Origin: Sphingobacterium sp. | GTDB taxonomy: Bacteria > Bacteroidota > Bacteroidia > Sphingobacteriales > Sphingobacteriaceae | Reading direction: 5' to 3' | Length of the DNA stretch: 64,000 nt | NCBI GenBank assembly: GCA_029239355.1 | Contig: JAQZAZ010000018.1 | Coordinates: forward strand, 1 to 64,000 | Shown: positions 1 to 64,000 of the stretch, in pieces | How positions within the stretch are numbered: the first letter of the stretch is position 1 | How the letters are laid out: the number at the start of each line of letters is the position of its first letter | Made by a program: the position numbers and the translations under genes | Notes under the pieces: model-generated | The model's input: only the letters and a program-made list of their open reading frames with translations | The model's database searches: none | What the model was told of the DNA's origin: nothing

Positions 1-666
1 GAGATTGTTTGTGACTGGGATAGTAATGCTTTCATACCCCATATAGGATATGATGATATTTGTTCCTACGGAAGAATTATCTAAAGTGAATTCTCCATTA
101 CCATTGGTGATGGTGCCTTTTTTTCTTCCTTGTACCATTATGTTGGCGCCAACAAGTACATTACCATTTTCGTCAACAACTTTTCCTCTTATTTTGGACT
201 GGTTTTTAAGATTAAGTAGTAGTATTGTTTCTTTCAATTGAATACCACCAATTTCAGACTGACGCGGTTTAACCATGATCATATCTTTCTCCAGTTCGAA
301 AAAGATGGGCGTATTCTTTTCAAGGGTTTTTAATGCCTCTTGTAAAGGGAGATTGTTAAATGAGACAGAGGTACAGGTCAATGGATCAATATTTGGTGCT
401 GCCCATAAATAATGGTAACCCGTCTGAATGTTAATTTCTTGCAGTATCTTTCGCAGACTAACATTTTTTTTATTGATATTGACTCTTTGTGCCATAGTGT
501 TGGCCTGGACCCCCATCATCCCTAAAAGTAGTAGTGATGATAAAGAGATTTTCATAAGCGCATTGGTAAATATACGCGATACAGATTTTTCACCTGTACT
601 TTGTTCATCTGTCGGGACTGCACAAAAGAAGTCTCCAACATCTTTTTTGGTAAAAAAATGATACAT
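1..666 (-). CDS. SusC-family TonB-dependent receptor with N-terminal STN domain, truncated by window start
   Basis: Own reverse-strand translation from ATG at 666: MYHFFTKKDVGDFFCAVPTDEQSTGEKSVSRIFTNALMKISLSSLLLLGMMGVQANTMAQRVNINKKNVSLRKILQEINIQTGYHYLWAAPNIDPLTCTSVSFNNLPLQEALKTLEKNTPIFFELEKDMIMVKP, then a carboxypeptidase-regulatory-like stretch (IRGKVVDENGNVLVGANIMVQGRKKGTITNGNGEFTL). Open to the window edge, so absent from the ORF track. Confidence 0.88.
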   Translation of the reverse strand, partial: MYHFFTKKDVGDFFCAVPTDEQSTGEKSVSRIFTNALMKISLSSLLLLGMMGVQANTMAQRVNINKKNVSLRKILQEINIQTGYHYLWAAPNIDPLTCTSVSFNNLPLQEALKTLEKNTPIFFELEKDMIMVKPRQSEIGGIQLKETILLLNLKNQSKIRGKVVDENGNVLVGANIMVQGRKKGTITNGNGEFTLDNSSVGTNIIISYMGYESITIPVTNNL

Positions 667-808
667 TTGTTACGGTTAATTGATTTTAAATAATGGTAGT
701 TTACGATCCTTTAACTTTATTAAGGGGACGTTGGCGCGTCTCCTTAATCGATCTGACATAAATTTGCGGGTGTGTTCTCCTTTCTTTTAGTGAATTAGAT
801 TAATAACG

Positions 809-1951
809 TTAGTTTATTTTAACTTTTGATTTTTCTACAATAAAATTGGCGTTACTGGCTTTCGATAATAACTTAAACAAATCTTCAGCACTGGCATAAC
901 GCGGAATAATTCCTTCAATTTTTACTTTCCTTAGTTTTTGATCTATAAATTCAAAATCGAAATCATACCAACGTGCAAGTTTAACCATAACGCTTTCCAA
1001 GGGCTCAGCGACAAACTCGAATTGATCTTTGGTCCAGGCAATATCGGATTGATTATCTACTTCGCGTTTATAAGTGTTTTGACCAGGGGTCGATATGGCT
1101 TGTTCGTTCGGTTTTAAAATGATAGCTTCTTGTGTGGCCGTACTATTATAGTTGATTTTTACAGATCCCTCCATTAGTGTTGTGATTGTGGATTTGTCTT
1201 CACTATAGCTGCTTACATTAAATTTCGTGCCCAGTACCTGAATTTCCTGTTCATTACATTGGACGAAAAATGGAACAGTGGTGCCATCTCCATTTTTAAT
1301 TTTGCTGATTTCGAAAAAAGCCTCCCCGATAAGCTTTACCGTCCTTTGTCTACCATCAAATTCCTCCGGAAATATCAACGTGGAAGCCGCGTTTAACCTA
1401 ACTGAACTGCCATCGGGAAGCAATATATGATATTGACCTCCTTTTGGAGTGCTTATAATCAATGTTTTTCCCTGTTTTAAAGGATTATTTGGCGTGATTT
1501 TTTTTAACTCTTCAGAAATATTGAAATATTTTTTTTCGACTGGTAGTTGTAGTGATTTACCATCTTCAAGTTGAATGGATGCGCGAAAACTGCCTGGAAC
1601 AATATTCAGTGAGGTATGATCGAGTTTAAGATTCCAAAGGAGGATAAATAGCGCGGCAATTGTACAGGCAGCAATAGCAATCCCATATTTTTTAATAAAA
1701 AGATGAAATGGATTAGGTCGTTCAAATGTAATCTTACTTTTTGCTTTTTCAATTACCTCATGAACGGGTAATGAAAAAGCCCAATCAACATCCTGTTCGT
1801 AGATATTATTTGAAATCAGGGTTTGAAATAACTCTTCATGCTGTGCTGAGGAGGAGCGCCAATGGTCTAGTTTTGTCTCACCCTCATCGGATAAGATCCC
1901 AAGCTTTTTTGCAGATATTAATTCACTTACTTCGAAAGGGCTCAGCTCCAT
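809..1951 (-). CDS. FecR-family anti-sigma factor
   Basis: 380 aa; single TM near residue 95; FecR-like core (GGQYHILLPDGSSVRLNAASTLIFPEEFDGRQRTVKLIGEAFFEI); lies between a sigma gene and an STN-SusC. Confidence 0.93.
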   Translation of the reverse strand: MELSPFEVSELISAKKLGILSDEGETKLDHWRSSSAQHEELFQTLISNNIYEQDVDWAFSLPVHEVIEKAKSKITFERPNPFHLFIKKYGIAIAACTIAALFILLWNLKLDHTSLNIVPGSFRASIQLEDGKSLQLPVEKKYFNISEELKKITPNNPLKQGKTLIISTPKGGQYHILLPDGSSVRLNAASTLIFPEEFDGRQRTVKLIGEAFFEISKIKNGDGTTVPFFVQCNEQEIQVLGTKFNVSSYSEDKSTITTLMEGSVKINYNSTATQEAIILKPNEQAISTPGQNTYKREVDNQSDIAWTKDQFEFVAEPLESVMVKLARWYDFDFEFIDQKLRKVKIEGIIPRYASAEDLFKLLSKASNANFIVEKSKVKIN

Positions 1952-2049
1952 AAATTCTTTGGTTAGTATTTATGATTATAACAGAATTCGAAGCTAGAAT
2001 TGCTATCCCTTTTTTTTATTTATTTGTAATTCACTGATTAGTAGTGTTT

Positions 2050-2763
2050 TTAATTTTTTAACGTATCGATTAATAATAATAATAGAAGATAATCGCCTTT
2101 GTCCAATAACTGTTTTAGCAAAGCTAACCCCTTTGTTTTCTGTGTGTAAACAGTGCTGCTAGTTATATTTAATTTTTGCGCAATTTCTTTTGTATCTAGC
2201 CCCTCTATGATATTTAATTTCATAATGGCAGCACATTGAGTAGGTAGTTTTTCTAAAGCATTTTTGATCAGTTGTAATGTTTCTGCATAAATAATCCACC
2301 TGCTATCATCTTCAACAATGCTGTTTATTTGATTGGCATAATTGTCATAATTAGTCAAGCGTCTTTTTCGCTTGTCCAGGTAATTGATGGACGCATTTTT
2401 TGTGCTCAGGTAAAGAAATGACTTTAGCCTGTCGTAAGAATCAAAATGAAAGTCGGTTGACCAAATTTTTAAAAGAACATCTTGGACAAGCTCCTCCGCA
2501 CTTTCTTTTTCTATATCGAACTTAATCGCAAATAGGCATAAGGGCGAATAAAACCTATGAAATAGGAATTCAAAAGCTTTTTCATCTTTTCTTAGAAAAG
2601 CTGAGAATAATTTGGATTCGTCTGATATGTCTTCCATGTGCTGGTAAAACAAATTAAATGAATTTTGGACATAAATGAAAGGATAAGAAAAGATTTTGGA
2701 TGATAGAAGGGGATATATAATTTTTTTCCTGACATTAAAATAATTGATGCTGACAATTTTCAA
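2050..2763 (-). CDS. ECF RNA polymerase sigma-70 factor (FecI-like); start more likely at 2638
   Basis: Sigma-70 region 2/4 signatures (FEFLFHRFYSPLCLFAIKF...AEELVQDVLLKIW; LPTQCAAIMKLNIIEGLDTKEIAQKLNITSSTVYTQKTKGLALLK). Met at 2638 (MEDISDESKLFSAFLRKDEKAFEFLF) fits the family start. Confidence 0.92.
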   Translation of the reverse strand: MKIVSINYFNVRKKIIYPLLSSKIFSYPFIYVQNSFNLFYQHMEDISDESKLFSAFLRKDEKAFEFLFHRFYSPLCLFAIKFDIEKESAEELVQDVLLKIWSTDFHFDSYDRLKSFLYLSTKNASINYLDKRKRRLTNYDNYANQINSIVEDDSRWIIYAETLQLIKNALEKLPTQCAAIMKLNIIEGLDTKEIAQKLNITSSTVYTQKTKGLALLKQLLDKGDYLLLLLLIDTLKN

Positions 2764-2912
2764 TCGTTGAAAGATAACGTGAAAAAATAAGCTACCATCA
2801 AATGGAAGAAAAATTAACCTGTTTTTGTTTCTAATATTTATCCAAAGTTAGTCATTAAACTTCTTTATCGCAGTTGCTCAGCTGATAGATCGTTTCTGAT
2901 TAGATAGAGCTA

Positions 2913-3665
2913 TTAGTGCTTTAGATCTTTTAGTAATATCTTCTGTATGAGCGTTTCAATTTCTTTTGCATGAGTGACTGTCATAAAATGACCAGCTCTT
3001 TGAATGATAAAAGTGGGGATTACATTTCTAATTGGAATAATGCGGTCTTTGCTGCCATGGATATGGATCAAGTTGTTGGGAATAGTCTTGTTTTTCCAAT
3101 TTACGATTTGGCTGATCGCCCAAGACAGAAATTTAGCATCGGTCTCTTGTAGTATTTGTTTAAGCATCATTTTATCTTCTTTTAAGCTTATACCAAAGAA
3201 ATAATTTGATAAAATATGATGTGATTTTAGAACTGAAGTAGGAATAAATCTATGCAGTCTAAGTGTTCCAATAAGTTTATAAAGTTTAGGTAGTTCGCTA
3301 TCTTTTTTTGCAGATGCGAGTAAAATAACTTGTTTTACATCAATAATTGTAGCGATTTCCATAGCAACCATTCCTCCGAAAGATAATCCAATAAGAACGG
3401 GGCTTTCTGTCGTAATTTTAGCGGATAATCGTCGTGCATAGCATGAAATTGATTCTGTTGGAATCGGGGCGATCCAATCGAGGTATGTCACATTTAGGCC
3501 CTTAAAATTTATTTTATAGAATACTCTTCGGTCAACACCTAATCCACTAAGTATATAAATATGGGTATCGGACATGATGAAAGGCTTAAATGCATTTTGA
3601 CTACAATTTATTAATAATGTGTCGATATCCAAAATCAGAAAAATATTGGGCAAGGGGAAGTTCAC
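2913..3665 (-). CDS. alpha/beta hydrolase; start likely at 3575
   Basis: GLSFGGMVAMEIA nucleophile elbow; C-terminal HGSKDRIIP and GHFMTV motifs. Confidence 0.78.
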   Translation of the reverse strand: MNFPLPNIFLILDIDTLLINCSQNAFKPFIMSDTHIYILSGLGVDRRVFYKINFKGLNVTYLDWIAPIPTESISCYARRLSAKITTESPVLIGLSFGGMVAMEIATIIDVKQVILLASAKKDSELPKLYKLIGTLRLHRFIPTSVLKSHHILSNYFFGISLKEDKMMLKQILQETDAKFLSWAISQIVNWKNKTIPNNLIHIHGSKDRIIPIRNVIPTFIIQRAGHFMTVTHAKEIETLIQKILLKDLKH

Positions 3666-3806
3666 ATGATTTATTTTAAAAAAACAAGATACCCAAACAG
3701 GAATGGATATCTTGTTTTATCCATAAAAGTGAATGCTCGTCTTTTACGGATTTTTATCATATAACCGTTAATAAGAATTACTAGCGTACTTAGATCATTG
3801 ATCTAG

Positions 3807-4871
3807 CTAAGACAACGTTGCTAAGCTTTTGGCCTCAAAGACAGATAAGTCTTCGAATTGTTCTGCTTGAACTTTCTTTACCCAATTTGGATCTTGTAAG
3901 ATCGCACGACCTACTGCGACCAAATCAAAGTCCCCTCTTTCATATCGACGTACTAATTCATCCAGTGAAGCTGGAGATGACTTAAATTCTGAATTTGTAA
4001 ATACCTCGCCAAAATCTTTATCAAGTCCTACTGAACCCACCGTTATTGTCGGTTGACCGGAGACTTTTTTTAGCCATCCGGCGAAATTTAAATCACTACC
4101 CTCAAATTCTGGCTCCCAATAGCGTCGTTGACTTCCATGGAAAATATCTATGCCCGCGTCGACTAATGGTAAGATCCAGTCTTCCATCAGCTTTGGGGTA
4201 GGGGCTAATTTCGCAGCGTAATCTTGTTGTTTCCATTGTGATAGTCTGATAATAATTACAAAATCCGGTCCAACGGCTTTTCGCATTGCTCTCACTACTT
4301 CGACAGCAAATCTGGAACGCTCCTTTATCGTTTTACCACCGAATTCATCTGATCTGTGGTTCATTCCCTCCCAAAAGAATTGATCAATCAAATAACCATG
4401 TGCGGCGTGTATTTCAAAGGCATCGAAACCTAGCTCTTTTGCAGATTTTGCAGCATCAGCGTACGCTTGGATAGTATTTTCTATATCGGCCAAAGTCATT
4501 GTGTCTGGACTTTCAAAAGCTGCTGGTGGAGTCCACTGCATTGGGGTATACCCTACATGCCATATTTGAGGTGCTATTTTACCTCCTTTTGCGTGTACAG
4601 CATCTAGAATGTTCTTCCAACCGTTTAAAGCTTGGTCTCCATAAAAATTTGGAATGTCCTTTAAGTTTTTTGAGGCTGGCCTTTCGATTACAGTTCCTTC
4701 GGTTAGAATCAAACCAACGTCTCCGGCTGCCCGCCGTTCATAATAACCTGTAACGACATCTCCAGGGATCCCGTCAGTAGAAAATGCTCGTGTCATGGGG
4801 GCCATGACAAAACGATTTTTTAATACAAGATTTTTGTATTGGAATGGACTGAAAAGTGTTTGTATGCTCAT
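3807..4871 (-). CDS. NADH:flavin oxidoreductase / Old Yellow Enzyme family alkene reductase
   Basis: LKNRFVMAPMTRAFS, GFDAFEIHAAHGYLIDQFFW..NHRSDEFGG, DLVAVGRAILQDPNWV. Confidence 0.95.
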   Translation of the reverse strand: MSIQTLFSPFQYKNLVLKNRFVMAPMTRAFSTDGIPGDVVTGYYERRAAGDVGLILTEGTVIERPASKNLKDIPNFYGDQALNGWKNILDAVHAKGGKIAPQIWHVGYTPMQWTPPAAFESPDTMTLADIENTIQAYADAAKSAKELGFDAFEIHAAHGYLIDQFFWEGMNHRSDEFGGKTIKERSRFAVEVVRAMRKAVGPDFVIIIRLSQWKQQDYAAKLAPTPKLMEDWILPLVDAGIDIFHGSQRRYWEPEFEGSDLNFAGWLKKVSGQPTITVGSVGLDKDFGEVFTNSEFKSSPASLDELVRRYERGDFDLVAVGRAILQDPNWVKKVQAEQFEDLSVFEAKSLATLS

Positions 4872-4926
4872 TTTTTTATATCATTTGCGAATTTCTTTAC
4901 AAAGATATTTTAAATAGTGTATTTTT

Positions 4927-4967
4927 GTAACTATTGATAGTATAAAGTAGTTACCTTTGCGTAACTA
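4927..4967. promoter_or_regulatory. Cluster of three GTAACTA/TAGTTAC heptamers, candidate HxlR operator in the divergent promoter
   Basis: GTAACTA at 4927-4933, TAGTTAC at 4948-4954, GTAACTA at 4961-4967. The last two form a perfect 7-bp inverted repeat around CTTTGC and overlap a TAnnTTTG-type box (TACCTTTG, 4952-4959). Confidence 0.6.
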
Positions 4968-4976
4968 TCAAATGTT

Positions 4977-5318
4977 TTGTTAATGAAAAGAACTGATTTT
5001 AAGAATTGTTCATGCGCGATGCAACGCTCTATGGGGATTTTGGGAACAAGATGGAAGCCCATTATTATATACACACTAAGAGATCGAAAAGCCCGATTTG
5101 GACAACTCGATGCATTGATCGAAAATATTTCAAGAAAAGTACTGACATCCTCTTTAAAAGAATTGGAAGAAGATGGTATTATTTTGAGAGAGGAATTTAA
5201 AGAGTTACCTCCTCGGGTGGAATACGCTCTGACTGAAAAAGGAAAGGCTCTTATTCCGATTATGTGTCAGTTAGCAAAATGGAATGAGGAATATTATAAG
5301 GAAGAAATTACCATTTGA
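4977..5318 (+). CDS. HxlR-family winged-helix transcriptional regulator
   Basis: CAMQRSMGILGTRWKPIIIYTLRDRKARFGQLDALIENISRKVLTSSLKELEEDGIILREEFKELPPRVEYALTEKGKAL. Confidence 0.93.
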   Translation: MLMKRTDFKNCSCAMQRSMGILGTRWKPIIIYTLRDRKARFGQLDALIENISRKVLTSSLKELEEDGIILREEFKELPPRVEYALTEKGKALIPIMCQLAKWNEEYYKEEITI

Positions 5319-5638
5319 CAAGCAGCTTCATTTGAAATTATCTGTATCTAGCTTCTTTTTGCCATCAGTTGTTGTTAAATAGGCAAAATAAGATGATTGA
5401 TTGTCATTTCCAGGACTTCCATTCCCAGTTTTCCGATTACTTTAACATTTGGGCGACCATATAGTTTAAATCCATTTTTGGGAGATAGGATGCAATAATA
5501 TTTGGCCCTGTAGCGCAAAGAATCTACCGTAGGAAGAAGAAGATAAGCATTTTTTTGTTTATGTACTAAGAAAAAAGGCTTATAGATATAGAAGGAAATG
5601 ATCTTATAAAACAATCTTAATATATAATAGAAATATTA

Positions 5639-6169
5639 TTATGCGAGTTGGTTTTTGAAGTTGTCTATTTTTTCGTTAAGTGCAGTTAGTAGCTCCGGAT
5701 TAATGACACCATTGTTCAAATCAAAATTTTCATAGAATTTTGGTAATGAAAAGGTTTCTTTAATGATAGCGCCAAATTGGGGAAAGAATTTTTGCGCCTC
5801 GGCCATCACGTTTCCACCGCCATAGCCGCCGGGGGAGGTAGTCATTAATAACATCGGTTTGTCCTGAAATACCTTAACATTTATTCTGGACGCCCAGTCA
5901 AAAACGTTTTTAAAAGCAACGCTGTAAGAACGGTTATTCTCAGCTAATGAACAAATAATAATATCGCTTTCGGCAATATTATCGAGAAAATGATGAGCTT
6001 CGTTTGGAAAACCATTTTTTTCCAAATCGACAGAAAAAATAGGCATATTATAATCGTTTAGATCAATCAAGTTGATTTCATGATCATCAAAACTTTTTAG
6101 AACAAACTTGACTAACTGTTTATTGATCGAGGTGGAAGAATTGCTTCCAGCAAATGCAAATATTTTCAT
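5639..6169 (-). CDS. NAD(P)H-dependent FMN reductase family protein
   Basis: ATG at 6169: MKIFAFAGSNSSTSINKQLV...MPIFSVDLEKNGFP...DIIICSLAENNRSYSVAFKNVFDWASR...PMLLMTTSPGGYGG. ORF track extends upstream to 6268. Confidence 0.87.
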   Translation of the reverse strand: MKIFAFAGSNSSTSINKQLVKFVLKSFDDHEINLIDLNDYNMPIFSVDLEKNGFPNEAHHFLDNIAESDIIICSLAENNRSYSVAFKNVFDWASRINVKVFQDKPMLLMTTSPGGYGGGNVMAEAQKFFPQFGAIIKETFSLPKFYENFDLNNGVINPELLTALNEKIDNFKNQLA

Positions 6170-6321
6170 GTTGTCTATCCTGTAGTATCTACATCTAAAT
6201 TTACTAATTTTTCGATAAATAATCCACCATTTCATTATTCGAAATAACTTATTATTTGGCGGTAACATACACTGAATATCAGCGATATATTTAAATTAAT
6301 CTGTTTTTCTGTGATTAAATA

Positions 6322-6882
6322 TTATCTATCTTCTTTAAAAATAGAATACATTGGGATATCATAATATTTGCCATCTTTCTTTAAGTGCTGTTTTAGTATA
6401 GCCTCTTTTTGCATCCCTATTTTGCTCAGAACTTTTCCAGAAGCTGGGTTATGGGGAAAATAGGTTGCAAATATCTTGTTGAAACTGAGTTCCCTGAATC
6501 CATAATTAATGACAGCTTTCGCAGCTTCAGTGACATAGCCATTATTCCAATATGGAATGCCTATCCAATAACCTAATTCGGCTTTATCGGAGCCTTCGTC
6601 GTGAAGTCCGATGGCACCGAGCAATTTCCCGTTTTTTTCTCGAATTGCAAAGGTGAACCCCTTGCGGGTTTTAAAGCTTTCGGTTGATAGTTTTAGCCAA
6701 ATTTCAGCATCCTCCTTCCGATAAGGGTACGGAATATTCGATGTATAATCAGAAAACACCTTGTCTTGAAGATACAATACAATTTGAGGAATATCTTCCA
6801 CTGTTATTTTGTCGAGAATAAGTCTTTCAGTTTCTAATCTTGGAAAGTCATTCATGCTAATTGTGCTATAAAGAGGTTGCAA
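6322..6882 (-). CDS. GNAT family N-acetyltransferase (RimJ/RimL-like)
   Basis: LETERLILDKITVEDIPQIVLYLQD...AELGYWIGIPYWNNGYVTEAAKAVINYGFRELSFNKIFATYFPHNPASGKVLSKIGM. Confidence 0.92.
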   Translation of the reverse strand: MQPLYSTISMNDFPRLETERLILDKITVEDIPQIVLYLQDKVFSDYTSNIPYPYRKEDAEIWLKLSTESFKTRKGFTFAIREKNGKLLGAIGLHDEGSDKAELGYWIGIPYWNNGYVTEAAKAVINYGFRELSFNKIFATYFPHNPASGKVLSKIGMQKEAILKQHLKKDGKYYDIPMYSIFKEDR

Positions 6883-6986
6883 AAATAGGATAAGGCAATT
6901 TTGTATTTAGAGCAAAATTAAATATTATTTTCTGGTTATTTAAACAAAGTGAGCTAAAATAATAATTAAGATAATACCGTTTTATT

Positions 6987-7570
6987 TCAGTCATGTTGAT
7001 AGCTCTCTATTAATTCGATATATCCATCAATCATCAACGGATAGAAGTTCTCGAAACAGTCCTGATATATCTTATACTCAAGATGTTTAATTTCTTCGGT
7101 AATTCGCTCCTCGGATACCCCATTATAGCATAATTCCGGATTTGTTTTTCTGGTCTCATCATGGCAGGAAAAATCATGGAGTTGTTTATACAATTCGTTC
7201 AGATCGGCAATGTCTTCACTACGTTGGTAGGAGGGATGAAACCAGACCCAACTGACAATCAAAGGGGGGGCATAGATATTACGACAAGATGGTAATGTTT
7301 TCTAATTTCTCATAATCGAAGTTTGCGATTCCCCTCCGTGCAACCACAGTCCATAATTTTCGAAATTGATATAGAGAAGAACCGGCAGGAGCCGTGACAC
7401 CAGAGAAATATTGGTTTCTTTTCGTTCACGACTTTGTCAACAATAATAAAATCAATGGTATCCTTTTTTGTTTGTAGGCTATCGGCTGTTACTTCATCAT
7501 TGACGACTTTCTTTTGTTGAGCGGGACATAAATAATGGACAAATAAGAATAATGTTAAAATTCTATTTTT
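6987..7570 (-). pseudogene. Degenerate alpha/beta-hydrolase-like gene split over three frames
   Basis: Consecutive fragments on the minus strand: LTLFLFVHYLCPAQQKKVV...DTIDFIIVDKVVNEKKPIFLWCHGS; PVLLYINFENYGLWLHGG; GIANFDYEKLENIT; APPLIVSWVWFHPSYQ..., the last being the 91-aa ORF that starts at TTG. Their order suggests one ancestral secreted protein. Confidence 0.45.
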
Positions 7571-7800
7571 TTTTTTTGCGTAAATAAAGTAGGAGAACTG
7601 TCACGTTTCTGATTGTTAAGTATAGATATTTTTCTGGAAGGGATCTATATATAATATACGGGATTTATTGGATCTGAGCCTTAAATAAAAGCCTGGACAT
7701 AATACTATGATTTAAATTAGCTAACTTAGCTATTATCCTTGGCTGCGAGGTTCGGAACATTCCCTAGCGAACTAGAAAAATGAACCGGCTTTGAGCCACT

Positions 7801-7828
7801 TGCCCCCGACTTTCGGGGGCTTGTTTTT
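7801..7828 (+). terminator. Strong intrinsic terminator
   Basis: GCCCCCGA-CTT-TCGGGGGC followed by TTGTTTTT on the plus strand. Confidence 0.75.
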
Positions 7829-7923
7829 AAATTTAACGCATTGAGATATGTAAATTGGAAAACAGTGAGATCAACCAATATTTTCAATATTACATGGGAA
7901 AAAACTGGCGATAAAAAACAATA

Positions 7924-8220
7924 ATGATAAAATTCTTAAAAATAAAAGGAACTCTTTTCTTAATCCTAGGGATATTGGGATTTATTGGTGTAGTGGCCGC
8001 TATTGCAATATTGGGCACTGGACATTCCGCGCCGGATAAACTGATGGCTATATACATCGGGATTTTTGGACTGATTCCAATCCTGTTATTGCTTATTATC
8101 GATCGGATCTGCGTATGGAAATTTGGGACGGCTAAGGTAAATAAAATAGAAGTGTATATTCTTGGTACTTTTATGCTACTTTTTGTTTTAAACTGGATCC
8201 GTCTGCAATGGCAGATATAG
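7924..8220 (+). CDS. small membrane protein of unknown function (about 3 TM)
   Basis: 98 aa with several hydrophobic segments; no family recognised. Confidence 0.6.
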   Translation: MIKFLKIKGTLFLILGILGFIGVVAAIAILGTGHSAPDKLMAIYIGIFGLIPILLLLIIDRICVWKFGTAKVNKIEVYILGTFMLLFVLNWIRLQWQI

Positions 8221-8262
8221 TAAGATGCGGCTTGGCCGCTCTATTTATTAGCTACTTTGTTG

Positions 8263-8991
8263 TTAATCCTGTTTGGTCGCCTGGTCAAGTATATTGGCTA
8301 TAAATTGGTCAAACGCTAGTTGTGAATCGACCAAGTATGCATTCTGATAATAATCGATGCGGTATTTGATATGGGAGCGTATTTCTTGCTCATTATAAGT
8401 AGAGATGATAACCACATATTTGTTGCTGAGGTCGATCCGTTCCAGAATTCCATTGACTGAATAATTTCCGCCGCTGCTAAACAGGAGAATATCTGCTTTT
8501 GCTGCTGCGCTATACAGGTGATCATCATTAAGCAGATTGAGTTGTTCGTTGTTTTGGATCAATGTTGTGTATGTATCTTTGAGCCAAAAGTAAGGTTGCC
8601 AAAGGCAAATTGTATAGATCGTTTTTAAGGATAGAGGAACTCGCTCATTTAAATTGTCACATCCTTTATTGTAGATGGGACATGCTGGTTGATCTATTAT
8701 AATTTGTCTACTTGAAAACCGAGCAAGAGTTCGGGCGATATTGGTACGATGCATATGATATTGTTTGTTCCTATTAAACTGTTGATCTAAGTGACCAGAG
8801 GTATATAATTTCTTTGGCGATATAAATAGCATATTAAATCGCTTGATAATTAAATTGTACAAGCTATTCATATTGTCATAAATTGGTGCCCGGAAAACCC
8901 TTGATACAATATCCCGTTTATTTTCTATCCGAAGGATCGGACGGGACGTAGACGGGATATTGATGTTAAAGGCACTTGTTAAATAGTCCAC
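8263..8991 (-). CDS. hypothetical protein
   Basis: 242-aa ORF, 26 bp downstream of the next minus-strand ORF; no recognisable motif. Confidence 0.6.
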   Translation of the reverse strand: MDYLTSAFNINIPSTSRPILRIENKRDIVSRVFRAPIYDNMNSLYNLIIKRFNMLFISPKKLYTSGHLDQQFNRNKQYHMHRTNIARTLARFSSRQIIIDQPACPIYNKGCDNLNERVPLSLKTIYTICLWQPYFWLKDTYTTLIQNNEQLNLLNDDHLYSAAAKADILLFSSGGNYSVNGILERIDLSNKYVVIISTYNEQEIRSHIKYRIDYYQNAYLVDSQLAFDQFIANILDQATKQD

Positions 8992-9017
8992 TTTGGACGA
9001 GAGTATCGTTCGGTAAA

Positions 9018-9416
9018 TTATATGCTTACTTTATAGCGAATATTGATTGCCAATTGTCCCACAAAAGCTGATTTTCTACTATTGCTGCTATCTATGTCAG
9101 CCATCGTTTCGGCACCATTGATTATAATATCCTTCAAATCGGGCTGATCGTCCTTAGAAGTTGTTTCTTTGAAAAACTGAACGGCCTGTCCAAGTTCATA
9201 ACTATTTGCGATAGCTTGACTCAAAGTTTCTTGTAGATCGTCAGGCATGGTCATCAATTGAAATTTTTGCCTAGTGGTAAGTGCGAAATTTGTCTCCATC
9301 CAGGATAGAAAATTTTTGCGAATAGCAGTTGTTTCGATCGCCAATAAATTCTCCGGCAAGGCCAAGATGCGAAATTGTACTTTGGCTACGCCATGGTTGT
9401 TGAATTGTTGTTTCAT
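9018..9416 (-). CDS. hypothetical protein, probably co-transcribed with 8263-8991
   Basis: 132-aa ORF, same strand, short gap; divergent from 9749-10921. Confidence 0.6.
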   Translation of the reverse strand: MKQQFNNHGVAKVQFRILALPENLLAIETTAIRKNFLSWMETNFALTTRQKFQLMTMPDDLQETLSQAIANSYELGQAVQFFKETTSKDDQPDLKDIIINGAETMADIDSSNSRKSAFVGQLAINIRYKVSI

Positions 9417-9748
9417 TATTTAAATTTATTATATTACAATATCTCAATATTTGATTATAAACTATCTATTTTTTGCTAAAAAATATGATAACACAGCAGT
9501 GAGATGTAGGTTATTGCCTTTTATACTCCCCTAAGATGCCAAGAGATGATCTGAAATAACAGATATCTACTGCTTCTCCTAGATTTCAGCTCTGAATAAT
9601 GTTATGTTTTTGTTAATTATTTTGTAAATGTTATCGTTTATTGGGTTGGTGTTTTATAATTTCGATATTATTTATTATATTGGTATAGTTTTGTAAGTAA
9701 TTGCATTAAAGTTATTGTCCTAACCAGGTATTATTTCAGAGAAATGTC

Positions 9749-10921
9749 ATGAAATCTATTGTTTATTTTTTGAGCTCGCTGATCCTGTCTATTGTTTTTA
9801 ATTTGAAAACAATATCGTTTCAAGGTTTTATGGAACGATCAGATCAGTATAAATATTGGATTTTGGTTATCATTATGATCTGTGTTTTTTGGATTGGGGC
9901 AACAATGGTGTCGCTGGTGCTTAATCTGCCCACATATTGGAGTGTTCCATATATGCGTGAACGATTGGGTGAGCAAGCAAAATATATACCTGGTCTCGAT
10001 ATTTTCTTGCATTTTATCGCTTTCTTTTCGCTCTTATTGGTCTCCGTTTTTCCATTTTTATTGTTGTACGTTGCTGTTATTTTTGTGTATAGTCAGTCTT
10101 CGGCAGAACGATCGATGCTTTTCGAACTTCACATGCAAATCTATGGAATACGCTATGCAACAATTTTTGTTTCATACAGTCTCATGGTCTATATGCGTGA
10201 AAATTGGTCACTACTTTACTATTCTATCGGGCAGCGGCAAAACCTTGCGGTAATTTATAACAGACCGCTCATGCGGGTAGTGCATAATATAAGTTTAGAG
10301 AAAGAATTACCAATTCTAGAATCAATGGTAAAAAGGCGTAAACCTTTGATAAAAAAAATACCTATCGTTGAACAACCCGAACAGAGATCGCAGACTTCGC
10401 TAAACGAATCCTGGAGTTTAAAAGAAAGCAGCGAAAAAAGGAAAGAGCAATTCTTTGGAATAGATATCCATAACATCGATATCTATCTGTTGGCTGATTT
10501 GTTAGTTAAACGAGGAGAATTTGTCCAATATATTAATCTGCAGCAGCTTCGATTTATTGATATTGTCGCAGTATATACAACAGCCGAAACCAAATGCATT
10601 ATCTTGCGTAACGGAACAACATTGGATTGTCCGACAATCTTCGATCAACTAAAGAGAGTTGGCATGGACAATTGGCTTGTCAAAATATCAAAGAATTATG
10701 CAATCAATATGTTCTTTGTACAATATCCTATCAAACGTGTGGCAGATGACCTGAAAATACAACCCTTTGTTACGGAAATGTTGCTACAAAACATGAGTCA
10801 GGAGCAGCTTAATGAAATTTTACGAACTGGGAAAGGGCTTAGGGGGCATCATGTCAAACACTTCTTAAACAACCAGGAGAATTATCCCCGTACGGGTTGG
10901 GATGCACCTATTAAAATCTAA
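9749..10921 (+). CDS. multi-TM protein with C-terminal LytTR-like domain
   Basis: N-terminal TM helices within residues 1-160; C-terminal FIDIVAVYTTAETKCIILRNGTTLDCPTIFDQLKRVGMDNWLVKISKNYAINMFFVQY resembles a divergent LytTR domain. Confidence 0.6.
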   Translation: MKSIVYFLSSLILSIVFNLKTISFQGFMERSDQYKYWILVIIMICVFWIGATMVSLVLNLPTYWSVPYMRERLGEQAKYIPGLDIFLHFIAFFSLLLVSVFPFLLLYVAVIFVYSQSSAERSMLFELHMQIYGIRYATIFVSYSLMVYMRENWSLLYYSIGQRQNLAVIYNRPLMRVVHNISLEKELPILESMVKRRKPLIKKIPIVEQPEQRSQTSLNESWSLKESSEKRKEQFFGIDIHNIDIYLLADLLVKRGEFVQYINLQQLRFIDIVAVYTTAETKCIILRNGTTLDCPTIFDQLKRVGMDNWLVKISKNYAINMFFVQYPIKRVADDLKIQPFVTEMLLQNMSQEQLNEILRTGKGLRGHHVKHFLNNQENYPRTGWDAPIKI

Positions 10922-11008
10922 ACGGCATAGACTCCTTTTGGTAGAAGAACTTCCATTTTGTGAAACCTAACTATTTATAGTACTTTGTACTAGCTAGCAA
11001 AATTCCAG

Positions 11009-11605
11009 TTGTACAAAAGAAAAAGTAAGGTCTTGGAAAGATTTAGAGCACATTTAGAGAAATTTATCCAAATTGATGATGTTACATTTGAAAGGATAAC
11101 AAGGTACTTTAACGTAACCTCAATAGTTAAAAAGGAGAATTTGTTGGAAGAAGGGCAAGTCTGTCGGTATCATTATTTTGTGTTGAAGGGAATATTGCGT
11201 AAGTTTTTTGTGAATGAGAAAGGTGTAGAACAAACAACAGAATTTGCTATAGAAAATTGGTGGCTTACAGATAATTTGGCGTATGAACATAAACTTGTAA
11301 GCTCCTTTTACATCCAAGCTGTTGAAAAATCTGAAGTATTGTATATAAGTAAAGAGAGCCAAGACAAGCTGATAGTAGAATTTCCGATAATGGAACGCTA
11401 TTTTCGTTTTGTATATCAGAGAGCTTATGCCGCAGCACAATTACGTGTTAAATATCTTTTTTCGTTATCTAAAGAAGAATTTTATCGTGATATGGTAGAT
11501 AAGTATCCTGAATTTGTGCAGCGTGTACCGCAATATCTTATTGCATCTTATTTGGGTTTTACTCCTGAATATTTGAGTGAAATTCGAAAAAAAATAGGCT
11601 CTTAA
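11009..11605 (+). CDS. Crp/Fnr-family cyclic-nucleotide-binding-type regulator
   Basis: KKENLLEEGQVCRYHYFVLKGILRKFFVNEKGVEQTTEFAIENWWLTD...; YLIASYLGFTPEYLSEIRKKI as C-terminal HTH; TTG start in the track. Confidence 0.87.
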   Translation: MYKRKSKVLERFRAHLEKFIQIDDVTFERITRYFNVTSIVKKENLLEEGQVCRYHYFVLKGILRKFFVNEKGVEQTTEFAIENWWLTDNLAYEHKLVSSFYIQAVEKSEVLYISKESQDKLIVEFPIMERYFRFVYQRAYAAAQLRVKYLFSLSKEEFYRDMVDKYPEFVQRVPQYLIASYLGFTPEYLSEIRKKIGS

Positions 11606-11638
11606 AATATGCTATATGCTCCAAAGAATAATTAAATA

Positions 11639-12124
11639 CTAATAACATTGATCGGAATCTGTTATTCTATAAGGCATAGTTTGAAAATCTAGATTGTGTT
11701 CTTCCGCATAATTAGTGACCAAATTATTAAATTTCTTAATCGCTTTTTCTTCAGATTTAGCAAAGCAATGTAGGGCGATTTCCAAGGGTTTTTCTGAAGT
11801 AGCTTCATCGATACGGAGTTTTCCGACCTCCGAAAGAACTACCGCAAATGAGGTTTTGCAAATTTCTATTGCCAATTTATTGTCTATCAACTGAGAAGAA
11901 ATACTATAATAAGCGTCATTATTCTGGATTTCATCTTGGAAAGGATCCAAAATAGTAGTTACTATAGAACGATAGCCATATTTTGCGTTGCCAAAAAAAT
12001 GGTCAATATATTCCTGCGCTTTTTCATAAGTAGAAAAAACACCTTCTAGATTCGTGAATACATCTGGATCTTCCTTAATTTCCTTTGAAACTACTGTATA
12101 TACCTTTACGGGGTTGATTGTCAT
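11639..12124 (-). CDS. hypothetical protein
   Basis: 161-aa ORF; no recognisable family. Confidence 0.6.
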   Translation of the reverse strand: MTINPVKVYTVVSKEIKEDPDVFTNLEGVFSTYEKAQEYIDHFFGNAKYGYRSIVTTILDPFQDEIQNNDAYYSISSQLIDNKLAIEICKTSFAVVLSEVGKLRIDEATSEKPLEIALHCFAKSEEKAIKKFNNLVTNYAEEHNLDFQTMPYRITDSDQCY

Positions 12125-12767
12125 ATTGCTACTGCCTATATGTTAAGTAAAGTTTTTCTGCAAAAAAACTAATTTAAAATTTTATCGATGCGATGGAAAA
12201 AGATAAAAACGTCTTTTTAAAATAAAAAAATTTCCTTTGTCTACTTTGTAGCTGATTTGGAATATATGATTGTGCTTTAAAGTTGTGTATAATTTTCGTG
12301 TTCTCCAAATTTTTTACTGATTGTTTTTTATTTATGTTTTGTAATGGGATACGTTCTTGTATTGCAGCGCTTTTTTCGCTAAATATCGAAAAATAAAAAT
12401 CGTAGAAAATTTCACAGCAGGAAAAAAGGAGGGAATTAATCTCAATGTGATATCTGTATAAAGATTGCAGTTTTTTACTCTACTATTTTACATATCAGCT
12501 TTGTGGTGTTTCAAACGTTTTCGTAAATAAATCGTGAAATTATATTCATTTGAGCTATATTAATTTATATATTGTTTTACTAAGCAAATTGGACAAATAA
12601 CCATTGGGAGGCTATACAGGAAGATAATATCCTGACGGCCTAAATCGGAAGGTATTGATCTGTACATACTTTTAACATCTTGGAAAAGATAGTGCAAATC
12701 ATACGAGTAATAAACCAATATTCAAACAAATAAACCGGGCATATGAGCTCAAGAAATAACTATCACA

Positions 12768-14159
12768 ATGAAAAGAAACACATTATTTAGATCTGTTTTG
12801 ATGGCAGCGATGATTGGAAATACATTATTATCGCATGCGCAGATAAATAAGAGTACAGAAATAGGTTGGATAAACCTTTTTGATGGGAAAACGCTGAATG
12901 GCTGGAAATCTGTAGGTGGAAAGGCTCCCTATTCTATTGAGGGAGATGCAATCGTGGGACGAATGACCAAAGGGACACCTAATTCTTTTTTGATTACAGA
13001 AAAAGAATATGGCGATTTCATATTGGAATTAGATGTTAAGCTCGAAGGTAGTCAAACAAATTCAGGAATTCAGACCCGAAGTCATCTTGACCCCAAAGCC
13101 AATGATGGTCGTGGTAGGGTTTATGGAAGGCAAGTCGAAATAGACCCTTCTTCCCGAGCCTGGACAGGGGGTATTTATGATGAAGCACGTCGTGGCTGGA
13201 TTTATCCCTTGGATCTTAATGAAAATGCAAAAAAAGCGTATAGAACTGAAGAATATAATCACGTTAGAATTGAGGCAATTGGGGACGAGTTGCGTACTTG
13301 GATCAACGATGTACCTGTTTCTTATGTAGTGGACACAATTGATCGGACTGGATTTATCGGACTACAAGTACATAGCATCCCTTCAGAGCTAGATGGAAAG
13401 AAGGTATATTTCAAAAATGTTAAAATAAAGACTACAGATCTAAAGTCGAAAGGTTTTCCGAAGGATGTCTATATCGTCAACTTAAAACCAAATGAAGTAA
13501 TTGATGCGGAAAGGAAAAATGGTGTTAGGCTATTATTTGATGGTAAAACAAATAACGGATGGCGCAGCATTCATGGGAATAAATTTCCTGATCGCGGCTG
13601 GGAAGTTAAGGATGGTCAATTGACCGTTTTGAAATCTGACGGGGGTGAGTCAACCAATGGTGGTGATATTGTAACAAATGATAAATATTCAGTATTTGAT
13701 CTTTCTTTTGAATTTAAACTCAGTCCTGGGGCTAATAGCGGTGTCAAGTATTTTGTAACATTAAAAGAAAAGTCTAAAGGGTCAGCTATTGGTCTTGAAT
13801 ACCAGGTACTTGATGATGCCTTACACCCTGATGCAAAACTGGGTCGGGCTGGAAATCGTACTTTAGCTTCTCTTTATGATCTCATTACATCGAATAGCGA
13901 TAAACGAGCTCGGAGACCGATCGGTGAATGGAATAGAGGAAGAGTAGTGGTGACAGCTGATAATAGGGTTGAACACTATCTGAACGGAGTTAAGATGCTG
14001 AGTTACGAAAGAGGATCAAAAGGGTTTAAGGAACTGGTCGCTATCAGTAAGTATAAGGACTGGGATAATTTTGGTGAAGCAAAAGAGGGGTTTATTCTAT
14101 TACAGGATCATGGGGATAGGGTTTCATTTCGCAGTATAAAGATTAATACATCAAACTAA
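12768..14159 (+). CDS. Secreted protein with two tandem DUF1080 (3-keto-disaccharide hydrolase-like) domains
   Basis: Signal peptide; two homologous units, WINLFDGKTLNGWKSVGGKAPYSIEGDAIVG and RLLFDGKTNNGWRSIHGNKFPDRGWEVKDGQL, each with a later NSGIQTRS / NSGVKYFV motif. Confidence 0.9.
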   Translation: MKRNTLFRSVLMAAMIGNTLLSHAQINKSTEIGWINLFDGKTLNGWKSVGGKAPYSIEGDAIVGRMTKGTPNSFLITEKEYGDFILELDVKLEGSQTNSGIQTRSHLDPKANDGRGRVYGRQVEIDPSSRAWTGGIYDEARRGWIYPLDLNENAKKAYRTEEYNHVRIEAIGDELRTWINDVPVSYVVDTIDRTGFIGLQVHSIPSELDGKKVYFKNVKIKTTDLKSKGFPKDVYIVNLKPNEVIDAERKNGVRLLFDGKTNNGWRSIHGNKFPDRGWEVKDGQLTVLKSDGGESTNGGDIVTNDKYSVFDLSFEFKLSPGANSGVKYFVTLKEKSKGSAIGLEYQVLDDALHPDAKLGRAGNRTLASLYDLITSNSDKRARRPIGEWNRGRVVVTADNRVEHYLNGVKMLSYERGSKGFKELVAISKYKDWDNFGEAKEGFILLQDHGDRVSFRSIKINTSN

Positions 14160-14170
14160 GCTTAGAAGAT

Positions 14171-15586
14171 ATGAATCATTATTTATCACGCCGAAGCTTT
14201 GTTAAACAATCTGTTATTGCAGCGGGTGCTGTGATGCTGTCGAATAGCACCTTTGGTAAAATCAACTTGGCAGCAGCAAATGAGCGGGTTAATTTGGCCT
14301 GTGTAGGTTTAGGGAATAGGGCTGCGGAGATCATAAAGGAACTTTATAAAACAGGGCTTTGTAATATTGTTGCGTTATGCGATGTAGATCTAGGCGGAAA
14401 GCACACGCATGAAATTTTAGCCATGTTTCCTGATGTACCTAAGTTTAAAGACTTTAGAGTTATGTTTGATAAGATGGGGAATCAGATTGATGCGGTTAGT
14501 ATAGGGACACCTGATTTTTCCCATTTTCCCATTACGATGTTGGCATTAGATCTTGGAAAACACGTTTATGTGGAAAAACCAATGGCAAGGACATTTCTCG
14601 AAGTTGAATTAATGACCAATAAGGCTAGGAAGAATACAAAACTTGTGACACAAATGGGAAACCAAGGACATTCCGAAGCAAATTATTTTCAATTTAAAGC
14701 TTGGAAGGAAGCTGGGATAATTAAAGATGTCACTCGTATTGACGCACATATGAATATGCCACGTAGATGGCATGGATGGGATGTGAATATGAAAGGATTT
14801 CCTACTGCAGAAATAGCGCCAGAAACTTTGGACTGGGAACTGTGGCAAATGCAGACCCTAGGCCATAATTATAATAAGGATTTTGTGAATGGGCAATGGC
14901 GTTGTTGGTATGATTTTGGGATGGGAGCGCTTGGTGATTGGGGGGCACACATATTAGACACAGCACATGAATTTTTGGATTTAGGACTACCAACAGAGGT
15001 CAGCGCTATCAAGCTTGATGGACATAATTCTTATTTTTTTCCCATGTCTTCAACATTGAAATTCCATTTTCCAAAGCGTAAAAAAATGCCTGCAGTTGAC
15101 ATTAATTGGTATGATGGGCTAAATAATTTGCCGCCTATCCCAGAGGGGTACGGAGTTTCGGGATTAGATCCGAATATCCCAGCTCCTAGTACAGGCAAAT
15201 TGGAACCAGCAAAATTAAACCCCGGCAAGATTATTTATGGAAAGGAACTGACTTTTAAAGGAGGTTCCCATGCAAGTGTTTTGCAGATCATTCCCGAAGC
15301 TAAAGCAAAGGAAATGGAACCACGCCTTCCAGAGACACCAAAATCGCCATCTAATCATTTTGCTAACTTTTTGAGAGCATGTAAAGGGGAGGAAAAAACA
15401 AGATCAGCTTTTGAGATCGCAGGACCTTTAAGTCAAGTATTTTGTCTGGGGGTCATTGCGCAGCGATTGAACACAAAAGTAATCTTTAATCCTGAAAAAA
15501 AGGAAATCACCAACGATAAATTTGCCAATGCGCTTTTGGCAGGACCTCCTCCTGCAAGGGGATGGGAACAATATTATAAAATGTAA
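14171..15586 (+). CDS. Gfo/Idh/MocA-family oxidoreductase with Tat-type leader
   Basis: SRRSFVKQSVIAAGAVML leader; VNLACVGLGNRAAEI Rossmann motif; HVYVEKPMARTFLE. Confidence 0.93.
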   Translation: MNHYLSRRSFVKQSVIAAGAVMLSNSTFGKINLAAANERVNLACVGLGNRAAEIIKELYKTGLCNIVALCDVDLGGKHTHEILAMFPDVPKFKDFRVMFDKMGNQIDAVSIGTPDFSHFPITMLALDLGKHVYVEKPMARTFLEVELMTNKARKNTKLVTQMGNQGHSEANYFQFKAWKEAGIIKDVTRIDAHMNMPRRWHGWDVNMKGFPTAEIAPETLDWELWQMQTLGHNYNKDFVNGQWRCWYDFGMGALGDWGAHILDTAHEFLDLGLPTEVSAIKLDGHNSYFFPMSSTLKFHFPKRKKMPAVDINWYDGLNNLPPIPEGYGVSGLDPNIPAPSTGKLEPAKLNPGKIIYGKELTFKGGSHASVLQIIPEAKAKEMEPRLPETPKSPSNHFANFLRACKGEEKTRSAFEIAGPLSQVFCLGVIAQRLNTKVIFNPEKKEITNDKFANALLAGPPPARGWEQYYKM

Positions 15587-15610
15587 AGAGACGTTATTGG
15601 TCTTTATAAA

Positions 15611-15650
15611 ATGAAAAGCGGGGGTAATTAGACTTATTCCTCGCTTTTTA
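15611..15650 (+). terminator. putative intrinsic terminator after the Gfo/Idh gene
   Basis: AAAAGCGGGGG ... CCTCGCTTTTTA stem-loop with T tail. Confidence 0.55.
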
Positions 15651-16021
15651 TTTATCAGACTTTTTTCGAAGCCAATTGTTACGTTCTCGGCTGTACTAAC
15701 CCTATAATTGAGTAATATGCATTGCAATCAGGGAAACGATTAGGGAGACAGTATATTGGCATAACCAGTCCAAGTTCTGTCACTTTCAAGCCAGTCGATG
15801 AGTATACTAATGGAACCGAAGTTAAAAATTATCGAAAAGGCATATGTATACTTTCGGAGCCTGTAGTCGAACGGTAGAAATCGAGGGTAGATACCATGTT
15901 AATTAAAGTAGCTTACGGAATACAGCTTTAAAACGATCACAGTATTTTAACTGAAGCGATTAAAAGTATTTAGTCTGAGAAATAGGAGGTGAAGGGGGTA
16001 AAATATCTATTTAGATAAAAC

Positions 16022-16085
16022 AAAAAAGGTTTTCAAACGGGGAGAATGAAAACCTTTAATAACCAATTATAAACCTAAATTATGA
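16022..16085 (-). ncRNA. Candidate small RNA, copy 1 (about 60 nt) ending in an intrinsic terminator
   Basis: Minus strand 5'-CATAATTTAGGTTTATAATTGGTTATTAAAGGTTTTCATTCTCCCCGTTTGAAAACCTTTTTT. The 11-bp stem AAAGGTTTTCA/TGAAAACCTTT has an 11-nt loop TTCTCCCCGTT and a T tract. Nearly identical to 28245-28310. Confidence 0.65.
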
Positions 16086-16090
16086 TAGTA

Positions 16091-16121
16091 CAAAGATAGT
16101 GTGTTTTATACACACTAACAA
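16091..16121 (-). promoter_or_regulatory. Bacteroidota-type promoter for sRNA copy 1
   Basis: Minus strand TTG (16121-16119) - 20 nt - TATCTTTG (16098-16091); matches the TTG / TAnnTTTG consensus. Confidence 0.7.
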
Positions 16122-16352
16122 GTTTTTTTTAAAATATTTTGAATTAATCAGATACTTCTTGCGATTAGCATGGAATAAGCTTTGTTATTATGGTTTGATA
16201 TGCCGATATTAATTAACATTTGTTTTCTAAGCATTTTTACTAAAGGCATGCTATAAAAGGTGAATATTAGGTCAGTGTTGATTAATTCATAAGAAGATTG
16301 GACTTTGTATTCCAGATAGATTTGTGATAAAGAAATATTAAAATATTAAGCT

Positions 16353-17252
16353 ATGGCACAATTTAAGTGGGAGGGAATTTATCCTGCAATGTTATCTCCA
16401 TTTGACGAAAATGGGAATTTGGATTTTGATATGTTTGGTAAAAACATCAGCGCGCAATTGGCTGGCGGTGTTCACGGCCTGATTATCGCTGGTTCTCTAG
16501 GTGAGGCAAGTGTTTTGACTACGGAAGAAAAGTATGAGCTATTGAAATACGCTTTGAAAATAGTTGAGGGACGTGTTCCTATATTACTCAATATTGCAGA
16601 AAATACAACTGCTGATGCGATTAAAGTCGCTCAGATCAGTGAGGAATTAGGAGCTGATGGTTTGATGTTGTTACCTCCAATGCGTTATAGAGCTGATGAT
16701 AGAGAGGCTGTTACTTATTTTCGTTCTGTTGCACAAAGCACCAAGCTACCCATTCTGATCTACAATAATCCTGTTGATTATAGTACTTACGTCTCACTTG
16801 ATATGTTTGAGGAATTATTGTTGGAACCAAATATCCAAGCGGTGAAAGAATCGACCCGAGATTTAACCAATATTACGCGATTGAAAAATCGTTTTGGAGA
16901 TCGGCTAAAGATTTTAGCTGGAGTAGATACATTGTGTCTAGAATCACTGATGTTGGGTGCAGACGGCTTAGTGGCTGGATTAGTAGATGCATTTCCCAGA
17001 GAGACGGTCGCGATGTACGATCTTGTGAAAGTAGGGGAGTACAAGAAAGCGGTAGAAATATACCGGTGGTTTATGCCATTATTGGAGTTAGACATTCATC
17101 CTAAACTGGTTCAATATATTAAATTGGCTGCAACAGCAGAAGGGATTTCAACACCGTATACACGTGCTCCGAGATTACCGTTGATCGGCGAGGAAGAACA
17201 ACGCGTTAAAAAAATTATTGCAGACTCAATTGCAACTAGACCGCAATTATAA
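16353..17252 (+). CDS. DapA/NAL-superfamily protein; predicted delta1-pyrroline-4-hydroxy-2-carboxylate deaminase by context
   Basis: GLIIAGSLGEASVLTTEEKYEL; ILIYNNPVDYSTYVS; AVKESTRD (Schiff-base Lys); LAGVDTL. Specific function from neighbouring genes. Confidence 0.85.
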   Translation: MAQFKWEGIYPAMLSPFDENGNLDFDMFGKNISAQLAGGVHGLIIAGSLGEASVLTTEEKYELLKYALKIVEGRVPILLNIAENTTADAIKVAQISEELGADGLMLLPPMRYRADDREAVTYFRSVAQSTKLPILIYNNPVDYSTYVSLDMFEELLLEPNIQAVKESTRDLTNITRLKNRFGDRLKILAGVDTLCLESLMLGADGLVAGLVDAFPRETVAMYDLVKVGEYKKAVEIYRWFMPLLELDIHPKLVQYIKLAATAEGISTPYTRAPRLPLIGEEEQRVKKIIADSIATRPQL

Positions 17253-17414
17253 GGAGTTTCCTGGGTTTATTTAGATGAAGACTCGGGAATCCTTTTTTTA
17301 TAAACTTTTAATATACGAAAGGACCTTTTTTAGTAATCAATCCCGGATGGTGTTAAGATCTATTGAAGGTTCTTTGGTTTTTGAAGAGATATACTAACTT
17401 TAAATACAAAAGGA

Positions 17415-18872
17415 ATGGATAGCAACAAAAATGAGATTGATCACGTGTTGAAACAGGCAGAAGTTGGGTTTCAATTTCTTCAACAAAGTGATGTAATTGA
17501 ACGGGCAGAATTAATGTATGCCATTGCCACGGAAATCGAAACATTAGATGAAATATTGATTGAAACAGCTCATTTAGAGACAGCACTTCCTTTGGCACGG
17601 CTCCAAGGAGAAAAAGCGAGAACGGTCAATCAATGGCGACGTTATGCGGATGCGGTAAAGAGCGGTCTATATAGTGAAGCGCGGATAGACCGTGACCCAA
17701 ACGGGCAATTTGATTTACGTAAATATAATAAAGGGCTTGGTCCTGTTGTGGTCTTTGGAGCAAGTAATTTTCCCTTTGCTTTCTCAACGGCAGGTGGTGA
17801 TACAGCAAGTGCTATTGGTGCAGGATGTTCGGTTATTGTAAAAGCTCATCCCGCTCACGTTAAAACCTCACAATTAATGGCTGATGCTATCCAAAGAGCT
17901 GTTTCTAAATACGGTGCTCCAAACGGTGTTTTTAATCATGTTATATCGGATTCCTTCACTGTTGGACAGCAATTAGTTAATCATAAATTGGTAAAGGCGG
18001 TGGCGTTTACTGGGTCTTTTCGTGGTGGAAAAGCATTGTTTGATCTCGGGCAGTCAAGACCTGACCCTATTCCGGTATTTGCTGAAATGGGAAGTGTAAA
18101 TCCGATATTTCTATTGTCCGATTATTTGGCGAATAACCTCGAAGCCTTCGCTAAGCAATACATTGGCTCCTTACTCTTGGGGGTTGGCCAATTTTGTACT
18201 AACCCGGGTGTATTGGTAGGTTTCTCGGGCGAGCAGCTGAATAGGCTCAAAGTTGCGTTAAAAAACGAATTAAAATCTGCTTCTACAGGTAAAATGTTGC
18301 ATGCTGGCATACTGGAAAGCTACAATCGCTTAAAAAACGAAATGGTTCAATATGAAGGCGTAGGTATTTTAGAAGAGGGGCAGGACAATGTGTCGGACGA
18401 ATTTGCTCAGGCGCTGCTTATGGAAACTGAGGCAACTCAGGTTTTGGCAAATCCTAAGCTACTGGAAGAGGTTTTTGGGCCTTTCGGACTGGTTGTATCT
18501 TGTACGGATCACGCTGAAATGAAGGCTATACTGGAACAGCTTGATGGACAGATTACGATAACTTTCGCGGCATCGGAGAAAGATATTCGTGAATGCACTG
18601 AGCTCTTTGTGATTGCACAAGACAAATGTGGAAGACTTCTTTTCCAAGGTATGCCGACAGGAGTAGAAGTGCAGTATGCGATGCAACATGGCGGACCATT
18701 TCCGGCGACGACAGATGCTCGTTTTACATCCGTCGGCCCAGATGCAGTTAAAAGGTTCATCCGGCCGATTAGCTTCCAAAATTGGCCAAACGAATTTTTG
18801 CCGAAAGAACTTCAAGATGGGAATCCGCTACAGATCGATCGTTTGATCAATCAACAATGGACGAAGGCATAA
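17415..18872 (+). CDS. NADP-type aldehyde dehydrogenase; predicted alpha-ketoglutaric semialdehyde dehydrogenase
   Basis: VVVFGASNFPFAFSTAGGDTASAIGAGCSVIVKAHPAH; AFTGSFRGGKALFDL; VFAEMGSVNPIFLL; GVGQFCTNPGVLV. Confidence 0.9.
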   Translation: MDSNKNEIDHVLKQAEVGFQFLQQSDVIERAELMYAIATEIETLDEILIETAHLETALPLARLQGEKARTVNQWRRYADAVKSGLYSEARIDRDPNGQFDLRKYNKGLGPVVVFGASNFPFAFSTAGGDTASAIGAGCSVIVKAHPAHVKTSQLMADAIQRAVSKYGAPNGVFNHVISDSFTVGQQLVNHKLVKAVAFTGSFRGGKALFDLGQSRPDPIPVFAEMGSVNPIFLLSDYLANNLEAFAKQYIGSLLLGVGQFCTNPGVLVGFSGEQLNRLKVALKNELKSASTGKMLHAGILESYNRLKNEMVQYEGVGILEEGQDNVSDEFAQALLMETEATQVLANPKLLEEVFGPFGLVVSCTDHAEMKAILEQLDGQITITFAASEKDIRECTELFVIAQDKCGRLLFQGMPTGVEVQYAMQHGGPFPATTDARFTSVGPDAVKRFIRPISFQNWPNEFLPKELQDGNPLQIDRLINQQWTKA

Positions 18873-18891
18873 AATAGATAAGTAACCAAAA

Positions 18892-19890
18892 ATGAAAAAG
18901 ACTTTTTTTTGTATAGATTCACATACCTGCGGCTGTCCTGTGAGATTGGTGGCTGGTGGAGCTCCATTGTTGCGAGGAAACTCAATGATGGAACGCAGGT
19001 TGCATTTTATGGATGAATTTGACTGGATTCGTAAGGGATTGATGTTCGAACCTAGAGGCCATGATATGATGAGCGGAAGTATGCTTTATCCACCTTTTGA
19101 TTCTGAAAACGATATTGGAGTTCTTTATATTGAAACCAGTGGTTGTTTGCCAATGTGTGGACATGGAACAATCGGTACGGTGACGATTGCAATAGAAGAA
19201 GGGTTGGTTAGACCGAAAACTCCGGGAAAACTGAGATTGGAGACTCCAGCTGGGCTTGTACATATCGATTATATTCAAGAAGGACCAAAAGTTAAAAGTG
19301 TAAAGCTTACGAATGTAAAATCTTTTTTATATGCAGAGGGGCTGAAAGTAGACTGTCCGGACTTAGGACGCATTACAGTTGATGTTGCTTATGGTGGAAA
19401 TTTTTACGGAATTATTGATCCGCAAGATAATTTTGAAGACATCAGCTCTTACTCCGCAAGTCAACTGATTCATTATGGCAAAATAATTCGTCAGTTACTT
19501 AACGATAACTATTCTTTTGTTCATCCTGAAGACATAAATATTCATGGATTGACCCATATACAATGGACCGGAAAGCCTATGCATTCGAACTCTTCTGGAC
19601 GAAATGCAGTGCTAGTTGGCGATAATGCTTTGGACCGTTCTCCATGTGGAACCGGTACTTCGGCGCGCATGGCACAATGGTATGCAAAAGGAAAACTAAA
19701 AAAAGGGATGGAATTTGTTCACGAAAGTTATATTGGCTCGCAATTCACAGGTAAAATCGAAGCCGAAACAACGATAGATGGTAAACCAGCTATTATCCCA
19801 TCGGTAGAAGGTTGGGCAAGAATAACCGGATATAACACTATTTTTTTGGATGACGAAGACCCTTACTTTGGTGGTTTTCAGGTGATATAA
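18892..19890 (+). CDS. Proline racemase family; predicted 4-hydroxyproline 2-epimerase
   Basis: Both catalytic-Cys motifs present: SGCLPMCGHGTIGTVT and DRSPCGTGTSARMA. Confidence 0.92.
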   Translation: MKKTFFCIDSHTCGCPVRLVAGGAPLLRGNSMMERRLHFMDEFDWIRKGLMFEPRGHDMMSGSMLYPPFDSENDIGVLYIETSGCLPMCGHGTIGTVTIAIEEGLVRPKTPGKLRLETPAGLVHIDYIQEGPKVKSVKLTNVKSFLYAEGLKVDCPDLGRITVDVAYGGNFYGIIDPQDNFEDISSYSASQLIHYGKIIRQLLNDNYSFVHPEDINIHGLTHIQWTGKPMHSNSSGRNAVLVGDNALDRSPCGTGTSARMAQWYAKGKLKKGMEFVHESYIGSQFTGKIEAETTIDGKPAIIPSVEGWARITGYNTIFLDDEDPYFGGFQVI

Positions 19891-19917
19891 TAGATTATTA
19901 AGACAATAAATAGAATC

Positions 19918-21183
19918 GTGAAAGAAAACAATAGAGGTACTGTTGTCGTGATAGGCGCAGGAATTGCGGGGCTCGCTTCGGCCTATTACCTTGTCAAAGA
20001 CGGTTGGGAAGTGAAAATTCTGGAGAAAAATACATTAGACAATAATTGTTCTTATGGTAATGCAGGGATGATTGTACCAAGCCATTTTACCCCTTTGGCG
20101 GCGCCTGGTATTGTTGCTCAAGGAATAAAATGGATGTTCAATAGTAAAAGCCCATTTTATGTACGACCTTCATTAAATCCGCGATTGATCAATTGGGGAT
20201 TGAAATTTCTAAGTCATGCCAATCGAGCACATGTCGATCGATATGCGACAGCCATACGCGACCTAAATCTCTATAGTAGCAGGCTCTACGATGAGCTTAC
20301 ATCGCAAGATGGCTTTGACTTTGAACTGAGACAAAATGGCATTCTGATGATGTACAGATCGAAGGAAATGCAGCATGAAGAAATTGAGCTTGCCCATCGT
20401 GCGCAGGACCTAGGATTGGATGTAGATATCTTAGCGGGAAATGCTGTTCAAGAATTAGAACCAAATCTTAAGCTGGATGTTTTGGGGGCGATACTATATC
20501 GATGTGATGGAAAGTTATATCCGCCAAAGTTAATGCAACAATTGATTCAATACTTGAAGACAGCGGGTGTAATTTTTTTCGAGGAAACCGAAGTCAATAA
20601 ATTTGTTACTTCCGGAAATAGGATTAATGAAGCGATAAGCAATAAAGGGAGTTTTCAGGCGGATGCTTTTGTGTTGACAGGTGGAGCATATTTGCCCCAA
20701 TTGACATCAAAGTTGAACTGTAATACGCCGCTGATGCCGGGAAAAGGTTATTCGTTTATGTATGAACCGAAGGAGGGAAATACATTGAACCATGCCGCGT
20801 TATTGCTTGAGGCGCGGGTTGCTGTGACGCCCATGAATGGTCAGATCCGATTTAGTGGCACAATGGAATTGGGGCCAGCAAATGATAAGATTTATGAAAA
20901 TCGCGTACGGGGCATTGTGGAATCCATCCCCAAATATTACCCCGAACTAAAGGTCGATTATCCCCAAGATAAAATATGGTATGGCTATAGACCATGTTCA
21001 CCAGATGGACTGCCTTATTTGGGAAGATTAAAAAAATATGATAATGCTATTGTGGCTGGCGGGGGAGGAATGATGGGGTTAAGTTTAGGTCCTGCCTATG
21101 GTAAAATTGTTTGCGACCTATTGGCCGCGCGGGAAATAGCGTCAAATATTGAAGGATTTAAACCCGATCGTTTTGATCATTAA
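19918..21183 (+). CDS. FAD-dependent D-amino-acid oxidase/dehydrogenase (DadA-like); predicted cis-4-hydroxy-D-proline dehydrogenase
   Basis: VVVIGAGIAGLASAYYLVKDGWEVKILEK; CSYGNAGMIVPSHF; GYRPCSPDGLPYLG; GGGMMGLSLGPAYGKI. Confidence 0.9.
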   Translation: MKENNRGTVVVIGAGIAGLASAYYLVKDGWEVKILEKNTLDNNCSYGNAGMIVPSHFTPLAAPGIVAQGIKWMFNSKSPFYVRPSLNPRLINWGLKFLSHANRAHVDRYATAIRDLNLYSSRLYDELTSQDGFDFELRQNGILMMYRSKEMQHEEIELAHRAQDLGLDVDILAGNAVQELEPNLKLDVLGAILYRCDGKLYPPKLMQQLIQYLKTAGVIFFEETEVNKFVTSGNRINEAISNKGSFQADAFVLTGGAYLPQLTSKLNCNTPLMPGKGYSFMYEPKEGNTLNHAALLLEARVAVTPMNGQIRFSGTMELGPANDKIYENRVRGIVESIPKYYPELKVDYPQDKIWYGYRPCSPDGLPYLGRLKKYDNAIVAGGGGMMGLSLGPAYGKIVCDLLAAREIASNIEGFKPDRFDH

Positions 21184-21197
21184 CAACCTATTTATAA

Positions 21198-21239
21198 AGG
21201 GCTGTATCCAAAAAAATAACTTTTCTTGGATACAGCCTT
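21198..21239. terminator. Bidirectional terminator between convergent operons
   Basis: GGCTGTATCCA ... TGGATACAGCC, 11-bp perfect stem between the plus-strand Hyp genes and the minus-strand peptidase genes. Confidence 0.7.
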
Positions 21240-21292
21240 AAATTTTCATTCTTGGGTTATTTTATTAGCTTGTCTAATTCTAATAAAAAAAG

Positions 21293-22984
21293 TTATTCTG
21301 ATAAAACACCTACATAATAATTGAATGTGTCTACATCAATATTTTCTTTATTTAAACCATTTATTTTAATCGGCCGGAAATGCTGATCTAGTTCAATAAG
21401 ATCTCTTTTTTGACCTTTTATACCAATATGTATTGGCATATGGAACCCCTTGACTTCGCTGATCCAACGTCCCATTATTCTGCCTGAAGGATCTTGTCTA
21501 ATCTCCAGCACAGGAATGGAAGTGTGTTGAACATATTGTTCAAATACCTTTAAAAGATCGAAGCCGGATTGCTGACTTACATAATTGACAATATCATTAT
21601 AATCTACCTGCTGATGATAAAATTTGCTGTTCAAGCCTCGAAGAATGCGACGCCATCTATCATCATTGTTGATCATGGTACGTATCATATTGAGCATAAC
21701 GCCGCCTTTTGGATACATGTCTCCAGATCCTTCTTTGTTTACATGATAGGGGCCTTGGATAGGACCATCATTTTGGATCCCGCTTCGAATGCCATGGGCA
21801 TAGGCCTGGCTGGCCTCTTTGCCATAGAAATAATCAATAAATAAACCTTCGGAATAATTGGTAAAGCTTTCATGAATCCACATATCCGCCAAATCAGCTG
21901 AAGTTATATTGTTGCCAAACCATTCATGGCCAGATTCATGGACGATAATGAAATCCCATTTCTGTCCCCAACCTGTTTCTGATGCATCCCTGCCACGATA
22001 CCCGTTTTGATAATGATTACCATAAGCAATGGCGCTTTGGTGTTCCATTCCAGTATGATAGGTTTCAACGAGCTTATAACCATCTTCATAGAAAGGATAT
22101 GGTCCAAACCAATGTTCGAAAGCTTCCAATGTCTGTTTGGCATTTTTTTGTAGATGGGCCTTTTTTTCGGCTTTATCATTCTCTCGTAAAATATAATAGT
22201 CCACATCTAAAGTTCCTTTTTCACCTTTGTATTTTTCTTTAAAATGAATGTAATCTCCAATATTGATGGCGACATTATAATTGTTGATCGGATTGACAAC
22301 TTTCCAATGGAATTTGGTATAACCATCTTTCATTTTTTCTGTTTTGACTAAGCGTCCATTGGAGACATTCATGACATCGTTTGGAACAGCAACGGAAATC
22401 AACATGCTATCTACTTCATCATATTGGTGATCTTTGTTTGGCCACCATACGCTAGCGCCCATGCCCTGGCATGCTGTGGCTACCCATGGCTTTCCATTAC
22501 TGTCCTTTTTCCAGTCAAATCCACCGTCCCAAGGAGCTTTTAAAGCTTCAGTAGGATGACCTTCGTAATATACTGTAAATTCATCCAGCGTTCCTCGAGA
22601 GATGCTAACAGGAAACTCGATAAAGACAGCGTTATATTCCCTTGTAAATGGCACTTCCTTTCCTTTGTAAATTATTTTATTGACCTTAAGATTTGCAAAA
22701 AGATCGAATTGCAAACGCTTAAAATCAGTGGTCGCTTTAAAGCGGAAGAGGTTAGAGCCGGATATAAACTTATTGTTTATATCGACCTTAACGTCCAAAT
22801 GATAATATTGGATGTCGTAGCAAGTTCGTAGTGGTGTAAGAAATCCGCGAAGCGAATCCGCTCTCGTGAATTCATTTTTTGCTTTCATCAGCTGGGCTGT
22901 GGATTGCTGGATACCTGCTGCCAAAATACTGCAGGTGCCTAATGCATATAATAGTGTCCTTTTCATCTGTAAAATAATTATCAA
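21293..22984 (-). CDS. M1-family metallo-aminopeptidase (start likely 22966)
   Basis: HESGHEWFGNN (HExxHxW); GMEHQSAIAYG as a GAMEN-like motif; signal peptide. Confidence 0.9.
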   Translation of the reverse strand: MIIILQMKRTLLYALGTCSILAAGIQQSTAQLMKAKNEFTRADSLRGFLTPLRTCYDIQYYHLDVKVDINNKFISGSNLFRFKATTDFKRLQFDLFANLKVNKIIYKGKEVPFTREYNAVFIEFPVSISRGTLDEFTVYYEGHPTEALKAPWDGGFDWKKDSNGKPWVATACQGMGASVWWPNKDHQYDEVDSMLISVAVPNDVMNVSNGRLVKTEKMKDGYTKFHWKVVNPINNYNVAINIGDYIHFKEKYKGEKGTLDVDYYILRENDKAEKKAHLQKNAKQTLEAFEHWFGPYPFYEDGYKLVETYHTGMEHQSAIAYGNHYQNGYRGRDASETGWGQKWDFIIVHESGHEWFGNNITSADLADMWIHESFTNYSEGLFIDYFYGKEASQAYAHGIRSGIQNDGPIQGPYHVNKEGSGDMYPKGGVMLNMIRTMINNDDRWRRILRGLNSKFYHQQVDYNDIVNYVSQQSGFDLLKVFEQYVQHTSIPVLEIRQDPSGRIMGRWISEVKGFHMPIHIGIKGQKRDLIELDQHFRPIKINGLNKENIDVDTFNYYVGVLSE

Positions 22985-22990
22985 TTCAAT

Positions 22991-25165
22991 CTATTTCCCA
23001 CCTGGAGGGCAATGAAGTTTTAAATAGTTTGTAAATAAAGTTCTTAAATGTTCGTGTGTACCTTGGCCTTCACTGATAGAATGGCTGCGGTTAGGGTAGG
23101 ACATCAGTTGGAACTGTACATTATTTTTGATAAGCTCATTTATCAGAACTTCGGCATTTTGATAATGAACATTGTCATCTCCAGTTCCGTGGATATACAG
23201 TAGATTTCCTTGAATATTTTTGGCATATCTTAATGGAGATCCATTCTCAAAATCTGCAAGATTTTCTTGTGGAAGGCCCATGTAGCGTTCTTGATATACA
23301 TTGTCGTAGAGCAACTGATTTGCTACGGCTGCTATTGCGATACCAGTTTTGTAGATTTGTGGATATTGGCCTAGTAGATTAAGTGTGCTCGATCCGCCAC
23401 CACTCCATCCCCAAACGGCAATACGGGAGTTGTCCACAAAAGGCCATTTCAATATTTCTTGTGTCGCTAGGGCCTGATCACGGATATTGAGCTGTCCGAT
23501 GTGGCGGTAGATACTTTTGCGCCATTGGCTACCTTTTGGCGCTGGTGTGCCGCGGTTGTCCAATGAAATATAAATATATCCATCTTGAGCCATGTTTCCT
23601 TTATATAAACTATTGTAACCCGCCCCAAAATTGTCTAGGACAGTTTGAAAGGCTGGCTCCCCATATACCATAAAAACTACAGGGTATTTTTTGTTAGGAT
23701 CAAAATCGAGCGGTTTGACCATCCAGCCATCTAGTTCCACACCATCGGTCGTTTTTACTTTAAAAAACTCAGCAATACCATCACTAGCTTTCTTTTCGCG
23801 TTTGAATTCAAAATCTACGAGTTCCTTGTGGGTGGGCAGCTCAATCACAGCATTTTGTTTTAGTTCAGCGCGATTGCTGAAGTTGAAGATTGCTATTTTA
23901 CCATCTTTTGAAATGTCGTAATCACAAGTCCCTTCGTATAAAGAAGGTGTTAATCTTTTTGGCATTCCACCTTTAGTGGAGACACTATACAAGTATTTTT
24001 GAGTGGCGTTGGTCGGAGAAGCTGTAAAATAAATAGTTTCATTTTTTGCATCGAAAAAATCGAGATTAATGATGTCGTAATCTGCTTTCGTAATTAACCT
24101 CTCATTGCCCGATATATCGATCTGATAGATTTTGCGCCAGCCATCTTTTTCGGAAACCCAGATAAATGCTTTTCCTCCCTGAATCCAATCCCATCCCGAA
24201 GGATCGTTATTGTTCCATCTTGCTTTAATATCTATCCACGAGTCACTTTGTTCTTGATGAATGTTTTGTGCTGTATTATTAGCAATTGCAACAGTATAAA
24301 TTTTACTCTCGTTTTGTTTTCTATTGAGTTGCTGCAGAATAAGCTGTTTGCTGTCCAAACACCACTCCATACGAGGAATATAATGCTGGTAAGGATCTCC
24401 GGGGATATTTAGCATAGTAGTCTTGGCATTTGCAATTTCATAGGTCCATATCGAACAGGCACTCGGTGATTGACCAACTTTAGGATATTCTACTGGAATG
24501 GTGTAGGAATAGAGGCTATCGGTATTATTGATCATCAGGAAATTCCGGATATTGCGGGCATCAAGTTTCCAGTAGGCGATAGCTGAGCCGTCAGGAGACC
24601 ATCGGAAGCCATCCTTACAACCAAATTCTTCTTCATAAACCCAGTCGAAAGTGCCATTGATCATGCGGTCTGTACCATCTTTGGTAACAGCATCGATGCT
24701 GCCGTTGATCAGATTTTCTATGTAAATATTGTGGTCGCTCTTGTTGACGTAAGCTACTTTATCAGCCTGTGGGTTAAGTTTGGCAAACATCAGCTGTGAT
24801 GCAGGGAATCTTTTTCCTAATTGCTGCAGTTGATTGGATCTCTTGTTATAAATCCAATAATCGCCTCTTGTATTCTCGCGCCAAACTCTTTTGCTATTAG
24901 TATAGAGCAAAATAAGTTCTTTGTTTTTCGAGATGGAAAAGTTCTCAACTTTTAGCGCTGTCATCTGACCTTGAGGGATAAGTGATTGTTGGGAAAGGAA
25001 GATAGATCGATTCCCATTTTCCGGATTGACCATTTCTATTCCCTTATCGGAAAACTCATAATATTGATCACCATTATCCGTCCACAGCCGTTGAGCGAAA
25101 AGAGAAACTGGTGCATAGCATATCAATATAAGAATGACGATGATCGTTTGTCTAATTTTTTTCAT
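22991..25165 (-). CDS. S9-family prolyl peptidase, dipeptidyl-peptidase IV-like
   Basis: N-terminal propeller region DWVYEEEFGCKDGFRWSPDGSAIAYWKLD; catalytic GWSGGGSSTLNLL; HGTGDDNVHYQN; NRSHSI. Confidence 0.93.
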   Translation of the reverse strand: MKKIRQTIIVILILICYAPVSLFAQRLWTDNGDQYYEFSDKGIEMVNPENGNRSIFLSQQSLIPQGQMTALKVENFSISKNKELILLYTNSKRVWRENTRGDYWIYNKRSNQLQQLGKRFPASQLMFAKLNPQADKVAYVNKSDHNIYIENLINGSIDAVTKDGTDRMINGTFDWVYEEEFGCKDGFRWSPDGSAIAYWKLDARNIRNFLMINNTDSLYSYTIPVEYPKVGQSPSACSIWTYEIANAKTTMLNIPGDPYQHYIPRMEWCLDSKQLILQQLNRKQNESKIYTVAIANNTAQNIHQEQSDSWIDIKARWNNNDPSGWDWIQGGKAFIWVSEKDGWRKIYQIDISGNERLITKADYDIINLDFFDAKNETIYFTASPTNATQKYLYSVSTKGGMPKRLTPSLYEGTCDYDISKDGKIAIFNFSNRAELKQNAVIELPTHKELVDFEFKREKKASDGIAEFFKVKTTDGVELDGWMVKPLDFDPNKKYPVVFMVYGEPAFQTVLDNFGAGYNSLYKGNMAQDGYIYISLDNRGTPAPKGSQWRKSIYRHIGQLNIRDQALATQEILKWPFVDNSRIAVWGWSGGGSSTLNLLGQYPQIYKTGIAIAAVANQLLYDNVYQERYMGLPQENLADFENGSPLRYAKNIQGNLLYIHGTGDDNVHYQNAEVLINELIKNNVQFQLMSYPNRSHSISEGQGTHEHLRTLFTNYLKLHCPPGGK

Positions 25166-25250
25166 TTTTCATTTTTTATATTTATTGTTTAGTCGCATGT
25201 AATGATTCCGGGATGTTGGACTTTATATTTTGAGCTTATCCTTCTAATTA

Positions 25251-26639
25251 TTAATCAATAGAATTGTCTTTAAGCCGATAGATTTCTTGGATTTCACGTT
25301 CAAGGTATTTGCCTAGACGGCGATGTCCATTGTTTTCAATGAGATAATTGTCCTCAATACGGATTCCTCCAAAATCAAGATGTTTTTTTAGAAAGTCATA
25401 ATTGATAAAATCACTATGCAGATTTTGTTGTTCCCAAAGTTGAGTTAATTCTGGAATAATATAAATTCCAGGTTCAACAGTTAATACATTGCCCGGCTCT
25501 AATTTTTTGCCGAGTCGAAGGGATTTGATACCAAAGGTCTTGCTGTCCTTTGGTTCTGTTTCTGTATATCCAACATATTGTTCACCCAAATCCTCCATAT
25601 CATGTACATCGAGACCCAACATATGGCCTAATCCACATTGGAAGAAAAGTGCATGCGCATGATTCATAACAGCGTCTTGGGCGTTACCTCTCATAAATCC
25701 TGTCTGTTTGAGTCCATCGACAAGCGCTTCGCATGCTTTTAAATGAATTTCTTTAAAGCAGATTCCGGAAGTTAACAACCTTTCAGCTGATTTGAATGCG
25801 TGTAATACAATTTGGTAAATCTCCTCTTGCAAAGAAGTAAAACGTTTTCCCACAGGAAAAGTACGGGTAAGGTCTGATGCGTATCCCATCGAGGTTTCGA
25901 CTCCCGAATCATTGAGAAGAAGGTCACCGTCATGAAGTTGATGAAACTGCATATGATTGTGTAGAATTTCTCCGCGCTTGGTCACAATAGGAGGATAGGA
26001 AAAGGACACCGCTTGATCTTGAGCAAAATGTTGCATGGCATTGCTAATTTGATATTCATAGCGACCAGGTTTTGTCATTTGAATGGCAAGACGGTGCATA
26101 TCAACAGCAACATCAACAGCTTTTTCCAACTCAATAATTTCATCTTCTGATTTGATGCTTCGTTGCGCAACAACCGCCTGAATTAAAGTTACAGAAGATT
26201 GAAGCAGGTCAACTGGACGGCCGGTCAATTTTGCAAGCAGCAGTTTGTTATGCGATTGATAAGGAGGGAGGTGGTGGATTGTATCTTGTGGTTTCTTATT
26301 GAGATAGTTGAAGAGCTCGTTAAAAGGAAGCAGCTTGCTGATGCCGGAAAGAGCCGCTTTCTCTGATAGAGTTTGTTGTTGCCCCATCCAAACAATATCA
26401 TCGATAGTAAGCTCGTCGCCAAACAATATAGTTTCGCCGCTATCAATATCTAATATAGCGGCCAACCGGGGGCTTTTGATGCCTACATAGTATAAAAAAC
26501 TACTGTCTTGGCGAAAAGGATATGTGTTGTGCTCAAAATTGATCGGATTTTCAATGTTTCCTAATAATAGGATTTTACCTGAACTGAAGTTCGATAACAG
26601 ATAGTTTCGACGATTAATATAGATTTCTTTTTTGAACAT
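25251..26639 (-). CDS. M24-family aminopeptidase P (Xaa-Pro aminopeptidase)
   Basis: LNDSGVETSMGYASDLTRTFPVG; GLGHMLGLDVHDMEDLG; LEPGNVLTVEPGIYII; FGGIRIEDNYLI. Confidence 0.93.
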   Translation of the reverse strand: MFKKEIYINRRNYLLSNFSSGKILLLGNIENPINFEHNTYPFRQDSSFLYYVGIKSPRLAAILDIDSGETILFGDELTIDDIVWMGQQQTLSEKAALSGISKLLPFNELFNYLNKKPQDTIHHLPPYQSHNKLLLAKLTGRPVDLLQSSVTLIQAVVAQRSIKSEDEIIELEKAVDVAVDMHRLAIQMTKPGRYEYQISNAMQHFAQDQAVSFSYPPIVTKRGEILHNHMQFHQLHDGDLLLNDSGVETSMGYASDLTRTFPVGKRFTSLQEEIYQIVLHAFKSAERLLTSGICFKEIHLKACEALVDGLKQTGFMRGNAQDAVMNHAHALFFQCGLGHMLGLDVHDMEDLGEQYVGYTETEPKDSKTFGIKSLRLGKKLEPGNVLTVEPGIYIIPELTQLWEQQNLHSDFINYDFLKKHLDFGGIRIEDNYLIENNGHRRLGKYLEREIQEIYRLKDNSID

Positions 26640-27161
26640 AAGTTTGAAAATAAAAAAGTAATGTGTTTATCCACTGATAAAATATAAAAATCATCTTTGA
26701 TTCTTCCTGTGCCAAAGATAAATTTTGATATGAATATCCATTATTTGCCAGCTAATATCGCAAAATTTAATCTTTTGATTCATAAAGAGACGACTTCACG
26801 GAATCATTTATCTGATCTATATTTTTCATGTTGTTACAATAGCTTGCTTCTGATGATTTGTACATAAAAACAAATAATAATTGTAAAAAATAAAGTTCTG
26901 TGTTTCCGTTGGATATTAATTATCGCAATTTATCAAAGTCTAATTGTATTTTAACTGAGATTTTGTCATATATAGGATTTTGCTGTGTGAATTGATCAAA
27001 CTTTGACTGAATTTTCATGAATTACTAAATATTATCACATTATATACATATTTTGTTTTTATTTTTCTATCTGTGGTAAACGATATACTTACTTGTTGCG
27101 TAGTTGTTATATTTATGTTAACTAAACAGCAGTAATTACGAACATAAACTTATGAAAACCT

Positions 27162-28046
27162 ATGAAAACGCTCCAATTTAATGTGCCAACAATGCAAGGC
27201 CAAAGCCTAACTGTACAAGAAGATATTTTAGAAACTTTTTATCCGCACCTTCACAGACATCAAGAAGCCCAACTTATGTGGATAGTAAAGGGTAGGGGAA
27301 TATTAATTGTCGAAGATACTTTACATCCTTTTAAGGAAAATGATATTTTCTTTTTGGGGGCGAATCAGCCGCATGTATTTAAGTCAGCCTCTGAAGATGG
27401 CTTTTCAAATGAGTCTCGGTCTATCTCAATTTTTTTTGATCCGAATGGTAAACTCAAGTTACTGTTTTCCTTAGAGGAGTTTGAATCATTAAATCAGTTC
27501 ATTTACAATAATTCATATGGTTTTAAAATTCCCGACGACTATCTTAAACAAATTTCAGAAAGAATTTTGCAATTAAAGTCCTCAGATCAGATGGATAAAT
27601 TGATGCATTTTTTCTACCTATTAAGGTCTTTGGCAAATATATCAAGGGAGACCGAACCACTTTGTGCAGAGCGAGGTGAGATGTCATGTGATACAATACA
27701 CAGCTCAAACCGTATCAATTTAATTTGTAATTATATCAAAGAAAATTATAAACATGACATTAGTCTTGAGGATGTTGCTAGCTATGCAAACCTCACGCCG
27801 CAGGCATTTTGCCGGTATTTTAAAAAGCATTGCGGTGTTACCTTTGTCGCATATTTAAATCGAATACGCGTTAAGGAGGTTTGTAATCAGCTTAACGAGG
27901 ATCATTTGGATAGCGTTTCCTTTATTGCATACAATTGTGGTTTTAACAGTATCACTAATTTTAATCGAGTTTTTAAGCAGATTGTTGGCTGTAACCCGAA
28001 AGAGTATGTACAACAGTACAAGCAAACCTTATATTCAGTGATATAA
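27162..28046 (+). CDS. AraC-family regulator with N-terminal cupin
   Basis: HLHRHQEAQLMWIVKGRGILIVEDTLHPFKENDIFFLGANQPHVF; SLEDVASYANLTPQAFCRYFKKHCGVTFVAYLNRIRVKEVC...FNSITNFNRVFKQIVGCNPKEY. Confidence 0.94.
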   Translation: MKTLQFNVPTMQGQSLTVQEDILETFYPHLHRHQEAQLMWIVKGRGILIVEDTLHPFKENDIFFLGANQPHVFKSASEDGFSNESRSISIFFDPNGKLKLLFSLEEFESLNQFIYNNSYGFKIPDDYLKQISERILQLKSSDQMDKLMHFFYLLRSLANISRETEPLCAERGEMSCDTIHSSNRINLICNYIKENYKHDISLEDVASYANLTPQAFCRYFKKHCGVTFVAYLNRIRVKEVCNQLNEDHLDSVSFIAYNCGFNSITNFNRVFKQIVGCNPKEYVQQYKQTLYSVI

Positions 28047-28244
28047 AATAATAACATGTAATTTTGCCGAAAGTCAAGTAGTCAATTATTTTTGATGTTA
28101 ACAGATATAGTGAAGGTTAAGAAAAATAAAATTCTGCTTCATGCAGGTGGACGACTTCTGCTTCCTTCTTTCTTCACCTTAAAAGGATACACTTTTCATA
28201 AGCTTAATTTAAAATATTGGCTTGCTAATGGAACTCAGTAGTTA

Positions 28245-28310
28245 TAAAAAAAGGTTTTCAAACGGGGAGAATGAAAACCTTAAATAACCAATTATAAACC
28301 TAAATTATGA
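28245..28310 (-). ncRNA. Candidate small RNA, copy 2, ending in an intrinsic terminator
   Basis: Minus strand 5'-ATCATAATTTAGGTTTATAATTGGTTATTTAAGGTTTTCATTCTCCCCGTTTGAAAACCTTTTTTTATAAC; 10-bp hairpin with the same 11-nt loop; nearly identical to copy 1. Confidence 0.65.
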
Positions 28311-28315
28311 TTCTA

Positions 28316-28346
28316 CAAAGATAGTGTCTTTGTTACACTTTGTCAA
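28316..28346 (-). promoter_or_regulatory. Bacteroidota-type promoter for sRNA copy 2
   Basis: Minus strand TTG (28346-28344) - 20 nt - TATCTTTG (28323-28316). Same spacing as copy 1 but a largely different spacer sequence. Confidence 0.7.
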
Positions 28347-28366
28347 GTCTTTTTTAAAAAAAAATG

Positions 28367-29605
28367 TTAAATCTTTTTAAAGAGAATACTTGAATTGTGC
28401 CCGCCAAAACCGAAGGCATTGCTCATTGCTGTTTGCACCGTTTTTTCCAAAGGTTGGTTGACAACAATATTTATTCCTTCAGGAATTGCAGGATCGATAT
28501 TTTCAATGTTTATTGTCGCTGGAATTACACTATTGTTTATGGACTTTATCGCAATAATTGCTTCAATTGCTCCGGCAGCACCGAGCAGATGGCCGGTCAT
28601 TGACTTGGTCGAACTGACCCAAAGGTTGCTGGATTTGCCAAATGCCAGTTGCATTGCTTTCAGTTCGGCAATATCACCAACAGGAGTAGAAGTGGCATGA
28701 AGATTTAAGTAATCCAATTGATCACTGTTTATTTGGGCTTCTTCCAGAGCAAGCGACATTGCCTTGGCCGCACCTATGCCTTCTGGGTGAGGCGAAGTCA
28801 TGTGATAGGCATCAGCAGTCATGGATGCGCCGACAAGCTCGGCATAGATTTTTGCGCCTCTCTTCTTGGCATGCTCGTATTCTTCCAATATCAGAGCTCC
28901 GGCACCTTCCCCCATAACAAATCCATCCCGATCCCGATCGAATGGTCTGCTCGCAGTTTTGGGATCATCATGCCTACTCGACATTGCTTTCATCGCAGAG
29001 AAACCTCCTACTGAAGCAGGGGTAATAGGCGCTTCTGAGCCGCCGCTGATAAAAACTTTTGCCTTTCCTAATCGAATGTAATTGAATGCATCCATGAACG
29101 CTGTATTGGATGTCGCACAGGCAGAAACAGTTGTATAATTGATTCCCTGCATGCCGAATTTCATTGATATCATTCCCGAAGCCATATTAACAATAAGCCT
29201 TGGGACGAAAAAGGGGCTGAATCGAGGAATATAATTGCCCGTTACATAGTTTTCAACTTCATTTTCGAATGTTTCCATTCCGCCCTGTCCAACACCCCAG
29301 ATAACGCCAATGTCAAATGGATCCATAGTATTTGGATCCAAACCAGAATCTTCTAGCGCTTGCGATGCACTGTACAGGGCGTATTGAGTAAATAAATCAC
29401 TTCTTTTGATCTCATTTCTATCGAGGTATTTTTCCGGTTGAAAGTTTTTGATTTCGCTCGCGATCTGTGTCCGAAACAAAGATGCGTCAAAGCGACTGAT
29501 GATAGCTGTGCGATTTTCGCCCCGTAAAATATTATCCCAGAATATATCAATGTTCTCTCCTAGCGGGTTGATTGTCCCCATGCCAGTAATTACAACTCTT
29601 TTCAT
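28367..29605 (-). CDS. fabF: beta-ketoacyl-ACP synthase II (KAS II)
   Basis: KRVVITGMGTINPLGEN; SACATSNTAFMDA; NLHATSTPVGD; STKSMTGHLLGAAGAIEAI; NAFGFGGHNSSILFK. Confidence 0.95.
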   Translation of the reverse strand: MKRVVITGMGTINPLGENIDIFWDNILRGENRTAIISRFDASLFRTQIASEIKNFQPEKYLDRNEIKRSDLFTQYALYSASQALEDSGLDPNTMDPFDIGVIWGVGQGGMETFENEVENYVTGNYIPRFSPFFVPRLIVNMASGMISMKFGMQGINYTTVSACATSNTAFMDAFNYIRLGKAKVFISGGSEAPITPASVGGFSAMKAMSSRHDDPKTASRPFDRDRDGFVMGEGAGALILEEYEHAKKRGAKIYAELVGASMTADAYHMTSPHPEGIGAAKAMSLALEEAQINSDQLDYLNLHATSTPVGDIAELKAMQLAFGKSSNLWVSSTKSMTGHLLGAAGAIEAIIAIKSINNSVIPATINIENIDPAIPEGINIVVNQPLEKTVQTAMSNAFGFGGHNSSILFKKI

Positions 29606-29634
29606 CTTTATTATGTTAAAATTAATGTAATAAT

Positions 29635-29648
29635 ATACTGATTGGTAT
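29635..29648. promoter_or_regulatory. Candidate TetR operator upstream of fabF
   Basis: ATACTGATTGGTAT; shares 13 of 14 positions with the motif at 30295-30308 upstream of the tetR gene. Confidence 0.5.
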
Positions 29649-29668
29649 TTGTGTTTTTTAAAAAAAAA

Positions 29669-30262
29669 TTATATTTTGATCTCTCGATTCACCATTTCTT
29701 TCATATTATCCAAGAGAATGGCGAAATCTTTAGCACGTCCCGAAATTTTTGAAAGTAAAATGCCGCCTTCAATCATCGCCATGAAGGTCACCGCAAAATG
29801 TTCAGCAGAAATATCCTGTTTAAACTCTCCATTGTTAATCCCTTCTTCTAATATCGAAATCAATCGTTGCTTCCAAAGTGCAAATGATCGTTTGACTTTC
29901 GGTGTTAAAAAAGGTAAGGAGTCATCAGCTTCGATAGCGGCATTCATTAGCGGGCAGCCACCTGAAGCAGCAATATTTTTAAAATTTTCTTTGTAGAAAT
30001 CAAAAAAAGCGAAAAGTTTCTTTAGGGCTGTCTTTTGTAGTGTAATCTGCTGATTAACGGCTTCTGCAATCTTTTCACTTTGATAGATATAGACATGTAT
30101 AGCTAGATCATCTTTGTCCTTAAAATTTCCGTAGATACTGCCTTTTGTTAAACCTGTAGCTGTAGTGATGTCTGATAAGGAGGTAGCAAAGTATCCTTTT
30201 TTGTTAAAAATAGGGGCCGTTCTTTCGATGATAAATTGTCGGGTCTGTTCTGCTTTTGACAT
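29669..30262 (-). CDS. TetR/AcrR-family regulator
   Basis: TRQFIIERTAPIFNKKGYFATSLSDITTATGLTKGSIYGNFKDKDDLAI. Confidence 0.94.
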   Translation of the reverse strand: MSKAEQTRQFIIERTAPIFNKKGYFATSLSDITTATGLTKGSIYGNFKDKDDLAIHVYIYQSEKIAEAVNQQITLQKTALKKLFAFFDFYKENFKNIAASGGCPLMNAAIEADDSLPFLTPKVKRSFALWKQRLISILEEGINNGEFKQDISAEHFAVTFMAMIEGGILLSKISGRAKDFAILLDNMKEMVNREIKI

Positions 30263-30294
30263 GATATCGCTGTTTCTGAATGCAAATATAAAAA

Positions 30295-30308
30295 ATACTT
30301 ATTGGTAT
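30295..30308. promoter_or_regulatory. Candidate TetR autoregulatory operator
   Basis: ATACTTATTGGTAT, 33 bp upstream of the tetR start. Confidence 0.5.
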
Positions 30309-30345
30309 ATTATTAATTATATAAGAGGTAACTGAAAAAGTTACA

Positions 30346-30972
30346 CTATCTTCTTTCAGTGATACGATATGTGCAACGAGCACCGTGTTCGATAATATAT
30401 TCTATTCTCTTGATTGTGTAGGATGGCCCGATAAGTTGTTGAAAATTGTGAAGCTCAGAACGGCAAAAACCTTGGCATTCTGTCGCCGCAGCACATATAG
30501 GGCAATGATTCTCAATGAAGAGATAAGATTCTGCCTCTTTTTTCCATTCGGCCATATATCCTTCTTCTGTTCGCTTCGTCGCCATAATATCAAGTTTATT
30601 CTCGAGTGTTTCAATACCAGCTAACGCATTTGTATATTTCCGATATACTTTTGACTCTCGATCAGTAATCAATAAATCCAGTGCATTCTCGCCAAGCAAT
30701 TGTTTAATGGATTGAAGCAGCTGGACGGTAATGTCGGCGTGACTATCAGGAAACTTCGAGAGTCCCACTGCCGAAAGGCAATAGTAGGTTGACGGCCTGC
30801 CGATACCCTCACTTCTTGCATAGGACTCGATAAGCTCTTGGTCGGCAAGATTGAGCAGGTGTTTGCGGGCCCCCTCTTTCGTGATGCCCAACTCCGTTGC
30901 AATATGTGCGGCAGTAACTTCACCCCGCATTTTTAATAACATCAATATTCTATCTGCAGCTGATTTTTGCAT
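30346..30972 (-). CDS. SufR-like HTH regulator with C-terminal Cys cluster
   Basis: ADRILMLLKMRGEVTAAHIATELGITKEGARKHLLNLADQELIESYARSEGIGRPSTYYCLS; C-terminal HCPICAAATECQGFC (CX2CX5CX3C). Confidence 0.82.
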   Translation of the reverse strand: MQKSAADRILMLLKMRGEVTAAHIATELGITKEGARKHLLNLADQELIESYARSEGIGRPSTYYCLSAVGLSKFPDSHADITVQLLQSIKQLLGENALDLLITDRESKVYRKYTNALAGIETLENKLDIMATKRTEEGYMAEWKKEAESYLFIENHCPICAAATECQGFCRSELHNFQQLIGPSYTIKRIEYIIEHGARCTYRITERR

Positions 30973-31081
30973 TTGACAATAAAAAAGTTGTTTTAATGTT
31001 TCTAGGCAAAGATACTACTTTTTCTACATGTTGTTGTAATGACCATATTTTAAACTCTCTCTAATAAAAAATGATGCTTAT

Positions 31082-31121
31082 GACTTTAATAAAACAACTA
31101 TTTAGTTGTTTTATTAAAGTC
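31082..31121. promoter_or_regulatory. Perfect 19-bp inverted repeat, candidate operator for the SufR-like regulator
   Basis: GACTTTAATAAAACAACTA-TT-TAGTTGTTTTATTAAAGTC, exact dyad, overlapping the -33 element of the SOD promoter. Confidence 0.72.
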
Positions 31122-31136
31122 TATTATTTAGCTTTG
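31106..31136 (+). promoter_or_regulatory. Predicted promoter of superoxide dismutase
   Basis: TTG (31106-31108) - 20 nt - TAGCTTTG (31129-31136), 33 bp before the ATG at 31170. Confidence 0.65.
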
Positions 31137-31169
31137 ACTAATTATAAAAAACAATAAAACTAAAATAAC

Positions 31170-31796
31170 ATGAGCAAATTTCAATTACCAGATTTATCAT
31201 ATGTCTATGGGGCACTTGAACCTTATTTTGATCAGGAGACAATGACGATCCATCACCAAAAACATCATCAGGCTTATGTTGATAATTTAAATAAAGCCGT
31301 AGTCGGTACAAGTGCTGAAGGTGTTGAATTGCTGGATATCCTAGCGCAGATGAGTCAATATAGTCCTGCGATTCGCAACAATGCGGGCGGGCACTACAAT
31401 CATTCCTTATTTTGGCAAATTTTATCTGCAACGCCGAAAACAGTGCCTACCGGAAAGTTGGCAAAGGAAATAGATACAACTTTTGGTTCTTTAGATGAGT
31501 TGAAAACGAGGATAAAAAACGCTGGACTTGGACAATTTGGTTCTGGTTGGTCTTGGCTTTATATCAAGTACAGTGGTACTTTGGATGTCGTAGCGACGCC
31601 CAATCAGGATAATCCATTGATGAATACCCAATTGACGAGTAGAGGTGTGCCAATCTTGGGTGTTGATGTATGGGAGCATGCATACTATTTGAAATATCAG
31701 AATAAAAGAGCAGACTATTTAGATGCGTTTTGGTCTGTCTTAGATTGGTCTGCCGTCGAAAAGCAGTACGAAGAAGCGATAGATAAATTGATTTAA
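31170..31796 (+). CDS. Fe/Mn superoxide dismutase
   Basis: MTIHHQKHHQAYVDNLN; AGGHYNHSLFW; GSGWSWL; GVDVWEHAYYLKYQNKRADYLDAFW. Confidence 0.96.
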   Translation: MSKFQLPDLSYVYGALEPYFDQETMTIHHQKHHQAYVDNLNKAVVGTSAEGVELLDILAQMSQYSPAIRNNAGGHYNHSLFWQILSATPKTVPTGKLAKEIDTTFGSLDELKTRIKNAGLGQFGSGWSWLYIKYSGTLDVVATPNQDNPLMNTQLTSRGVPILGVDVWEHAYYLKYQNKRADYLDAFWSVLDWSAVEKQYEEAIDKLI

Positions 31797-31841
31797 AACC
31801 TTGAACATGCGATCAAGCGGAGATAATAATTATATAATAAC

Positions 31842-32333
31842 ATGTTTGTAAATAAGGTTGAAAATTCGGGTATTTTGGCGCTCGACCTCATTGATTTCAA
31901 AACCACACTTGAAATTATAGAATTTGACATCAAAACACTGTTTTATCAAGAGATGATCGTCAAAGAAAAGGAGTTTAAAGCGGCTCTTGCTGCATTGGAA
32001 GTGACACCCTTTATAGGCAAAGCCGTTGCTTTTACTTGTTCTGTTGATGCCATCATTCCTCCCTGGATCTATATGGCTTTAGCCGATAAATTCCATACTG
32101 ATGTGGCTTATTACGATTTTAAAAGTGTGGACGCAATGGAACTGGAATTATGGACCCAGAATTTGAAGCGGTCAGATTTGTCTCATTATCAGGATCAAAA
32201 AGTGGTTGTGAGGGCAAGGCCAAATATGCCAGAATCACTTTATATGTTAGCTGCTGCACGCTTAATTCCGATTGTTACAACGTTGATGTACGGAGAGGTC
32301 GGGATGCCAAAAGTTATTTTTAAAAGAGCATAA
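31842..32333 (+). CDS. DUF2480-family protein
   Basis: FVNKVENSGILALDLIDF...DAIIPPWIYMALADKF; matches remembered DUF2480 pattern. Confidence 0.7.
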   Translation: MFVNKVENSGILALDLIDFKTTLEIIEFDIKTLFYQEMIVKEKEFKAALAALEVTPFIGKAVAFTCSVDAIIPPWIYMALADKFHTDVAYYDFKSVDAMELELWTQNLKRSDLSHYQDQKVVVRARPNMPESLYMLAAARLIPIVTTLMYGEVGMPKVIFKRA

Positions 32334-32339
32334 GAAACA

Positions 32340-32912
32340 ATGAAAGCATTAATATTTAATGGCGCCCTGGAGCGGAGACAAGAATCTACTTCCGGAGTAT
32401 TGTCTAATTATTTCGCTGAACAATTGAATCAGCTTGGTGTTGAGCATAGTGTTTTTAACCTTGCGGAAAGTGGGATACCACTATTTGATACAAGCCTCAA
32501 CAGGATACCCAATAGTGTAAAGATCATGAACAATCTCTTTCTGGAGGCAGACGTGCATTTTTGGTTATCTCCTTTATATCACGGAAGTGTACCGGGGGTA
32601 ATGAAAAACTGCTTGGATTGGCTGGAGATAAGCGCAATGAACAGTCCAGCATATCTCACCGATAAAAATATAGGACTGGTTTGTTGGGCGGATGGTGTAC
32701 AGGCCTTACAAGGGATCAACGCTATGGATGCAATAGCAAAATCATTACGGGCATGGACTTTACCTTTTAGTGTACCTATTGTTAAAAGGGAACTATTTGA
32801 AAACACTGGTTCAAGAGAGATATCGTCGGATTATAAACGTAAATTGGATCTGTTGGTCAATATCGCAACAAAAAGAGCCGCAGTGTTTGAAACACAGTTG
32901 GGAAGTTCATGA
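32340..32912 (+). CDS. NADPH-dependent FMN reductase / flavodoxin-like protein
   Basis: ALIFNGALERRQESTSGVLSNYF...DVHFWLSPLYHGSVPGVMKNCLDWLE. Confidence 0.88.
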   Translation: MKALIFNGALERRQESTSGVLSNYFAEQLNQLGVEHSVFNLAESGIPLFDTSLNRIPNSVKIMNNLFLEADVHFWLSPLYHGSVPGVMKNCLDWLEISAMNSPAYLTDKNIGLVCWADGVQALQGINAMDAIAKSLRAWTLPFSVPIVKRELFENTGSREISSDYKRKLDLLVNIATKRAAVFETQLGSS

Positions 32913-32964
32913 AAATTTGATTTTCAAAAAAGCAGTTTAGATTTATTGCTGCATCAGACAATAT

Positions 32965-33002
32965 AAAGCACCTTAATCGTTATTGAGGTGCTTTATATGT
33001 TT
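32965..33002 (+). terminator. Intrinsic terminator of the SOD operon
   Basis: AAAGCACCT ... AGGTGCTTT followed by a T-rich stretch. Confidence 0.7.
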
Positions 33003-33147
33003 TTAAAATTGCTTAGTTTTGAAGAACCATGTGCCGAAGAGTTCGTGTCCGCCGAATTTTCGGGAATCACACATTTAACGAGGCGCATCTCAAAAAAATG
33101 CAATAAACTGTTTTTATTATTTCATATTCTATAAGGTATCTGATTAA

Positions 33148-35115
33148 ATGGGATTACAATGTCGGGTTTTGTTAAAGTTAATTGTATGTTGTGCAATGCA
33201 TTTTGCTGTACAGACGACGAATGCACAAGGTTTTCTGCCTTTAAATGAAGAGAAATATCGAACTGATGCGGAAATGTTATTGAAGTCAACTTCAGATGAC
33301 AGCGTAAAAACGCTACAGTACTTCTATTTGGCGGATTACTACAGGTTTCGTGATACATTGAAATTCTGGGAAAATATGCGGCAGGGGGAGCGATTCGCTA
33401 AGCCTTTTCGAAGCCTTCATGCAATGGGAGCGCTTTACAAAAGCTTCTACTATGGACAATTTTTAGACAGTAAACGTGCTGGGATTGAAGCTCAAAAGTG
33501 CGTAGATATTCTTGGAGATGCCAAACAGCCTTTTCAACAGGGACTTTTGGCTAAAGCTTGGTATAATCTGGGGCTAATTCGATTTCCGAAAAAAGGGTTT
33601 GCTGATTTACTGGATATACTCAATGGTAAATGTATGCCCTATGCCAAGGCACACGATCCTCTCATGGAAGGTGCAATAAATACCATGATCGGTATGGCCT
33701 TTATGTCCTCCAATCAATTGGCAAAAGCAAACGAGTATCATCAGATCGCGATCGAACAGCTCGAACAACAACCAGAGAGCACAGCGCTACTGGTAGCCTA
33801 TTTAAATGCTGTTAGCACCTATTGCTACCAGGTTAAATCAAAAGAGGCTCGACTACTATTGGATAAAGCTAAACTCCTTTTAGGTAAGAACCCAAACTCT
33901 TCTCAGCTACCCAATTACTATTACAATGAAGCGCTCTATTTTACGACAAAACAACAGACAGATGAAGCCTTACGTATGCTGGATATTGGTTTGGGCTGGT
34001 CGAAGAAAATGAACAATTGGAAATCCTACCAGATGATGCTGTTTAGAAAGTTTAATGTCTATTTGATGCAGAAAAAATATGCTGAAGCCAAATTGCCATT
34101 GGAGGAGATTATAAAAAATGGATTGTTGACACGCGATCTTTACAACAGTAAAATTGTTTATAGCCAATTGGCTGCTGTGAATGAATTGATGGGGGATTAC
34201 AAAGAGGCACTTAAGATGTCCAATGTGGCGGGTAAGCTCTCGGATAGTATTCAGAGAGTCCAGCTTTTGGAGAAGATGAACGAAATGGAGGCTAAATACA
34301 AAAGCATAGAAAAAGAAAAATTGATTTTAAATCTACGTGCAGAAAAAGATCGCAATCAATTTAAGATCTTTCTTGTTCTAGGCATTGCTATTTTACTTTT
34401 AATCATTGTTTTATTTGTCACCTTTTCCTATAGAAAACAACGGAAGCTGAATGGACAGATCCAAATGAATCATGAGATTGCTTTGGAGAAATTGGCGAAG
34501 GAAAAGCAGTTGCAAATCTCCGAGTCCATGCTCAAAGCTGAAGAGCAAGAGCGGCAGCGTATCGCACAGGATCTGCACGATAGTATCGGCGGAATGCTGA
34601 CAGGATTGAAATTTAAGATCGCTGGAGAGCAGGCAGGCGAATTCGATTTGACGAAGGAATTACCGCACAAACTGAACGATATTTTGGGCGAAGTTCGACG
34701 GATATCGCATAATCTGATGCCCGAGTCATTACGGCAATTTGGTCTGATAGCAGCATTGGAGCAATTATGTCTTTCGATGAGAAATAATAAGGTGCAGATC
34801 CAATTTGAAAATTATGAGGACGAAGTACGGCTGGACTTCCAAAAAGGGTTGGCAATATATCGGATCGTCCAGGAAGCGATCTCAAACGCATTGAAATATG
34901 CAGATGCAGACCTCATTATTGTCCAGGTAAGTAAATCACAGGGAATATTGCAGATTTTGATAGAAGACAATGGAAAAGGGTTTGATTCTTCCGCCGCAAA
35001 TTATGGAATGGGATTAAATAATATGGTCAACAGAATCAAATGGATCAATGGATCTATTGATATGCAGAGTAAACCAGGATCTGGTACCCAAATTGAAGTA
35101 GGAGTAAGTGTTTAG
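33148..35115 (+). CDS. Sensor histidine kinase (NarL/HisKA_3 type) with TPR-like sensor region and one TM
   Basis: TM IFLVLGIAILLLIIVLFVTF; ERQRIAQDLHDSIGGMLTGLKF; IYRIVQEAISNALKYADA; DNGKGFD; GMGLNNMVNRI. Confidence 0.93.
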   Translation: MGLQCRVLLKLIVCCAMHFAVQTTNAQGFLPLNEEKYRTDAEMLLKSTSDDSVKTLQYFYLADYYRFRDTLKFWENMRQGERFAKPFRSLHAMGALYKSFYYGQFLDSKRAGIEAQKCVDILGDAKQPFQQGLLAKAWYNLGLIRFPKKGFADLLDILNGKCMPYAKAHDPLMEGAINTMIGMAFMSSNQLAKANEYHQIAIEQLEQQPESTALLVAYLNAVSTYCYQVKSKEARLLLDKAKLLLGKNPNSSQLPNYYYNEALYFTTKQQTDEALRMLDIGLGWSKKMNNWKSYQMMLFRKFNVYLMQKKYAEAKLPLEEIIKNGLLTRDLYNSKIVYSQLAAVNELMGDYKEALKMSNVAGKLSDSIQRVQLLEKMNEMEAKYKSIEKEKLILNLRAEKDRNQFKIFLVLGIAILLLIIVLFVTFSYRKQRKLNGQIQMNHEIALEKLAKEKQLQISESMLKAEEQERQRIAQDLHDSIGGMLTGLKFKIAGEQAGEFDLTKELPHKLNDILGEVRRISHNLMPESLRQFGLIAALEQLCLSMRNNKVQIQFENYEDEVRLDFQKGLAIYRIVQEAISNALKYADADLIIVQVSKSQGILQILIEDNGKGFDSSAANYGMGLNNMVNRIKWINGSIDMQSKPGSGTQIEVGVSV

Positions 35116-35129
35116 TTAAAAACTAATGT

Positions 35130-35753
35130 ATGAAAATTATTGCCATATTGGATGACCATCCTTTATTATTGGAAGGCGTAACGTCTTTTCTCAATAACCA
35201 AAACGGGTATAAAGTATATTCATTTCTGGAGGAAGTATCATTGATCGAATTTTTGGATTGTACAAGAGTAGATTTGGTGCTTATGGATATGCAGCTTGTG
35301 AATACCAGCGGATTGGACGTCTGTTTGCAGGTGAAGAAGCTGTTTCCCATGATTCCGGTTATTGCACTGAGTAATCTGGCAGATCGTAATCTTATTTTTC
35401 AGTTTATGCAAAATGGGGGAAATGGTTACATACTAAAGGATGTTTCTAATGACGAATTCCTTCGTTGTGTACAGCTTGGACTTGATGGAAAGAAAGCGCT
35501 TTGCGATAGAGCCAAGGATCTTTATGCCGGAGCTGTCACTTCCATGGAAGATCTTCCACGTTTAACACGCAGGGAAAAGGAGATTTTGACGATGGTTGCC
35601 GATGGTTATACCAGTAACCAGATTGCGGAGAAACTATTTTTAAGTCCTGTTACGATTGAAACCCACCGACGCAATCTTCTGACCAAATTTAAAGTAAAAA
35701 ATATGATCGAATTGGTACAATTTGCACTAACACATAAATTGTTGGGGCTCTAG
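35130..35753 (+). CDS. LuxR/NarL-type response regulator
   Basis: AILDDHPLLLEGV; LVLMDMQL; LTRREKEILTMVADGYTSNQIAEKLFLSPVTIETHRRNLLTKF. Confidence 0.95.
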   Translation: MKIIAILDDHPLLLEGVTSFLNNQNGYKVYSFLEEVSLIEFLDCTRVDLVLMDMQLVNTSGLDVCLQVKKLFPMIPVIALSNLADRNLIFQFMQNGGNGYILKDVSNDEFLRCVQLGLDGKKALCDRAKDLYAGAVTSMEDLPRLTRREKEILTMVADGYTSNQIAEKLFLSPVTIETHRRNLLTKFKVKNMIELVQFALTHKLLGL

Positions 35754-35771
35754 TTTGTCTGCGCGACTATG

Positions 35772-36848
35772 CTAATGCTCACCATAACCGACATCATCCA
35801 GTTTTCCTTTAAAGACCCTAAATTGAATAATAAAATAAGCCACGACCAAAATTGCTGCAAAAACAAACCATCCCAAACCTACAGAGAGGCCATATTCATG
35901 TGCCGCGGCATTCTGGATGGTAAATGAGGGGTTTACCTCATTGGTTGATGGTAATAAGGTTGGAAACATAGAGGCCACTGTGGTTGCAAAGCTTCCCAGT
36001 ATAAATAGGGAAGAGAACATAAAACCCGTACCATCTTTTTTGAACGTCCTGATCCAAAATTGTCCCAGCAGGCCAATCGCTGCAATCAACGGGAATATCC
36101 AGAGCCAATAATGATTTTGCAGATTATTTAAGGAGATTGGTTTGACATAATGCCAGACATAAGCAGATAGCATGACCAATACAAGTAATACGAAATTCAA
36201 TTTAAATATGATGTCTTTAAGTCGCTGATTTAGGGTACTGGATGTTTTTAATATGACCCATCCCGCACCATGGATAGTCAGTGTGACGACCGCTACTAAG
36301 CCTAGTATCACTGTGAACCAGTCAATGATACCTTGATGTTCAGCCAAAGGATCGAAAGTAGGGTTCCAGAGTGCGAGGAAGAAATAATGTGGTTCTTGTG
36401 TGGATATCCCGTTTTCAACCATCCCCAGATTGACTCCGCGAACGACGTTGCCTAAGGCAGCGCCAAAAAATAGTGCTAGAAGTAAGCTAGCTAAACCAAA
36501 AGCTTTATCCCATAACGCTTCCCAAAGTCGGTGATGTATTTGTCCTCTTAGCTCAAGACTTATCGCCCTAAAGATCAGTAACCATAATACGAGCATCAGA
36601 GGGAGGTAGAATCCACTAAAAGATGAAGCATAAAGTGTTGGAAAAGCAAAAAATAAAACACCACCAGATGCGATCAGCCAAACTTCATTAGCGTCCCAAA
36701 AAGGGCCAATTGCATTTGTTACGGCCTTTTTCTCCTCTTCGGTCTTTGCGAAGAATAAATGTACAATTCCCGCTCCAAAATCATAACCATCGAGGACAAC
36801 ATAAATGCCCAACATAAAAGTCAATACTATAAACCAGAATATTTCCAT
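35772..36848 (-). CDS. cydB: Cytochrome bd ubiquinol oxidase subunit II
   Basis: VVLDGYDFGAGIVHLFF; GPFWDANEVWLIASGGVLFFAFP. Confidence 0.95.
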   Translation of the reverse strand: MEIFWFIVLTFMLGIYVVLDGYDFGAGIVHLFFAKTEEEKKAVTNAIGPFWDANEVWLIASGGVLFFAFPTLYASSFSGFYLPLMLVLWLLIFRAISLELRGQIHHRLWEALWDKAFGLASLLLALFFGAALGNVVRGVNLGMVENGISTQEPHYFFLALWNPTFDPLAEHQGIIDWFTVILGLVAVVTLTIHGAGWVILKTSSTLNQRLKDIIFKLNFVLLVLVMLSAYVWHYVKPISLNNLQNHYWLWIFPLIAAIGLLGQFWIRTFKKDGTGFMFSSLFILGSFATTVASMFPTLLPSTNEVNPSFTIQNAAAHEYGLSVGLGWFVFAAILVVAYFIIQFRVFKGKLDDVGYGEH

Positions 36849-36854
36849 AACAAA

Positions 36855-38192
36855 TTAGTTTAAAGCAATATGAGGCTCGGGGCCTTTTCGAATAATTTTC
36901 AATACCAACATAAGGAACAACAATCCCAAAAGAATATAGAGTCCGACAAATCCCAGTAAAGTAAATAACGTATTACCAGAAGATACCGTGGGCGAAACCC
37001 CATCTACCATACGCATCAGGTTGTAGACCAACCAAGGTTGTCGTCCTAGTTCGGATGTATACCAGCCTGCCGTATTGGCGATATAAGGAAAAGGGATCAT
37101 AAACATAATGATCCACAATAACCATTTGGTCTGATATAACTTATTTCGCCAAAGTAAGAAACTGCCCAATACCATGATTCCAATGAATATTGTACCTAAA
37201 CCAACCATGATGTGATAGCTATAATAGAGCCCTGGGACATTCGTTGGATGTAATGAGTCGTCAAACTCATTCAGGCCTTTTATTTCTGCATCCCAACGTT
37301 GATAGGTAAGGAAGCTTAAAACATTAGGGACCGCAATTTTATTGTCCAGTTTTTTGTTTTCCATATCAGGTTGACCGATCAGGATAATTTCAGATCCTCC
37401 TTTTTCTGTTTTGAAGATACCCTCCATCGCTGCGAATGATGCCGGTTGATATTTTACCACATTTTTGGCTGCTAGATCTCCTGTAGGAAATGCGAGCATG
37501 ACGGATGAAATAGTACCAAAGATTACGCCGCTTTTAACAAATATTTTTCCAAATTTACTATGTCTATCGCTGAGGAGGTAGAAGGCTCCTATAGAGGCAA
37601 CAAAAAAAGAACTTGTAACCAGAGATCCAGCTTGATTGTGGAGATAAGAAGGCCATAACCATGGATTGGTAAATAAAGAACTGAAATTGTTCAGCACAAA
37701 CTTGCCATTTTCGAGAATTTCATAACCGACAGGGTGCTGCATCCAGGAATGCGTGGCAATAATTAAAAATCCACTTGCCCAAGATCCAATGAATACCATC
37801 AAACCAGATAGAAAGTGTAGCTTGTGACCAAGTAATTTTTCTCCGAAGAGAAACATGCCCAAAAAAGAAGACTCTAGGAAAAATGAAAACATTCCTTCCA
37901 TGGCCAAGGTCTGCCCAATGATTCCCCCTGTGAGCTCAGAGAATTTTGCCCAATTTGTGCCAAATTGAAATTCCATAGGTATACCTGTCACTACACCCAT
38001 TGTAAAATTGAGCGCAAAGATCTTCATCCAGAATTTTGATGCATTGTTGTAATCTTCATTGTGTGTTTGTAAAAATTTCCATTTGAAATAGACAATCATT
38101 AATGATAATCCCATAGTCAATTGGGGAAATAAATAGTGGAATGTGATTGTAAAGGCAAATTGAAGCCGATTGTAAAGAATCATGTCTTCCAT
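36855..38192 (-). CDS. cydA: Cytochrome bd ubiquinol oxidase subunit I
   Basis: LQFAFTITFHYLFPQLTMGL; FALNFTMGVVTGIPMEFQFGTNWAKFS; ATHSWMQHPVGYE; GRQPWLVYNLMRMVDGVSP. Confidence 0.96.
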   Translation of the reverse strand: MEDMILYNRLQFAFTITFHYLFPQLTMGLSLMIVYFKWKFLQTHNEDYNNASKFWMKIFALNFTMGVVTGIPMEFQFGTNWAKFSELTGGIIGQTLAMEGMFSFFLESSFLGMFLFGEKLLGHKLHFLSGLMVFIGSWASGFLIIATHSWMQHPVGYEILENGKFVLNNFSSLFTNPWLWPSYLHNQAGSLVTSSFFVASIGAFYLLSDRHSKFGKIFVKSGVIFGTISSVMLAFPTGDLAAKNVVKYQPASFAAMEGIFKTEKGGSEIILIGQPDMENKKLDNKIAVPNVLSFLTYQRWDAEIKGLNEFDDSLHPTNVPGLYYSYHIMVGLGTIFIGIMVLGSFLLWRNKLYQTKWLLWIIMFMIPFPYIANTAGWYTSELGRQPWLVYNLMRMVDGVSPTVSSGNTLFTLLGFVGLYILLGLLFLMLVLKIIRKGPEPHIALN

Positions 38193-38758
38193 GGATCCGA
38201 TTTTTGGTTAATGACATTTAAATATAACGTTTTTTTCACCGTAACTACTTTTCTATGGATTTTATTTTTTGATGAAACACTAGACGATTATTTATCATTG
38301 TAATCCATCGCGAGTTGAATAGTGAGGCAGATGATCACCCAACCTTGATAAAGTACCGCTGTTAAGAGTTTTTTTTCTCATTGCTAGAACATAATGGAGT
38401 AATTTTTTATTTTAATAAAATCTATAGAATTAGTAGATTATATTAAAATATCTTTTATATTTGTGAAGATGTCAAAAGATGCTAAGAATTAAATGGGATC
38501 TTTTTACCATAAAATTTAATACAATTATGAAATATATCAACTTTGCAAAAATCGCATTCCTTACTAATAGTACTATTAAATCTTTAATGACTATACCCCC
38601 AGGTAAGAAAATGCGAATGTGTAATATAGGATAATTTCCCTTATCTTTTCTCAAACTGACAGCAGGGGAGGCGCTCGCCTCCCTAAATGTCTTCAATATT
38701 GAAACAAGTTTTCGATTGGCGTTGGCACTTGTTCGTATTCACCATTAACTTTTTAGCT

Positions 38759-39042
38759 ATGAAAAATTATAGAGTACTAAGGTATTCTAGACGGTCTTTA
38801 TCTTTAGGATTTTCCTGTTATGGATAACATATCTATGTGCAGAATCGAATCGAAGTCCATTATTAATGCCTCTGTATCTGTACATCATGATGATAGCCAA
38901 AAAAGTCGTACTCAAAGATGTGACAGTTCCACTTGGCTTATTCAGAAAGCTGTTTTTGACCCGAAAAAAGCATTATCTCTGGTCAATTCCACAAAGAGAA
39001 ATTAACCTCAATACGAATTTGAAACAGAATCCAAATTGTTAA
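38759..39042 (+). pseudogene. Decayed susD/ragB remnant upstream of the sulfatase
   Basis: Starts MKNYRVLRYSRRSLSLGFSC (lipoprotein-like). The downstream frame ends RKKHYLWSIPQREINLNTNLKQNPNC*, resembling the SusD C-terminus (KKHYLWPIPQSEIN.NPNLKQNPGY). Far too short for a functional SusD. Confidence 0.55.
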
Positions 39043-39084
39043 AAATTGTTATATTGTAGCACGATCCAATTAACTCATACGAAT

Positions 39085-40449
39085 ATGAAGCGATACGTTA
39101 GACTCTTTATCTTAACGACATTATTTTTAATGATGGCTTTTGCCTACGGCCAACAAAAAAAGCCGAATATTATCTTGATTCTGACCGATGATCTCGGATA
39201 TAGCGACATTGGCTGTTATGGCAGTCCGAATATTTCAACCCCTTTTTTGGATTCGATTGCCAGTAAAGGTGTGCGGGCAACAAACTTTATGGTGTCAACC
39301 CCCTCTTGTACTCCTTCGCGGGCATCGTTGCTAACCGGACGATATGCTTCCCGTTATAATCTACCGGCGCCAATTGGCCCGGGATCAAATCTCGGACTAC
39401 CTGATGAAGAAGAAACCATTGCCGAGCTGCTAAAAAAGGTAGGTTATAGGACAGGTCTGATCGGTAAGTGGCATCTTGGCGATAAACAGGCTTATCATCA
39501 TCCCAATAAGCAAGGATTCGATTTTTTTTATGGTATGTTATATAGCCATGATTATCGTGACCCTTATGTAAAAACAGATTCAGTCATAAAAATTTTTAGA
39601 AATAGGAAGCCAGAGGTCATATCACCCGATGATTCGGATTTAAGTGCCTTATACCATAAGGAAACAGTCGATTTTATAGAAAATCAGGATAAAGATCATC
39701 CATTCTTTTTATATTACGCGCACAATTACCCACATCTTCCATTGGCTTTTGCCAACAAAAACAATAAGTTTGCCGATCAGCAGAATGCAGGCCCGTTAGG
39801 AGCAGTCATGCGTGAGTTAGACCATAATTTTGCCGAGCTTTGGAACACCGTAGAGAAAAAAGGATTGGCGGAGAATACGATTTTGATTTTCTCAAGTGAT
39901 AACGGTCCCTGGATTGCCTATCCTTCACGGATGTCGGACGACCATGCCACCAAAAACTGGCATGTAGGCACAGCCGGTGTATTTAAAGGGTCGAAAGCTG
40001 AAACTACTGAAGGTGGGGTTCGTGTTCCATTCATCGTATACGGAAAAGGATATGCACAGGAAGGTAAGGTGCTTAGACAAGCAATAAGTAATCTGGATCT
40101 GTTGCCAACGATAGCAAAATGGACAGGGGCCCCTCTTCCAAAAAAAAATATCGACGGTCAGTCGATAGATGCCTTACTAAATGGTAAAGCGGAAGATCTA
40201 AAAACAGCACATCGCCCGATATTTTTGGTAAACTACGGCCATGTTGAAGCTGTCCGGTCGGGAGATTGGAAATATAGGCGTATACCAGCTGGCGTCAATC
40301 AGATATCTGGAAAACCTTATGGTGCGGTAGAAGAATTACATAATATTGCATGGGATCCAAGCGAGCGAACCAATATCCTAGCGGACTATCCCGAGAAAGC
40401 GGCGGAATTACGTTTACTGTTTGAAAACTTCGATGGGAATATGAAATAA
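39085..40449 (+). CDS. Secreted type I sulfatase
   Basis: PNIILILTDDLGYSDIGCYGSPNISTPFLDS; formylglycine motif SCTPSRASLLTGR; TGLIGKWHLGD. Confidence 0.95.
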   Translation: MKRYVRLFILTTLFLMMAFAYGQQKKPNIILILTDDLGYSDIGCYGSPNISTPFLDSIASKGVRATNFMVSTPSCTPSRASLLTGRYASRYNLPAPIGPGSNLGLPDEEETIAELLKKVGYRTGLIGKWHLGDKQAYHHPNKQGFDFFYGMLYSHDYRDPYVKTDSVIKIFRNRKPEVISPDDSDLSALYHKETVDFIENQDKDHPFFLYYAHNYPHLPLAFANKNNKFADQQNAGPLGAVMRELDHNFAELWNTVEKKGLAENTILIFSSDNGPWIAYPSRMSDDHATKNWHVGTAGVFKGSKAETTEGGVRVPFIVYGKGYAQEGKVLRQAISNLDLLPTIAKWTGAPLPKKNIDGQSIDALLNGKAEDLKTAHRPIFLVNYGHVEAVRSGDWKYRRIPAGVNQISGKPYGAVEELHNIAWDPSERTNILADYPEKAAELRLLFENFDGNMK

Positions 40450-40597
40450 CAACGAGATTAGGGGATATACGTTAACAGTACTCATTTCTCTATAAGGAAT
40501 ATTGGATCTATTTTTGAAATCGTCCTATTTGTTTTATTGGGTTGTTTACAGATGCTGGTACTTAACTTCTGACCGAGTTAACACCATCTTTGCCTGT

Positions 40598-40716
40598 AAA
40601 CCCCTATTAACAGGTACTTTATATGGTTTTAACAGGGGGTTAATAGGGGTTTATCCCTGTTATACCCCTGTTAACCCCCTGTAATACCCCTGCTAATCCC
40701 CTATTAATGCCGAAGT
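40598..40716. repeat. Degenerate CCCCTNTTAAT tandem array with inverted copies
   Basis: AAACCCCTATTAAC (40598-40611) pairs perfectly with GTTAATAGGGGTTT (40639-40652); then ATACCCCTGTTAACCCCCTGTAATACCCCTGCTAATCCCCTATTAAT with a period near 12 nt. Confidence 0.75.
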
Positions 40717-40808
40717 TGGTATTAATCAATAGTTAATTTGTGCCTCAGCCGCTAAGTAAAACTGTCTAAAAGGGGAAGCCCGCCCCCGATAATGGGAGTG
40801 GATCGACT

Positions 40809-43169
40809 TTAAAGCAATTTAAAATCCTTTTCCTTTACATCACGGCTATTGGGGCCGATGTAAACTTTGAAATCTCCCGGTTCGGCAACATAGTTCAGAT
40901 TGTTATCAAAGAATTTGAGGTCTTTTACTCGAATCTCAAACTTAACAGACTTCGTTTCACCTTTCTTTAAAAATATTTTTTGAAATCCTTTCAGTTCTTT
41001 TACGGGACGGGTGACTGAGCCGACCAAATCCTGGATATATAATTGAACAGTTTCTTCGGCGTCATAATGACCTGTATTGCTAATAGTAATATGCGCTTGA
41101 ATATTACTGCTGCTGTCCAATGTGTTTTTATCTAGATGAATCTCACCATAGGTAAAGCTCGTGTAGCTCAATCCATAACCGAAAGGGTAGAGTGGGGAGT
41201 TGCTTACATCTAAATAATTCGATTTAAATTTTTCAAAATCCCCAGAATTACCATAAGGTCTTCCGGTGTTTTTGTGTGCATAATAGATAGGGATCTGTCC
41301 AACATTACGCGGAAAAGTTGCTGTAATCTTTCCCGAAGGGACAACATCTCCAAACAATACGTCTGCAACAGCCTTTCCAGTTTCTGAGCCTCCAAACCAA
41401 ACATTTAATATAGCAGGAACATGTGCATCTTCCCAGGTAAGGGTGAGTGGTCTACCAGTAAATAGTACGAGTACAACTGGTTTTCCTGTTGACAACAATG
41501 CTTTTAAAAGGTTTTTCTGATTGGCGGGAATATCCAATTCAGAGCGGCTTGAACTTTCACCAGACATTTCCGAGGATTCTCCAAGTGCAGCAACAACGAC
41601 ATCGGATTGTTGCGCGATTTTCACCGCTTCTGCAATAATTTCATCTTCTTTTCGGGGATCCCTAGTTATCGTACGACCAAACATTGTCGCATGCTTTTGG
41701 TAGGTAGGATCTTCCAGTAGATTACTTCCCAGGTGTGTGAGAATATTTACTTTGTCACCCAATACTGCTTTCATGCCCTCTACCAAAGATGCCGTTTTCT
41801 CCAATTCTGCACTCACACTCCAGGTCCCCGGCATATTGGCACCCGAGTTGGCCAGCGGGCCAATCACAGCGATCGTACCTGATTTTTTTAATGGGAGCGT
41901 CTGATTTTCATTTTTTAATAGAACAAATGATTTCGCTGCAATTTCTCTTGCTTTGGCATGATTGGCTGCAGAACCGATTATTGTTTTCGCACGCTGCTCA
42001 TTGCAATAACGATAAGGATCTTCGAATAATCCCAGTTTATACTTCGCTTCCAGTACAAATCGGCAGGCTCTATCAATATCAGTGAGTTTAACTTTACCTT
42101 CATCAAGTGATTTTTTCAACGTGGTGAGAAAACCTTCGCCCACCATATCCATATCAACTCCGGCATTTAAGCTTAAAGCCGAAACTTGTTGCAGATCTCC
42201 AAGTCCATGCGCTGTTAGTTCGTTAACAGCGGTATAGTCGGTTACAACCAGACCTTTAAAGCCCCATTGTTTGCGTAATACATCGGTCATCAACCATTTA
42301 TTGGCCGAAGCAGGGACCCCATTAATGTCGTTGAAAGAAGTCATAATACTCCCGGCGCCTGCATCTATGGCCGCTTTGTAGGGCGGTAGATATTCATTGT
42401 ACATGCGATGGAGACTCATATCTGTGCTATTGTAGTCCCGGCCACCTTCTGCCGCACCGTATAACGCAAAATGTTTGACACAGGCCATCACCGTGTTGTG
42501 TGCTGCTAAATTATCCCCTTGGAAGCCATGGACAATAGCCTCAGCAACTTTTGAACTTAGGTAAGTATCTTCACCTGCGCCTTCGGAAATACGTCCCCAT
42601 CTCGGGTCTCTGGAAATATCCACCATCGGCGAAAATGCCCAATTAATGCCATCTGCTGTCGCTTCTTCTGCCGCTATGCGGGCAGATTGTTGAATTAATC
42701 CCATATCCCATGTAGCTGCAAGTCCCAATGGAATAGGAAAAACAGTGCGGTAGCCGTGTATGACATCCATCCCAAAGATAATCGGGATATTGAGTCTGGA
42801 CTGCTTGATTGCAATTTCTTGGGTCTTACGAATTTTGGATGGTGTACTCATACTAAAGATACCTCCAATCTGGCCATTTCGGATTTTGGCTTCCACATCC
42901 GTGGAAACCGTAGTTCCAGTTGTCGCCTCCCCGCCGGTGACTAGATTCAGCTGTCCGATCTTTTCTTCGATGGTCATTTTGGCCATAAGCCGGTCAATAA
43001 ACTGATCCATTTTTTGATTCGACTGTGCTGGACTGGCATGCCAAGCTAAAAATGCAAGGAGGAATATTCCTACTACTTTTTTCATGGTATTAATTTCTTT
43101 TATATGTGTACGGACTCTTGCTATGGGTGTGCTCAGCAGATCCGATTTTGAGGATGATTGAGGTTTCAA
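40809..43169 (-). CDS. bglX: GH3 beta-glucosidase (start likely 43085)
   Basis: IPIIFGMDVIHGYRTVFPIPLG; WGRISEGAGEDTYL; GLVVTDYTAVNEL; C-terminal fibronectin type III-like region. Confidence 0.95.
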   Translation of the reverse strand: MKPQSSSKSDLLSTPIARVRTHIKEINTMKKVVGIFLLAFLAWHASPAQSNQKMDQFIDRLMAKMTIEEKIGQLNLVTGGEATTGTTVSTDVEAKIRNGQIGGIFSMSTPSKIRKTQEIAIKQSRLNIPIIFGMDVIHGYRTVFPIPLGLAATWDMGLIQQSARIAAEEATADGINWAFSPMVDISRDPRWGRISEGAGEDTYLSSKVAEAIVHGFQGDNLAAHNTVMACVKHFALYGAAEGGRDYNSTDMSLHRMYNEYLPPYKAAIDAGAGSIMTSFNDINGVPASANKWLMTDVLRKQWGFKGLVVTDYTAVNELTAHGLGDLQQVSALSLNAGVDMDMVGEGFLTTLKKSLDEGKVKLTDIDRACRFVLEAKYKLGLFEDPYRYCNEQRAKTIIGSAANHAKAREIAAKSFVLLKNENQTLPLKKSGTIAVIGPLANSGANMPGTWSVSAELEKTASLVEGMKAVLGDKVNILTHLGSNLLEDPTYQKHATMFGRTITRDPRKEDEIIAEAVKIAQQSDVVVAALGESSEMSGESSSRSELDIPANQKNLLKALLSTGKPVVLVLFTGRPLTLTWEDAHVPAILNVWFGGSETGKAVADVLFGDVVPSGKITATFPRNVGQIPIYYAHKNTGRPYGNSGDFEKFKSNYLDVSNSPLYPFGYGLSYTSFTYGEIHLDKNTLDSSSNIQAHITISNTGHYDAEETVQLYIQDLVGSVTRPVKELKGFQKIFLKKGETKSVKFEIRVKDLKFFDNNLNYVAEPGDFKVYIGPNSRDVKEKDFKLL

Positions 43170-43343
43170 TAGATAACAATTACGGTGAATATCTATATCA
43201 TTTACAGCTCATTTTCATCTATTTTTGTTATTTATAAAACAGGCTTGATAATCAGTTCAAGCTTGTTATTGACGATTTTATATTTTCGTGGATGGAACCA
43301 TTTTCAACGTGTGACGGATTAAAAATGATTCCGAAATTTACCA

Positions 43344-44729
43344 CTACTTTAAATAAGGACTTGTAAAACCAAGTTTCTTCAATCCTTGTTGAATTTCTGG
43401 TGCTTGCATGAACAGATCCCAGATTTTTCCTGTTCTGTAGTTCTCGATCATAACAATGATCGGTCCCTGATCGATTGCCAGATAACGTTGTGGAAACCAG
43501 TTGGCAGTTTCACTGTAGGCATCATAATAGCCATATTTACCCCAAACCTTAGTTCCCAGTTGCCTATTTAGATATTGTGCAAATTGAATACTTTCCTGTG
43601 GCGAGTAGGGCATAGAAGATAATGCTGCTGTGGGTGAGATCACTCCTCGATCATTACCAGGATGGTGTGCATCGTATCCCTTGATGGAATAGCTGGCTGT
43701 CCAGCCCCAGCCTTTGTCCACTCCATAACCCTGATAGCCTTTTGGATTTTGCTGTGCATAAGCCAAGTTTATTTTAACATGATTGCTTGTCGCTTCCCAA
43801 TAATCAGCATACTGATCTTTAAGTCCTTTCGGACTTAAACCCAAATAAGAATAATGTTCCCAAAACAAAGGACCTACTTCACCTTCTTTGGCATTGTGTT
43901 TAAGTACTAATGGGATATCATATATTTTAGCAGTGCTTTTAATCCCTCCAGATCTGGCCCATCCTTCATGGTATACACTTGGTGCGATAGGGTGAGAGGG
44001 AGAAGAGGCTGCTAAAACATAGGTAATTAAACATTCATCATAGCCCTTGATCGGATGGTTCTGTTGAAAATTAAATTTTGGACTCCAATGCCAATAGAGC
44101 ACATTTTGTCCATTTGTGTAATGGTTCCAGTCGATTTCTTTCCAAAGCTTATCTGCTTTTTGTGCGACTACTTTGGCGGCATCACTTTTATCTTTCAAAT
44201 ACTCACGTACAGTGATAAGGCCTTGTGCTAAAAAGGCGGTTTCAACAATATCTCCGCCATTATCTTTTTCGCTGAAAGGTTTGGCTGTCCCTAATTCTCC
44301 GTCATACCAATGCGCCCATGCACCACGAAATCGCTCTATTTTGGCCAAATAGTCCATAATATGATTGAGCTTTTGCGTGCCTTGGTCTGCTGTGATAAAT
44401 CCACGTTCCATGGCGACGATCATCCCCATTAGACCAAAACCACTTCCACCGATAGTTACGACGTTCCGATCATTCTCGGGATAAACACCATCCATATGAA
44501 TGCGTTCTCGGGCTAGTCCCGATGTTGGCTCGGCACCTTCCCAAAAATATTGAAAGGTCTGTTGCTGAATATTTGTCAATAAGGAGTCTTCATTTACTTT
44601 ACTGCGACCTATAGAATCGTTTGTGGACGGATCGCCAGATCCGTTGGTAGAGGCGTTTTGGCATGAACTGCTGAGAAGAAGGGCCAAAGCAATACCAGTA
44701 AGGCTCGGATATGCTATTCGTTTTCTCAT
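43344..44729 (-). CDS. Glucoamylase-like lipoprotein, GH144-type (predicted endo-beta-1,2-glucanase)
   Basis: Lipobox SSSCQN; QQQTFQYFWEGAEPTSGLARER; VTIGGSGFGLMGMIVAMERGFIT; AHWYDGELG; GYDECLITYVLAASSPSHPI. Confidence 0.85.
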   Translation of the reverse strand: MRKRIAYPSLTGIALALLLSSSCQNASTNGSGDPSTNDSIGRSKVNEDSLLTNIQQQTFQYFWEGAEPTSGLARERIHMDGVYPENDRNVVTIGGSGFGLMGMIVAMERGFITADQGTQKLNHIMDYLAKIERFRGAWAHWYDGELGTAKPFSEKDNGGDIVETAFLAQGLITVREYLKDKSDAAKVVAQKADKLWKEIDWNHYTNGQNVLYWHWSPKFNFQQNHPIKGYDECLITYVLAASSPSHPIAPSVYHEGWARSGGIKSTAKIYDIPLVLKHNAKEGEVGPLFWEHYSYLGLSPKGLKDQYADYWEATSNHVKINLAYAQQNPKGYQGYGVDKGWGWTASYSIKGYDAHHPGNDRGVISPTAALSSMPYSPQESIQFAQYLNRQLGTKVWGKYGYYDAYSETANWFPQRYLAIDQGPIIVMIENYRTGKIWDLFMQAPEIQQGLKKLGFTSPYLK

Positions 44730-44809
44730 GGATAAAATATTTTTTTAAAGTCTTGAAAAAATGTCCAAACGACATACAGGTCGTTTGGACGGAGCTATGT
44801 TTTTATGTA

Positions 44810-46240
44810 TTACCAACCTGGATTTTGGGGCATTTCTGGCGTTTGTATACGCTGATTTTCTGGAATTGGAAAGAGCAACATTTGATCGTGGAATGTTTTT
44901 CCATTTCCGGTCATCGCAGCCTTGGCTTGTTTTGTCCGTACTAAATCAAACCAACGATCGTGCTCAAAAGCCAGTTCAAGGCGCCTTTCTTTCCAGATCA
45001 ATTGACGGAGCTGAGCCTGATCCGTTGTCGTTATTTTTGGTAGCTTGACACGGGTACGGATAATATTTAGTGCATCTAGCGCCTCGTTGCTATTACCTAA
45101 TTCATTGGCTGCTTCAGCGAGGATGAGGTAAATCTCGCCTAAGCGAAGATAACGGACGTTTTTGTCCGTGTGTTCAGCACCACCATTTGCCGAAGAATAG
45201 GCTTTTTCATTATACATCGGATTTTCGACGCCACTATCAATCAACCGGCCATCGTAAAGCGTTTCACCTCTAAAAATAATGGTTGCATCACGACGGATAT
45301 CATCTTTTTCAGCATTAAAAGCATCCAACAGATTCTGGCTAGGGATATTGAAACCCCAACCTAGAGCGACTGCACCACCACGAGGAGCCTGTACCTGGCT
45401 ATATTGTTTAATGCCATGGGCAATGGAACTTCCCCGCGCCTGCCACTCAAAAAGCGATTCGGGACCATTCTCACCTTCCAGTCTCCAGATTTTAGCATAA
45501 TCAGACTCAAGACCATATCCACCGGAGTTGATGACAGTTTTTGCCAGGTCGGCAGCTTGCTGCCACTTGCTTTGATACAAATAGACTTTTGAGAGTAAGC
45601 CTTGTGCTGCTCCCTTGGTGGCACGCCCTAGATCCTTGGCTGCATACGCAGATTTAATAGGTAGGTTGTCAATCGCAAACTGTAGATCGGCTTCAATATG
45701 AGCATATACTTCGGCTGCCGGCTCCCTTTTGATATAATCGCGCTCTTGGATAGGGACATCCCCCCAGCCACGGACCAAATAGAAATAATTGAGTGCCCGA
45801 AGAAATCTGGCCTCTCCGATAAGCCTGGTTTTATAGGTCTCGTCGGTTAAACCATAACTTTCTGTATACTCAATTGCGCGGGTAGCACGACCGATAGATT
45901 TATACCAGCGTGCCCACATCGATTGAAACGAACCCGCTGTAGAAGTGTACGTAAGATTATCCAATAATAATTTGTCGCCACCTGAATCCGTTGCAGAGCT
46001 CCCTTTGTCTGCATTATCCGAAATCATTTCGGTTATGCCTAAAAAAGAGAAAGCATAATCCCAATCCGTAAACATGCCATAGACACCGTTCACAAATTGT
46101 TCGGGGGTATAGACCGTTCCGCTATCTTCTGCCTCAACATTTTCTTTTGAAGGAACATCTAAAAATTTGCTGTCTTTGCAGGAATGTAAAGTCAAACCTG
46201 CACTGAGTGCGATCGCTATATAGAGTTTATTAATTTTCAT
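44810..46240 (-). CDS. SusD/RagB-family lipoprotein
   Basis: SKFLDVPSKENVEAEDSGTVYTPEQFVNGVYGMF; EARFLRALNYFYLVRGWGDVP; WKERRLELAFEHDRWFDLVRT; FPIPENQRIQTPEMPQNPGW. Confidence 0.94.
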   Translation of the reverse strand: MKINKLYIAIALSAGLTLHSCKDSKFLDVPSKENVEAEDSGTVYTPEQFVNGVYGMFTDWDYAFSFLGITEMISDNADKGSSATDSGGDKLLLDNLTYTSTAGSFQSMWARWYKSIGRATRAIEYTESYGLTDETYKTRLIGEARFLRALNYFYLVRGWGDVPIQERDYIKREPAAEVYAHIEADLQFAIDNLPIKSAYAAKDLGRATKGAAQGLLSKVYLYQSKWQQAADLAKTVINSGGYGLESDYAKIWRLEGENGPESLFEWQARGSSIAHGIKQYSQVQAPRGGAVALGWGFNIPSQNLLDAFNAEKDDIRRDATIIFRGETLYDGRLIDSGVENPMYNEKAYSSANGGAEHTDKNVRYLRLGEIYLILAEAANELGNSNEALDALNIIRTRVKLPKITTTDQAQLRQLIWKERRLELAFEHDRWFDLVRTKQAKAAMTGNGKTFHDQMLLFPIPENQRIQTPEMPQNPGW

Positions 46241-46259
46241 GGTGTTGTAATTTTAAAGA

Positions 46260-49200
46260 TTAAAATTGCATGTTAAGTCCAAAAAGGAAATTGCGCGTGG
46301 TTGGATAAGCCGAAAGCTCGATACCTGAAGTTAGGTTTGGACTACCGTCACCCGCCAATTCTGGAGAGAAACCGCTATAGTTGGTAAACATAAATGGATT
46401 CTGAGCCGTTACATATAGTCGCAATTTTGATTTTGAGCTATACAGTTTATCAAAAGTATAGCCAACGGTGATGTTGTTGATACGGAAGTAGCTGCCTGAT
46501 TCTAAGAAATAACTTGACGCCCAAATCGCCCGTTCAGCACCGGGATGCACATTGGTTGAGCCTGGCCCCGTCCAACGGTTTTCAAAGGTCGACAGGGCAA
46601 TATTTTCTCCACCATCGGTACGTGTACTTTTCATCCCGTTATAAATTTTATTTCCTCCGACACCATATCCTGAGATATTGAAATCAATTGCTTTGTAATT
46701 GATACCCAGATTAATGCCGTATGTTGAACTTGGTATAAAGGAACCGAAGAATTTCTTATCTCTGGTATCAATTACACCATCATCATTTTGGTCCTTATAT
46801 TTTAAGTAACCGGGTTTAGCTGGTCCAAAAGAGGGGTTATTGGCGATATCATTTGCATCCTGAAAAACACCGATAGATTCAAACATCCACCAACCGTAAA
46901 TTGGCTGTCCGACGCGCAGCTGTTTTGTAATTTCACCATTGTTCAAACTTCCACCGGTAGCACCATCATAAGTATGGACAACATCTGTTACTTTGTTGCT
47001 GTTATAGGAATAGTTGACACCCACGGAATAGCTAAAATCTGGCGATATACTTTTGTTCCAATTTAATGCAACTTCAACTCCTTGATTTAATACCTTGGCG
47101 CCATGTGCATAATAGTTTTTTTCATCTGGTGAAGAATAGATTGGGGTGACGTCCAGAATGGTATTGGTATTCTTTTTATGATAATAATCGACTGATCCAG
47201 ATAGATTATTAAATACAGTGAAGTCGATTCCGGCACCTGTTTCCTTGGTAACCTCCCAGCTTAAGTCAACTGGAGGTGTTCCTTTTGCGCTACCATATAC
47301 CATATTCTGTTCGGGACCAAAAACATAATTGTAATTGGAACTTTCTGGACTTGAGAAAATATTATACGCATTTAAAGGAATATTCTGGTTACCTAAATGT
47401 CCATAGTTTGCTCTGACTTTTAAGAAGTTGATCCAACTGATGTCTTTCATGAATTGTTCGTTGGATGCAGTCCAGCCAAAACCAAAGGATGGAAATGTTC
47501 CCCAATATTTCCCTGTATTACGAAACACGCTTGAGGCATCTCTTCGAACTGTAGCTGTTAAATAATAACGACTATCATAGTTGTATTGTACCCGTCCAAA
47601 ATAAGACGCTAAGGCTCTAGGTGTATAGTATGTCTGCAATGAAACGATGTCATAACCATCTGATTTTCCTTTTGCTAAATTGATATTCCAATACTGTTCT
47701 TGTTCTGGAACATTATAGCCCATTTGGCTGTTCATACTGTTGATATCGTATTTTTCACGAGACATCCCCACCACAGCTTCGATATTGTGCTTATCAAATG
47801 TCTTGTTAAATGTTAGGAAGTTTTCCCATGACCATCTGAACTGTTCAAGATTTTCATATTTCAAACTGTTATCAGCATAACTGGTATTCCCAGGCCTACT
47901 ACCTTTTTCTTTATAGAATTCACTTTCAGCTCGTAAGGGATTTGCATTGAGCCAACGATCTTTAATGTCAGTGAAGATTCGTTGCTTTGAGTAGAATTTG
48001 TTTGCCCCAATGCGTGAATTTATTTTTAAATAGTCTGTAATTTTAAATTCACCTTCGAAGCTCCCCTGAAGTCGTAACGTATTTGTTCGTTCATTTTGTC
48101 TGAGAACCTCATAAACGGGGTTGCCAATTGTATTTAAATTTCCTATGGTTTGACCAGTTGTTCCATCTATACCAACTATTCCGGTATTTTGGTTCACGCG
48201 TCCAATCCCATAACGACCATTGGAATACATTAAAGGAACTAATGGCGACTGTTTATATGCTGTTGTAAAAGCGCTATTTGGCTTTGGTGTAGCATTTGTC
48301 AAGGTTAAATTAAGATTTTGCGAAAACTTCAGCCTATTGTTTAAAAATTTATAAACATTGTTGTTACGGATCGTATTCCGGACATATTTGGAGCCATCAA
48401 GGATACCGTTTTCGGTAAAGTTATTTGCCGAAACAAAATAATCGACTTTTTCTGTACCACCAGCGATGTTTACAGCATTGTTAAACACCGTTCCGGTTTT
48501 GATCAATTCGTCATACCAATCGGTGTTATTAGGCTGATTTTCTTTTATTTCCCAATTGGTTATTCCAAGAGATTGCAAATTTTCATTAAAGTACGTTCTG
48601 AATTGATCCCCATTGGCCATTTTTACACGATTGAGAATTTTCTTCATTCCAGCATAACTTTCGTAATTAATGCTAACAGTACCCGCTTTACCCTTTTTTG
48701 TGGTTACGATAATGACACCATTTGCTGCTCTCAGACCATAGATAGATGCTGAGGATGCATCTTTCAACACATCCATCGATTCAATATCCGAAGGGTTGAT
48801 GTTATTAATGTCGTCCTGTGCGATACCATCCACAACATATAAGGGATTTCGACCAGACAGAGCTGTACCCAGCCCCCTAATAATAACATTTGGTGAAGAT
48901 CCCGGAGCCTCGTTCGCAATAATATTCAAACCGGCTGCTTTACCCTGAATGGATTGCATTGCTGACATCGCAGGCTGTTTGGCAATATCCGAAGATTTCA
49001 ATGAGCTAATTGATCCGGTGAGATCGGCTTTCTTTTGTGTACCATAACCAATAACCACAACCTCTTCCAAGGCCTTATTTTCGTTCTCTAGAAAAACATT
49101 AAGTTGCGTTTGGTTTCCGATGGATACCGTTTGCGTGCGGTAGCCTAGAAAATTAAAAACTAAGGAGTCGGTAGGAGCGGCGTTGATTTGAAATTTACCC

Positions 49201-49364
49201 GTTGCGTCGGTTTTGGTAGATGCTGCTTTTCCCTTGATACTAATGGTGACCCCTGGCATGGATATCATGCTGGAACCATCTTTGACCACTCCTTGGATAG
49301 AAGTTTGTCCATAGGCAACCGAGACGACCATGGATGTCAAAAATAATGCGGATAGATTCCTCAT
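46260..49364 (-). CDS. SusC-family TonB-dependent transporter
   Basis: QGVVKDGSSMISMPGVTISIKG; EEVVVIGYGTQKKADLTGSIS; NPLYVVDGI; DASSASIYGLRAANGVIIVTTKKG. Confidence 0.96.
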   Translation of the reverse strand: MRNLSALFLTSMVVSVAYGQTSIQGVVKDGSSMISMPGVTISIKGKAASTKTDATGKFQINAAPTDSLVFNFLGYRTQTVSIGNQTQLNVFLENENKALEEVVVIGYGTQKKADLTGSISSLKSSDIAKQPAMSAMQSIQGKAAGLNIIANEAPGSSPNVIIRGLGTALSGRNPLYVVDGIAQDDINNINPSDIESMDVLKDASSASIYGLRAANGVIIVTTKKGKAGTVSINYESYAGMKKILNRVKMANGDQFRTYFNENLQSLGITNWEIKENQPNNTDWYDELIKTGTVFNNAVNIAGGTEKVDYFVSANNFTENGILDGSKYVRNTIRNNNVYKFLNNRLKFSQNLNLTLTNATPKPNSAFTTAYKQSPLVPLMYSNGRYGIGRVNQNTGIVGIDGTTGQTIGNLNTIGNPVYEVLRQNERTNTLRLQGSFEGEFKITDYLKINSRIGANKFYSKQRIFTDIKDRWLNANPLRAESEFYKEKGSRPGNTSYADNSLKYENLEQFRWSWENFLTFNKTFDKHNIEAVVGMSREKYDINSMNSQMGYNVPEQEQYWNINLAKGKSDGYDIVSLQTYYTPRALASYFGRVQYNYDSRYYLTATVRRDASSVFRNTGKYWGTFPSFGFGWTASNEQFMKDISWINFLKVRANYGHLGNQNIPLNAYNIFSSPESSNYNYVFGPEQNMVYGSAKGTPPVDLSWEVTKETGAGIDFTVFNNLSGSVDYYHKKNTNTILDVTPIYSSPDEKNYYAHGAKVLNQGVEVALNWNKSISPDFSYSVGVNYSYNSNKVTDVVHTYDGATGGSLNNGEITKQLRVGQPIYGWWMFESIGVFQDANDIANNPSFGPAKPGYLKYKDQNDDGVIDTRDKKFFGSFIPSSTYGINLGINYKAIDFNISGYGVGGNKIYNGMKSTRTDGGENIALSTFENRWTGPGSTNVHPGAERAIWASSYFLESGSYFRINNITVGYTFDKLYSSKSKLRLYVTAQNPFMFTNYSGFSPELAGDGSPNLTSGIELSAYPTTRNFLFGLNMQF

Positions 49365-49551
49365 ATCGTAAAATTTTGGTGTTTGTTTAAAAAATCAATT
49401 GGTTATTCCCTCAGCAAATATGTTGATGTAGTACAAGTTTGCCAAAATTTAACGTTTGCACATCACTACTACACTATATTTGTACTTTCTCAATGTAATT
49501 TTTTTTTAGTTTTAATATTCTGTTATTGAGTTGTTTAATGTTTGTTTTTGT

Positions 49552-49595
49552 GTAAAAAAAAGAGCGCTTTAGTGTAAAAATAACACTAAAGCGCT
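49552..49595 (-). terminator. Intrinsic terminator downstream of the propeller/LuxR regulator
   Basis: AGCGCTTTAGTGT-N7-ACACTAAAGCGCT, 13-bp perfect stem, T8 tail on the minus strand. Confidence 0.8.
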
Positions 49596-49629
49596 TGTGT
49601 GGTAATGATGTAGTCTCTGTAGCGAAATT

Positions 49630-52527
49630 TTAACGTTCCAACAGAAATTCGGACAGGTTTTTGTCTGTTGGTATGCCCAGTTTTTTGCGCAAACGGTAGC
49701 GTCTGATCTCTACACCTCGCGTACTGATGTTGAGTAGTGAAGCAATCTCTTTACTGGACATATTGAGCCGTAAATAAGCACATAGTTTTAAATCATTGGG
49801 AACAAGATCCGGAAACTCCTGCTTTAATTTTTTAAAGAAATTCTCATGTGATTCATTAAAACTTTTCTCAAAAATATGCCAGTCACGATCGTCGTTATGC
49901 GCGTCTTCAATTAGCTTATTTATTTTTTTCAATTCGTCGGAACTGAGCTTGTTTCCTTCTGCATCTTTGAGCTGTTTGAGTTCATCATGTAGATTATTCA
50001 ACATTTCATTTTTATAGACAATATTGAGCGCAGCATTGGCCAGCTCTTTATTCTTTAGGCTGAGCTGAGCTTCCAACTGTTGGTTCTTTAATTTAATCCA
50101 TTCCTTCTCCTGTTGTTCGGCATCTCTTTCTAATGCAATTTTCTTTTCTTCCAACCATTTTCGCTTTGCTTGAAACTGTCTCTTTCTTTCTCGTTGAAGA
50201 TTGAAATTATAAATAAGATAGATCAATCCCGAAACCATCAAGATATAGCAGATTTTTGCCCACCATGACAGGTACCAAGGATATTTAATTGTAAAAGATA
50301 TCGCCCGTATTTCAGAAGTCAGGCCGGTATTGGTTCTAGCTCTTATCTTAATTTCGAAATGCCCATAAGGTAGGTTTGTGAAGTCTTGATAAGCTGTTTC
50401 ACTCCAGTCCGACCATTTATCCGAATAACCCTCTAAGTAATACTGATATTGTAATGGTGAGGAGGAGTAATAGGGGCTTGAGAAACTCACCCTGAGGTTA
50501 TTTTCGGATGATGCCAACCTAAGATCTCCATTTGGTATGATTGTTTCTCCGGTTGTGAGATTGGTCAATTGCGCAATCTGAGGCGGAGGCAATATGTATT
50601 TATGATCTTGACCTGAATTCCGATAGATGGCAAAACCATCATCTAATCCGATGAGATAGTAATGATTTTCGATCGGTAGAATGTTTTCATAATTACTCAT
50701 CATGCGATCCTGCAAGGGGCTGAGCAGATTGGAATCTATTTTAAGCTTTCCTTTACTATCAAAGTCTACTTTAGCGATTTTTGTTTTCTGAATAAACCAA
50801 TAACTGTTGGTAGTGATTGGGATGACCTTATTTGCATTTTTATAACTTCCTAATGCATTATTTAATTCGCTTGCATAACTAAAGCGTTTGACGATATTAT
50901 CAAACTGCATGAATCCACTATCAGTAGCAAAAACAAGATTGTTTTCTAATGTGTAAATGCCCGTAAATCTTCTTTTGGCAGCAAGACTATCTAGCTTTGA
51001 GGTAAATTGAATTTGTGCTTGTTGAAAGCTTGGGTCAAGACCAATCAGCTGCACTTGTCCCCAATCTCCAATCCAGAATGAATGATTGTCTTTTTGGGCG
51101 AGGAATCGAACCGGTTCCTTAATCGAGGAAAATTGCTGTGCAAATCGAAGCTGCATATCATCAAATACGAACTTTGATAATCCCGTATAATTCCCCTGAA
51201 GAATATTCTTTGTGCCGAATATAGGTTTAAATATCCAACCGCCCGTAATTTTGGAAATCTTTTCCAGTTTCCCGCTGACCAATTTAAAGGTTCCTTCATT
51301 GTGACCGCAGATCAGTTCCGCACCAAATATGGCCAATGTCCAGACCTGACCATTTGAATTGGGAACCTGAACAAAATCTAAGGAATTATAATTGTTTAAT
51401 CCCTTCCATTCGCTAACGAATAAGCCCTTATTTGTCCCTAAGTAAATTTTTCCCTGATAGATAATTGACGTATATACCGTGCCGATTTTACCTACAAAAT
51501 CGGTATAAAAAGATAAAGAAGAGTTGATTTCAATGCGATCAATCCCATTGTCCAGCCCTACCCAGATATTCTGTTGTTTATCTTTTGTTATACTGAGTAC
51601 AGTATTGTTCTGTAGTCCATTATTTTTATTGATATGTTGGACTACTTCTCCATTTTTATTAATAATAATTACGCCATTTTGAATGGTTCCAAACGCATAC
51701 TGCCCTCCAAATAAATAGATACCGTTATTGATTTGGGATTGACTTAGTATTGGATTAGCGGGAATTGACCATGTTCGGATGTTTCCGCTGGAATCCATAA
51801 GATAGAGCCCGTGATGGGCCGTTGCGATAAGTGAATTATTTTTATCAAATGGTAATATTGCTAGAACATTTTTGTCTTTAAGGATATCTTTGCCTGGTAC
51901 AGGTACTAATTTATTCGCTTTGAATTCGTGTAGGCCACTTGGGAGCTGCTCAAAAAACAGTTGATCGTTAAGTTGATGTGGAAATAAAAAAGGCTCACCT
52001 TTAGCCGTGAGTGGCCTGATTGTGTTGTTCTCCCAGATATAGGACTTGGAGAAAGTGTGAAAAAATACACGATGATCTTCAACGATAATTTTCCATATTT
52101 CTTCGTTTGGAAAATAAGTCTTGTCTTTGACCAGCCTGGAAAGACTATGATAGCTCATCTCACCAAAAGCCTTTGAAGTCCAATAGCCAAATTCTCCTCG
52201 TCCACCTGTATATACCTTTCCGGTTTTATCAACAGCAACACTACGGACTGTTGAGTGGTTAGGAAGAGGGTATATGCGCCAGTATTGTCCATCAAATCGT
52301 AGCAATCCTTCCGTATTGGCGCTATAGATTCGCCCTTCCTGATCAATAGCCAATGACCAATTCTGGTTTCCCGCCTTATATTGGCTTTTTTTATATTGCT
52401 TTACAAAAGGTGTACCCGTGGGTATGATTGTCTGGCAATAACCAGTAATCATATTAAGAATAAAAAAAGCGCAAAACCAAAAGATATAGGCAACGCTATA
52501 TTTTTTTGATACCATCGAATCCCTCAC
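49630..52527 (-). CDS. Membrane-anchored propeller/Y_Y_Y sensor with C-terminal LuxR-type HTH
   Basis: Repeated propeller segments (NGLQNNTVLSITKDKQQNIWVGLDNGID); Y_Y_Y-like region; TM WAKICYILMVSGLIYLIYNF; coiled coil; LKLCAYLRLNMSSKEIASLLNISTRGVEIRRYRLRKKLGI. No HisKA or receiver domain. Confidence 0.9.
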   Translation of the reverse strand: MRDSMVSKKYSVAYIFWFCAFFILNMITGYCQTIIPTGTPFVKQYKKSQYKAGNQNWSLAIDQEGRIYSANTEGLLRFDGQYWRIYPLPNHSTVRSVAVDKTGKVYTGGRGEFGYWTSKAFGEMSYHSLSRLVKDKTYFPNEEIWKIIVEDHRVFFHTFSKSYIWENNTIRPLTAKGEPFLFPHQLNDQLFFEQLPSGLHEFKANKLVPVPGKDILKDKNVLAILPFDKNNSLIATAHHGLYLMDSSGNIRTWSIPANPILSQSQINNGIYLFGGQYAFGTIQNGVIIINKNGEVVQHINKNNGLQNNTVLSITKDKQQNIWVGLDNGIDRIEINSSLSFYTDFVGKIGTVYTSIIYQGKIYLGTNKGLFVSEWKGLNNYNSLDFVQVPNSNGQVWTLAIFGAELICGHNEGTFKLVSGKLEKISKITGGWIFKPIFGTKNILQGNYTGLSKFVFDDMQLRFAQQFSSIKEPVRFLAQKDNHSFWIGDWGQVQLIGLDPSFQQAQIQFTSKLDSLAAKRRFTGIYTLENNLVFATDSGFMQFDNIVKRFSYASELNNALGSYKNANKVIPITTNSYWFIQKTKIAKVDFDSKGKLKIDSNLLSPLQDRMMSNYENILPIENHYYLIGLDDGFAIYRNSGQDHKYILPPPQIAQLTNLTTGETIIPNGDLRLASSENNLRVSFSSPYYSSSPLQYQYYLEGYSDKWSDWSETAYQDFTNLPYGHFEIKIRARTNTGLTSEIRAISFTIKYPWYLSWWAKICYILMVSGLIYLIYNFNLQRERKRQFQAKRKWLEEKKIALERDAEQQEKEWIKLKNQQLEAQLSLKNKELANAALNIVYKNEMLNNLHDELKQLKDAEGNKLSSDELKKINKLIEDAHNDDRDWHIFEKSFNESHENFFKKLKQEFPDLVPNDLKLCAYLRLNMSSKEIASLLNISTRGVEIRRYRLRKKLGIPTDKNLSEFLLER

Positions 52528-52834
52528 TTTAAATTGATTTGAAAAGCAATATATAGATTTTATTGCAAATGTGAGAATACGAGCGGCAAATGAATGTTAT
52601 TATAGACATTCCAAGCTGTTTTTTAGAAAGAATAGTCGAAATCGTTTTCGCATTTTTAATAGCCTAAACGAGTGAAGCCTACTTGTTTTTTAATTACCTT
52701 GGAGACAAATAACCAAACAAAACATAACTATGACTTAATCAAATCTTTAAAAATTAGATTTGGATTCAAACGAATTGCTCAAGGAGTGAATCCATCAATT
52801 TAAAACTAAACCAAAAAATCTAAACAGTAAAATT

Positions 52835-55800
52835 ATGAAATCAAAGCTTTTCAGAAGAGGGCCCTGTGCGCTTATTCCCTATGCATCCATGGCAATATTT
52901 TTGTCACCTGGATTATTATTGGGGATAACTAAAGGCGAAAACAGAGGTATCTATCATCAAATTAATCAGGAAGAATCAGAAATCAGAGGTAAGGTTGTCA
53001 ACAAAGACAATTCTCCCTTGCAGGGAGTTTCTATAAGCGTGAAGGGAGTCCCCGGCCGGAGTACACAGACTAACGATAAAGGTGAGTTTATGTTAAAGGT
53101 ACCTGCGAATGCAACATTAACTTTTTCTTCCATTGGTTACGCTGGGCAAGAAATTAAACTTGGGGCGAATCAAAAGACGGTACAGCTCACCTTACAATCG
53201 AATGAGTCAGTTATGGATGAGGTCGTTGTCGTGGGCTATGGAACACAACGAAAAAGTGATTTAACAGGTTCCGTGTCTTCCATTAATGCGAATCAAATTA
53301 ATGCATTTCCATTGGCAGGTACTGCACAAGCATTACAGGGGAGAGCCCCTGGGGTCTCAGTGACCAGCACAAATGGAGAACCCGGTAAAGCTCCTCGTGT
53401 TCGGATTAGGGGCGGTAGTTCCATCAATGCGAGTAGTGATCCATTGTATGTGGTTGATGGCTTTCCCGGTAGTTCGGCCCCTGCTCCCGAAGATGTCGAA
53501 TCTATCGAAGTGTTAAAAGACGCTTCTGCAACAGCTATTTATGGCTCCAGAGGTGCCAATGGAGTGATCATGATAACAACGAAAAAAGGACGTTCGGGCA
53601 AACCTGTTATTGAATTAAATAATTCCTTTGCTTCACAGAAAGTAGGGAAGCGCCTTTCGCTATTAAATGCGTCGGAATTTGCCTCTTATATTAACGATAC
53701 CTATAAGAATGCTGGGAACAATAATCTACCATTTAAAGATCCTGGATCCCTGGGTAAAGGAACTGATTGGCAGGACCTGATTTTTAGAAATGGAAATCAG
53801 TTGAATAATCAAGTCTCCGTGTCGGGAGGCAGTGACAATATTAGGTATTATACTTCCGTCAGTCATTTTGGACAAAAGGGAACTGTGATCAACTCGGATT
53901 TTAGAAGACTTTCCGGGACTTCAAATTTAGAGATGAAGGTCTCTGATCGCATCAAAATCGGAACAAGACTGCTGTTTAATCGCAATAAATTAAACGGTGT
54001 AAGAACACAGGAAGGAAGTAGCGGAACGACAGGTGCGGGAGTGATCTCCGCAGCCTTGCGCTTTGAACCTACACAGGGAGTTTACGATGATGAAGGAAAA
54101 TACACCTTGAAGCAGTTCGGTGACCCGCATGATAATCCGGTAGCTGCTGCTATGGAAAGGAAAAACGAGGTGATTACAGATCTGTTTCAGGGGAATGGAT
54201 TTGTGGAGTTGGGAATTCTCAAAAATCTGATCTTTCGTAGCACCTTTGGTGTACAGGTCAGTAATCAACGCACAGGTAATTATGTCTCAAAAGAACTTGT
54301 CGAAGGAAGAAATTTCGGTGGAGTTGGATCGATCGCGGCACATAAAAATACCAATTTGATTAATGAAAACTTCCTGACATATACGCAAACCATTCGCGAA
54401 GACCATAATCTGAATGCGATGGCTGGTTATTCCTATCAGAGTTCTAGAAATGAAACCTGGCAGGCCAATAATCGAAATTTCATTTCAGACAGCTTTAGCT
54501 ATTGGAATCTAGGTGCTGGTTCCAATTATCAAAATGCATCTTCGAATCTTGAAGATTGGGTAATGTCTTCATTTTATGGGCGTTTAAACTACAATTACAA
54601 AAATCGTTACTTTATTACTGCTACAGGTAGGTATGATGGTTCTTCGAAGTTTGGTGACAATAATAAATGGGCTTTCTTTCCTTCTGGGGCGCTTGCCTGG
54701 AACCTGAGTCAGGAGCCGTTTATGAAATCGATCGATTGGCTGAGCAATTTAAAATTGCGAACAAGTTATGGCGAAACCGGAAACTCGGAAATTGGTTCCT
54801 ACCAATCCTTGGCTAGATTTTCACCTACTTTGACAACAATGGGCGGAAGTCCAGTTAACGCAGTGCGTCCCACGAATGTCGCCAATCCGAATCTGACTTG
54901 GGAAACGACCAAACAAACAGACGCTGGATTGGATCTCGGTATTCTCAAGAGCCGAATAAACCTATCAGTAGACTATTATTACAAAAAAACGATCAATCTC
55001 TTGTATCAGGTGCCACTGCCGCTCTATTCAGGTTTTACTACGGCACTCCAAAATGTGGGAAGTGTACAAAACAAAGGTTGGGAATTTGGTTTGCAGACAA
55101 CCAATCTCAACGGTGCCTTCGGATGGAAAACAGATTTTAACATCAGTTTCAATCGCAACAAGATTTTGCAGCTTCCTGGAGGCGAGATTCGATATAATAC
55201 GATCCCTGGTCACATGCTTTCAACGGATTCGCAGCTGCTACGGGAAGGAGAGGTACTCGGCGCATTTTTTGGATGGGTGACAGATGGAATTTATCAGCAG
55301 GGCGATGATTTTAGCGCACAACCAAATAAGAAACCTGGAGATATTCGCTATAAGGATTTATTTGGGCGCGATAAAAATAATCAATTGATCGCCGGTGCAA
55401 ACGGTGTTGTCAATGCTGACGACCGTACGATTATAGGTAATCCAAATCCTGATTTCACCTTCGGTTTTAACAATGATTTTAAGTATAAGAATTTTGATCT
55501 GAATATTTTTATGCAAGGAAGTTACGGCAATGATATGTTGAATATCACACGAATGGAACTGGACTGGATGGCCGGAAAAGGAAATGCTACAAAGGATGCA
55601 CTGCGACGCTGGACACCCGAAAATACCAATACTGACGTACCAAGGGCAAGCTCAACCAACAATCCCGAAGTTTCCTCGCGCTGGGTAGAAGATGGCTCTT
55701 ACCTCCGCTTAAAGAATCTTGCTCTTGGCTATAATTTTTCAGAAAAGTCACTCGAAAAAATTCATTTAAAATATTTAAGAATATATGTCAGTGCACAAAA

Positions 55801-55936
55801 TATATGGACATGGACTAACTACACGGGTTTTGATCCTGAAGTAAGCTATCAGGATTCTAACCGAAATGTCGGATTAGATTACATGGGCTACCCCAATATT
55901 AAATCCTATACCCTTGGCTTAAATATAAGGTTTTGA
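52835..55936 (+). CDS. SusC-family TonB-dependent transporter
   Basis: IRGKVVNKDNSPLQGVSISVKG; DEVVVVGYGTQRKSDLTGSVS; DPLYVVDGFPG; DASATAIYGSRGANGVIMITTKKG. Confidence 0.96.
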   Translation: MKSKLFRRGPCALIPYASMAIFLSPGLLLGITKGENRGIYHQINQEESEIRGKVVNKDNSPLQGVSISVKGVPGRSTQTNDKGEFMLKVPANATLTFSSIGYAGQEIKLGANQKTVQLTLQSNESVMDEVVVVGYGTQRKSDLTGSVSSINANQINAFPLAGTAQALQGRAPGVSVTSTNGEPGKAPRVRIRGGSSINASSDPLYVVDGFPGSSAPAPEDVESIEVLKDASATAIYGSRGANGVIMITTKKGRSGKPVIELNNSFASQKVGKRLSLLNASEFASYINDTYKNAGNNNLPFKDPGSLGKGTDWQDLIFRNGNQLNNQVSVSGGSDNIRYYTSVSHFGQKGTVINSDFRRLSGTSNLEMKVSDRIKIGTRLLFNRNKLNGVRTQEGSSGTTGAGVISAALRFEPTQGVYDDEGKYTLKQFGDPHDNPVAAAMERKNEVITDLFQGNGFVELGILKNLIFRSTFGVQVSNQRTGNYVSKELVEGRNFGGVGSIAAHKNTNLINENFLTYTQTIREDHNLNAMAGYSYQSSRNETWQANNRNFISDSFSYWNLGAGSNYQNASSNLEDWVMSSFYGRLNYNYKNRYFITATGRYDGSSKFGDNNKWAFFPSGALAWNLSQEPFMKSIDWLSNLKLRTSYGETGNSEIGSYQSLARFSPTLTTMGGSPVNAVRPTNVANPNLTWETTKQTDAGLDLGILKSRINLSVDYYYKKTINLLYQVPLPLYSGFTTALQNVGSVQNKGWEFGLQTTNLNGAFGWKTDFNISFNRNKILQLPGGEIRYNTIPGHMLSTDSQLLREGEVLGAFFGWVTDGIYQQGDDFSAQPNKKPGDIRYKDLFGRDKNNQLIAGANGVVNADDRTIIGNPNPDFTFGFNNDFKYKNFDLNIFMQGSYGNDMLNITRMELDWMAGKGNATKDALRRWTPENTNTDVPRASSTNNPEVSSRWVEDGSYLRLKNLALGYNFSEKSLEKIHLKYLRIYVSAQNIWTWTNYTGFDPEVSYQDSNRNVGLDYMGYPNIKSYTLGLNIRF

Positions 55937-56046
55937 CACTACTAAGAACCATCTGAGTACCATTCATGGTAGTTAAATGAAAAATAAATAATCTGGGTGC
56001 AGCAATTTTCAGCTAGATGCTCGAAATAGGCACCTGTTAATAATTC

Positions 56047-57431
56047 ATGCTAATGAAAAAGATAACTATATATCGTATTATACTTACGACGCTGTGTTTT
56101 ACCAGCCTGTTTTCCTGTACCAAACTGAACGAGGAACCGGTAAGTATTTTGGATCCTAAGCAATATTTTAAGACGGAAGCGGATGCAGAAGCTTCAGTGA
56201 TGGGGATTTACGGGCTTCTAGCCAATGCAGATTTTTATGGACGGCGATTGACCATGGTACTGCAATTGCTGGGTGATGACATTGATATTGCGGATATTGG
56301 TACGCAATCTAGTCGGATTCAGTTGAACAGTTTTACACATGATGCGAGCAATCAGGATTTACTCGCGGTATGGAAAACCGCTTATCTGGGTATTGGCGCT
56401 GCAAATGCCGCAATAGATGGTATTCCAGCCGTCACAATGAATGAGGCTAAAAAATCCGCCCTCATTGCCGAAGCGAGGTTACTTCGGGCGCTATATTACT
56501 ATCACTTGGTTCAACTATTTGGGGATATCCCCTATATTGGTGAATTCGTCAGTGATCCAAGCAAGGTAATTGCTATCAGCAAAACTCCAGCAGCAAAGGT
56601 TTATGAGAATATCATCGCAGATTGTGAATATGCAATAGTGAATTTGCCAGATACCTATGCCAATAACAACAAAGCAAGACCATCCAAAGGCGCCGCCCAG
56701 ACTTTGTTGGCTTCGGTCTATATGGTCTTGAAAAAATGGGATGATGCCGCTAAGATGGCTGAGGCTGTAATCAATGATGCAAACAAATACCAGTATGTGT
56801 GCGGGATGCCGATATGTTGGGATGGAGCGTTATTGTACCATCAAATGGCGTATATGGTAGCTTTTCTGATCAAGATTACAGAAAGAAAATTAGCTTTCTG
56901 ACCGAAACACCAATAAAAGGAGTGATGACACCCTATCAGAAATGGAAATGGCCTCGTATACATACCGCAAAATGGTGTTTGCATCCGGGCACTAATGCTG
57001 GAGCGGATGGCTCTGACTCCGATATCAAACATGTTATCTTTCGCTATGCTGAAGTTCTTTTAATGGCAGCTGAAGCATTAAATGAAAGTAAAGGCGGACC
57101 AACGGAAAAGGCATATAGCTATATAAATGCTGTTCGGGCTAGAGCAAGGTATACGCCACAGGGAGTACAGAATTATCCTGCAGACTTAGCAACGGGTATG
57201 TCGCAGACAGACTTTAGAAAGGCAGTGCAGGAAGAACGTCGTATTGAATTAGCTTTTGAATGGAAAAGGTGGTACGATATCAAACGTTGGGGACAAGTAG
57301 TAGATGCATTTACTAGGCAGGGAGCCTATGAAAGCCAGCCAAAAGTAAAAGATTTTCATGCACTGATGCCTATTCCTCAGGATGAAATCGCACGTAATAC
57401 AAATTTACTGCCCCAAAATCCAGGGTATTAG
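56047..57431 (+). pseudogene. SusD/RagB gene disrupted by a frame change and apparent internal deletion near 56800
   Basis: ORF 56047-56901 is SusD-like up to AEAVINDANKYQYV (about 56798) then reads out of frame. ORF 56799-57431 continues with RDADMLGWSVIVPSNGVYGSFSDQDYRKKISF...EERRIELAFEWKRWYDIKRW...MPIPQDEIARNTNLLPQNPGY. Confidence 0.8.
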
Positions 57432-57466
57432 TACAGCAATATCGGATTTCTTGGTGTTAAATGAAA

Positions 57467-57505
57467 GAAAATATCAACTTGTAAATAGGTTGATATTTTC
57501 TTTTT
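57467..57505 (+). terminator. Intrinsic terminator after the disrupted susD
   Basis: GAAAATATCAAC-N10-GTTGATATTTTC followed by TTTTT. Confidence 0.78.
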
Positions 57506-57719
57506 AAGGATAGATAATACCTTTTTTATATCATCGTCAAGAATGAAACAGCGATTGAAAATTTAATTTTCTTCAAAATCCTTTTAATTCTACTGGAAAT
57601 CAAGAAAAAAGACATTTTTTCCACCTATTCGAACGAAAAATCTCCCTCTAGAGACCGACTATTTTTGATATTTGGTTTCATTTATTGAGTTCAAAATAAC
57701 CACATAAACCAAGAGAACT

Positions 57720-60700
57720 ATGATAACACCGACAACCAAAACGGTAGGGAAGGGTTTGCTTTTATTTTTGCTGATGAGTATGGCTGCACCTAACGTGTTT
57801 GCACAGTCTCAGCTAAAAATATCAGGAAAAGTAACCTCACCTGCAGGCGAACCACTTGCAGGGGTGACAGTACAGATTAAAGGCGCAAAGAATGGAACCG
57901 TTACAGATGTATCCGGCAATTATCAGATTCTTGCCAAGGATATTGATGTATTGATTTTTTCACTGGTAGGTAGAGAAAAAACAGAAATCGCTATTGTTAA
58001 AAAAGATCATATCAATCTAGTACTACAAGAGTCAAGTAGCCTAATGGACGAGGTCGTCGTTGTAGGTTACGGAACACAGAAAAAGAGCAATTTGACTGGA
58101 GCCGTTGCTGCAGTAGACGGAAAAGTACTGAATAAACGAATTGCGACTAATCCTACACAATTACTTCAAGGGCGTATGCCGGGACTTCGTGTGACACAAG
58201 GATCCGGAGAGGCAGGTAACGAAAATGTGAATTTACAAGTTAGGGGATTAGGTTCTTATGGTGCTTCTTCCGCACCATTGGTCATTGTGGATGGGATTCC
58301 CGGTAGTTTGGAGAACCTGAATCCACAGGCGATTGAAAATATTACAGTATTAAAAGACGCCGCCTCAGCAGCAATCTATGGAGCAAGAGCTGCAAACGGT
58401 GTGATCCTCGTGACAACCAAACAGGGGAAATCCGGAAAAGCACAACTGAGCTACGATTACAATGTTGGAATAACAAAGGCTTCAGCATTACCTGATTTGG
58501 TCTATAATTCGGTAGATTATATGACCCTATATAATCAAGCTGCTAAAAATTCTGGTATCACCAATGCGAATTCGCTGTTCAGCCAGGAAATGATTGATGC
58601 ATATAAAAATGCGACAGACAAAACGCTTTATCCTGACTTTAATTGGTTGGATGCCGTGTTTAAAACTGTACCCGTGCAAACGCATAATTTAAGTTTAAGT
58701 GGTGGTGCTAATGGAACCAATTATAACGTCATCCTTGGTTATGTCGATCAGCCCGATATTATGATTGGTACTTCCTTTAAAAAGTATAATCTCCAATTGA
58801 ACCTGAACTCGAAAATCAACGATAGAATAAGTTTTGGTTCGAGTATTACATTGAATTATCGTGATCGAAAATATCCGAGAAACGGAGCTGAAGATCAGTT
58901 CCTGTCCACAATAAGCCAGTCCCCGTTATATGGTCCTGTGCTTCCAGATGGAAGTGGCCGATATACTTCCCGAGCTTACCCATTTCAGTCACCCAATAAA
59001 AACCCAGTTGCGGTTGCAGACAACGCATTGACTAGACTGAACAATTACTTTATGCAGGGCAATATCTTTGTGAATATAAAGCTATTGGAGGGTTTAGAAT
59101 GGAAAACCAGCGGTGGTTTAACCTATAGTTTTAACAAAAACTATACAAACAAACCAGTGATCAATCAGTATATGTGGCAGGCAAAACCAGATGCACTGCC
59201 TGCACGCCAATTGGATGTCGGAGGACAAGGATTGGAGGTGACTGATGATAACAATGTATATCCTGTGGGGTATACCCAACTGACTTACGACAAGTCATTT
59301 GGAGACCATAATTTGAAAGTATTAGCCGGCACACAAGCAGAATATAACAAGACGCAAAAATTATTTGGCAGCAGATTGCAATTCCCTAATAAAGATCTGC
59401 TTGAATTGGATGGTGGTGGTGCCGGACAACAGTCAAATAGTGGCGTGACTGATGAATGGTCTTTAAGATCTTATTACGGTCGCTTAAATTATGATTATAA
59501 AGGCAAATACCTGTTGGAGGGAAATGCCCGTTATGATGCTTCTTCACGTTTTCCCGAAAATAGAAAATGGGCCTTTTTCCCATCCGTATCAGCAGGATGG
59601 AAGATCTCAGATGAAGCTTTTTTTGGTGAACGGCTTAAAGAGACAGTCAATGAAGTCAAACTTAGGGCTTCCATAGGAACCCTCGGTAATCAGAATATCG
59701 GAAACTATCCCTATCAAACTGTTTACAGCTCTGCTTTTGCCTATCCATTTGAAGAAACCCTACAACAGGGAGCACGTCAGGTTGCTATGGCAAATGAACG
59801 TATAAAGTGGGAAAGTACCAAAGTATTGGATTTTGGTATTGATCTCGGATTCTGGAATAATAAGTTGACAGCCTCTTTTGATTGGTACAATAAAGTGACC
59901 TCCGATATTCTGTCATCATCGACAGCATTCCCTTCCTATATCGGTCTTACTGCCCCGACTGTAAATTATGGAACGTTGCGTAATAGGGGGATCGAACTCG
60001 GACTTCAATACCGTGAAAAAATTGGGGAAGTGTCCTTAACATTAAATGGTAATATCCAAGCCAATAGCAATAAGGTTATAAAATATGGAGCTGAACGTAT
60101 TTCAGGCAATACCATTATTCGGGAGGGGTTACCATATGGCAGTTTCTACTTACTGGAAAGTGTAGGAATATTTCGCTCGAAGGAAGAGATCGCAAGTTCG
60201 CCAAAACAACAAGTCCCAGCGCAACCTGGCTATTTGAAATTTGCGGATGTCGATGGTGATAACAAGGTGGACAATAATGACCGCGTTGTAGTACCTGGGG
60301 CATTCCCAGATTTTGATTATTCATTTAATGCCAGCGCAGTATGGAAAAACTTTGATTTTACGGCATTTTTCTTTGGATCTCAAGGCCAAAAAATATTTGT
60401 TAGCGAATGGGGAATCGTTCCTTTTAGACAAGGCGGGACTTTCACGCGAGAATGGATGGACGCTTGGACACCGGAAAATCCAAATGCATCGTTACCGATT
60501 GTAGGATTAGACAATTCACCAGCAGCAAATAATGTACGGACGGCCTCTACATTTTTCTTGAAAGATGGATCTTTCTTACGATTGAAAAATATTCAAATAG
60601 GTTACAGTATTCCACAGAATACATTATCAAAGGCAGGTATTTCGGGATTACGTGTTTATTTTGCCGCAGATAATCTGGTTACTTTTTCGAAGTTCCCAGG

Positions 60701-60809
60701 TTTAGATCCAGAACGCGGTGTATCGTCCAGCGGTGGAGCAACCTCAGGACGTTATGTAACCCATCCTCAAAATAAAGTTTTTGCATTTGGTGCAAATATC
60801 ACCTTCTAA
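57720..60809 (+). CDS. SusC-family TonB-dependent transporter
   Basis: ISGKVTSPAGEPLAGVTVQIKG; DEVVVVGYGTQKKSNLTGAVA; APLVIVDGIPG; DAASAAIYGARAANGVILVTTKQG. Confidence 0.96.
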   Translation: MITPTTKTVGKGLLLFLLMSMAAPNVFAQSQLKISGKVTSPAGEPLAGVTVQIKGAKNGTVTDVSGNYQILAKDIDVLIFSLVGREKTEIAIVKKDHINLVLQESSSLMDEVVVVGYGTQKKSNLTGAVAAVDGKVLNKRIATNPTQLLQGRMPGLRVTQGSGEAGNENVNLQVRGLGSYGASSAPLVIVDGIPGSLENLNPQAIENITVLKDAASAAIYGARAANGVILVTTKQGKSGKAQLSYDYNVGITKASALPDLVYNSVDYMTLYNQAAKNSGITNANSLFSQEMIDAYKNATDKTLYPDFNWLDAVFKTVPVQTHNLSLSGGANGTNYNVILGYVDQPDIMIGTSFKKYNLQLNLNSKINDRISFGSSITLNYRDRKYPRNGAEDQFLSTISQSPLYGPVLPDGSGRYTSRAYPFQSPNKNPVAVADNALTRLNNYFMQGNIFVNIKLLEGLEWKTSGGLTYSFNKNYTNKPVINQYMWQAKPDALPARQLDVGGQGLEVTDDNNVYPVGYTQLTYDKSFGDHNLKVLAGTQAEYNKTQKLFGSRLQFPNKDLLELDGGGAGQQSNSGVTDEWSLRSYYGRLNYDYKGKYLLEGNARYDASSRFPENRKWAFFPSVSAGWKISDEAFFGERLKETVNEVKLRASIGTLGNQNIGNYPYQTVYSSAFAYPFEETLQQGARQVAMANERIKWESTKVLDFGIDLGFWNNKLTASFDWYNKVTSDILSSSTAFPSYIGLTAPTVNYGTLRNRGIELGLQYREKIGEVSLTLNGNIQANSNKVIKYGAERISGNTIIREGLPYGSFYLLESVGIFRSKEEIASSPKQQVPAQPGYLKFADVDGDNKVDNNDRVVVPGAFPDFDYSFNASAVWKNFDFTAFFFGSQGQKIFVSEWGIVPFRQGGTFTREWMDAWTPENPNASLPIVGLDNSPAANNVRTASTFFLKDGSFLRLKNIQIGYSIPQNTLSKAGISGLRVYFAADNLVTFSKFPGLDPERGVSSSGGATSGRYVTHPQNKVFAFGANITF

Positions 60810-60820
60810 CTGATGAGATC

Positions 60821-62389
60821 ATGAAAATTAAACTAAAAAAGACATATCTATATTTTTGTTTGGCGGCTACCACAGCGCTGGGCAGTTGTGCTAAAGATTT
60901 CTTAGATAAAAATCCAACGGATAAAATACCTGAATCTACTTTTTGGAAAACTCAAGCGGATGCAGACCTTGCACTATCGGGTGTGTATGAATTTTTATGT
61001 AGGGGATATAATTCTACATCTTCTTCCAATGCCCGGGGGGGCTGGGGTGGGGCAAGCATGTTCTGGGACGGCTTATCCGATGATGCATTCATATCAAGCA
61101 CATCCAATAATTTTAATACAATTTCTAGAGGTGGATTGACCTCAACGACAGGCGGTATGCAGGCGGAAGGTTATGAGATCTCCTATCAAGCAATCGCAGC
61201 CTGTAATAAATTGATTGCCAATATAGACCGTATCACCAGCATGAGCCAGCAGGATCGAGATCGCTATAAAGCCGAAACCCGTTTCATTCGTGCACATTAT
61301 TATTTTTTACTGACTAATCTTTATGGTGATGTGCCACTGACACTTGAGCCACTAGGTTTGGATGATGCCAGCGCTAGACTGGGAAGGACTGAAAAAAGCA
61401 AAGTTTTGGAAGCTGTTTTAGCAGATCTTGATTATGCCATTGAAAAGTTGCCAAACACCGCATATAAAGGACATGCTGTCAGGGGTGCCGCACTCGGATA
61501 TAAAGCAAAAGTATTATTGACAAATAAAAAATGGGCTGAAGCTGCCGCAGTGGCAAAGATGGTGATGGATGAAAACAAATTTTCGATCTATCAAGGTGGC
61601 TATCGGGATTTATTTAGAAAACCTGGTCAAAATAGTAACCCTGAAATTATGTTTTCAGCGCGTTTTCTACCGCCTAATATGTATAGCCCCGCAGATATGA
61701 TGTATTCCTATTTAATGACGGTACAACCTCTGGGGTATCTGGTTGATTCCTATTATTGTATTGATGGCAAGGACATCAGTACCTCTGCCAAATATGATGC
61801 GAAAAATCCCTATGAAAACCGTGATCCCCGATTGAAGGCATCTATTATCTATCAAGGGGTATGGCGTGGAACGACAGCTTCTTCCGCCTTTGATCCTGTA
61901 GCAGCGGATGTCAAGGGGGGCTTCTTGCCCAGGAAATATATCAATGAAGCCAAATGGCCAACCAGCTACGCTACACAAAGTGATCAAGATTGGGTATTTC
62001 TTCGTTACGCGGATATTTTGCTGATGTATGCAGAAGCAAAAAACGAAAGTGCTGGACCTGAGCAAACAGCCGTCGATGCATTGAATCAGGTACGATCCCG
62101 TGCAGATGTGAAAATGCCTTTGCTGCAATTTAGTTCCGGATTGACAAAAGAAGAATTTCGCGATATTATCCGTCACGAGCGACGTGTTGAATTGGCTCTG
62201 GAAGGACAGCGTTACTTTGATCTAAAACGTTGGGGACTTATAAAACAAGTCATGGACAAAACCAAAGATCCCGATGGTGCAATGCGCTTATTTGCTGAGC
62301 GGGATACTTTATGGCCTGTGCCACAGTCCGAAGTAGATATTGCTAAAAGTTTGGGAAATGATAAATTTACGCAGACAAAAGGTTTCTAA
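60821..62389 (+). CDS. SusD/RagB-family lipoprotein
   Basis: Lipobox LGSCAKDFLDKNPTD; AETRFIRAHYYFLLTNLYGDVPL; RHERRVELALEGQRYFDLKRW; LWPVPQSEVD. Confidence 0.95.
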   Translation: MKIKLKKTYLYFCLAATTALGSCAKDFLDKNPTDKIPESTFWKTQADADLALSGVYEFLCRGYNSTSSSNARGGWGGASMFWDGLSDDAFISSTSNNFNTISRGGLTSTTGGMQAEGYEISYQAIAACNKLIANIDRITSMSQQDRDRYKAETRFIRAHYYFLLTNLYGDVPLTLEPLGLDDASARLGRTEKSKVLEAVLADLDYAIEKLPNTAYKGHAVRGAALGYKAKVLLTNKKWAEAAAVAKMVMDENKFSIYQGGYRDLFRKPGQNSNPEIMFSARFLPPNMYSPADMMYSYLMTVQPLGYLVDSYYCIDGKDISTSAKYDAKNPYENRDPRLKASIIYQGVWRGTTASSAFDPVAADVKGGFLPRKYINEAKWPTSYATQSDQDWVFLRYADILLMYAEAKNESAGPEQTAVDALNQVRSRADVKMPLLQFSSGLTKEEFRDIIRHERRVELALEGQRYFDLKRWGLIKQVMDKTKDPDGAMRLFAERDTLWPVPQSEVDIAKSLGNDKFTQTKGF

Positions 62390-62407
62390 AATATAACCAT
62401 TATAGGC

Positions 62408-63862
62408 ATGAAAACTAAACTCAAGATGTATAAAATACTATTCCTGATACTCTTGGTCTCAGGAATATCAAGTGGCGCATCAATGGCGCAAGAAAATAAG
62501 CTACCTGATAGTCTACGGATGAAATGGTGGGAGGAAGCCAGATTTGGTATGTTTATCCATTGGGGCGTATATGCACAATTTGGCGGTGTCTATCGTGGTC
62601 ATGAACAAGCTCGGGGTGGAGCGGAATGGATTATGAACCGTTCAAAAATTCCTGTTGACGAATATCAGGCGATGGCAGGCCAGTTTAATCCTATACAATA
62701 TAATCCCGACGAATGGGTGCGAATGGCGAAAGATGCCGGCATGAAATACCTCATTATTACAGCCAAACATCACGACGGTTTTGCGTTGTTCGAAACCAAA
62801 ACCAGCAAATGGAATATGGTCGATGCGACTCCTTATGGTAAAGATCTGTTAAAGCCTTTGGCCGCCGCCTGTAAAAAGTATGGTGTCAAATTAGGTTTCT
62901 ACTATTCACAATCGCAAGATTGGAATAATCCTGGTGGTTCGGCAGCGCGGAAACTCATGGGCGAAGGCTGGCCCAATCCGGATTCAGCCAAAATTGATGC
63001 CTATACCTTAGCGCATAAAGGCCATTGGGATCCAAAGCAAGAAACTGCGAGTTTTGATGACTATATCAAAAATGTATCTGTACCACAGGTGAAAGAACTT
63101 TTGAGTAATTATGGTGATATTTCCGTCTTGTGGTGGGATACACCAACAAATATGACTGATGAAGCTGCGAGCATGCTACAGGAACAACTGCGCCTGCAAC
63201 CCAATATTATTACCAATGATCGTTTGAAAAGACCAAATTTTCCGGGGGACACAAAGACGCCAGAACAGAAAATTCCAGATTGGAGCGAGTTGGAAGGAAA
63301 GCATTGGGAAACTTGTATGACTATGAATGGAACCTGGGGATTTCGTACGTCTGACCATAAATGGAAGTCGGCAGAAACATTGATCCGTAATTTGGTTGAT
63401 ATCGCATCAAAAGGCGGGAATTATTTGCTCAATGTCGGCCCGAAACCCGATGGAAGCTTTCCACAGGAAAGCATAGACAGATTGGCGACGATAGGCAAGT
63501 GGATGAAAATCAACAGTGAAGCAATTTATGCAACCAAAAGCAGTCCTTTGCAACCCTTTAAGTGGGGAAGATGCACCATGAAGGAACAGGGCGACAAGAC
63601 CCTGCTTTACCTGACCATATTTGACTGGCCTCAAGATGGAACGGTCGTTCTTCCAGTAAAAAATAAAGTTTTTAAAGCTAGTTTTTTAGCGAATGGTAAA
63701 ACGCTTAAAGTGAAATCTCAGTCTGATACGATCAAAATTGACGTTTCCAAACAGGCAATTGATCCTGTCGCAACTGTAATCAAAATTGAGTTGGCTGGAA
63801 AACTAGAAAGAGATAAGACGGCCACAGCAAAGGAAATGAAAACCGGAGCCTTGGATGAATAA
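62408..63862 (+). CDS. GH29 alpha-L-fucosidase
   Basis: MKWWEEARFGMFIHWGVYAQFGGVYRG; AGMKYLIITAKHHDGFALFETKTSKWN; KLGFYYSQSQDW; ISVLWWDTP; GGNYLLNVGPKPDG. Confidence 0.94.
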   Translation: MKTKLKMYKILFLILLVSGISSGASMAQENKLPDSLRMKWWEEARFGMFIHWGVYAQFGGVYRGHEQARGGAEWIMNRSKIPVDEYQAMAGQFNPIQYNPDEWVRMAKDAGMKYLIITAKHHDGFALFETKTSKWNMVDATPYGKDLLKPLAAACKKYGVKLGFYYSQSQDWNNPGGSAARKLMGEGWPNPDSAKIDAYTLAHKGHWDPKQETASFDDYIKNVSVPQVKELLSNYGDISVLWWDTPTNMTDEAASMLQEQLRLQPNIITNDRLKRPNFPGDTKTPEQKIPDWSELEGKHWETCMTMNGTWGFRTSDHKWKSAETLIRNLVDIASKGGNYLLNVGPKPDGSFPQESIDRLATIGKWMKINSEAIYATKSSPLQPFKWGRCTMKEQGDKTLLYLTIFDWPQDGTVVLPVKNKVFKASFLANGKTLKVKSQSDTIKIDVSKQAIDPVATVIKIELAGKLERDKTATAKEMKTGALDE

Positions 63863-63899
63863 GCTGAATTTAAAGATTAAGAAAAGAGAACCCTATTTA

Positions 63900-64000
63900 A
63901 TGATAAAGGAAAATAAGTTTTATAAAATACTTGCATTGCTATTGGGATTTGGAGCTTTACAGCTCCAGGCTCAGGAATCAAAGCGAATCGACCGGGAATG
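63900..64000 (+). CDS. Start of a secreted protein, possibly a GH2-type glycosidase, truncated by window end
   Basis: ATG at 63900: MIKENKFYKILALLLGFGALQLQAQESKRIDRE...; signal peptide, then RIDRE as often seen at GH2 starts. Weak. Confidence 0.4.
   Translation, partial: MIKENKFYKILALLLGFGALQLQAQESKRIDRE

Follow-up and report, generated by a model that had tools for sequence, protein, structure and literature searches.

Two predicted small RNA genes in the window

The window (the whole 64,000-nt stretch of Sphingobacterium sp. DNA that was analyzed) harbors two predicted small RNA (sRNA) genes together with genes of the SusC family. The first sRNA gene, copy 1, is predicted at 16021..16086 on the minus strand (∼66 nt) and occupies the gap at 16022-16121, for which an earlier note had claimed a stand-alone sRNA gene of ∼60 nt and the absence of any coding sequence. 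No credible open reading frame was found there, and the length predicted from the sequence is about 60-70 nt. The Bacteroidota promoter described for this gap was located on the minus strand as a sigma-ABfr-type promoter, with the TTG of the -33 element at 16119-16121, a spacer of exactly 20 nt and the -7 element TATCTTTG at 16091-16098, the published -7 consensus being TAnnTTTG (PMC7366714). Applying the spacing of FopS sRNAs after TTTG predicts a start at ∼16086, directly followed by a conserved 26-nt 5′ core and predicted seed, TCATAATTTAGGTTTATAATTGGTTA, at 16060..16085 (minus strand). The AT-rich stretch described between promoter and terminator is present, and the terminator was found as described, AAAGGTTTTCA-TTCTCCCCGTT-TGAAAACCTTT at 16025-16057 (minus strand) with a T tract at 16022-16027 that overlaps the stem end. 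Hairpin and T tract together span 16022..16057; the stem is a perfect 11 bp and the C-rich loop, TTCTCCCCGTT at 16036-16046, is 11 nt long. The promoter spacer is occupied by an inverted repeat, AGTGTG-N7-CACACT, which lies within AGTGTGTTTTATACACACT (16098..16116) and contains GTGT-N7-ACAC, a putative operator of the AraR/NrtR type placed over the promoter.

A search with the hairpin pattern, allowing up to three mismatches, gave two matches in the window and none in 100 shuffles. The second match (28250-28282) belongs to copy 2, a unit at 28246-28346 with its own promoter and a predicted sibling sRNA at 28246..28311 (minus strand). Its 26-nt core at 28285..28310 (minus strand) is identical to that of copy 1, its -7 element TATCTTTG lies at 28316..28323 (minus strand) with TTG at 28344-28346, and AGTGTCTTTGTTACACT at 28323..28339 provides a putative operator of the same AraR/NrtR type. 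Folding of the predicted transcript left the 5′ half mostly unpaired and formed the hairpin in the 3′ half (z = -2.5).

A multicopy family with a conserved 5′ end

The source genome (6.0 Mb in 316 contigs) contains 17 matches to copy 1, and pattern searches combined with inspection of loci raised the number of sRNA copies to at least 21, situated between ordinary chromosomal genes. Common to the copies are the first ∼26 nt immediately 3′ of the predicted start site, UCAUAAUUUAGGUUWAUAAUUGGUUA, and in the genome's copies TCATAATTTAGGTTWATAATTGGTTA is shared at this position with few changes. Identity between copies is 0.97 in the core and 0.45 in the hairpin part, and falls to 0.25-0.28 beyond roughly -80 to +80. 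Because only this low identity remains outside the promoter/terminator span, the copies have no repeated body and give no indication of a mobile-element end, a condition that the earlier note had named as refuting its reading; similarity among copies ends at promoter and terminator, and this candidate was rejected. Judged by sequence, conservation resides in the 5′ body, and the hairpin is a variable terminator. Stem pairing is nevertheless maintained, with 94.7% of cells paired across copies and 40 cells altered on both sides versus 14 in shuffles, a value that none of 500 shuffles reached. The position of copy 1, 3′ of a GFO/IDH oxidoreductase gene, is conserved in Sphingobacterium griseoflavum (L124).

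Tandem copies, between a few hundred and a few thousand bases apart, were seen in L113, L081, L143 and contig C50 of G000 (L016), and those inspected had separate upstream regions.

When up to two mismatches were allowed, the core was detected in 100 of the 151 Sphingobacteriaceae genomes sampled, with a reversed-pattern control near zero, and in all 19 genomes of the genus of the window, at 7-27 copies per genome. Carriers include Sphingobacterium, Parapedobacter, Mucilaginibacter, Olivibacter, Arcticibacter and Pedobacter. A covariance model searched against 399 genomes of the phylum matched in Sphingobacteriaceae and, weakly, in one other family. At both gathering and relaxed thresholds Rfam gave nothing above threshold, the relaxed matches being mostly generic terminators, and copy 1, for which the earlier note had proposed this check, fell in no family. 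Literature searches on the core sequence and on Sphingobacterium or Pedobacter sRNAs returned nothing relevant. This is a predicted sRNA family lacking an above-threshold Rfam entry and any description in the literature searched.

Predicted pairing with susC start regions

The reverse complement of the core, TAACCAATTATWAACCTAAATTATGA, resembles a Bacteroidota translation start, and many susC leaders of the source genome, which has at least 56 SusC genes, are of the type AATAACCAATTAACAAATT-ATGA. Duplex energies of the core averaged -12.16 kcal/mol at susC start regions versus -8.8 kcal/mol at other genes (p ∼6e-6 to 1e-5), in a comparison of 55 susC with about 55 other genes that is smaller than genome-wide, ignores accessibility and takes the first ATG as start codon. 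None of 200 shuffled cores matched the susC preference of the real core; the reversed core retained a weak preference for susC starts and the complement core had none. Strong pairings fell mostly between about -30 and +4 relative to the start codon, although pairing is imperfect, and weak in about half of the susC genes. Replication in other species was weak (p = 0.033, from five SusC-like genes only).

Three predicted targets lie in the window itself: a SusC-family gene at 46262..49364 on the minus strand (leader GGAATAACCAATTG..., duplex -12.8 kcal/mol), one at 52835..55933 on the plus strand (-13.4 kcal/mol), and one at 57816..60806 on the plus strand, given by the extent of its profile match (leader AAATAACCAC..., -16.3 kcal/mol). 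Because the shared 5′ end mirrors SusC start sites in antisense, the sRNAs probably switch off susC genes, which would make the family a probable repressor of sugar uptake.

Relation to FopS and other known systems

The closest parallel is FopS (Rfam RF04319), whose sRNAs pair at the start codon of susC and so repress its translation (PMC11697453). Induction by bile salts is a further property of FopS. FopS is likewise multicopy, with 14 copies in B. thetaiotaomicron versus at least 21 here, and its members share with the predicted sRNAs a length of ∼65-70 nt, a conserved single-stranded 5′ seed, a terminator hairpin and a seed antisense to susC start regions, the last established here in silico (PMC11697453). 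The motif UUUUCAU...AUUUA-AGGUUAAUAA of FopS is common with a class of copies here that carries YTTYTCAT. FopS promoters are mostly of the sigma-ABfr type, which here was found for copies 1 and 2 and their subfamily, with other types elsewhere. The differences are considerable, however. The FopS R1/R1′ seed, UUUUUCAUAGUAUUAGAUUUAAGGUUAACAAAGGUUGG, is only partially like the core; RF04319 scored 13.3 bits on copy 1 and 17.1 bits on L028 against a gathering threshold of 56 bits; the GTGT-N7-ACAC operator was present in none of 30 FopS promoters inspected; FopS loops are not C-rich, unlike those here; and the two families are found in different bacterial families. RbpB binds FopS in the seed region (PMC11697453); a partner protein would have to be presumed here, and no RRM-1 (RbpB-type) or Hfq gene was found in the source assembly, which is 91% complete.

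The published FopS sRNAs and their susC leaders served as positive control in the same duplex test. In G240, a genome with FopS, the preference of the FopS seed for susC leaders amounted to 3.97 kcal/mol (p = 4e-7), whereas the Sphingobacterium seed had no susC preference (0.24 kcal/mol, p = 0.23). In the source genome, the preference was 3.40 kcal/mol for its own seed versus 1.50 kcal/mol for the FopS seed. Exchanging seeds between genomes thus abolished the preference of the Sphingobacterium seed and weakened that of the FopS seed; each seed favors the leaders of its own genome, and seed and leader have diverged together. Covariance model R1 matched four FopS elements in register, but at E 0.19-1.7, so that common descent with FopS is no more than plausible. 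Because the scores are far below threshold, the seed is another one and the bacterial families differ, we regard the family as no member of FopS; as predicted from sequence, it works like FopS yet is a new, diverged counterpart.

GibS of Bacteroides (PMC7366714) is similar in that it is intergenic and pairs at start codons through a conserved, unstructured 5′ seed, and its sugar-linked expression can be likened to the sugar-regulator input predicted below. It differs in having about twice the length, two seeds, a single copy, a PM2 promoter and non-SusC targets.

Promoter inputs

The window copies belong to a subfamily with a GGTTTTCATTCTCCCCG hairpin, and GTGT-N7-ACAC occurs within 70 nt upstream in 18 of 31 promoters of this subfamily versus 31 of 13,291 background windows (0.23%). 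The sites AAGTGTTACTTTTACACC, AGTGTAAAAAAGACACTT and AGTGTATTTGATACACC of AraR (BT0354), an arabinose repressor of the NrtR family, conform to the operator pattern seen in copies 1 and 2 (PMC4666351). Mucilaginibacter copies carry AGTGTTACTTTTACAC, which the crystallized BtAraR site contains as well, the agreement being letter for letter in one Mucilaginibacter site (PMC4666351). The source genome encodes an AraR-like protein (L329:166-834) with AraR_C and NrtR_WHD domains, whose best PDB match is BtAraR 5bs6, and an operator-type site lies upstream of its gene at 21-38. The bare operator pattern was not enriched genome-wide over a reversed control, and the case for the operator therefore rests on its position in sRNA promoters. 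Copies 1 and 2 are thus predicted to have an NrtR/AraR-type regulated promoter, although sRNA genes as targets of such a regulator are a prediction of this analysis and the regulator may be AraR, XylR or another NrtR member.

A perfect AGTGT-N7-ACACTA was also noticed at 49570-49588, between the SusC gene at 46262-49364 (minus strand) and the gene starting upstream. Through this site, that SusC operon may come under the control of the same sugar regulator.

Different promoter classes adjoin the identical core. Elsewhere the core is preceded by TTGGCAC-type, sigma-54-like promoters or by YTTYTCAT, which lengthens the antisense pairing into ATGAAAAGA. On the question of sigma-54 for the TTGGCAC class, no RpoN was found in the source assembly, but three relatives have it.

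Proposed mechanism and alternatives

We propose that ∼66-nt sRNAs with a shared seed block susC translation and that the copies differ in their input, an explanation to which we assign a probability of roughly three in four. Each of the at least 21 siblings would set an identical single-stranded 26-nt 5′ seed before its own terminator hairpin. The seed would pair across the start codon and ∼30 nt upstream of many mRNAs for SusC, the TonB-linked glycan porter, and would block ribosome entry, by which the family would lower glycan-utilization operons. What differs among copies would be the switch: the window copies and most of their subfamily would use a sigma-ABfr promoter under an NrtR-family (AraR/XylR) operator, and the remaining copies would be transcribed from sigma-54-like promoters or lie downstream of tRNA-like RNAs. 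Subfamily sRNAs would be released when the sugar of the regulator is present and would then keep porters of other glycans low. Regulation of glycan porters by sRNAs would thereby reach beyond gut Bacteroidaceae into an environmental family of Bacteroidota, with seed and target leaders diverging in step. The suggested layout is one of many siblings that share a single seed but respond to different signals. The finding also makes the proposed links to a sugar regulator and to phages directly testable.

The core could instead be mainly a signal for binding by an RNA-binding protein or for processing (sponge or maturation), its likeness to susC leaders arising because one protein acts on core and leaders alike or because both are AT-rich. 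Its extreme conservation, the phage copies behind tRNAs and the binding of RbpB to the FopS seed region are consistent with such a signal. However, core and leaders are reverse complements and hence differ in sequence, a relation that takes in the start codon and, in one class, ATGAAAAGA; the effect disappears with shuffled or complement cores and almost disappears with the reversed one; and seeds diverge with leaders. We consider this signal reading unlikely.

The earlier note had placed the seed in the C-rich terminator loop, directed against G-rich targets. A C run is indeed retained in the loop in 17 of 17 aligned copies (alignment A2) despite compensating stem variation, yet conservation is highest in the unpaired 5′ core, stems vary among copies, and the loops themselves differ (CTCCCCG, GCCCATC, CTCCCAA). 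The loop showed no preference for susC starts as predicted targets (-5.5 versus -6.7 kcal/mol), and as a SusC seed it was rejected; a loop seed of any kind now seems very improbable. Retention of the C run possibly reflects another role. Of that first reading, the small stand-alone sRNA gene outside Rfam and unconnected with a mobile-element end therefore stands, and the loop as seed does not.

A dispersed MITE- or REP-like repeat with an incidental promoter and terminator would account for many scattered intergenic copies with a hairpin, but is hardly credible given the lack of a repeated body beyond promoter and terminator, the different promoter classes before the same core, the compensated stem variation and the conserved place of copy 1 in S. 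griseoflavum.

Copies in phages and beside tRNA-like elements

Beyond chromosomes, an exact 19-mer of the core was found in 44 IMG/VR viral contigs (L223-L266, including L224, L232, L233, L238, L242, L251, L252, L253 and L256). The viral core is typically followed by a hairpin, and in the contigs inspected, genes for terminase, portal or head proteins are nearby. A tRNA T-arm motif stands just upstream in 12 of 42 viral copies versus 10 of 157 in the control. In phage GenBank records no convincing sRNA match was found, and a phage contig matched them in tRNA genes only. Tailed phages might use the anti-SusC seed to tap the sRNA network of the host and silence SusC porters, which could be phage receptors or nutrient gates, and thereby exclude superinfection or take over the host, with tRNA 3′ processing freeing the RNA; we regard this role as doubtful.

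Viral core and hairpin often lie 6-14 nt 3′ of a tRNA or tRNA-like end. Many chromosomal copies in Mucilaginibacter are similarly located ∼9 nt 3′ of a conserved tRNA-like element. This element, with T-arm GAAGGTTCGACTCCTTC and the end CTACA, was seen directly upstream of Mucilaginibacter and Arcticibacter cores, at L027, L061, L067, L071, L081, L138, L149, L162-L164 and other loci. It falls below the Rfam tRNA threshold, and aragorn calls only part of it, with an "intron" of 13-15 nt.

Follow-up and report, generated by a model that had tools for sequence, protein, structure and literature searches.

A multicopy small RNA family in Sphingobacterium with a near-invariant 5′ block predicted to pair with susC start regions

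Paralogous small RNAs (sRNAs) of the OmrA/OmrB type repress the translation of outer-membrane proteins in enterobacteria through a conserved 5′ end. The family described here resembles them in its paralogy, its predicted outer-membrane targets and its conserved 5′ end, whereas OmrA and OmrB are two copies, depend on Hfq and are unrelated to it in sequence and phylum. FopS of Bacteroides thetaiotaomicron is a 14-member family of 65–70-nt sRNAs, which bind susC messages in the start region and repress their translation; they also associate with RbpB, an RRM protein (PMC11697453). Published in 2025 as a system of Bacteroidaceae linked to RbpB, FopS has σABfr promoters; one phage-borne relative was reported, and no strong sub-diversification was seen among the paralogues (PMC11697453). 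In the same species, GibS is a single-copy sRNA of 145 nt with a PM2 promoter, a 5′ unstructured seed that binds the start codons of carbohydrate-metabolism mRNAs, and a second seed, R2 (PMC7366714). Our literature search found no paper on such an sRNA family in Sphingobacterium. We consider it likely that the locus analyzed here belongs to a family of paralogous, trans-acting sRNAs that represses SusC translation as FopS does, a reading in which we infer transcription, in vivo pairing and the direction of the effect.

The unit lies on the minus strand (28346–28245) of a 64-kb window, the whole stretch of Sphingobacterium sp. DNA that was analyzed, in the intergenic region where an araC regulator gene (27162–28046, plus strand) and a convergent, fabF-like beta-ketoacyl synthase gene (28367–29605, minus strand) face each other tail to tail. 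It comprises a promoter and a predicted RNA of ~70 nt, whose 5′ block is unpaired and which carries a terminator hairpin. The promoter reads TTG-N20-TATCTTTG, the Bacteroidota σABfr type, with the TTG −33 box at 28344–28346 and the −7 box (TAnnTTTG) at 28316–28323; relatives have the −7 box and an equal −33 box at N20. Within the 20-nt spacer is an operator-like dyad, AGTGTAACAAAGACACT (28323–28339), whose last base overlaps the −7 box. Downstream of the −7 box the minus strand continues as UAGAAUCAUAAUUUAGGUUUAUAAUUGGUUAUUUAAGGUUUUCAUUCUCCCCGUUUGAAAACCUUUUUUU. The predicted sRNA (28246–28315, with predicted ends) is supported by its fold and by covariance model R1 (see below), a full-length match at 88.8 bits. 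Its 26-nt single-stranded 5′ block, TCATAATTTAGGTTTATAATTGGTTA (28285–28310), is supported by the 21-copy alignment, an exact block search and the duplex test, and is near-invariant among copies as TCATAATTTAGGTTWATAATTGGTTA. It is followed by the terminator hairpin AAGGTTTTCATTCTCCCCGTTTGAAAACCTT (28251–28281; window search, covariation and fold), with a C-rich loop and then a T run. Two mismatch-free occurrences of the 31-nt hairpin were found in the window (0 expected from shuffles), and RNA folding left the 5′ half of the sRNA mostly unpaired. Direct inspection found no ATG on the sense strand of the sRNA, and an Rfam search at the gathering score gave no match for the unit.

The initial annotation had described the unit as a second copy. 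Copy 1 is indeed in the window (16021–16134, minus strand; sRNA at 16021–16091, dyad and −7 box at 16091–16113), situated between two same-strand genes, but copy 2 belongs to a set of 21 strong genomic copies, or about 27 with weaker ones. The boxes at N20, the near-identity of body and hairpin, and the location between the araC and fabF 3′ ends were as annotated. Copies 1 and 2 are alike over 113 bp only, at 90% identity, and nothing is alignable outside. Since the similarity ends at the borders of the unit, the two are not part of a longer duplication. Across the genome (5.99 Mb, 316 contigs), a nucleotide search found 16 similar places, and the 20-nt core, with up to two mismatches, gave 20 matches against 0 for the reversed control. 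Covariance model R1, built from the 21 aligned own-genome copies, recovered all 21 and, besides, weaker copies; among these is a second sub-type, ACTTTTCATAAAATAGGTTAATAATATGGCTAA, with CCCC-loop terminators, at C261:2929, C248:3450, C111:106704 and C289:182294 (L153–L156). Copies also cluster: three tandem units, two with σ54-like promoters, lie within 570 bp at C50:4957–5525 (L024), and contig C111 holds three copies within 3 kb.

All 41 Sphingobacterium genomes searched carried the sRNA family, with 5–43 copies each, and of 300 genomes sampled evenly from the phylum nine matched, mostly from the same taxonomic family. Among the matches listed, the exact block was present in named genomes of at least four genera (Sphingobacterium, Parapedobacter, Olivibacter and Mucilaginibacter) and in 'bacterium A37T11', and several own-genome units were near-identical to those of S. 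siyangense, S. prati and S. detergens. Two loci (L166 and L167), from other taxonomic families of the class, are single units with related blocks, TTTTTCATAATTTAAAGTTTGGTTGGTTA and TTTTTTCATAATTTAAGTTTTAGTTGGTTA, and terminators, which suggests that the phylum may hold more such families.

Eight genomes have an orthologous unit beside fabF; in these the RNA body was 100% identical, while the downstream flank was unalignable. Selection is therefore clear, and we are almost certain that these are sRNA genes under selection, as the initial annotation had argued against passive duplication; the unit-bounded similarity and the covarying stems described below agree with this. The annotation had further expected conserved functional parts beside a drifting spacer. 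The loop was indeed C-rich and the 5′ block near-invariant, but the spacer was not free. The two 20-nt spacers are as annotated and have diverged to 65% identity (13 of 20 positions, counted by hand), yet the shared letters include the whole dyad. The dyad of copy 2, GTGT-N7-ACAC, is nearly invariant among the eight orthologues, whose spacer reads ACAAAGTGTAATAAACACAC with few changes. Sub-type A copies (hairpin AAGGTTTTC...GAAAACCTT) carry TTG/TTTG-N~20-TAnnTTTG, and 41 of the 56 units contain GTGT-N-ACAC; once near-identical spacers were removed, it persisted in 10 of 28 σABfr units of all sub-types, where shuffles expect 0.006. Because the dyad is kept in other copies and in orthologues, the spacer is constrained. 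In the own genome, the entire dyad together with the −7 box matched perfectly at only three places, each of them an sRNA copy. The dyad alone was not enriched beyond the control, and we rejected it as a genome-wide regulon site. The dyad is probably the site of a putative repressor that sets when sub-type A is made.

Copy 2 and sub-type A have the σABfr promoter, whereas many other paralogues lack it or have σ54-like elements instead. GGCA-N6-8-TTG, a σ54-like −24/−12 element, was found in 34 of 127 units without a σABfr box (shuffle mean, 0.56), and in 25 of the 34 it stands 27–32 nt ahead of CATAA; in σABfr-type units TAnnTTTG ends a few bases ahead of CATAA. Judged by these positions, the RNA would start at one and the same point behind either of the two unrelated promoter types.

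How far does this family correspond to FopS? Both are multicopy sRNAs of ~65–70 nt (here with predicted transcript ends), with an unstructured 5′ seed and a terminator, and both have a seed antisense to the susC start region (here in silico, p = 2e-9; see below) and, in copy 2 and sub-type A, a σABfr promoter. We nevertheless think it unlikely that the two families are homologous and that this one belongs under FopS itself. Length, layout, copy number and target class agree, and the FopS model RF04319 aligns over its full length (1–71) to the unit at 28243–28318 of the window, with the words UUUUCAUA and AUUUAAGGUUAA-like in common. However, the alignment scored 13.8 bits (E = 7) against a cutoff of 56, on which score we rejected the filing, and RF04319 had no match in the own genome or in the same-family genomes listed; above cutoff in the phylum sample were two genomes of one genus (G232 and G240), besides the control Bacteroides ihuae. 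The FopS 5′ end GTGTTTTTCATAGTATTAGATTTAAGGTTAACAAAGGTTGG, fetched from an RF04319 match, is similar to the unit's block in words, but local alignment of these short AU-rich 5′ blocks stayed within shuffles (p = 0.1–0.3), and the reciprocal model was weak. The seed itself differs, and the Sphingobacterium paralogues have a C-rich loop, which Bacteroides FopS lacks, and are plainly diversified in their promoters (σ54-like and others). The RRM_1 domain (PF00076) was absent from the own genome and from the nine own-genus genomes listed, with a positive control matched; 42 of 101 genomes of the family have it, none of those 42 in the own genus. On this evidence the family would work like FopS but is not filed as FopS. 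GibS shares the unstructured 5′ seed on start codons, but is 145 nt, single-copy and PM2-driven and has the second seed R2, whereas the unit is ~70 nt, multicopy and has σABfr boxes; the predicted targets differ too.

The reverse complement of the 5′ block, TAACCAATTATAAACCTAAATTATGA, resembles a leader with a start codon. We computed duplexes between the first 33 nt of copy 2 and regions around possible start codons, picked among the first three ATGs per frame, of the 56 SusC genes listed in the own genome and of a background of 177 other genes from the 64-kb window and from 14 stretches, each about 20 kb long. Duplex energy was lower at susC starts than at other starts (−13.9 vs −10.4 kcal/mol, p = 2e-9). 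The difference of −3.45 lay beyond all dinucleotide shuffles (−0.42 ± 0.50; minimum of 162, −2.41). Duplexes of −15 kcal/mol or stronger formed at 19 of the 56 susC starts, about a third, vs 7 of 177 in the background, and TAACCAAT was present in 12 of 56 susC start regions vs none of the 177 others (Fisher p = 1.4e-8). An ungapped search for the seed antisense at susC starts gave no clear match, whereas gapped duplexes and TAACCAAT did. The complementary strand of the seed showed no preference for susC starts, and the Bacteroides FopS seed gave no significant susC excess in the own genome (p = 0.09). The reversed seed gave a weak excess (p = 0.04), so part of the susC signal is composition; susC leaders could also share TAACCAAT for another reason. 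The seed of the second sub-type, ACTTTTCATAAAATAGGTTAATAATATGGCTAA, had no susC-start preference (p = 0.28), and its targets are therefore probably different.

A strict two-block pattern, TAACCAATT-N3-24-AATTATGA, matched 18 own-genome places, of which 13 are sRNA copies on the other strand; the remaining five comprise three susC starts, a susD-like start and a GtrA-like gene (the last two identified from translations). The best-scoring non-SusC background gene has, judged by eye, a hybrid two-component regulator layout of the PUL type. The list of targets is provisional, as only about a third of the susC genes duplex strongly and starts were picked among the first three ATGs. Taken as predictions from sequence, these data make it quite likely that susC messages are the main targets, and the functional core of the family, which has >20 members in one genome, is probably an antisense of susC start regions in a sequence clearly unlike FopS. 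Within the window, three SusC-family genes (46263–60806) accompany the two sRNA copies. The best duplex (−17.8 kcal/mol, over the start codon) marks the open frame at 57707–60806 (plus strand) as a predicted target, and the one at 52789–55933 (plus strand; −13.4 kcal/mol) is a possible weaker target.

In the 21-copy alignment the 5′ block TCATAA(A)TTTAGGTTWATAATTGGTTA was almost invariant, while the hairpin stem varied freely, with compensatory changes in eight of nine pairs; over stems of unrelated sequence the loop stayed C-rich (CCCC/CCC). A hairpin that serves termination by folding needs no such loop, and the sRNA might be real yet do its main work through the C-rich loop (CUCCCC) or protein binding, with susC complementarity secondary. 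We regard this as quite improbable, since conservation is much higher in the 5′ block than in the loop, no shuffle reached the enrichment seen at susC starts, and Bacteroides FopS has no C-rich loop. The chance that the units are a mobile or selfish repeat (MITE/REP-like) merely spreading through the genome is very small: there are many dispersed copies, on phage contigs too, and tandems at C50 and C111, but flanks are unrelated, compensatory pairs accompany the stem differences, eight genomes keep the copy next to fabF in place with an identical body, and different promoter types stand at a fixed distance. Just as implausible is a mere bidirectional terminator between convergent araC and fabF, which would suit a site between two gene 3′ ends and a hairpin with T runs, but has no need for an invariant 26-nt 5′ block, −33/−7 boxes or a spacer dyad, and copy 1 lies between two same-strand genes.

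Under the preferred reading, an sRNA family acting on susC messages, RNA polymerase with the primary Bacteroidota sigma factor would start a few bases before TCATAA, and transcription would end at the hairpin and U run to give an RNA of ~70 nt. Its first ~30 nt, being unpaired, would base-pair with numerous susC messages across the leader and start codon (typically ...AAUAACCAAUU...AAUUAUGA...), UAACCAAU being the susC-leader stretch in the proposed pairing. This would block ribosome entry and yield fewer outer-membrane glycan importers, many of them probably going down at once; that the effect would be repression is deduced from the position over the start codon and the FopS precedent. A repressor at the promoter-spacer dyad would probably time sub-type A production and, because other paralogues have the same 5′ block behind a σ54-like promoter, several signals would feed one target set. 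If so, a common environmental genus without detectable RRM_1 would hold a second, very divergent family with FopS-like target logic, and antisense control of SusC translation would be a wider Bacteroidota strategy for which an RbpB partner is not needed. The promoter diversity offers a concrete case for why bacteria keep many near-identical sRNAs, as each copy may answer a different signal, and the own-genome susC list supplies directly testable targets. We suggest, tentatively and short of an even chance, that in Sphingobacterium and its relatives an invariant anti-susC module stands behind unrelated promoters (σABfr plus dyad, σ54-like, tRNA or tRNA-like, and phage genes), so that many signals would lead to a single switch acting on the translation of glycan importers; no RRM chaperone would take part, and the module may have arisen independently of FopS.

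In Mucilaginibacter-type loci (L161, L171, L174, L199, L236, L254, L281 and others) the block lies ~8 nt past a tRNA-like 3′ half, GGTTCGACCCCTTCTCCTACAG. ARAGORN called a tRNA in only one of 12 Mucilaginibacter upstream sequences (L176, where a real tRNA-Cys is just upstream of the sRNA block); we therefore rejected a general tRNA reading and keep the label 'tRNA-like'. The arrangement hints that the Mucilaginibacter-type sRNA may be released by tRNA processing. A plasmid search found no carriage of the sRNA block, and named phages gave weak partial matches only. In IMG/VR, 30 viral contigs (L379–L408) have the exact block with its terminator. On four viral contigs (L387, L391, L398 and L399) the block is directly behind a phage tRNA gene.
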